A DNA stretch of 22,104 nucleotides, taken from positions 1-22,104 of IMG/VR virus record IMGVR_UViG_3300042565_002418, one strand, 5' to 3'. Of the stretch, positions 1-22,104 are shown in pieces. How positions within the stretch are numbered: the stretch's first letter is position 1; each line of letters starts with the position of its first letter. The notes below the pieces were generated by a model. That model saw nothing but the letters and a program-made list of their open reading frames with translations, was not told the DNA's origin and did not search any database. Both the position numbers and the translations under genes were made by a program. The DNA comes from a virus.

Positions 1-1856
1 CCGGCGGTAAACGAAACTTTTTTGGCGGGATCATTCTTGATGCAAAGACGGTCGATGGCATCCTCGCCAACCTCGAAACCCGCGCCAAGCGCTTCAGGGA
101 AGGGCAGGGGCCGGACAGGGTCACCGAAACGAACGCCCAGGCTTCCGCCCTCGCCGCCCTACAGGGCCGCCTAGATGAGCAGGTGAAAAAGGAGAAGGAG
201 CTGAACACCCTCGCAGGCCAGCGCGCCGCAATCTCCACCCTGGAGGCCGAGGCCGCGCTGACCCAGAAGGTTGCCGCCGGCAAGGCAACCCAGGCGGAGG
301 CGGACAAGGCGCTGAACGATTCCAGGCGGCGGGCGCTTCAGGCTGAGATTCGGGGGCTGGATGAGATCCTGGCCAAGCAAGGTGCCGCCAAACAGCGCGG
401 CGCCTCTGAAGGCAGCGACAAGAACATCCTCGCCACCCAGTCCGCCCGCGCTCAGAAGGTGCTGGAGCTGGCGAAGATCGAGCAGGAGGCTTCCCGGAAT
501 GAGGTCGAGAAGCGCCAGCGAATCCTGGAGCTGGCACAGGGCCGGCTGGAGCCATCCCGCCAAGCGATCGACCTGGAGAGCCGCGCCGCTGACCTCACCG
601 CCCGCCGGCTGCAGGATGCCCAGCGGGTCGGCGATGCCCAACTGGCGCTGGCGCAGGCGCTGCAGGGTCTCACCGCCAGCCAGTTCGCGGTCGATCAGGC
701 CCGCCAAGGGGTGGCGCTACGGACAGCAGAGGAGGAGCTGCAGCGCCTGCGGGATCGCAGGGCCGGCTCTGGTGCCATCGCCCAGCAGGAGCAGTACATC
801 GCCAACCTGAAGCAGGGCGCTGCGGATCTGGAGCGCCGGGCACTGGAGGCGGCCATCGCCGGGGCGGCGCAACGGTTCGCCCTGGAGCGGCAGGTGCTGC
901 AGCTGAAGCAGGCGCAGGCCGTGATCGAGGCCCAGAACGCGCAGCGGGCGGCCCAGGCGAACGTGCTGGAGCAGCAGCAAAAGGTCCTCGGGATTCAGGG
1001 TCAGCTCGCTGATCCATCCATCACTGGCGGCCAGCGCAAGGCCTTGGAGGATCAGCTCGCGCTGCAGCGCAGCTCCGTCACCCTCGCCGGGCAGCAGGCC
1101 GCCGCCACTGGCGGGTACCTCCAGACCCTCGGCGCCATCCAGAACCTGGAGCGCCAGACCCTGCAGGCCCAGCAGCTCACCACCGCCAACGGGTTCCGGG
1201 CGCAGGCGGCGGCGCAGGGGTGGGAGCAGTCGCTCTCAGGTGGCCTGACGAATCTGGATCAGGCGGCGCAGTCGACCACGGGTCTTGTCGATGGCGCCCG
1301 GGCGGTCTCTGCCGGTTTCGTCACCGCTGGGGGCGCAACCGTGCGGATCTACACAACCGTCCAGGGCATCACCGGTGTCACCGGCGACGCCGCCACCGCC
1401 GCCGGCACCCTCGCCGCCGGCTACGCCAACGCCAACACTCAGGCCACGACCCTGCTGGACACCCTGCGGAGGATCTCCACCACCCCCCAGGCCCGCTGGG
1501 CTGGTGGCCCGGTCGACCCCTCCACCGCCTACCGGGTCAACGAGCTGGGTCAGGAGTCGTTCCTCGGCGCTGGTGGTGCGCTGTCGCTGATCACGGCACC
1601 AGCCCGGGGCATGTGGCGACCGCCGGGGCGGGGCACCGTGCTACCGGCTGGCGTCACGGCAGGCCTACGGGCCCGGGGCGCGTTCGGCGAGATCGCCGCC
1701 GCTGGCATCCCCTCTGGCGGAGGTGCCCTCGGAAAACTGGAGCAGGCCATCGGGGGGCTCACAGTGGAGGTGGAGGCCCTGCGGCGCAAGGTCTGGAATG
1801 TGGAGGTGCGCACTCCGGGCATCGCGGGGACCCTCGGCGCCATCGGGAGGTTTTGA
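1..1856 (+). CDS. Tail tape-measure protein, C-terminal part (5' truncated)
   Basis: The reading frame is open from the left edge (first full codon at base 3), so about 617 C-terminal residues are seen and the true start lies outside the window. A GTG at 183 is only an internal codon. The first two thirds are Ala/Gln/Glu/Arg-rich with long heptad-like stretches and almost no Pro, as in the helical rod of tape-measure proteins, which set tail length and line the tail tube. Near the end is a Gly/Pro-rich segment with RWAGGPVDPSTAYRVNELGQ followed by ESFLGAGG. This 'GGPV..G..Y.VnE.G.E.f' signature is typical of tape-measure C-termini. The next gene starts three bases after the stop and is another tail gene, which fits. 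No lytic transglycosylase or peptidase motif is visible. The family call is from known phage patterns, not a search. Confidence 0.8.
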   Translation, partial: GGKRNFFGGIILDAKTVDGILANLETRAKRFREGQGPDRVTETNAQASALAALQGRLDEQVKKEKELNTLAGQRAAISTLEAEAALTQKVAAGKATQAEADKALNDSRRRALQAEIRGLDEILAKQGAAKQRGASEGSDKNILATQSARAQKVLELAKIEQEASRNEVEKRQRILELAQGRLEPSRQAIDLESRAADLTARRLQDAQRVGDAQLALAQALQGLTASQFAVDQARQGVALRTAEEELQRLRDRRAGSGAIAQQEQYIANLKQGAADLERRALEAAIAGAAQRFALERQVLQLKQAQAVIEAQNAQRAAQANVLEQQQKVLGIQGQLADPSITGGQRKALEDQLALQRSSVTLAGQQAAATGGYLQTLGAIQNLERQTLQAQQLTTANGFRAQAAAQGWEQSLSGGLTNLDQAAQSTTGLVDGARAVSAGFVTAGGATVRIYTTVQGITGVTGDAATAAGTLAAGYANANTQATTLLDTLRRISTTPQARWAGGPVDPSTAYRVNELGQESFLGAGGALSLITAPARGMWRPPGRGTVLPAGVTAGLRARGAFGEIAAAGIPSGGGALGKLEQAIGGLTVEVEALRRKVWNVEVRTPGIAGTLGAIGRF

Positions 1857-1859
1857 CCC

Positions 1860-2612
1860 ATGGGAACCCTGGCCTACGGCGGGGCTACATTCACGTTCCC
1901 CAATCTCACCGCGCCGCCGCTGGGGCTCGACACCACCGACGCCACCAAGGGTCGGGCGGCCGAGACCGTCACGTTCACCGGGCTGCTGCGGAAGGCCCAG
2001 ACCGACGCCCTGTGGAGCCTGTGCCGATCGTGGCGGGCGGCGCGGCTACCGGAGGAACCGGCGATCCGCACGGGGGTTCTGGGCGCCACCATCGCGGTCA
2101 CCGCCAGCGGGCCGGGGTTCACCTGGACCTCCCGGCCGTGCTGGATCACCGATGGCCCGTCGCAGGAAGTCGCCAGTAATCAGTACATCCGGGTGAGCCT
2201 GACCCTGGTGGACGCCGCCCAGTCACTGGCGATTCAGCAGCGGGAGATCGAAGAGGGGCTAGAGGAACAGGAGGCCCTCGGGCTTGGGACGCTGACGTTC
2301 GGTACGGCGGTGGTGAACCTGACGGCGGTGGCGGGCACTTACGGGGATCTGCCGACGCCCGAGCGCACGCCAGCCGGAAATCACGTGCTCACCGGCCCCC
2401 TGGTGGCGGATCGGGTGCGCGAGGTACAGGGCTGGGTTACGGCCGCCGGGAAGACCGCGCTCGAAACCTGGCTGGAAACCACCATCGCCAGCCAGCCAAC
2501 CACGGGGACGTGGTTCCCCACCACTTGGAGCAAGCCTGAGGCGTTCCTCCGCACGAATGCCGGCGTGCTGACGGTGGCCTATCGGGTGAACTTCACGGTG
2601 CTGCAATTCTGA
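1860..2612 (+). CDS. Phage tail protein, possibly distal-tail/minor tail component
   Basis: This is a 250-residue protein starting at an ATG preceded by a good ribosome site (GGGAGG, about 9 bases upstream). It is rich in Thr, Val and Gly with a predicted beta character, and has no membrane segment or signal peptide. A central acidic helix (EIEEGLEEQEALG) separates two halves of similar size. Each half begins with a 'GTL.(Y/F)G.A...(F/L)' strand (residues 2-12 and about 141-151), suggesting a tandem duplication of one beta-sandwich domain. It sits between the tape-measure and the hub gene, where siphophages encode the distal-tail protein, and its stop overlaps the hub start (TGATG). The specific role is inferred from position; no decisive motif was recognised. 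Confidence 0.7.
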   Translation: MGTLAYGGATFTFPNLTAPPLGLDTTDATKGRAAETVTFTGLLRKAQTDALWSLCRSWRAARLPEEPAIRTGVLGATIAVTASGPGFTWTSRPCWITDGPSQEVASNQYIRVSLTLVDAAQSLAIQQREIEEGLEEQEALGLGTLTFGTAVVNLTAVAGTYGDLPTPERTPAGNHVLTGPLVADRVREVQGWVTAAGKTALETWLETTIASQPTTGTWFPTTWSKPEAFLRTNAGVLTVAYRVNFTVLQF

Positions 2613-5440
2613 TGAACCCCGTCGACACCCGCCACTGGTCATGGTGCTCGCTGGGCCCCCTCGCGCCGACTGAGGCCGCCGTCACCCTGGTGGATGATCA
2701 CATCCAGACCCGTGGGCTGTGCATGACGAAGGGCACGGTGATCCTGCAGGGGATCCACCGACCGAAGATGGGCGACCCGGTGTCGCTGGCCTACGGGAAC
2801 GCGACCTACCTGGCACGGGTGCCGCGGCGCCTGCGAGTGCTCAGTTCGTTCGCCGATCCCCTGGCCCGGACCACCACCGTGTCAGTTGGGTGCCTGCTGG
2901 CCCTGTTTGAGAACCGCCGGCCGCCGGTGACGAATCCGCAGGAGGTGGAGGAGAATGGCAGCGTGCCGGACCTGGTGCGCAGAGTTGCCGCCACCCCGAT
3001 GTCCGCCGCCTGGGTGATCGGGAAGATCCTCACGGCCCTGGGGATCACCGCCAGCGGCGCGGTGCCGTTCAACTTCTACCGGGTCATTGATGAGTGGGAC
3101 CTGTCCGCTGGCTACGTGGAGGAGCTGGGCAGGATCTGCGATTCCGCCAAGTATTTCTGCTGGATCAATGAGGCGGAACAGCTTGAATTCATCTCCAAGG
3201 AACAGACTGATGGCGCCATCGCCCCGCTGATCACCGGCCCCGAGATTCTGAGCTTCCAGCCGGTGAACGTCGGCGACCTGCCGGGGGATGCGGTCTACGC
3301 CAGGTTCACCAGCCTCAAGCTCAAGGCCCCGGATAACGGCCTGACAGAGAACGAGATAGCCCGCCGGAACTGGGAACGGGAGGAGGTGACGGGCGGCGGT
3401 GTGCAATCAATCCACAGCTACACGAATACAGCGGGGCAGGTTGTTAGGGAATTTATCACCTATAACGATTGGAGTACGCAGGAGACAACCTACGATGGGA
3501 AGGACAGGGTACAGAGAAGAATCGAGACAACCAATACGCTCAACGGGATAAGGAGAACCATCACCACCTTTGACTATGGGACTACTTTCATTGCGCCAAA
3601 TACATCGACCAATGAAGCCACTGAGGACTACTCCAAGGTGCTGCGCGAAACCACGGAGGAGTACGGGCCGACCGGGGACGTAGCTGCAGCGTGCGGCAGG
3701 AACGGACCGCACGCGATTTTCGGGACCGGCACCATGCTGATCTCAAAGCGCGTTACGACCTACGATAAGGAACCGATCAGCGGGATTACCCTGACGAAAA
3801 CGGTTCAATCTGTACTTTATATCAATACACCCTTTGGCTCTGATGCCATATCCAAGCTCAGGGAGGAGGGAGAACCTGTCGATGACCTGATTGGCTACGC
3901 GTCGCGGCTGGTGCCTTACGGCAGTAGCCAGCGGATCAGGACGGAACGAGAGTTTGGGCTGCAGAAGCGGCCCGGCCAGCAATACCGCAATCAACTGGCG
4001 TCAGCGAAGGTTCCAACCGTCGAGCAGGTCGCCCAGATGACCTGGGCCATAGGCTCCCCCACCAGCGAAACCGCTGTCGAGATTTCGCCGCCCTACACCT
4101 CGGATGATCGGGTGGTAGCCACTGGCACCCCGCCGGTCTATTCCGTGGTGGCGGCGAACGCGCAGGAGGAGGCCCTCTCCTACGCCAGGGTCGAGAACCA
4201 CCTCCGTCTCGGGAGCCGCAACGGGGCGGGCCTGCAGCTCAGCCCGCTCGACATGCCGGCGCGGCCATTCTCGCCGTTCTACATCCGCCTCAACGGCTGC
4301 ACGGCGGCCTACCGCACCAACGGCACCACCTGGACCATGGGCACGGCTGGGACGGTCTGCACCACGGACGCCCTGTTCCGTGCCGCGATTGATGGCGCCG
4401 TGGCGGATGCCTGGTTCCCGCTGCCCCCAGGGCAGAGCACCCTTCCGTCCCCGGCGGCGCCGGCCAGCAACGCCAACCCGAGGCCCGCGAACGCCATGGC
4501 GATCCCCAGTGGATTCAACCCCCAGGCGCCGGACCTGGTGGCGTTGTTCGCGGCGCTGCCCACCGCCGTAGCGGCGACCCCCCGGGCCACCCTCACCCCT
4601 GGCGGCGCTCCGGTGCGGCCCTGGCGCGAGACGGTCCCGCTGCGGGGCGGGATCCGGCTGGGTGGTCAGTTCACCGTTCAGCCGTGGCTGGCGCAGACCG
4701 TCCCAATGCGTGGCGGAATCCGACTGGGCGGCCAGTTCTTCCCGGCCCGGCTGCTGCTGCAGATGACCGGCGGCACCGGGCAGAGCGGATCGATGGCGCT
4801 GACGCGGACCGCCTCGAACGTGGCGCAGATGACCCCGCCAGCACGCGGCACCGGGCAGGGGATGCCCATGGCGCTGATCTACACGCCCCTGCTCACGCAG
4901 ATCACCACCAGGGCGGCGCTGGGAGGCACGGATTTCGTGGACTGGGGCGTGGTCGGCCAGTCGGGGAACTTATTCCTTGTCCCGCTGGATGTGCCCACGA
5001 ATCAGGGAAGCTCCATCACCCTATCCGCTGCGCTTGGTGGGGGCAATACCATGACAAGGCGCACGCAAGGAGCAACATCGCCTTCTACGGCAGTTTGGAA
5101 CGGAAACTTTGCCACTGGCGATGAGCTGATCTCCCGAAACCAAAGCACAAGCACTCTTGTCACCCTTACCTTTACCCTGCCAGCCGGAATCAAAGCAGCA
5201 GGAACGCAGATACAGACCAACTCTATAGGCGCATTTGTCGCACGGGTTGAGGCATTCGTCGGCGCGACCAGTATTGGATTTTTCGATGTCAACGGGAACA
5301 GCTCCAGCAATCAGACACCACCGGCGATCTTCATCGGCGTCCGCAGTCAGAACGACATCACATCACTTCAGGTGAGCGTCCAATCGGCCACCTTCGGCAG
5401 GGGCTATTACGCCATCAACCGGCTGGAGCTGGGAACCTGA
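2612..5440 (+). CDS. Tail hub/tip protein with C-terminal beta-sandwich
   Basis: This 942-residue protein starts one base inside the stop of the preceding gene. Residues 1-240 resemble the baseplate-hub/tail-tip fold, with a beta-rich start, an inserted helical piece and the 'aelL..Ic....y.w.......l' feel of phage hub proteins. Residues about 270-420 are Thr/Glu/Tyr-rich and encoded by AT-richer DNA (about 3420-3860). Around residues 670-710 a 21-residue unit containing PLRGGIRLGGQF or PMRGGIRLGGQF is repeated in tandem. It is followed by two looser 'GTGQ.G.(S/P)MAL' units. Residues about 790-942 form a separate beta-rich domain ending FIGVRSQNDITSLQVSV...YYAINRLELGT, which resembles beta-sandwich domains of cyanobacterial PEP-CTERM-type surface proteins. 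The likely role is tail-tip structure and host contact. The hub assignment is by position and general pattern. Confidence 0.7.
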   Translation: MNPVDTRHWSWCSLGPLAPTEAAVTLVDDHIQTRGLCMTKGTVILQGIHRPKMGDPVSLAYGNATYLARVPRRLRVLSSFADPLARTTTVSVGCLLALFENRRPPVTNPQEVEENGSVPDLVRRVAATPMSAAWVIGKILTALGITASGAVPFNFYRVIDEWDLSAGYVEELGRICDSAKYFCWINEAEQLEFISKEQTDGAIAPLITGPEILSFQPVNVGDLPGDAVYARFTSLKLKAPDNGLTENEIARRNWEREEVTGGGVQSIHSYTNTAGQVVREFITYNDWSTQETTYDGKDRVQRRIETTNTLNGIRRTITTFDYGTTFIAPNTSTNEATEDYSKVLRETTEEYGPTGDVAAACGRNGPHAIFGTGTMLISKRVTTYDKEPISGITLTKTVQSVLYINTPFGSDAISKLREEGEPVDDLIGYASRLVPYGSSQRIRTEREFGLQKRPGQQYRNQLASAKVPTVEQVAQMTWAIGSPTSETAVEISPPYTSDDRVVATGTPPVYSVVAANAQEEALSYARVENHLRLGSRNGAGLQLSPLDMPARPFSPFYIRLNGCTAAYRTNGTTWTMGTAGTVCTTDALFRAAIDGAVADAWFPLPPGQSTLPSPAAPASNANPRPANAMAIPSGFNPQAPDLVALFAALPTAVAATPRATLTPGGAPVRPWRETVPLRGGIRLGGQFTVQPWLAQTVPMRGGIRLGGQFFPARLLLQMTGGTGQSGSMALTRTASNVAQMTPPARGTGQGMPMALIYTPLLTQITTRAALGGTDFVDWGVVGQSGNLFLVPLDVPTNQGSSITLSAALGGGNTMTRRTQGATSPSTAVWNGNFATGDELISRNQSTSTLVTLTFTLPAGIKAAGTQIQTNSIGAFVARVEAFVGATSIGFFDVNGNSSSNQTPPAIFIGVRSQNDITSLQVSVQSATFGRGYYAINRLELGT
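4619..4744 (+). repeat. Tandem 63-bp coding repeat in the tail hub gene
   Basis: Two adjacent copies encode PW.(E/Q)TVP(L/M)RGGIRLGGQF. The copies differ mainly at third codon positions, so the protein repeat is better kept than the DNA repeat. This points to an old in-frame duplication under protein-level selection. Confidence 0.7.
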
Positions 5441-5457
5441 CCCGGAAAACTGGGGGT
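5441..5457 (+). promoter_or_regulatory. Intergenic element, copy 1 (CCCGGAAA.CTG.GGGG)
   Basis: A 17-base motif lies directly after the hub stop codon and ahead of the next gene. It matches 14 of 17 positions of a second copy at 7976-7992, which also follows a stop codon and precedes a structural gene. It could be a phage promoter, processing site or RNA element; no function is established. Confidence 0.35.
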
Positions 5458-5474
5458 GAGCCCGCCGCCAGTCC

Positions 5475-6167
5475 GTGCCAACAGTCAACAGCGAACCGGT
5501 CACGTTCCACGATTACTACCCCGCCGCGAACGGCCGAGGTGTCCACGCGCTCGATACCCAGACGGTCCGGGCTGTACTCACCTCCACGGTGCCGGTGATC
5601 CAGAGCGATACCGTGCTGACCAACCTGACGCAGGTGGCGAACGGCAACGGCTACACCACCGATGGGGTTACCTGCACGATCACGCCCCCGACCCATGCCG
5701 GCGGGATCTGGCGGCTGGTGCCCACGGCGATCCCGCAATGGACGGCGAGCGGTGCGGGGTTCTCGTTCCGCTCGCTGGTGCTGGTGAACTGGAGCGCGAC
5801 GAACAAGAACCTCATCCTGGCGGTGTTCCAGTCAACCCAGGGGTTCCTGACCGTCACGAACGTGGCCCAGAGTGGAACTACCGCCACGATCACAGCAGCC
5901 GGCCACGGGTGGGCCAATGGCGATACGGTGGTGCTTGATGCCATCCCGTTCTCGCGGCTCAATGGAAGCTTCGCCATCTCTGGGGTGACCACGAACACGT
6001 TCGACATCACGGCGCCGGTGAGCGCCACCATCACCAGCCAGGCGGTCGCATCGGGCCGAGTGATCCGCCCAGCGCTTGTCACCCTGGCGGCGAATGAGAC
6101 GTACCAGGCCGCGGCTGATCCTGTCGCCGGTGCCTTGGCCGTCGGACCCCGTGGGGTGACGCTGTGA
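5475..6167 (+). CDS. Phage tail protein with FCCH-like HG..GD domain
   Basis: This 230-residue protein uses a GTG start, because no ATG is nearby and the frame closes upstream. The ribosome site is weak (GGGGGTGAG, about 15 bases away). Residues 1-120 are beta-rich and unrecognised. Residues about 122-190 carry the pattern HGWANGD...NGSF...NTFDI. This matches the 'HG...GD.V......NG.f.V......F.v' module common in phage tail fibres and tail-tip proteins (an FCCH-like fold). The flanking sequence reads smoothly across this block (…LAVFQSTQ | …VIRPALVTL), so the domain may be an insertion into an older protein. Its last four bases overlap the next gene (GTGA). A tail role is supported by context and the domain; the exact role is unknown. 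Confidence 0.65.
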   Translation: MPTVNSEPVTFHDYYPAANGRGVHALDTQTVRAVLTSTVPVIQSDTVLTNLTQVANGNGYTTDGVTCTITPPTHAGGIWRLVPTAIPQWTASGAGFSFRSLVLVNWSATNKNLILAVFQSTQGFLTVTNVAQSGTTATITAAGHGWANGDTVVLDAIPFSRLNGSFAISGVTTNTFDITAPVSATITSQAVASGRVIRPALVTLAANETYQAAADPVAGALAVGPRGVTL

Positions 6168-6610
6168 ACACGTTTCAGGTCAGCCAAGGGGCCCTGGCTC
6201 GGGGCTACGCGGCCACCTATCAGGGGCGGGTGGCGCGGGCGTGCCTGGCGATCAACCCGGGCAGCCTCACCGTCGACAGCACCACCGCCGACTGGGACGC
6301 GGCAGAGATCACCGGCCAGGCCGGCTACGGCTACAGCCGCGTGATCTGGACACTCCCCGCAGGCGCGTACTCGGGTGGCGATGGGTTCTTCAAGGGCCAG
6401 GTGCAGAATGTGACATTTCAGGCGAACGGCAGCCCGCAGGGGTTGCAATACAATTCACTGTATCTTGTGACCGGTACGGTTTCCGGTGGGGTTACCACTT
6501 GGGCAACGTACATCGAGCAGCTCTACACATTCTCCCCAACCGTTGCGCTGGCATCGGGCGAGCCGCAGACATACCCCACCTATCTGCTGGTGGATGAGTT
6601 CACTGTCTGA
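6164..6610 (+). CDS. Hypothetical virion-associated protein
   Basis: This 148-residue protein starts at a GTG overlapping the previous stop by four bases and ends one base into the next gene. That makes it part of a translationally coupled trio. It is Tyr/Gly/Thr-rich with many short alternating hydrophobic stretches, consistent with an all-beta structural protein, and has no signal peptide or membrane helix. The family was not recognised. Its place between a tail protein and the mosaic 400-residue protein suggests a tail-tip or fibre component, by inference only. Confidence 0.65.
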   Translation: MNTFQVSQGALARGYAATYQGRVARACLAINPGSLTVDSTTADWDAAEITGQAGYGYSRVIWTLPAGAYSGGDGFFKGQVQNVTFQANGSPQGLQYNSLYLVTGTVSGGVTTWATYIEQLYTFSPTVALASGEPQTYPTYLLVDEFTV

Positions 6611-7812
6611 TGACCACCAGGATCAGCGTCACCGAACCGTCCCGCCTACTGGAGGCATCCAGGGCGCTGCAGGCTGAGAATCAGCGGCGGCTGCAGGATC
6701 GGACAGAGGACGGCTGGATGCAGCGGGATGCCACCAGGCTGGTGAAGCGCGGGCGGGGCTTCGCGGATTCACTGATCAGCAGAGCGGCGGGGCAGCGGGA
6801 CCCATGGCGGGGGGCGGTGCCGGAGTTCGAGAGGCCTGAGTTCTACCCGGTGCAGGTGCGGGGGAAGCGGTTTCAGGTGGCGGGGGCGTATTGGCGGATC
6901 AGTGGCGGATCCGTGATCGTTACGACAGCCGATGGCCTGGCGTCGGAGTCGTTTGGCGCCGGCATTATTTCTGCCCCTAAATTTACAGCGGCATTTCCAG
7001 GTGGCAGTTACCGCATTGTGCTCTTGTTCTCACAAGAATTTGATTCATTTTACAAAGCCGCGGTTGTAACGCGCGATAAAATTAAAATTGTTAATTGGCC
7101 AAATACTCTTAAAAATCTTGCGCAACAAAAAGGCATCGGCTCCTCAGGGGTGGTTGGCAACTTTCGCTTGCTGCGCTCTTACGGTTTCGGGCGCCTTGTA
7201 AACCGACAGGTGCAAGATAATGCCTATGGATACACGCCGGTCATGTTTTCGTATTTTAAGAATTACGATGACGAGTTTCTCTACGGAGACCTTGCTACCA
7301 ATAACTCGAAAGCGCTAAGCTATAAGTACATTCGCGAAAAATACTTTCCAGCCGACGCGCCTCAGTACATGCTGACCGCCGGCTATCAGCAGCCAGGCGT
7401 AACAGAGGATACAACAGAAAATATCTATTACTTCCGATCAACGCCCGTCCTGAATGCTCCCGCCTTTAATATGTCTGCTTTTCAGGCCGGGACGGAGCAG
7501 GGACTCAAGCTTAAAAAAAATTTAGGGCTAACGGCGGTGCTTCCAGTGCAAACAAATAATGCTATCTATAATTTTTTCTTTCTCGGCCCGGAAAACAACG
7601 AAAATTACTTCTTTTATGACAACGCCGCGTGGGTCTTAGCTGCTGGAATAAACGACCCCGTCCCCGTCGCCGCCTGGGACTGGGACCGCCCCCTAGCCTG
7701 CCTGATTGAGCTGCAGCGGCTGGGCTTCACCGCCAGCGACCTCATGCTCACCCCCGAGGAAACCGCCGCGCTGGCCGCCGCCGACCCTGCCGTGGTGGGG
7801 TTCAAGTTCTGA
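6610..7812 (+). CDS. Mosaic protein, candidate tail fibre/receptor-binding component
   Basis: This 400-residue protein starts at an ATG one base into the preceding stop. Residues 1-110 are Arg/Gln/Glu-rich and encoded by GC-rich DNA. Residues about 115-340 are Tyr/Phe/Asn/Lys-rich and encoded by strikingly AT-rich DNA (about 6961-7640) with A/T-ending codons. Residues about 345-400 return to GC-rich coding, with an Ala/Leu helical end (ELQRLGFTASDLMLTPEETA). The frame stays open throughout, so this looks like replacement of a central domain rather than a disruption. No known domain was recognised. Position in the tail region and a variable centre fit an adhesion protein, but this is inference. 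Confidence 0.65.
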   Translation: MTTRISVTEPSRLLEASRALQAENQRRLQDRTEDGWMQRDATRLVKRGRGFADSLISRAAGQRDPWRGAVPEFERPEFYPVQVRGKRFQVAGAYWRISGGSVIVTTADGLASESFGAGIISAPKFTAAFPGGSYRIVLLFSQEFDSFYKAAVVTRDKIKIVNWPNTLKNLAQQKGIGSSGVVGNFRLLRSYGFGRLVNRQVQDNAYGYTPVMFSYFKNYDDEFLYGDLATNNSKALSYKYIREKYFPADAPQYMLTAGYQQPGVTEDTTENIYYFRSTPVLNAPAFNMSAFQAGTEQGLKLKKNLGLTAVLPVQTNNAIYNFFFLGPENNENYFFYDNAAWVLAAGINDPVPVAAWDWDRPLACLIELQRLGFTASDLMLTPEETAALAAADPAVVGFKF

Positions 7813-7973
7813 TGCCCGCCGATCGCCCCGACCAACCGATCATCGCCTCCGCGCAGCCCACCGCCACGGAGGTGGCGCTCCTGCTGCAGTACCGCAACCG
7901 CGAGCGACTGCTCGACCGCCTGGCACGGGAGCGCAGCGTCACCGAGGCGATCAGAAGGGCTGGGGTGGAGTGA
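7812..7973 (+). CDS. Small Arg-rich hypothetical protein (53 aa)
   Basis: The ATG overlaps the previous TGA by one base. The protein begins MPADRPDQPIIASAQPTATE and continues with a basic amphipathic helix (LLQYRNRERLLDRLARERSV). Codon use has strong GC3 bias like its neighbours, which supports real coding despite the length. It sits just before the scaffold gene. No function recognised. Confidence 0.6.
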   Translation: MPADRPDQPIIASAQPTATEVALLLQYRNRERLLDRLARERSVTEAIRRAGVE

Positions 7974-7975
7974 GG

Positions 7976-7992
7976 CCCGGAAAGCTGAGGGG
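7976..7992 (+). promoter_or_regulatory. Intergenic element, copy 2 (CCCGGAAA.CTG.GGGG)
   Basis: This is the partner of the element at 5441-5457, starting three bases after the stop of the 53-residue gene and ahead of the scaffold gene. It is followed by CGGCGTGATGCCA (7999-8011), which recurs exactly upstream of the major capsid gene. Function unknown. Confidence 0.35.
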
Positions 7993-7998
7993 AATCTG

Positions 7999-8011
7999 CG
8001 GCGTGATGCCA
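7999..8011 (+). repeat. CGGCGTGATGCCA motif, copy 1
   Basis: An exact 13-base match to 8870-8882. This copy lies 12 bases upstream of the scaffold start. The sequence is partly self-complementary (GGCGTGATGCC), so it could form a short hairpin or a dyad binding site. Confidence 0.5.
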
Positions 8012-8022
8012 AAGGAACCCAC

Positions 8023-8814
8023 ATGAAACTGAAGAATCGAACCGCCCTGGACCTCATTACCTGGGGGCTGTCTGTCGACCCCGACCCTGCCGGTGATGCC
8101 CCTGCCGGTGGTGGCGGCGCGACTCCGCCGAATCCCCCTGCTGGTGGGGATGACGCCCCGACGCTGCAAGACATTCAGAACCTCCAGGAGGCGCTGAGGA
8201 AGGAGCGGGCGCTGCGGGAAGCGCGGGACAAGGAGATTCAGCGCATCGCCACCGAGAACCCCGCCCTGGTGGAGCAGGCCCGACGCGAGGCCGAGGCGGA
8301 ACGGGCCCGGGCCGAGTCTGTGCAGCGCGAAGCGCAGGTCCAGATCCAGGCCATGCAGCAGAAGCTGGAAGCCGACACCGCCAAGATTCGCGGCGAAGCG
8401 CTGGCCACCGCAGAGGCCGCCAGGCGGGAGACGCTGCGGGTGAAGACCGAGCGGGAGTTCCACGCCGCCGAGGGGCTCACCGAGGCCAGTGAGATTGATG
8501 GATCCGTGCCGTTTGATCTGCTTTGGGATCACTTCGGCGATCGGATTGAGGAGGACAGCCAAGGCATGTACCTGAAGGGCGCCGACGGATTGCCGCAGAC
8601 CGATCCAGAAACCGGCAAGCGCGTCACCCCGCGCCAGGTGTTCGACAAGCTCCGCGATGACCGGACCTACGGCACCCTGTTCAAGCCCAGGTACGGCAGC
8701 GGTGGCGGTAGTCGGGCTGGGGTACCGGGGCGTGTGCAGCACGGGCAGAGCCTCGCCGGCATGTCCTCGCGGGACCTGCTGAGGCTCGGACTGGAGGGGA
8801 AAGCAACGGCTTAG
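8023..8814 (+). CDS. Capsid assembly scaffolding protein
   Basis: This 263-residue protein starts at an ATG with a clear ribosome site (AAAGGA, 6 bases upstream). After a flexible Gly/Pro/Ala-rich N-terminus (residues about 20-48) comes a long charged coiled coil (about 50-150) rich in Glu, Ala, Arg and Gln. A mixed region ending in a Gly/Ser/Arg stretch (about 225-240) and a short C-terminal helix (SSRDLLRLGLEG) follow. That helix would be the coat-binding end by analogy with other scaffolds. Low hydrophobicity, the coiled coil, the size and its place immediately before the major capsid gene are the classic scaffold profile. It should act inside procapsids and be absent from mature heads. 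No protease domain is visible. Confidence 0.75.
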   Translation: MKLKNRTALDLITWGLSVDPDPAGDAPAGGGGATPPNPPAGGDDAPTLQDIQNLQEALRKERALREARDKEIQRIATENPALVEQARREAEAERARAESVQREAQVQIQAMQQKLEADTAKIRGEALATAEAARRETLRVKTEREFHAAEGLTEASEIDGSVPFDLLWDHFGDRIEEDSQGMYLKGADGLPQTDPETGKRVTPRQVFDKLRDDRTYGTLFKPRYGSGGGSRAGVPGRVQHGQSLAGMSSRDLLRLGLEGKATA

Positions 8815-8821
8815 CCGGTAC

Positions 8822-8893
8822 GGGGCTGCTGGTGGTGACCGGGAAGAGGCGTGACGCCCAGCCCGCCGACGGCGTGATGCCACCAGCAACCCC
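8822..8893 (+). other. Predicted branched RNA structure between scaffold and capsid genes
   Basis: Bases 8822-8835 pair with 8880-8893 in a 14-position stem with one mismatch (C8826/A8889). It encloses two small hairpins: GGCG-TGA-CGCC at 8848-8858 and CGCC-GAC-GGCG at 8864-8874. Together they form a three-way junction filling almost the whole scaffold-capsid gap. It could protect or adjust the capsid mRNA. There is no T-tract, so it does not look like a simple terminator. Confidence 0.5.
8870..8882 (+). repeat. CGGCGTGATGCCA motif, copy 2
   Basis: Exact copy of the 13-mer at 7999-8011. Here it overlaps the right arm of the branched structure, 35 bases before the capsid start. Confidence 0.5.
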
Positions 8894-8916
8894 TACCACC
8901 ATTCAAGGTATCAACA

Positions 8917-9867
8917 GTGACTGCTCTGACTCTTTTGGAGTCCGCCAAGGCTGCGGAAAACCCAGTCCAGCGTGCGCTCTACCAGGAACTCAGCCTCGGC
9001 GAGCTTTCCGGTCTCATCCCCTTTGAGAACACCCCCGGTGCGGGCGTGTTCTACAACAAGGTCGCCAAACTGCCCCAGGTTGCCTTCCGTGGAACCAATG
9101 AGGTAAACGACCCGGACTACGGGATCATCAACCCTCAGTCCGAGGCCTACAAGATGATGCAGGCCGACATCGATGTTGACCTGTTCCAACTGCGGACCGA
9201 AGGTCCCGAGGCCCGGATCAACCAGATCACCATGCAGATGGAATCCATGCGATTCCTCTTGGAGGATCGGTTCATCAACGGCAACGAAGCCGCCAACAAC
9301 CGGGAATTCGACGGCCTCCGCACGCGGATCAACGTCGGCAGCTCTCAGGCGATCAATGCCGGTGGCGCTCTGTCTCTGGCTGCCCTCGATGAGTTGAACG
9401 ACGCCACCGACGCCCTGGGCGGCCGGAAGGTGTTCATCATGAATCAGCAGATGGGCCGCCGGGTTGCCGCCGCCGCTCGCAACAACGGGCTCAGTGGTCT
9501 CTACGTCACGGAACTGAACGAGTTCGGCCGCCGCGCTCGCTTCTACGACGGCGTGGAGATCGTCACCACCAAGGTCAACGGCCAGAACCTCCCGATTCAG
9601 CCGTTCACCGAAAACGCCAACGGAATCGACCCGACCGGTGGAGCTACAACCTCCATCTATTGCGTTGCCTTCGGTCCGAACCTGGTCACCATGCACCAGG
9701 GCCGGATGCAGGATGGAACCTTCGGCCCCACCCTTCGCCAACTCGGCGAGCAGGGTGATGGCGTGGTTGATCGTACCCGCTTTGAGTGGGACATTCTGAT
9801 GACGATCAAGAACGGCCGATCCGCTTCGCGCCTCTACGGGGTGACGAATGCCCCTGTCGTGGCCTGA
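8917..9867 (+). CDS. Major capsid protein (HK97-like fold)
   Basis: This 316-residue protein starts at a GTG with an AAGG site upstream; no better start exists in frame. The layout is an N-terminal helical arm (residues 1-40), then an acidic/aromatic segment (VNDPDYGIINPQSE). A spine helix follows (QITMQMESMRFLLEDRFING), with FDGLRTRI and the pattern GGRKVFIMNQQMGRRVAAAA around residues 167-186. A beta-rich C-terminus ends in WDILMTIKNGRSASRLYGV. This order and the 'fi.GN...FDGL....' element are typical of the HK97-fold coat family that includes GP7-like proteins. The gene follows the scaffold and precedes a small decoration-like gene. Codon use is very regular, as expected for the most highly expressed virion gene. 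Confidence 0.85.
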   Translation: MTALTLLESAKAAENPVQRALYQELSLGELSGLIPFENTPGAGVFYNKVAKLPQVAFRGTNEVNDPDYGIINPQSEAYKMMQADIDVDLFQLRTEGPEARINQITMQMESMRFLLEDRFINGNEAANNREFDGLRTRINVGSSQAINAGGALSLAALDELNDATDALGGRKVFIMNQQMGRRVAAAARNNGLSGLYVTELNEFGRRARFYDGVEIVTTKVNGQNLPIQPFTENANGIDPTGGATTSIYCVAFGPNLVTMHQGRMQDGTFGPTLRQLGEQGDGVVDRTRFEWDILMTIKNGRSASRLYGVTNAPVVA

Positions 9868-9903
9868 TTTTCCCTTTTTCTTCCACCCCGAGAGGTAATC
9901 CCA

Positions 9904-10365
9904 ATGGGACAACGTGCAACCGGTCTCGCCACTCGCTTGGCGATGCCATTTGATGCCCTCACCGTCCTGGTGGGGAGCGTCCTCCGCGGCACTCGTGGCC
10001 GCGTAGCTGAAACCCGCACCGGCGCGGCTCAGCTCCTGAATACGTCCCTGAATCACGCGGATGTCTATCGGATCGTCGCCAGCGGGTCTTCGTCCTCTGC
10101 TGGCACCTACACGATCCAGGCGGCGCATGTGCCCGAGGGCGGCGCCCTGGCCTCTGCCAGCACCTACGCCACCATCGCCGTGATCACCTGCGCCCCTGGC
10201 ATTCAGCGGATCGCCATCCAGGGCGACACCGTTGAGCGGCTGGTGCGGACCGCTGGCAGCCTCACCGGTGACGTGTCGGTGCGTGCTGTCCGGGCCGTCG
10301 CCGGCACTGATGCCAACGCCCCCGCCGGTACCAACACGATTCGCATCGTGCCGATCCACGGCTGA
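9904..10365 (+). CDS. Probable capsid decoration/head-associated protein
   Basis: This 153-residue protein has an excellent ribosome site (GAGAGG, about 8 bases before the ATG). It is all-beta in character and rich in Ala, Thr, Val and Gly with few aromatics. No Cys, membrane helix or signal peptide is present. Small beta-rich proteins encoded directly after the coat gene are commonly head decoration or cement proteins. The call rests on position, size and composition; no specific family was recognised. Confidence 0.6.
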   Translation: MGQRATGLATRLAMPFDALTVLVGSVLRGTRGRVAETRTGAAQLLNTSLNHADVYRIVASGSSSSAGTYTIQAAHVPEGGALASASTYATIAVITCAPGIQRIAIQGDTVERLVRTAGSLTGDVSVRAVRAVAGTDANAPAGTNTIRIVPIHG

Positions 10366-10375
10366 TCACCCCACC

Positions 10376-10402
10376 GGACCCTGGCGGTAATCGCCGGGGT
10401 CC
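10376..10402 (+). terminator. Strong 11-bp stem-loop after the decoration gene (no T-tract)
   Basis: GGACCCTGGCG pairs with CGCCGGGGTCC around the loop GTAAT, with a single G-T wobble. It begins 11 bases after the decoration stop and ends 21 bases before the next ATG. Without a following T-run it is more likely an mRNA-stabilising or processing hairpin, or a leaky attenuator, than a full terminator. Confidence 0.5.
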
Positions 10403-10423
10403 TCCCACCTACCTGAGGACACC

Positions 10424-10597
10424 ATGACTTTCGCCATGCCGCTGGGGATGACACTGGAGGAGGTCACCAAGGCGATGGGCCGCCCCACCGCCGAGCCCGC
10501 CGAACCCACGATCACCCCCGCCGCTGCCCAGCAGGACCCCGAGGTCCGTGATGGCGTGGCACGGGCACCAAAACGCCGGCAGAAGCCGGAAACCTGA
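10424..10597 (+). CDS. Small hypothetical protein (57 aa)
   Basis: The ATG has a CTGAGGA ribosome site at 8-10 bases. The protein begins MTFAMPLGMTLEEVTKAMGR, has a Pro/Ala/Glu-rich middle and ends in a basic tail (APKRRQKPET). Its place between the decoration protein and the next structural gene suggests a virion-assembly accessory. A short amphipathic helix followed by a disordered basic tail is all that can be seen. Function unknown. Confidence 0.6.
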   Translation: MTFAMPLGMTLEEVTKAMGRPTAEPAEPTITPAAAQQDPEVRDGVARAPKRRQKPET

Positions 10598-10616
10598 GGC
10601 ATAGCGGAGCCCGCCC

Positions 10617-11468
10617 ATGTATCGCGTTCTGAGTCCAGCGAATGCAGCCTTTTCGGCTTCCGCTGGCACCATCACCTTCACCACAGAGGTGCCCATCAGT
10701 CTGAGCCATGTGCTCAAGGTGGCGAACCAGACGCGGGGTGAAATCCTGTTTGACCCGAGCGGCGCGAGCGGTCCGGGTTACATGCAAAACGCATCTTATG
10801 CCGCGGGCGTGCTGACCCTGGGGGTGCCGACGCATGACCACGCCAACAGTGACGAGCTGTTCATTGAGTACGACGACGGCGAGGCCGGCGGCGGCGGTGG
10901 TGGCGGTGGCGGCGGGGGGCACGCCACGGCGGCAAACCAGACCCTGCAGCTGACCGAACTGCAGGCGATCAACGCAGACCTCGGGGCCCCCACCGATGCG
11001 CCAGCCGCGAGCCCCACGGCGACGGCTGGCATCGGGGGGCTGATCCGGCTGGGGCTGGAGGGCCTGGCCACGGCCCTGACGAACTGGACGACGCTGCTGG
11101 CGAGGATCCCGGCGCTCCAGTCCGGGAACGTCCCGGTCGTGACGACCGCATCGGTGACGGATCCGACGGGGAATGGCACCAGGGGGTATGACTTCGCCAA
11201 CGCACTCCGGCAGGCGTTCACGGCGACCAGCACCGCAGCCGTAGCCCTGCCGACACTGGGTACCAGCCGGGAGGTGATGCTGATGCCCTCGACCCGGTGT
11301 TTCGTCAGGTTCGGCGACTCTGGTGTAGCTGCCGCCGCTGCTGCTGCAGGTAACCTGGCCCTGGCGGCGGATGAGCGATTCCACCTGAGGATTCCCGTCG
11401 GGGTGACGCACTTACGGGTGATCAGAGACACAGCCGACGGGAACCTGGGCGTCACGGCGGTGCTGTGA
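10617..11468 (+). CDS. Structural protein with poly-glycine hinge
   Basis: This 283-residue protein has a GCGGAG ribosome site at about 8 bases. Residues 1-88 form a beta-rich domain ending in an acidic strand (FIEYDDGEA). A run of eleven glycines follows (residues about 90-100). A helical Ala/Leu section (about 105-165) and a C-terminal beta domain come next, with the pattern FVRFG...AADERFHLRIPVG.THLRVI...GNLGVTAV. That last pattern recurs in phage head-fibre and virion surface proteins ('VRfG … ipaG..th.aVi….G.l.vt'). The Gly run looks like a flexible linker between a virion-anchoring and an exposed domain. The stop overlaps the adhesin gene start. The exact role is inferred. Confidence 0.65.
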   Translation: MYRVLSPANAAFSASAGTITFTTEVPISLSHVLKVANQTRGEILFDPSGASGPGYMQNASYAAGVLTLGVPTHDHANSDELFIEYDDGEAGGGGGGGGGGGHATAANQTLQLTELQAINADLGAPTDAPAASPTATAGIGGLIRLGLEGLATALTNWTTLLARIPALQSGNVPVVTTASVTDPTGNGTRGYDFANALRQAFTATSTAAVALPTLGTSREVMLMPSTRCFVRFGDSGVAAAAAAAGNLALAADERFHLRIPVGVTHLRVIRDTADGNLGVTAVL

Positions 11469-13066
11469 TGATCGGGCGCATCGGGTCGGTTGGGAGGCTG
11501 GGGTTGCAGGGGGGGAGGCTGCCCCGAGCGTGGACGCCAGCGCAGCTTCCAGCCCTTGCCCTGTGGCTTGACGCGGCGGATACGAGCACGATCACGCTGA
11601 ACGGCAGCAATGTCAGCCAGTGGAATGATAAAAGCGGGAATGGGCGGCATGTTCTCCAAGCCACGGCATCACAGCAGCCCAGTTACAATGCCACCGGGCT
11701 AAACGGCAAGCCGACAGTCGTATTTGATGGCGTAGGCGATATTCTCTTAAATCAAAATGCTGGTAGCTTAGGTGTTACTAATGTCTCCATGTTTATGGTG
11801 ACACGATATGTTACAGCAGTTAGCGAAGATCTCGCCATGGGGATTGGGCAAACTGGACAAAATGGAAAGATAAGGGCATTTTATAGAGCTTCTGGGCGTT
11901 CTACTCAAGGATTTGGGGGCTGGTCTAGAGATGTAAATGACTCATCGCTATCAGTTGATATTGGGGGTGTGCATCATATTTTTGGAATTGTGCAACCGAG
12001 TATGACTGGCGTAAATTTGTTTCGTGATGGCACGGCGGCAACTGGCAATCCATATCCACTGACCAATCCGGCAACATCGCTAGAACCAGTCAACTTTAAT
12101 GGTTTCTCGATTGGCTCTCTGCAAGGAGCCTCCGTTAGCAGTTACTATTCCAACATTGAAATAAGCGAAGCGATACTTTGTTATGACGTTTTATCTACGC
12201 TTGATCGCCAGCGCGTTGAGGGTTATCTCGCGTGGAAATGGGGCACTGAAGCAACGCTGCCTAGCACCCACCCCTACCGCTATGCGCCTCCGGTAGTCGA
12301 AGAACCCGCTTGGGATGCCGACGCGCTGGACTATATCGGCAGGGTGCAGAGTGCCGAGGCGCAAAATCTGGAACTTTCGGTCCGCGTTGCGATTGATAGC
12401 TTTGTGAAGGGTTGCAAAGCCGACGGCATTTGGACCGCCATCAAGGCATCGTGTATTTTGGCCGGTGCCCGGACTTTGACCGGCGCACTTGTGCCGCTGG
12501 TGGGAACAGCACCGACGAATTTTAACTTTGTCGCTGGCGACTACAACCGCAAGACGGGTCTGATCGGTGACGGCACGACAAAGTATTTGGACAGCAACCG
12601 CAATAACAATGCTGACCCGCAGAACAGCAATCACCAAGCGGTGTTCGTAACAACTGCTCACTCAGCAGCTACCTCCATTGCATATATCGGCGCTGCTCCT
12701 GGTGCCGCCAACGGCGCTACTCATTTCGGCGCGAATTTGTCTGCGGTGCCAAATCAGTTGTTTTTCCGTTCTCGGAGCGTATCACCAGAGGTGATCATCG
12801 GTGCGGCCACTTCGACTGGTTTTATAGGAATGAATAGATCGGGCTCGGCATCCTTCAATTATCGGTATGCCGGAACGGCTGCGTCTGCGAATATCGCTTC
12901 GCAAACTCCATTCAGTGGCAACGTGCTTGTGTTCAACCGCGTGACAACGAGCCCGTTCTCGAATGGCCGCCTCGCTTTCTACTCGGTGGGCGAAGCCTTG
13001 GACCTTGCCCTGCTCGACGCAAGAGTAACGCAACTTATCGCAGAAATAGGAACTGCGATTCCGTAA
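11468..13066 (+). CDS. Adhesin/fibre protein with two concanavalin-type lectin domains
   Basis: I prefer the ATG at 11468 (532 aa, TGATG overlap); a GTG one codon earlier is possible. Domain 1 (about residues 22-265) has PALALWLDAADTST, WNDKSGNGRHVLQA, GKPTVVFDGVGD and the terminal helix VEGYLAWKWG. This is a well-known LamG/concanavalin-like set found in phage and bacterial adhesins. Domain 2 (about 285-530) begins ALDYIGRVQSAEAQNLE and contains ADGIWTAIKASCILAGA, GDGTTKYLDSNRN and a final helix, matching a second lectin-like module frequent at phage fibre C-termini. The DNA of domain 1 is AT-rich and that of domain 2 intermediate, both unlike the GC-rich first 70 codons. It probably binds host surface glycans. 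Confidence 0.75.
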   Translation: MIGRIGSVGRLGLQGGRLPRAWTPAQLPALALWLDAADTSTITLNGSNVSQWNDKSGNGRHVLQATASQQPSYNATGLNGKPTVVFDGVGDILLNQNAGSLGVTNVSMFMVTRYVTAVSEDLAMGIGQTGQNGKIRAFYRASGRSTQGFGGWSRDVNDSSLSVDIGGVHHIFGIVQPSMTGVNLFRDGTAATGNPYPLTNPATSLEPVNFNGFSIGSLQGASVSSYYSNIEISEAILCYDVLSTLDRQRVEGYLAWKWGTEATLPSTHPYRYAPPVVEEPAWDADALDYIGRVQSAEAQNLELSVRVAIDSFVKGCKADGIWTAIKASCILAGARTLTGALVPLVGTAPTNFNFVAGDYNRKTGLIGDGTTKYLDSNRNNNADPQNSNHQAVFVTTAHSAATSIAYIGAAPGAANGATHFGANLSAVPNQLFFRSRSVSPEVIIGAATSTGFIGMNRSGSASFNYRYAGTAASANIASQTPFSGNVLVFNRVTTSPFSNGRLAFYSVGEALDLALLDARVTQLIAEIGTAIP

Positions 13067-13092
13067 CTATCAGCTTGGAAATGAGATTGGCC

Positions 13093-13449
13093 ATGAAATA
13101 CAGAGTTTTTGAAACTGAGACGGAAGCCCGCGCCGCGCAGCAGGAAATCTACGCAAGCTTCCTGCGAGACCGTGCGGCGCTCAACGGCGGTAAGCTTGAC
13201 GATTGGTCAAACTTACCGATCTGGCCGGTTTCCGTGGAAACGCTGCCCAATCCTGATTTGATCGGGCAGCGTTTCCCGCTGTACGGTCAAAGGGCGTCCG
13301 ACATGGTGTTTATCACGGAATACGGTCACACCACCTCATGGGCCTCGCCGACACAGATCGGCGATGGCCGCTGGGTTTTCCCAAGCCCTGATGACACGGG
13401 TGAAGAAGCTGGCAATGACTGGTTCCCCCCACCCCCGCCCGAGTCATGA
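13093..13449 (+). CDS. Hypothetical adhesin-associated protein (118 aa)
   Basis: The likely start is ATG 13093 (MKYRVFETETEARAAQQEIY), preceded by GAG at a fair spacing. Upstream in-frame TTG 13075 and ATG 13081 would add only a few residues. The protein is aromatic-rich and ends in an acidic/proline tail (GNDWFPPPPPES). Its base composition matches the second lectin module just upstream rather than the following nuclease gene. The two were therefore probably acquired together, possibly as a fibre plus chaperone or partner pair. The last four bases overlap the nuclease gene (ATGA). Function unknown. Confidence 0.6.
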   Translation: MKYRVFETETEARAAQQEIYASFLRDRAALNGGKLDDWSNLPIWPVSVETLPNPDLIGQRFPLYGQRASDMVFITEYGHTTSWASPTQIGDGRWVFPSPDDTGEEAGNDWFPPPPPES

Positions 13450-13799
13450 CCCTGGCCCCCGACTATCGCTACGAACTGGACCAGGTGGTCAGGGTCGTCG
13501 ATGGCGATACCGTTGAGGTGGTGCTCGGCCGCGATGTCGGTTTCCGCTGCCGTCCCACCTGGCGGGTCCGCCTGCGCCTGGAGGGGATCGACTGCCCCGA
13601 GCGCCGCGGCACCCCGGCGGATCAGGCCCGCGCCCACCTGGCGGCCCAGTTCACCGAGGCCTGGCTCGCCAGCGGTCCGGCGATCGTGGCCACCAGCGGC
13701 CGGACCACGTTTGAGCGGTGGCTGGCGACGATCACCCGGGGCGATGAGTCGCTGGCCGATGCGCTGGTGGTGGCGGGGTTGGCGAGGAGGTTGCCGTGA
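13446..13799 (+). CDS. Staphylococcal-nuclease-like (SNase) protein
   Basis: This 117-residue protein overlaps the previous gene by four bases. It has the SNase (thermonuclease) core: VVDGDTVEVV at residues 17-26, RVRLRLEGIDCPE at 40-52 and FERWLATI....SLADALVVAGLA at 89-112. The metal-ligand aspartates (D19/D21, D49), the conserved E52 and the late Arg (R91) of the family are all in place, so catalytic activity is plausible. SNases are Ca2+-dependent phosphodiesterases acting on DNA and RNA. No signal peptide is present, so it should act in the cytoplasm or in the virion. Its place at the end of the virion operon, beside a membrane protein, could mean host DNA degradation or injection. A non-catalytic structural use cannot be excluded. 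Confidence 0.8.
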   Translation: MTLAPDYRYELDQVVRVVDGDTVEVVLGRDVGFRCRPTWRVRLRLEGIDCPERRGTPADQARAHLAAQFTEAWLASGPAIVATSGRTTFERWLATITRGDESLADALVVAGLARRLP

Positions 13800-14206
13800 G
13801 CACAGAGCCCGCTGAGCAGAATCTGTTCCTGCTGGTAGGAACCCTCACCGGCAAGGTTGAGTCAATCCTGCAGGCCATGACGGTCTGGCAGCAGGGCTCT
13901 GCCGCCAGGGACGAACGGGTTGAGGCGCTGGAGCGTCGGATGAACACCATGGAGGGCAGCCTGGCCACCAGGGAAGACCTGAAGGAGCTCTCGGAGCAAG
14001 TGCAGATGCTGTCGAACATCGTCGCCGAGAACAAGGGCGGCCGACAGGCGATCGGCGGATTCAGCACGCAAGCCGCGGCCTGGATCGGGATCCTGCTGGC
14101 CGCCACCAGCGCCCTGATTGCCCTGGCGGCACTGGTGGGGGTGGGCGCCAACCGCAGCGAGCTGAACCGCATCGAGCGGCCTGCAGCGATCGAGCAGAAC
14201 CGGTAA
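13796..14206 (+). CDS. Coiled-coil membrane protein, holin candidate
   Basis: This 136-residue protein starts at a GTG overlapping the nuclease stop (GTGA). Residues 8-32 form an amphipathic helix (LFLLVGTLTGKVESILQAM), 36-80 a charged coiled coil, and 94-117 a single hydrophobic helix (AAWIGILLAATSALIALAAL). A short charged tail follows. The layout resembles DUF1515-like phage proteins and class III-type holins, which often sit at the end of the virion operon near lysis genes. No endolysin is visible next to it, so the lysis role is unproven. A membrane-anchored tail or injection protein is the main alternative. Confidence 0.6.
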   Translation: MSTEPAEQNLFLLVGTLTGKVESILQAMTVWQQGSAARDERVEALERRMNTMEGSLATREDLKELSEQVQMLSNIVAENKGGRQAIGGFSTQAAAWIGILLAATSALIALAALVGVGANRSELNRIERPAAIEQNR

Positions 14207-14466
14207 ATGTCTGTGGGAGCCCGGCGAACCGGACTCCTCAGCCACACACGCGGGACACTCAGGTCACGGTGTCGCCATTGGGGTACCAAACCCAACGGTC
14301 CACATACTGTAACAGGCCTGCCAAGGAGGGAAACCCCCGGCGCCGTCTGGCATCCGGGGGCAGGAACCCACCAGCTCAGTGGGCCATGGCGGGGCAAGCC
14401 GCCGGGGATGGTGCAGATTCGCAACGGATGGAGTAGGATTCAAGCAGGCCACACCACCACGCAGCC
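14207..14466 (+). ncRNA. Hairpin-rich non-coding region / candidate structured leader RNA
   Basis: These 260 bases lack a convincing gene. Four stem-loops can be drawn. The first, at 14212-14246, pairs TGTGG/CCACA, GAG/CTC and CCGG-CGAA-CCGG. The second, at 14334-14360, is CCCCCGG…CCGGGGG with an inner GCC-GTCT-GGC. The third is CCCAC…GTGGG at 14367-14383 and the fourth GGCGG…CCGCC at 14388-14403. Codon use of the long frame crossing it is unlike the neighbours (runs of Thr and Arg), so it looks like a shadow. It could be a 5' leader for the acidic micro-protein, a small RNA, or terminator-like punctuation after the virion operon. No match to a known riboswitch class was recognised. Confidence 0.4.
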
Positions 14467-14628
14467 ATGCCTTACTACAACGACGACGACCACAGGCTTG
14501 ACGCTTGGGAAGAGCGCTTCGAGGACTACCGCGAGGACCCGGACGGCGACGACGACTGCGACGACGATGAGGATCATCCCTCGCTGAGCGCAGCCGAGCG
14601 GAACCCCTCCATGCTGCGGAGGGGTTGA
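14467..14628 (+). CDS. Highly acidic micro-protein (53 aa)
   Basis: The frame opens at ATG 14467 in the context GCAGCCATG, nearly identical to the start context of the next gene (ACAGCCATG at 14684). It encodes MPYYNDDDHRLDAWEERFED followed by an Asp-rich stretch and a short basic C-terminus. Of 53 residues, 20 are Asp or Glu against 6 Arg, a net charge near -14. Such acidic peptides can mimic nucleic acid or bind metals or basic host proteins; none of this is shown here. The last codons lie in a 9-bp hairpin. Confidence 0.5.
   Translation: MPYYNDDDHRLDAWEERFEDYREDPDGDDDCDDDEDHPSLSAAERNPSMLRRG
14602..14626 (+). terminator. Perfect 9-bp stem-loop over the end of the acidic gene
   Basis: AACCCCTCC and GGAGGGGTT pair perfectly around the 7-base loop ATGCTGC. 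The stem includes the first base of the stop codon. No T-run follows, so strength as an intrinsic terminator is doubtful; RNA stabilisation or a translation brake are alternatives. Confidence 0.45.
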
Positions 14629-14641
14629 TGGGCGCCACCAT

Positions 14642-14653
14642 CGCCCCGCAAGG
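14642..14653 (+). repeat. Degenerate copy of the CGCCCCGC leader motif
   Basis: CGCCCCGCAAGG, followed by GCTTTCCCATC, resembles the better copies at 15784 and 16242 and likewise lies 30-50 bases before a gene start. Similarity is partial and could be coincidence in GC-rich DNA. Confidence 0.3.
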
Positions 14654-14683
14654 CCACCGCTTTCCCATCACCCCCACACAGCC

Positions 14684-15727
14684 ATGACATCAACATCGAT
14701 CACACCGCCAGCCGCCGAAACCACTGCTCTCAGCAAGTGGGAGGCGCTCGCTTCAGACATCGCCATCGCTTCCGAGCAGGCCGAGCTAAAGGTTTTCAAC
14801 TATCGCGACAAGTGGGATAACAAGGCCGCCCGCTCATGGGTCGCCGAGCTTCGCCGCCTCAAGGGTGGTATTGAGCGAGCCCGTAAGGACGCCAAGGCCA
14901 TCCACCTGGAGCGCGGGCGTGCGGTTGATGAAACCGCCAAAACGCTTGAAGCGTCGGTTCAGGGTTTGATTGAACCTCACGAGCGCGAACTCAGGGCGAT
15001 CGAAGCCGAGGAGCAAGCTCGGATTGACGCCCACAAGTCCGTGCTCGACTTCATTGCGGCACTACCGGAAGGCGTCGCCACCGCTGCCGACGCAGAAGCG
15101 CGGCTTGCCCAACTGGCAGAGATTGATACTGCCGGCCTGGAGGAGTTCGCCAATGCGGGCGCCGCTCGCCACGCTGAGGCGACTGAGCGGCTCCTGGAGC
15201 TTCGGGATGCCCTGCGCGAGCGGGAAGCCGAGCAGGCCGAGCTAGAGGCCCTGCGGGCGGAGAAAGCCGCCAGGGAGGAAGCGGAGCGGCAGGAGCGCAT
15301 TCGCCAGCAGGCAATCGCCGATGAGCGTGCAAGGGCGGAGCGCGAGCAGCAAGCCGAGCAACGGCGCCAAGAGCAACAGCGAGCTGAAGCCGAGCGCCGC
15401 GCCGAAGCTGAGCGCCAGCAGGCGGCAGAGCGTGAGCGGGATGCTGAGCGCCGGGTGCAAGAAGCCGTCCAAGCGGCGGCGGCGGCAGAGGCCAGAGCAC
15501 GCGAAGCGGAGGCGAGAGGGAAGGCCCGACTAGAAGCGGAACGTCAAGCCGAAGCCGATCGCGTTGCACGTGAGCACGCCGCGCAACAGGCACGCAAGAG
15601 CCGGGAAGCCAAGCTGCGTCGTGAGCTGATCGAGGCCATGACCTCCAGCACGCCCGATGCCGTTGCCGATGCCATCATCGCCGGCTCGCTTCACAAGGCG
15701 TTGAGCATCGACTGGGCTGCGGTCTGA
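14684..15727 (+). CDS. Ala/Glu-rich coiled-coil phage protein (DUF1351-like layout)
   Basis: This 347-residue protein begins MTSTSITPPAAETTALSKWE. Residues about 45-115 form the helical pattern KWDNKAARSWVAELRRLKGG…LIEPHERELRAIE. It resembles the N-terminal helices of phage proteins of the DUF1351 type, often encoded near RecT/Erf-like recombination genes. Residues about 165-310 form one long coiled coil made almost entirely of Ala, Glu, Arg and Gln. The end, LRRELIEAMTSSTPDAVADA followed by IIAG, fits the same family, whose members commonly end in a short '.A.AI..G.' helix and strand. No recombinase gene is in the window. The role is unknown; DNA-replication or recombination accessory is the best guess. 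Confidence 0.65.
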   Translation: MTSTSITPPAAETTALSKWEALASDIAIASEQAELKVFNYRDKWDNKAARSWVAELRRLKGGIERARKDAKAIHLERGRAVDETAKTLEASVQGLIEPHERELRAIEAEEQARIDAHKSVLDFIAALPEGVATAADAEARLAQLAEIDTAGLEEFANAGAARHAEATERLLELRDALREREAEQAELEALRAEKAAREEAERQERIRQQAIADERARAEREQQAEQRRQEQQRAEAERRAEAERQQAAERERDAERRVQEAVQAAAAAEARAREAEARGKARLEAERQAEADRVAREHAAQQARKSREAKLRRELIEAMTSSTPDAVADAIIAGSLHKALSIDWAAV

Positions 15728-15783
15728 ACGGCGCCGACGATTCGCTGATCCTCCCCACAGGTACCCACCCATGCCCTAACCCA

Positions 15784-15819
15784 CTGCGCCCCGCCGGGGG
15801 CCGAAAACCGGTGCGTTCC
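15784..15819 (+). repeat. Leader repeat, copy A (CTGCGCCCCGCC…CCGGTGCGTT)
   Basis: A 36-base block matches copy B at 16242-16278 in 29 of the first 34 positions. It lies 20 bases before the SPFH-tail-like gene. The differences are one base plus a four-base block (AAAA against GTTC) between GGCCG and CCGG, where a hairpin loop would be. Confidence 0.6.
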
Positions 15820-15838
15820 ATTACCCCCATTTCATTCC

Positions 15839-16237
15839 GTGAACGACAAACCTCCTGCAGCTTTTTGGTTTTTCATTGCTTTTGGTGTCACAGCATTGGC
15901 CTTTGTTATTTGGCTCATTCCTCAACTCGGCATTTACTACGCCACCAGCAACGGCAAGGCAGCTTTGATGGAAGCTGAATCCACTAGGCAAGTCCGCGTC
16001 CTTGAATCCAGGGCCAAGAAGGACGCTGCCACTTATGAAGCAGACGCTGAGATTGAGCGAGCTAAAGGCGTTGCTCAGGCCAATAAGATCATCGGTGACA
16101 GCCTGAAGGACAACCCTCGCTATCTGCAGTATCTTTACATCACAGGATTGCAAGAGGGATCCGAGAAAGGCAATCGCACTATCTATGTCCCCACCGAAGG
16201 AGGAATGCCTGTTCCTACTTTGGACATTGAGCGCTGA
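15839..16237 (+). CDS. Membrane protein resembling the C-terminal tail of SPFH/prohibitin proteins
   Basis: This 132-residue protein has a GTG start, with no ATG near. Residues 9-33 form one hydrophobic helix (FWFFIAFGVTALAFVIWLIP). Residues 39-85 are a charged Ala/Glu helix (MEAESTRQVRVLESRAKKDA, YEADAEIERAKGVAQANKII). Residues 86-125 read DSLKDNPRYLQYLYITGLQE...TIYVPTEGGMPV. The last two segments closely follow the end of band-7/SPFH proteins (the 'EA.A.A..i…..l.enp.ylqyl.i..l…..iyvPt..g.P' pattern). The globular SPFH domain itself is missing. It should sit in the inner membrane and could oligomerise with, or poison, host SPFH/FtsH complexes. That is inference. Its base composition is less GC-rich than its neighbours. 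Confidence 0.65.
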   Translation: MNDKPPAAFWFFIAFGVTALAFVIWLIPQLGIYYATSNGKAALMEAESTRQVRVLESRAKKDAATYEADAEIERAKGVAQANKIIGDSLKDNPRYLQYLYITGLQEGSEKGNRTIYVPTEGGMPVPTLDIER

Positions 16238-16241
16238 TCTG

Positions 16242-16278
16242 CTGCGCCCCGCCAGGGGCCGGTTCCCGGTGCGTTTCC
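16242..16278 (+). repeat. Leader repeat, copy B
   Basis: Partner of the block at 15784-15819, placed 14 bases before the next gene start. The position of both copies just upstream of short genes suggests a shared expression signal or an RNA hairpin with a variable loop. Confidence 0.6.
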
Positions 16279-16292
16279 CCATCCCCATCCCC

Positions 16293-16667
16293 ATGAACAC
16301 CATCCCCCTCACCAATCGCCCCCAGTCAGGCGCGGCGCTGACCGACCAGATACTCGAGGCCGTCCACGCCATCGTGCCGCGGCTGGCCTGGCACCCTGCC
16401 GCGGGGCCGAAAAACGGCAGGCAGGTTCTCATCCTGGAGGCCCTGCTCGACGCCGCCAAGGTGGTCGCCCAAGGCATCGCCGACAACGCCCACGACGACA
16501 GCCTGCCCCTAGACGCCGACGCGGCTCGTGATCTGGCCGAGATCACCGATCGAATCACCGCAGCGATCACCGACGCCACCAGGCCAGTCAGTGGCGATCC
16601 ATGGGGCGCCCCGGCTGATGCCCAGGGGTTCAGGCTGCCGTCCATGACCGGGGCGGAGCTGGTCTAA
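16293..16667 (+). CDS. Hypothetical Ala-rich protein (124 aa)
   Basis: The start is ATG 16293, just after copy B of the leader repeat and a CCATCCCC run; the frame is open further upstream but would run into the preceding gene. The protein (MNTIPLTNRPQSGAALTDQI…) is mostly helical with two Ala/Asp/Ile-rich segments, about residues 45-70 (LILEALLDAAKVVAQGIADN) and 74-95 (DAARDLAEITDRITAAITDA). The tail is Pro/Gly-rich. No metal or membrane motif is visible. No function recognised. The last base is shared with the next start (TAATG). Confidence 0.6.
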   Translation: MNTIPLTNRPQSGAALTDQILEAVHAIVPRLAWHPAAGPKNGRQVLILEALLDAAKVVAQGIADNAHDDSLPLDADAARDLAEITDRITAAITDATRPVSGDPWGAPADAQGFRLPSMTGAELV

Positions 16668-16885
16668 TGCCCCACACCGGAAATCTGGATCATGAACCTG
16701 CTCCTGTGGTGTCTCTGGCCGTTTATCGGGCACGGAAACGCCGGGCGGCCCGTGCTGCCGCAAAGGATGCCCGTCGCGGAGCCATGATCGGCCTGCTGCT
16801 CCTGGCGGCTGGGCTCATGGACGGTTACATCCTCCACCGCGAGCAGCGCCTGCTCGATGCGGAGCGTGCGCACCAACTGCCCTAA
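16667..16885 (+). CDS. Small single-pass membrane protein (72 aa)
   Basis: The start is coupled to the previous stop. Residues about 20-38 are very basic (YRARKRRAARAAAKDARRGA). They are followed by a hydrophobic helix at 39-56 (AMIGLLLLAAGLMDGYIL) and a charged C-terminal tail (HREQRLLDAERAHQL). The positive-inside rule predicts the N-terminus in the cytoplasm. It resembles small phage inner-membrane proteins of unknown role, and a lysis accessory is possible. It overlaps the next gene by about 29 bases. Confidence 0.55.
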   Translation: MPHTGNLDHEPAPVVSLAVYRARKRRAARAAAKDARRGAMIGLLLLAAGLMDGYILHREQRLLDAERAHQLP

Positions 16886-17042
16886 CTGCCAGTATGTCGA
16901 GGTGGTCGGCGATCAGCTTCTCTGCTGTCGCCCTGGCCACCCTGACCCACAACTCGTGACGCACTGGAATTGGTGCGTCGATTTCATCCGCCACACACCG
17001 CTATGCCCACAAACCAAGCCACCGGAATGCGCGTCCGGTTGA
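16857..17042 (+). CDS. Small Cys-rich, probable zinc-binding protein (61 aa)
   Basis: The start is ATG 16857, or GTG 16866, which shortens the overlap with the previous gene. The order NCPNCQY…LLCCRPGHP…HWNWCVDFIRH…LC recalls small phage proteins of the 'CxxC … CR..P … WCgeF' type, thought to bind zinc. It overlaps its neighbours on both sides, which is unusual, but the Cys spacing argues that the frame is real. No function known. Confidence 0.5.
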   Translation: MRSVRTNCPNCQYVEVVGDQLLCCRPGHPDPQLVTHWNWCVDFIRHTPLCPQTKPPECASG

Positions 17043-17350
17043 TCACCCCACAAGGGGAAGAGCGCACAGAGGATCTGTTCGCTGACAGCGACTGGACGGC
17101 CAAGGACTATCACAAGGCGCTGCTACGGCAACGGCCTGGGATTCGCGTCCTTGAGATGAAACCAATCACGCGGGAGCTGAGGATCCCCCACGGCGAAGCC
17201 CCCGCCTGGTGGTGGCTCACCATGCGCTCGCCGGGCCGGCCCGAGATCCGGGTGCGGGTTCAGGGCGGCTATGGCGAGCTGCGCCGGATGGCGATCATGG
17301 GCGCCGAACCTGGAGCACGGCTGATCAGCTGCGTCCCGGAGGAGGCATGA
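17003..17350 (+). CDS. Hypothetical protein (115 aa)
   Basis: The likely start is ATG 17003; ATG 17027 (MRVRLITPQGEERTEDLFAD) would reduce the 40-base overlap with the Cys-rich gene. The sequence is mixed alpha/beta and basic, with a Trp cluster (EAPAWWWLTMR) and a strand-rich end (RPEIRVRVQGGYGELRRMAI). No domain recognised. It ends with an ATGA overlap to the helix-turn-helix gene, so the two may be expressed together. Confidence 0.55.
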   Translation: MPTNQATGMRVRLITPQGEERTEDLFADSDWTAKDYHKALLRQRPGIRVLEMKPITRELRIPHGEAPAWWWLTMRSPGRPEIRVRVQGGYGELRRMAIMGAEPGARLISCVPEEA

Positions 17351-17676
17351 CCGCCACCAGAGCGCGGCGATTCACCGACAAGCAGATCCGAGCGATCCAC
17401 CGCTCTGCCGAGTCGAACAGTGAACTGGCGCGGCGGTTCAAGGCCGCCGGCACACCCTGCACCCCGGAGCTGATCCGGCAGGTCAGGGCAGGGATCCTGT
17501 ATTCCGAGCTGGCGCCAAGAAGCCTCACCGGCGACGGCTGCCGAACCTGTGACCGCTGCCACCACTGGCACGGATGGGATACCCCCGAGCCCTGTGACCT
17601 GGGTCACACCGATTGGCAAACCGATGGGGTCGCGTTCGGGAGGTTGTGCGCCACCTGGAGGTCAGGCGGCACGTAG
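17347..17676 (+). CDS. Helix-turn-helix plus Cys-rich domain protein (109 aa)
   Basis: The start is ATG 17347, overlapping the upstream TGA; a longer upstream frame would run through the previous gene. Residues 8-50 (RRFTDKQIRAIHRSAESNSE…PELIRQVRAGILYSEL) follow the 'lt..qvraIr.s..sn.eLAr.f.vs...i..Ir.G..Y' pattern of small DNA-binding repeats near phage and HNH proteins. Residues 64-103 are Cys/His-rich (CRTCDRCHHWHGWDTPEPCD…LCATW) and probably bind zinc. The second half resembles the neighbouring 61-residue protein in its Cys layout. It may be a phage regulator; its target is unknown. Confidence 0.6.
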   Translation: MTATRARRFTDKQIRAIHRSAESNSELARRFKAAGTPCTPELIRQVRAGILYSELAPRSLTGDGCRTCDRCHHWHGWDTPEPCDLGHTDWQTDGVAFGRLCATWRSGGT

Positions 17677-17705
17677 TTCTCACGCTCAAAAACGATGATT
17701 ACTGG

Positions 17706-17736
17706 CGGCGGTTGGGTTTCACCATCCGCCGTTTTT
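17706..17736 (+). terminator. Intrinsic terminator closing the plus-strand operon
   Basis: CGGCGG (17706-17711) pairs with CCGCCG (17726-17731) and is followed at once by TTTTT (17732-17736). It lies 30 bases after the last plus-strand gene and between two convergent operons. A T-run also appears on the opposite strand, but about a dozen bases beyond the stem, so action on the minus strand is less likely. Confidence 0.65.
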
Positions 17737-17800
17737 CGTTGGCAATCTTCGGGACCGTCGCCCTAGCCGGGGCAGTGGGAGAGGGGGGGGTGGGTCATGC

Positions 17801-18403
17801 TCACACCCTCGCCCACGTCACCCGCTCAGGCTGCCCCTGATACTTCCCAGCCCGATCGGCGTAGGTCGTATCGCAGGGGTCGCCCTCCAGGAATAGAAGC
17901 TGGCAGATGCCCTCCTCCGCGCAGATGCGGCAGTCGGCGCCGGAGGAATTGCTGAACTCCAGCGTGAGGTGCCCCTCCCAGCTGGCCTCCGCCGGGGTGG
18001 TGTTGACGATGATACCCAGCCGGGCGTAGGTGCTCTTGCCTAGGCAGATCACGGTGATATTTGGCGGCACCCGTAGCCGCTCCAGCGCCACCCCCAGGCC
18101 GTAGGTGTGGGCTGGGAGGATGAAGTAGCGGCCATCTTCGTCCTCGTGCAGCGTGGCGGGCTCCAGGTTGGCCGGGTTAAACCGCTTCGGGTTCATCACC
18201 GTGCCAGGGATGTGGCGGAAGATCAGGAACTCCTTGGCAGACAGGCGCAGGTCGTAGCCGTAGCTGCTGGTGCCGTAGGACAGTACCAGACGAGAGGTGT
18301 GACTGACGTGGGGATCTTTAACCTCCCGCACCAGCTCCGGCACGTACGGGGTGATCATCCCCTCGGCGGCGCGCTCTCGTATCCAGCGGTCGTTTTTTAG
18401 CAT
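17801..18403 (-). CDS. dcd: dCTP deaminase
   Basis: The chosen start is ATG 18403 (MLKNDRWIRERAAEGMITPY), which matches the usual Dcd N-terminus and gives 200 residues. A longer frame from 18466 would only add an out-of-family leader. Hallmarks are SSYGYDLRLSAKEFLIF at 46-62, GKSTYARLGIIV at 122-133, SWEGHLTLEFSN with the catalytic Glu149 at 141-152, and AGKYQGQ at 185-191. Dcd turns dCTP into dUTP and feeds thymidylate synthesis; some relatives are bifunctional and release dUMP. The start is coupled (TGATG) to a 24-residue membrane ORF. A phage-borne copy would raise dTTP supply or serve modified-base synthesis. It is slightly longer than typical (about 170-195). Confidence 0.9.
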   Translation of the reverse strand: MLKNDRWIRERAAEGMITPYVPELVREVKDPHVSHTSRLVLSYGTSSYGYDLRLSAKEFLIFRHIPGTVMNPKRFNPANLEPATLHEDEDGRYFILPAHTYGLGVALERLRVPPNITVICLGKSTYARLGIIVNTTPAEASWEGHLTLEFSNSSGADCRICAEEGICQLLFLEGDPCDTTYADRAGKYQGQPERVTWARV

Positions 18404-18477
18404 CAGCGGGTAGCTATGTAGGTGAGACAGATAATGGCAACAATCCATATCGCTGCCGTTGGCCATCCTTTTTTCAT
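18403..18477 (-). CDS. 24-residue membrane micro-protein between two coupled genes
   Basis: The ATG overlaps the stop of the 108-residue gene (ATGA) and the stop overlaps the dcd start (TGATG), so both junctions are translationally coupled. The peptide begins with a basic MKKGWP and continues as a hydrophobic helix (AAIWIVAIICLTYIA) ending in Arg. That is a complete single-pass membrane peptide. The Lys codons and GGA at its start (AAAAAAGGA) could also act in ribosome loading. The exact fit of both ends argues that it is translated, if only to bring ribosomes to dcd. Automated annotation would miss it. Confidence 0.55.
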   Translation of the reverse strand: MKKGWPTAAIWIVAIICLTYIATR

Positions 18478-18800
18478 GGCTCTTTCGTGGTGGTGGTGGT
18501 TTTGTTTGCTGGGGGGCGCATTCCGACTATGCTGCCGTGAAGACTTTGGGCACGCTGTAGCTGCAACCTGGCTTGGTTTAATTGCCTGTGTGCGCGTGCC
18601 ATCAGCTCATTGTGAGCCTCTTCCCAGGTATTGAACACCTGGCCGGTTTTTTTAATCCTATCTTGCCTAGTTTTTCCACGCCAGTCTGGTATATTTAAGG
18701 TAGCAAAAGCTGGGGTTTCACTTACTAGCTCGCATCTTAAAATCTTTGGCTCCAGAGTAAATTTCTCTGCTTTTACAACATACCTGTAAACCGTTGTCAT
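18474..18800 (-). CDS. Hypothetical protein (108 aa)
   Basis: The ATG overlaps the upstream stop (ATGA) and has a GGAGGA ribosome site inside the upstream gene's tail. The protein begins MTTVYRYVVKAEKFTLEPKI and has a helical middle (about 58-90, EEAHNELMARAHRQLNQARL). It ends in PPANKTTTTTKEP, which mirrors the end of the neighbouring protein. Its DNA is more AT-rich than the rest of the operon. No function recognised. Confidence 0.6.
   Translation of the reverse strand: MTTVYRYVVKAEKFTLEPKILRCELVSETPAFATLNIPDWRGKTRQDRIKKTGQVFNTWEEAHNELMARAHRQLNQARLQLQRAQSLHGSIVGMRPPANKTTTTTKEP
18486..18515 (-). repeat. Junction cassette (poly-Thr type), copy 1
   Basis: A 30-base block encodes PPA(N)(K)TTTTT and matches the copy at 18812-18841 at all but two positions, in the same reading frame and at the same distance from the gene end. 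Confidence 0.7.
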
Positions 18801-19231
18801 GGCCGATCCTCCGTGGTGGTGGTGGTTTCGTCTGCTGGGGGATGCTCCCCCTGGCGGCGCTGCAGCTCATCCGCCCAGCGCCATGGGTCACGGCCGGCGG
18901 CGACACCGGCATCAAATACAGCGCAGATCATGGAATAGATACTGATTTGGTCTGTAATGATTAGGTCTAGATCAATGCCTCGCCGCTCGCATTGATCGCA
19001 GAACCAAGGCTCAAATGCGGTAAAATCACGCCAGCAATCATCCGCCGGATCACCCTTCCCCCATGGCATCACCGGCCACGGGTGCCAATCGGGCCAGGCA
19101 TGATCCCAGCCCCACTGGCCGGGGCGGAGCACTGTGCAGGGTTGGCGGCCTTGATGAAAAACACCGCTTTCACTGCTGTTCGTCCACCAGAGGCGACCAA
19201 TCCGGCCGCCGTCGCATCGGATCTCGATCAT
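18797..19231 (-). CDS. Trp-rich hypothetical protein (144 aa)
   Basis: The ATG overlaps the preceding stop (ATGA), with a GGGGGAG ribosome site in the upstream coding tail. It contains 12 Trp in 144 residues, many in GQWGWDHAWPDWHPWPVMPW (38-57), and a CDQC pair at 78-81. A helical part follows at about 100-128. The C-terminus PPADETTTTTEDRP is the poly-Thr junction cassette, which also carries the ribosome site of the next gene. Family not recognised; Trp-rich segments of this kind are frequent in small phage proteins. Confidence 0.6.
   Translation of the reverse strand: MIEIRCDGGRIGRLWWTNSSESGVFHQGRQPCTVLRPGQWGWDHAWPDWHPWPVMPWGKGDPADDCWRDFTAFEPWFCDQCERRGIDLDLIITDQISIYSMICAVFDAGVAAGRDPWRWADELQRRQGEHPPADETTTTTEDRP
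18812..18841 (-). repeat. Junction cassette (poly-Thr type), copy 2
   Basis: Partner of 18486-18515. Downstream of this copy the gene tail spells CGGAGGA about 6 bases before the next ATG, so the cassette delivers a ribosome site. Confidence 0.7.
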
Positions 19232-19431
19232 GACTGCTCCCCCTGGCGGGTGCCTTCCAGTTCGGTGGCGATCTGATGCAACTTGGCGGAATCCTGCACG
19301 AATTGCATGTGTACCGCAGCAGCCCGCAAGGCGGCGACGAGATCCATCTCGTCATGGGGCGAACGGTCAGGGCGGCCAACACGATGCGCTGCATCCAACA
19401 CCGCCTGTGCAGCGGAGCTCAGTTCAGCCAT
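19228..19431 (-). CDS. Small helical hypothetical protein (67 aa)
   Basis: The start is ATG 19431 (MAELSSAAQAVLDAAHRVGR), with an AGGAGGAG ribosome site 6-7 bases upstream. The frame extends further upstream but without such a site. The protein is nearly all helix and Ala-rich. It ends TRQGEQS, and its stop overlaps the next ATG. This resembles short phage proteins of the 'aa.avldAa' kind with unknown role. Confidence 0.6.
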   Translation of the reverse strand: MAELSSAAQAVLDAAHRVGRPDRSPHDEMDLVAALRAAAVHMQFVQDSAKLHQIATELEGTRQGEQS

Positions 19432-19642
19432 TGGATTGCTCCTCCTGACGGCTCCGCTGCGCACGGTCGGCGGCGATGGCGGCGCGGGCGTAGGTGATCA
19501 GTTCTTCGGGCCCGACCAACATCACGTCAGGCTCGCCAGGGGCAATGCTGTCGTATTCAAGTACATCCGCTGCTATCAGTAGCAACTGCTCATCACTCAA
19601 CTCCCCGGCAGCGGGGGGTTCTGGTGTCTGGGGGGTGTTCAT
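19424..19642 (-). CDS. Small acidic hypothetical protein (72 aa)
   Basis: I take ATG 19642 (MNTPQTPEPPAAGELSDEQL) as the start. A GTG at 19684 with a GAGGAGG site and a GTGA overlap with the upstream stop is an equally credible start and would add 14 residues. A Pro-rich N-terminus leads to a helical acidic domain (SDEQLLLIAADVLEYD…PEELITYARAAIAADR). It ends RQEEQSNG, which spells the ribosome site for the next gene. Function unknown. Confidence 0.55.
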   Translation of the reverse strand: MNTPQTPEPPAAGELSDEQLLLIAADVLEYDSIAPGEPDVMLVGPEELITYARAAIAADRAQRSRQEEQSNG

Positions 19643-19680
19643 TGGCGTGGTGGGGATGGGGGCGGTATCGGGAGGAGTGA

Positions 19681-20046
19681 TCACTCCGCCACCTCCTCGC
19701 CTTGGGGCGGCTTGTGATGTCGCAGCGCTGCACACGCAGCCCATGGACTCGGGAAACTGTGCTCCGCGAGGTAGTCGGCGGTGCGCTCCGATGGGCTGGG
19801 CTCGATGCTCCATTCGCCCAAAATTGACATCCGCTCCGAACTGCTGCGGACAGCCCAGGCGTCGGGCTCGGCGCGGGTGCGCTCAATCGTGACGCCGCTG
19901 GCGGGGTGGTAGTAACGAGTGGCGACCAGTTCTGCCGGCGCTTGGCGGATGACTGCCGCAGCCTGCAGCGCATCGGCGCACAGTAGCCGGTGAGTTCGAG
20001 GATTCTCGAGGCGCCAGGCTAGGGCTTCGTGCGGGGATTGGCTCAC
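19681..20046 (-). CDS. Hypothetical protein (121 aa)
   Basis: The start is GTG 20046 (MSQSPHEALAWRLENPRTHR), overlapping the upstream stop (GTGA), with a GAGGAGGT site about 6 bases before it. A longer frame to 20142 would run back through the upstream gene. It is mixed alpha/beta, with one Trp-rich stretch near residue 110 (SFPSPWAACAALRHH). It ends KPPQGEEVAE, sharing PPQGEEV with the end of the upstream protein. No family recognised. Confidence 0.6.
   Translation of the reverse strand: MSQSPHEALAWRLENPRTHRLLCADALQAAAVIRQAPAELVATRYYHPASGVTIERTRAEPDAWAVRSSSERMSILGEWSIEPSPSERTADYLAEHSFPSPWAACAALRHHKPPQGEEVAE
19684..19716 (-). repeat. Junction cassette (PPQGEEV type), copy 1
   Basis: A core of 23 bases encodes PPQGEEV and differs at one position from the copy at 20046-20078. 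The coding GAGGAGGT is the Shine-Dalgarno of the following GTG start. Confidence 0.65.
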
Positions 20047-21095
20047 GACTGCACCTCCTCGCCCTGGGGCGGCTGGGGGACTGGGATGGCCCAGTGGGGG
20101 AGGCAGAAATCTCCATAGGGACCTCCATCGGCAAGTTGCCACTCAGGGATTCCAGCCTGGTTAAACCACCAGCACCGCCCCTCCCAATCACACCACCCCT
20201 CCCGCTCCCACGGGCTCTCGCTGACCGCCACCGGCACAGCAGCCGGCGTGGGGTGGCGGAGGAGGAGGGCGGCGCGGGTGAGCCTCGGAATGACTTGATC
20301 GGATGTCAGGCGGTACAAGTCGTCATAGTTGTCGCCCAGCTTTTCGATCCATTGCGCCAGCTCCTCCCGCTCCCCATCGCTGGCGGGGGTCGGCGCGGGG
20401 GGCTGGTCAACGGCGAGGGACTCGCGCAGCGAGCGAAAATTGCTGAGGTTCTGCTCCTTGCGTTCCAGCTCGGCAAACGCCGAACGGACCTCTTCTGGGA
20501 TCTCTGGCACCTCCGCTGGTGCTGGGGTCTGCTTCCACGCGGCACGAGCACGGCGCAGCAGCGGCGCACCCATGCGCACATCCACCCCCTCGGCATCGCA
20601 CAGCTCCTGCAGTCCGCCGTAGTCGCCATCGGGGCCGGGGAAATCGATCCCGGCGATGGGTGGGCGAAGGTGGGGCAGGATCCGCTCACGGATCCGGTCG
20701 AGCAGGTTTTCGAGGGTGTCGCAGCCGTACAAGGGTGCCCACCACTCCAGCTGGTCGAGTAGCTGGGCGCCATCTTCGTGGCCAGTGCCCGGCTCATAGG
20801 CTCCCTCTGGACTCAGCAGCGCATCGATGTCGAGCGCTGGCGCCGGGGGCTGGGCAGCCAGCTCTCCTACGGCGGTGATGTCCACCGCTGGACCGATGCT
20901 CACCTGCGGGGTGCCGTCGGGGTGTAGGGCCAGCTTCGTGGTCAGGGGATGGGCGGCCAGGGCGGCGCGGGCGGCGTGCGCTTCATTCCGGGCGCGGCCG
21001 CCAGCAGCAGTCCACCCGGCCTGGGTGAGCGACGTTGCCACCAGCTCCAGTTCTCGCGCTGCACGCTCCAGCGCGGTACGGATCGGGTCAGTCAT
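20043..21095 (-). CDS. Large multi-segment hypothetical protein (350 aa)
   Basis: The ATG 21095 has an AGGAGGT ribosome site within the upstream gene and overlaps it by eight bases. Residues 1-50 form an Ala-rich helical unit (IRTALERAARELELVATSLT). Residues 85-185 are acidic with a Trp pair (LDQLEWWAPLYG) and contain PDGDYGGLQELCDAEGVDVR. A linker rich in Pro/Ala/Glu follows. Residues about 292-330 are Trp-rich (WEREGWCDWEGRCWWFNQAG). It ends PQPPQGEEVQS. Modular, linker-joined layouts like this are common in phage early orphan proteins; no catalytic motif is visible. Confidence 0.6.
   Translation of the reverse strand: MTDPIRTALERAARELELVATSLTQAGWTAAGGRARNEAHAARAALAAHPLTTKLALHPDGTPQVSIGPAVDITAVGELAAQPPAPALDIDALLSPEGAYEPGTGHEDGAQLLDQLEWWAPLYGCDTLENLLDRIRERILPHLRPPIAGIDFPGPDGDYGGLQELCDAEGVDVRMGAPLLRRARAAWKQTPAPAEVPEIPEEVRSAFAELERKEQNLSNFRSLRESLAVDQPPAPTPASDGEREELAQWIEKLGDNYDDLYRLTSDQVIPRLTRAALLLRHPTPAAVPVAVSESPWEREGWCDWEGRCWWFNQAGIPEWQLADGGPYGDFCLPHWAIPVPQPPQGEEVQS
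20046..20078 (-). repeat. Junction cassette (PPQGEEV type), copy 2
   Basis: Partner of 19684-19716, placed at the end of the 350-residue gene and supplying the ribosome site of the next gene. Confidence 0.65.
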
Positions 21096-21459
21096 TGGCC
21101 TGGACCTCCTGGTGGCGGTTGGGGTTCATGGCGGCGAGAGTTTCGTGGGCGTACCGCCACACAAGGAACGCAAAGGGCCGCAGGATGGAGCTTTGACCGT
21201 CCGGCAGCAGGCATTCGGGCACCTCCCTCGGCAACTCCGGCCACTCCATCGGCGCAGGCGCCCCCGTCAGGATCCGATTGGCCAGTAGTTGGCGGGCGAG
21301 ACTCTCAGCGCCGTCAGCGCTCAGCAGCGACTTGGGCCCGATGTAACCGCGAAGCCAGCTGGTGAGGTAGGCCAGTCGTTGTTCATCGGGCTGCGGAGTC
21401 GGCGCCGCGGCAGCCTCCAAAGCGGCGACGCGACGTTCGAGGTCTTCCCACTGGTCCAT
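21088..21459 (-). CDS. Hypothetical protein with N-terminal coiled coil (123 aa)
   Basis: The start is ATG 21459 (MDQWEDLERRVAALEAAAAP). A longer frame to 21495 lacks a ribosome site. After a short coiled coil (residues 3-20) and a Pro/Gln linker come helices around YLTSWLRGYIG and ESLARQLLANRILTG. A Pro/Trp-rich patch (APMEWPELPREVPE) and an aromatic helix (RPFAFLVWRYAHETLAAM) follow. The C-terminus HQEVQAND carries the ribosome site of the 350-residue gene. It is the first gene after a 54-base gap, where a new promoter is possible. Function unknown. Confidence 0.6.
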   Translation of the reverse strand: MDQWEDLERRVAALEAAAAPTPQPDEQRLAYLTSWLRGYIGPKSLLSADGAESLARQLLANRILTGAPAPMEWPELPREVPECLLPDGQSSILRPFAFLVWRYAHETLAAMNPNRHQEVQAND

Positions 21460-21513
21460 GGGTCCTATTGCGGTGTGGCTCTGCCAGCATACCACCCCCG
21501 CAACAGAAACGCA
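21460..21513 (-). promoter_or_regulatory. Only real gap in the minus operon; possible extended -10 promoter
   Basis: Read on the minus strand, the gap contains TGGTATGCT, an extended -10-like TGnTATnnT, about 30 bases before the ATG at 21459. No good -35 lies at the right spacing, so this is weak evidence. Confidence 0.25.
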
Positions 21514-22104
21514 CTACTCCGCCCAGGCCCAGTGGTAGCCGGCGGCGGTTCCGCCGGTGCGGATGGCGGTTGCCATCGTCTGCCGGGTGATGAAGTGCCG
21601 GCGGGCGGCCTCCGTTGCCGAGGGGTAGACCTTGAGGGTGTCCAGGTTACGGACCCGTCGGCAGTCGGATAGCTTCCTGGGGTGAGCGGCGCTGATCTTC
21701 TCCGCCAGTGCGTTGTTCTCCAGCAGCATGAGCAGCACGGGCGCCGGGGTGCGGCCGAACAGCTCGGGCCGGCGCTTGGCGAACTGCACCAGGTCGCGCC
21801 TGCGCACTGTCCAGGAGGACCCGTCAAGCACCGCAGGCAGCTGGTAGCGAGCCACCCAGCGCCTGATGGTCTCCTCATGCACGCCCAAGATTCCGGCGAT
21901 AGCGCTCGTTCGCATCCACCTGCCGACCGGAATCAGCGACAGGCCCATGGCATGTGCCCGGTCTGTCAGCGCCCTACGGCTTCGCTCTGGATAGCCGTTC
22001 TTCCGCGCCCAGCGGTTGAAGTACTCCGCCAGGTTGCAAATCGGCACATCCCCCGCCAACTGATCCAGCCGGTCAACCTCCGCCGGCCCCCACGAGTTCG
22101 CCAT
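21514..22104 (-). CDS. Helix-turn-helix DNA-binding protein with NUMOD1-like C-terminus
   Basis: This 196-residue protein begins with an ATG at the very edge of the window, so an upstream extension cannot be excluded. Residues 5-60 follow a SANT-like 'W...E…L..LAgD.P…lAeyfN…..gyp.RS..AL..Ra…GLS' pattern. Residues 65-108 form a MerR/excisionase-like helix-turn-helix (TSAIAGILGVHEETIRRWVA, then SWTVRRRDLVQFAK). Residues 157-194 (LKVYPSATEAARRHFITRQT…GGTAAGYHWAW) match the NUMOD1 module of homing endonucleases. No HNH or GIY-YIG core is present, so it is probably a regulator or a nuclease remnant rather than an active endonuclease. It would head the minus operon. Confidence 0.7.
   Translation of the reverse strand: MANSWGPAEVDRLDQLAGDVPICNLAEYFNRWARKNGYPERSRRALTDRAHAMGLSLIPVGRWMRTSAIAGILGVHEETIRRWVARYQLPAVLDGSSWTVRRRDLVQFAKRRPELFGRTPAPVLLMLLENNALAEKISAAHPRKLSDCRRVRNLDTLKVYPSATEAARRHFITRQTMATAIRTGGTAAGYHWAWAE

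Follow-up and report, generated by a model that had tools for sequence, protein, structure and literature searches.

The array described here lies in the minus-strand early operon of a cyanobacterial virus (IMG/VR record IMGVR_UViG_3300042565_002418, positions 1 to 22,104), and this whole stretch of 22,104 nucleotides is referred to as the window. It consists of small unrelated genes that share C-terminal tails, and is closed by a dCTP deaminase gene that acts as a stable anchor. Genes were called with a home-made caller. No near match to the window DNA was found in the phage collection, and an Rfam scan of the region returned no family matches. The features, with positions in the window, are as follows.

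21514..22104, minus strand: g9, helix-turn-helix protein (HTH_17; Pfam PF12728, 3e-8), the same-strand gene upstream
21088..21459, minus strand: g8, 123 aa, C-terminal module ..LAAMNP.RHQEVQAND, also present in relatives L002 (9276-9791) and L003 (5219-5686)
21088..21117, minus strand: g8/g7 junction CGCCACCAGGAGGTCCAGGCCAATGACTGA, ribosome site and 8-nt overlap
20043..21095, minus strand: g7, 350-aa mosaic protein, C-terminal module EREGWCD.EGRCWW..LPHWAIP, then tail PPQGEEVQS
20043..20075, minus strand: P-joint copy 1, read as PPQGEEVQS, with GGAGG 7 nt ahead of the g6 GTG
19681..20046, minus strand: g6, 121 aa, no relation to g7, tail PPQGEEVAE
19681..19713, minus strand: P-joint copy 2, read as PPQGEEVAE, with GGAGG 7 nt ahead of the GTG at 19684
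19424..19684, minus strand: g5, 86 aa, GTG start at 19684 with a further ATG inside at about 19642, tail RQEEQSNG
19424..19453, minus strand: Q-joint of g5, SRQEEQSNG, with the g4 ribosome site and an 8-nt overlap
19228..19431, minus strand: g4, 67 aa, tail TRQGEQS; family relatives in L018 and L051 end IATELEQ / IAAELEG
19228..19251, minus strand: Q-joint of g4, TRQGEQS, core CGCCAGGGGGAGCA at 19235-19248, 4-nt overlap with g3
18797..19231, minus strand: g3, 144 aa, tail PPADETTTTTEDRP
18843..18856, minus strand: Q-joint core buried within g3, upstream of its T-joint
18797..18841, minus strand: T-joint copy 1 (PPADETTTTTEDRP), (ACC)n and GGAGGATCGGCC-ATGA of g2
18474..18800, minus strand: g2, 108 aa, tail PPANKTTTTTKEP
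18474..18515, minus strand: T-joint copy 2 (PPANKTTTTTKEP), overlapping the 24-aa ORF by 4 nt
18403..18477, minus strand: 24-aa ORF MKKGWPTAAIWIVAIICLTYIATR with a hydrophobic stretch, between g2 and the dCTP deaminase gene, which it overlaps at TGATG
17801..18403, minus strand: dCTP deaminase (phrog_1663, 4e-52; PF22769, 5e-22), start at 18403

A preliminary description of this DNA had reported matching tails on unrelated proteins of the minus operon, and both its coordinates and its peptides were correct, with repeats above chance. The P-joint core CCGCCCCARGGCGAGGAGGTG has two perfect matches in the window (19690-19710 and 20052-20072) and none in 100 shuffles. The T-joint, (ACC)n followed by ACG at g3 and g2, occurs twice compared to 0.05 expected. 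The Q-joint is the weaker case, since its core is found four times where 0.62 are expected; one of these four (16794-16807) lies away from any junction of the minus operon. The core buried in g3 may be the scar of an earlier junction. Each of the three joints contains or adjoins the ribosome site used by the following gene. As had also been claimed, next starts overlap the preceding stops; along the operon the overlap is 4 nt (ATGA/GTGA) or 8 nt. The bodies of the tail-sharing pairs in the window are not homologous (Smith-Waterman z of -0.2 for both pairs).

Across 256 ATGA/GTGA junctions the consensus is GGAGG-N7-start, and the spacing from GGAGG to the start peaks at 7 nt (58/141). Such a consensus dictates the last residues of the upstream protein, and the tails could accordingly reflect SD convergence only, in which the stop/start overlap fixes the frame of the SD so that unrelated tails become E-V-Q-P, R-Q-G-E-Q or E-L-E-G. 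This is true for GEVQP-type tails and probably for most of the Q-joint, and an SD read in a fixed frame accounts for much of the weaker sharing of tails (GEVQP, R/HQ.E.Q). The P- and T-joints contradict it, making it very improbable as a general account. P-P-Q-G lies outside the SD, yet its copies agree at synonymous positions, with codon third positions 0.88 identical compared to about 0.37 predicted from codon usage; this identity indicates that P-joint copies descend from one DNA. Similarly, (ACC)n lies outside the SD, and the T-joint is also a non-coding leader in 13/33 cases, where (ACC)n is free of any frame. Tail sharing also survives removal of the SD part (last 18 nt; score of at least 10), at 9/917 adjacent pairs, 25/12399 other same-contig pairs and 67/49604 pairs between contigs.

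The comparison set comprised 62 related contigs (L-numbers), which are metagenomic fragments. With whole tails and a score of at least 12, tail DNA was common to neighbors with unrelated bodies in 26/917 adjacent pairs, compared to 18/12399 other pairs on the same contig and 56/49872 pairs between contigs (an excess of ~25x over the latter); an internal control stretch gave 0/917. In L003, four consecutive P-joints sit on unrelated genes. Over 26 non-orthologous pairs, the 24 nt of the P-joint are 89% identical, while identity is 36% immediately upstream, falls to 27% farther out and is 28% on the downstream side. Tandem gene duplication in which the bodies then diverged fast and only the tail stayed recognizable would produce paralogous neighbors, and some ELEG-type pairs are indeed paralogous (L018 genes 9/10, z of 5.7; L052, z of 4.5). 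The preliminary description had treated paralogy as fatal to its proposal; apart from these few pairs, which lie outside the window operon, the tail-sharing proteins are not paralogues. Bodies in the window and in L003 lack similarity even though the third positions of the tails are nearly unchanged, and the homologues of L003 genes C and D in L052 carry other tails and have other neighbors. We therefore regard duplication as even harder to credit than SD convergence.

Least probable of all is that the tail peptide is itself a functional signal, such as a shared degradation or interaction tag. One peptide does occur on several proteins of one phage, but the terminal residues of the P-joint vary (QS, AE, QP, A) at an SD spacing that remains close to 7 nt, the T-joint can be the non-coding leader noted above, and many different tails occur within one protein family. 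The distance from GGAGG to the next start is 7 nt in all gene-ending P-joint copies except the diverged copies of L002 and L099-B. The proposed role of the tails as translation couplers fits the sequence, as the GGAGG keeps its distance to the next start while the peptide following it varies.

Searches beyond the set gave little. A 20-nt P pattern yielded mostly chance matches in viral contigs, real ones being confined to the contig of L003 and L076, and the P-joint pattern gave six stray matches in unrelated bacteria among bacterial genomes, where no cyanobacterial prophage was found. Scans of viral contigs returned no relatives of g3 and, for L003 genes MIDD and C, no match beyond the contig of L003 itself. 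A diversity-generating retroelement was suspected near an FGE-type protein and set aside; four contigs contained no reverse transcriptase.

Evidence of exchange comes from relatives; no close relative of the window's own virus provides a filled/empty pair, and the decisive pairs are those among relatives. L099 and L003 share an identical gene B, followed by an identical P-joint as far as the GGAGG; the genes beyond differ. Between L002 and L003, one whole gene is replaced between flanks that are ~99% and 100% identical: the left edge lies 18 nt into the gene, which overlaps the preceding gene by 8 nt, and on the right side near-identity reaches back to about 50 nt before the stop. In the same pair, another gene has been relocated to a different junction, with homology stopping 19-34 nt before the stop codon, and a third retains its 30-nt T-joint next to a differing upstream gene. 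At a filled site in L002 a gene is flanked by two T-joints, and the corresponding empty site in L003 holds a single hybrid T-joint. Absence of the tails from all relatives would likewise have counted against the preliminary proposal; they do recur there, at the ends of further proteins of unrelated sequence, and the same proteins also turn up with different tails. The g3 homologue in L018 keeps its body and has a different tail and next gene; g2 homologues carry the T-joint in L002 and L003 and P-like tails in L041 and L043. In genes with the C-terminal module LPHWALPVP (38 non-redundant genes, 28 next-gene families), the tail switches right after ALPxP; the 28 next-gene families are found among 34, with an SD present in 24/34. 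At equal identity, the C-terminus is unaligned over at least 6 aa far more often where the next gene is different than where it is the same (29/38 versus 6/21, 14/28 versus 2/21, and 6/21 versus 1/48).

Gene replacement, relocation, filled and empty sites, and breakpoints located within the junction piece or at its border support the modular shuffling that had been proposed. The claim that shuffling uses the tails as homology sites fared less well, leaving the earlier interpretation as a whole partly supported. Among distant phages that have a downstream gene in common and differ in the upstream one, the DNA before the start is on average conserved barely above background (0.33 and 0.30 compared to 0.28 in an ungapped comparison), suggesting that in the long term the ribosome site alone is retained. 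Identical P-joint runs of about 20-29 nt just reach the minimum homology given for Red-beta (23-27 bp; PMC3945230), which also counts against homology use. In favor of homology use, annealing proteins are encoded in relatives, RecT-like in L002 and Sak4-like in L003, with SSB. Breakpoints coincide with joints in a few pairs of related genomes. Some other breakpoints fall within proteins, at the borders of modules (g7, gene a) and off the joints, which counts against the joint model. Such protein-internal breakpoints favor a passive filter, the standard alternative model (PMC3233612): crossovers are random (illegitimate), and breakpoints seem clustered at joints because only crossovers that preserve a closed frame and a well-spaced ribosome site survive, with no role for joints as homology sites. 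Mosaic joints of distant phages mostly retain the SD core alone, as such a filter predicts. It leaves unexplained, however, why unrelated neighbors carry several copies of one 24-nt piece down to its synonymous codons, why the empty site holds a hybrid T-joint, and why tails are shared in excess by adjacent over distant genes within the same phage. We consider it unlikely, though a more serious contender than the three alternatives above.

A homologous-recombination model of mosaicism, in the account cited in PMC3233612, builds on conserved boundary sequences found where modules meet in lambdoid and other phages. As far as that account goes, the joints resemble them as short conserved DNA bordering exchanged genes, there proposed as recombination targets, and differ in being part of the coding sequence at the 3' end of the gene before, in carrying or preceding the next ribosome site and in recurring on unrelated neighbors within one genome. 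A short sequence common to junctions of non-homologous modules was found here, as were exchange breakpoints coinciding with it in related genomes, in few pairs. The SAS/ESAS repeats of cluster K mycobacteriophages, mentioned by their authors as possible homologous-recombination targets, are likewise short repeats with an SD core directly before the starts of unrelated genes, an arrangement also seen here; they are described as upstream repeats, whereas joints are shared protein tails (PMC3203893). The SAS sequence is also different, and several joint families and direct breakpoint evidence are present here. Only 3-mismatch matches to the upstream SAS consensus GGGATAGGAGCCC were found, below the chance number. 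PeSL cassettes of T4-type phages have reportedly been described by Arbiol (2010) and Comeau (2014). As outlined in PMC4503421, these too are regulatory pieces that recur among small genes undergoing shuffling, but consist of an intergenic early promoter and stem-loop, whereas joints are translational. A consensus scan of 17800-22104 found no sigma-70-like promoter, and the PeSL combination of promoter and stem-loop is not seen. Integron gene cassettes form arrays of unrelated small genes with repeated sites between them, one per gene. The array resembles them in this respect and differs in that the joint repeat is coding and carries a ribosome site.

We propose that the repeated tails are probably gene joints through which small early genes are exchanged. 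Given the exchanges and the tail switching after LPHWALPVP, the tails are mainly ribosome sites and adaptors that are read through into the upstream protein. Each joint is a piece of 20-45 nt. It includes the signal for starting translation of the following gene (P, Q) or lies ahead of that signal (T), and its in-frame translation supplies the final 6-15 residues of the preceding protein. Crossovers in or at the edge of joints could then lead to gain, loss or swap of small early genes and, because of where they fall, would preserve the closed frame, the near-usual SD distance and the stop/start overlap for translation coupling. Since runs of neighbors use one joint type, a gene would be flanked by two joint copies, and a filled site would differ from an empty one by one gene and one joint. 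We infer that joint copies would base-pair with the help of the phages' annealing recombinases and so cause exchange, and joints may also raise translation. More tentatively, and with rather more doubt than confidence, early operons may be putatively integrase-free cassette arrays, in which the cargo is a body plus a joint, 'house' joints (P, T and others) are population-wide, and RecT/Sak4-type proteins pair joints that double as translation couplers.

For the way in which phage gene boundaries become exchange points there are two models: one invokes homology targeted to the boundary, the other random crossovers followed by selection. Here, the joint is both a ribosome site and the tail of the upstream protein; because it recurs inside individual genomes and close relatives allow it to be traced, the two models become separable. 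The joints suggest a natural rule by which an operon could take up genes with its translation left intact. If the cassette-array reading is true, 'house' joints would keep cargo interchangeable among phages of one population.

The window is a linear virus record of 22,104 bases from IMG/VR; the closest matches of its dCTP deaminase are cyanophages and the nearest relative of its major head protein is in cyanophage PSS2, so a cyanobacterial host is likely. In its minus-strand operon, seven small genes of unknown function (g2 to g8) lie between a helix-turn-helix gene and the dCTP deaminase gene:

21514-22104, minus strand, helix-turn-helix gene, first of the operon
18403-18477, minus strand, 24-aa ORF (MKKGWPTAAIWIVAIICLTYIATR) that contains a hydrophobic stretch; it overlaps g2 at one end and the dCTP deaminase gene at the other
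17801-18403, minus strand, dCTP deaminase, last gene of the operon

On the plus strand, a 58-nt repeat (15773-15830 and 16231-16288, 74% identical; CTGCGCCCCGCC.GGGGCCG..CCGGTGCGTT) adjoins small genes and is a possible joint within the convergent operon.

The preliminary description held that unrelated proteins of the minus operon end in matching tails, encoded by shared 3'-terminal DNA that we call joints, and this was borne out. The core of the P-joint (peptide PPQGEEV; genes g7 and g6), CCGCCCCARGGCGRGGAGGTG, has two copies in the window and none in 100 shuffles, and the T-joint of g3 and g2, (ACC)4ACG, occurs twice against 0.05 expected; neither pair has similar protein bodies (z = -0.2 for both), as had also been claimed. 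The weaker Q-joint, CGCCAGGGGGAGCA, is found four times at two or fewer mismatches (0.62 expected). Some tails look stacked, as though a newer joint had been appended to an older (g3, RRQGEH then T-joint; g4, IATELEG then TRQGEQS; contig L043, AEVQP then WGR; L076, two P-joints within one protein). Gene g7 (20043-21095) is itself mosaic: L018 and L025 have its module YEPGTGHEDGAQL..LYGCDTL separately, and 55 loci carry its LPHWAIP module. Shuffling therefore extends inside proteins.

Relatives were collected through the dCTP deaminase (60 loci), g7, the P pattern and the g7 C-terminal module (55 loci). Contig L003 has P-joints on four consecutive genes: A, which is related to g7, B and C, without body similarity by test, and D, which that test left uncalled and which is unrelated by eye. 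Among adjacent genes with unrelated bodies, 26/917 pairs had tail DNA in common (score of at least 12), against 18/12,399 non-adjacent pairs of one contig, 56/49,872 pairs from different contigs and 0/917 adjacent pairs in a control stretch 60-120 nt 5' of the stop. The sharing arises in part because the frame in which a Shine-Dalgarno sequence is read is fixed (consensus GGAGG-N7-start across 256 ATGA/GTGA junctions); with the last 18 nt removed (score 10), the adjacent excess is reduced but survives (9/917, 25/12,399 and 67/49,604, respectively). P-joints of non-orthologous genes are 89% identical over 24 nt, with flanks at 27-36%, and their P-P-Q-G codons have third-position agreement of 0.88, against about 0.37 expected from the codon usage of these contigs.

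The P-joints of the window, L003 and L076 all place GGAGG 7 nt ahead of the next start, with variable peptide ends (QS, AE, QP, A) and a stop/start overlap that alternates between GTGA and TGATG. Two diverged copies deviate slightly, L002-g7 (GGGGAAGGAGATG) and L099-B (GGAGGCGCAGTG; 6-7 nt depending on start choice). The T-joint is a leader element: of 127 (ACC/CCA/CAC)3 runs, 33 are found no more than 25 nt 5' of a gene start, where simple arithmetic from about 2% of the sequence gives 2-3, and 13 of these are not part of the upstream coding frame. At T-type junctions, RNA is predicted to fold less strongly around the start (-5.05 versus -11.55 kcal/mol), and T-joints may therefore act by leaving the start accessible. 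In L009 (about 535-590, 14 Thr codons) and L099 (3230-3570, two adjacent genes both with T7 tails), long (ACC)n stretches immediately 5' of starts are probably length-variable through slippage.

Comparison of relatives places exchange at the joints. L099 and L003 have one and the same sequence across gene B and the P-joint that ends it, as far as GGAGG, after which the genes differ. L002 and L003 are about 99% identical until 18 nt into gene a, which has an 8-nt overlap with the stop before it; the replaced gene falls below 40-60% identity, its C-terminal module being partly similar, and 100% identity resumes about 50 nt before its stop. The MKAW gene of L002 is flanked by two T-joints, and the empty site in L003 has a single T-joint whose left side matches the left copy and whose right side the right copy. 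MKTFYV retains a 30-nt T-joint leader despite a different upstream gene. Tails also differ between homologues. A relative of the MIDLSKLPAWP gene occupies different junctions in L002 and L003, its homology stopping 19-34 nt 5' of the stop and its tail changing with the new neighbor; L052 homologues match C and D as far as the tail, beyond which they diverge and have different next genes; and g2 homologues end in a T-joint in L002 and L003, as g2 does in the window, and have P-like tails in L041 and L043. Across 38 nonredundant genes with the LPHWALPVP module, the tail switches immediately past ALPxP, and 28 families are represented among 34 next genes. At equal protein identity, a changed next gene goes with an unaligned C-terminus of at least 6 aa (changed versus unchanged, 29/38 versus 6/21, 14/28 versus 2/21 and 6/21 versus 1/48).

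FGE-type proteins in which an RLLRGGS..CRSA..R motif recurs (three tandem copies in L036) lie just 5' of the small-gene array (L002, 8258-9283; L003, 4051-5226; L036, 16634-19046). This fold is in use by diversity-generating retroelements; a reverse transcriptase was sought in the contigs bearing these proteins and not found.

Nearest in kind are the start-associated sequences of cluster K mycobacteriophages, Shine-Dalgarno-bearing repeats at the starts of unrelated genes (PMC3203893), whose consensus was absent from a scan of the window. In T4-type phages, PeSL cassettes consist of a promoter and a stem-loop (PMC4503421), and a consensus scan of 17800-22104 found no sigma-70-like promoter. 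In the open-licence literature searched, we found no report of a shared protein tail doubling as ribosome site and crossover point.

Two models of phage mosaicism have been set out (PMC3233612). Under a passive one, the joints would not be homology sites but would be left by random crossovers followed by selection for a closed frame and a working ribosome site; across all distant phages, DNA 5' of a conserved gene is barely retained once its upstream neighbor changes, as that model would have it, yet we consider it unlikely overall. Single-strand annealing proteins can drive recombination between sequences that are short and diverged, with a length limit for Red-beta quoted as 23-27 bp (PMC3945230), and identity among P-joints, at about 20-29 nt, comes close to it. 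Annealing proteins, each adjoined by an SSB, are encoded in L002 (RecT-like) and in L003 (Sak4-like). We infer that phage annealing proteins may recombine these genes by using the joints as short homology.
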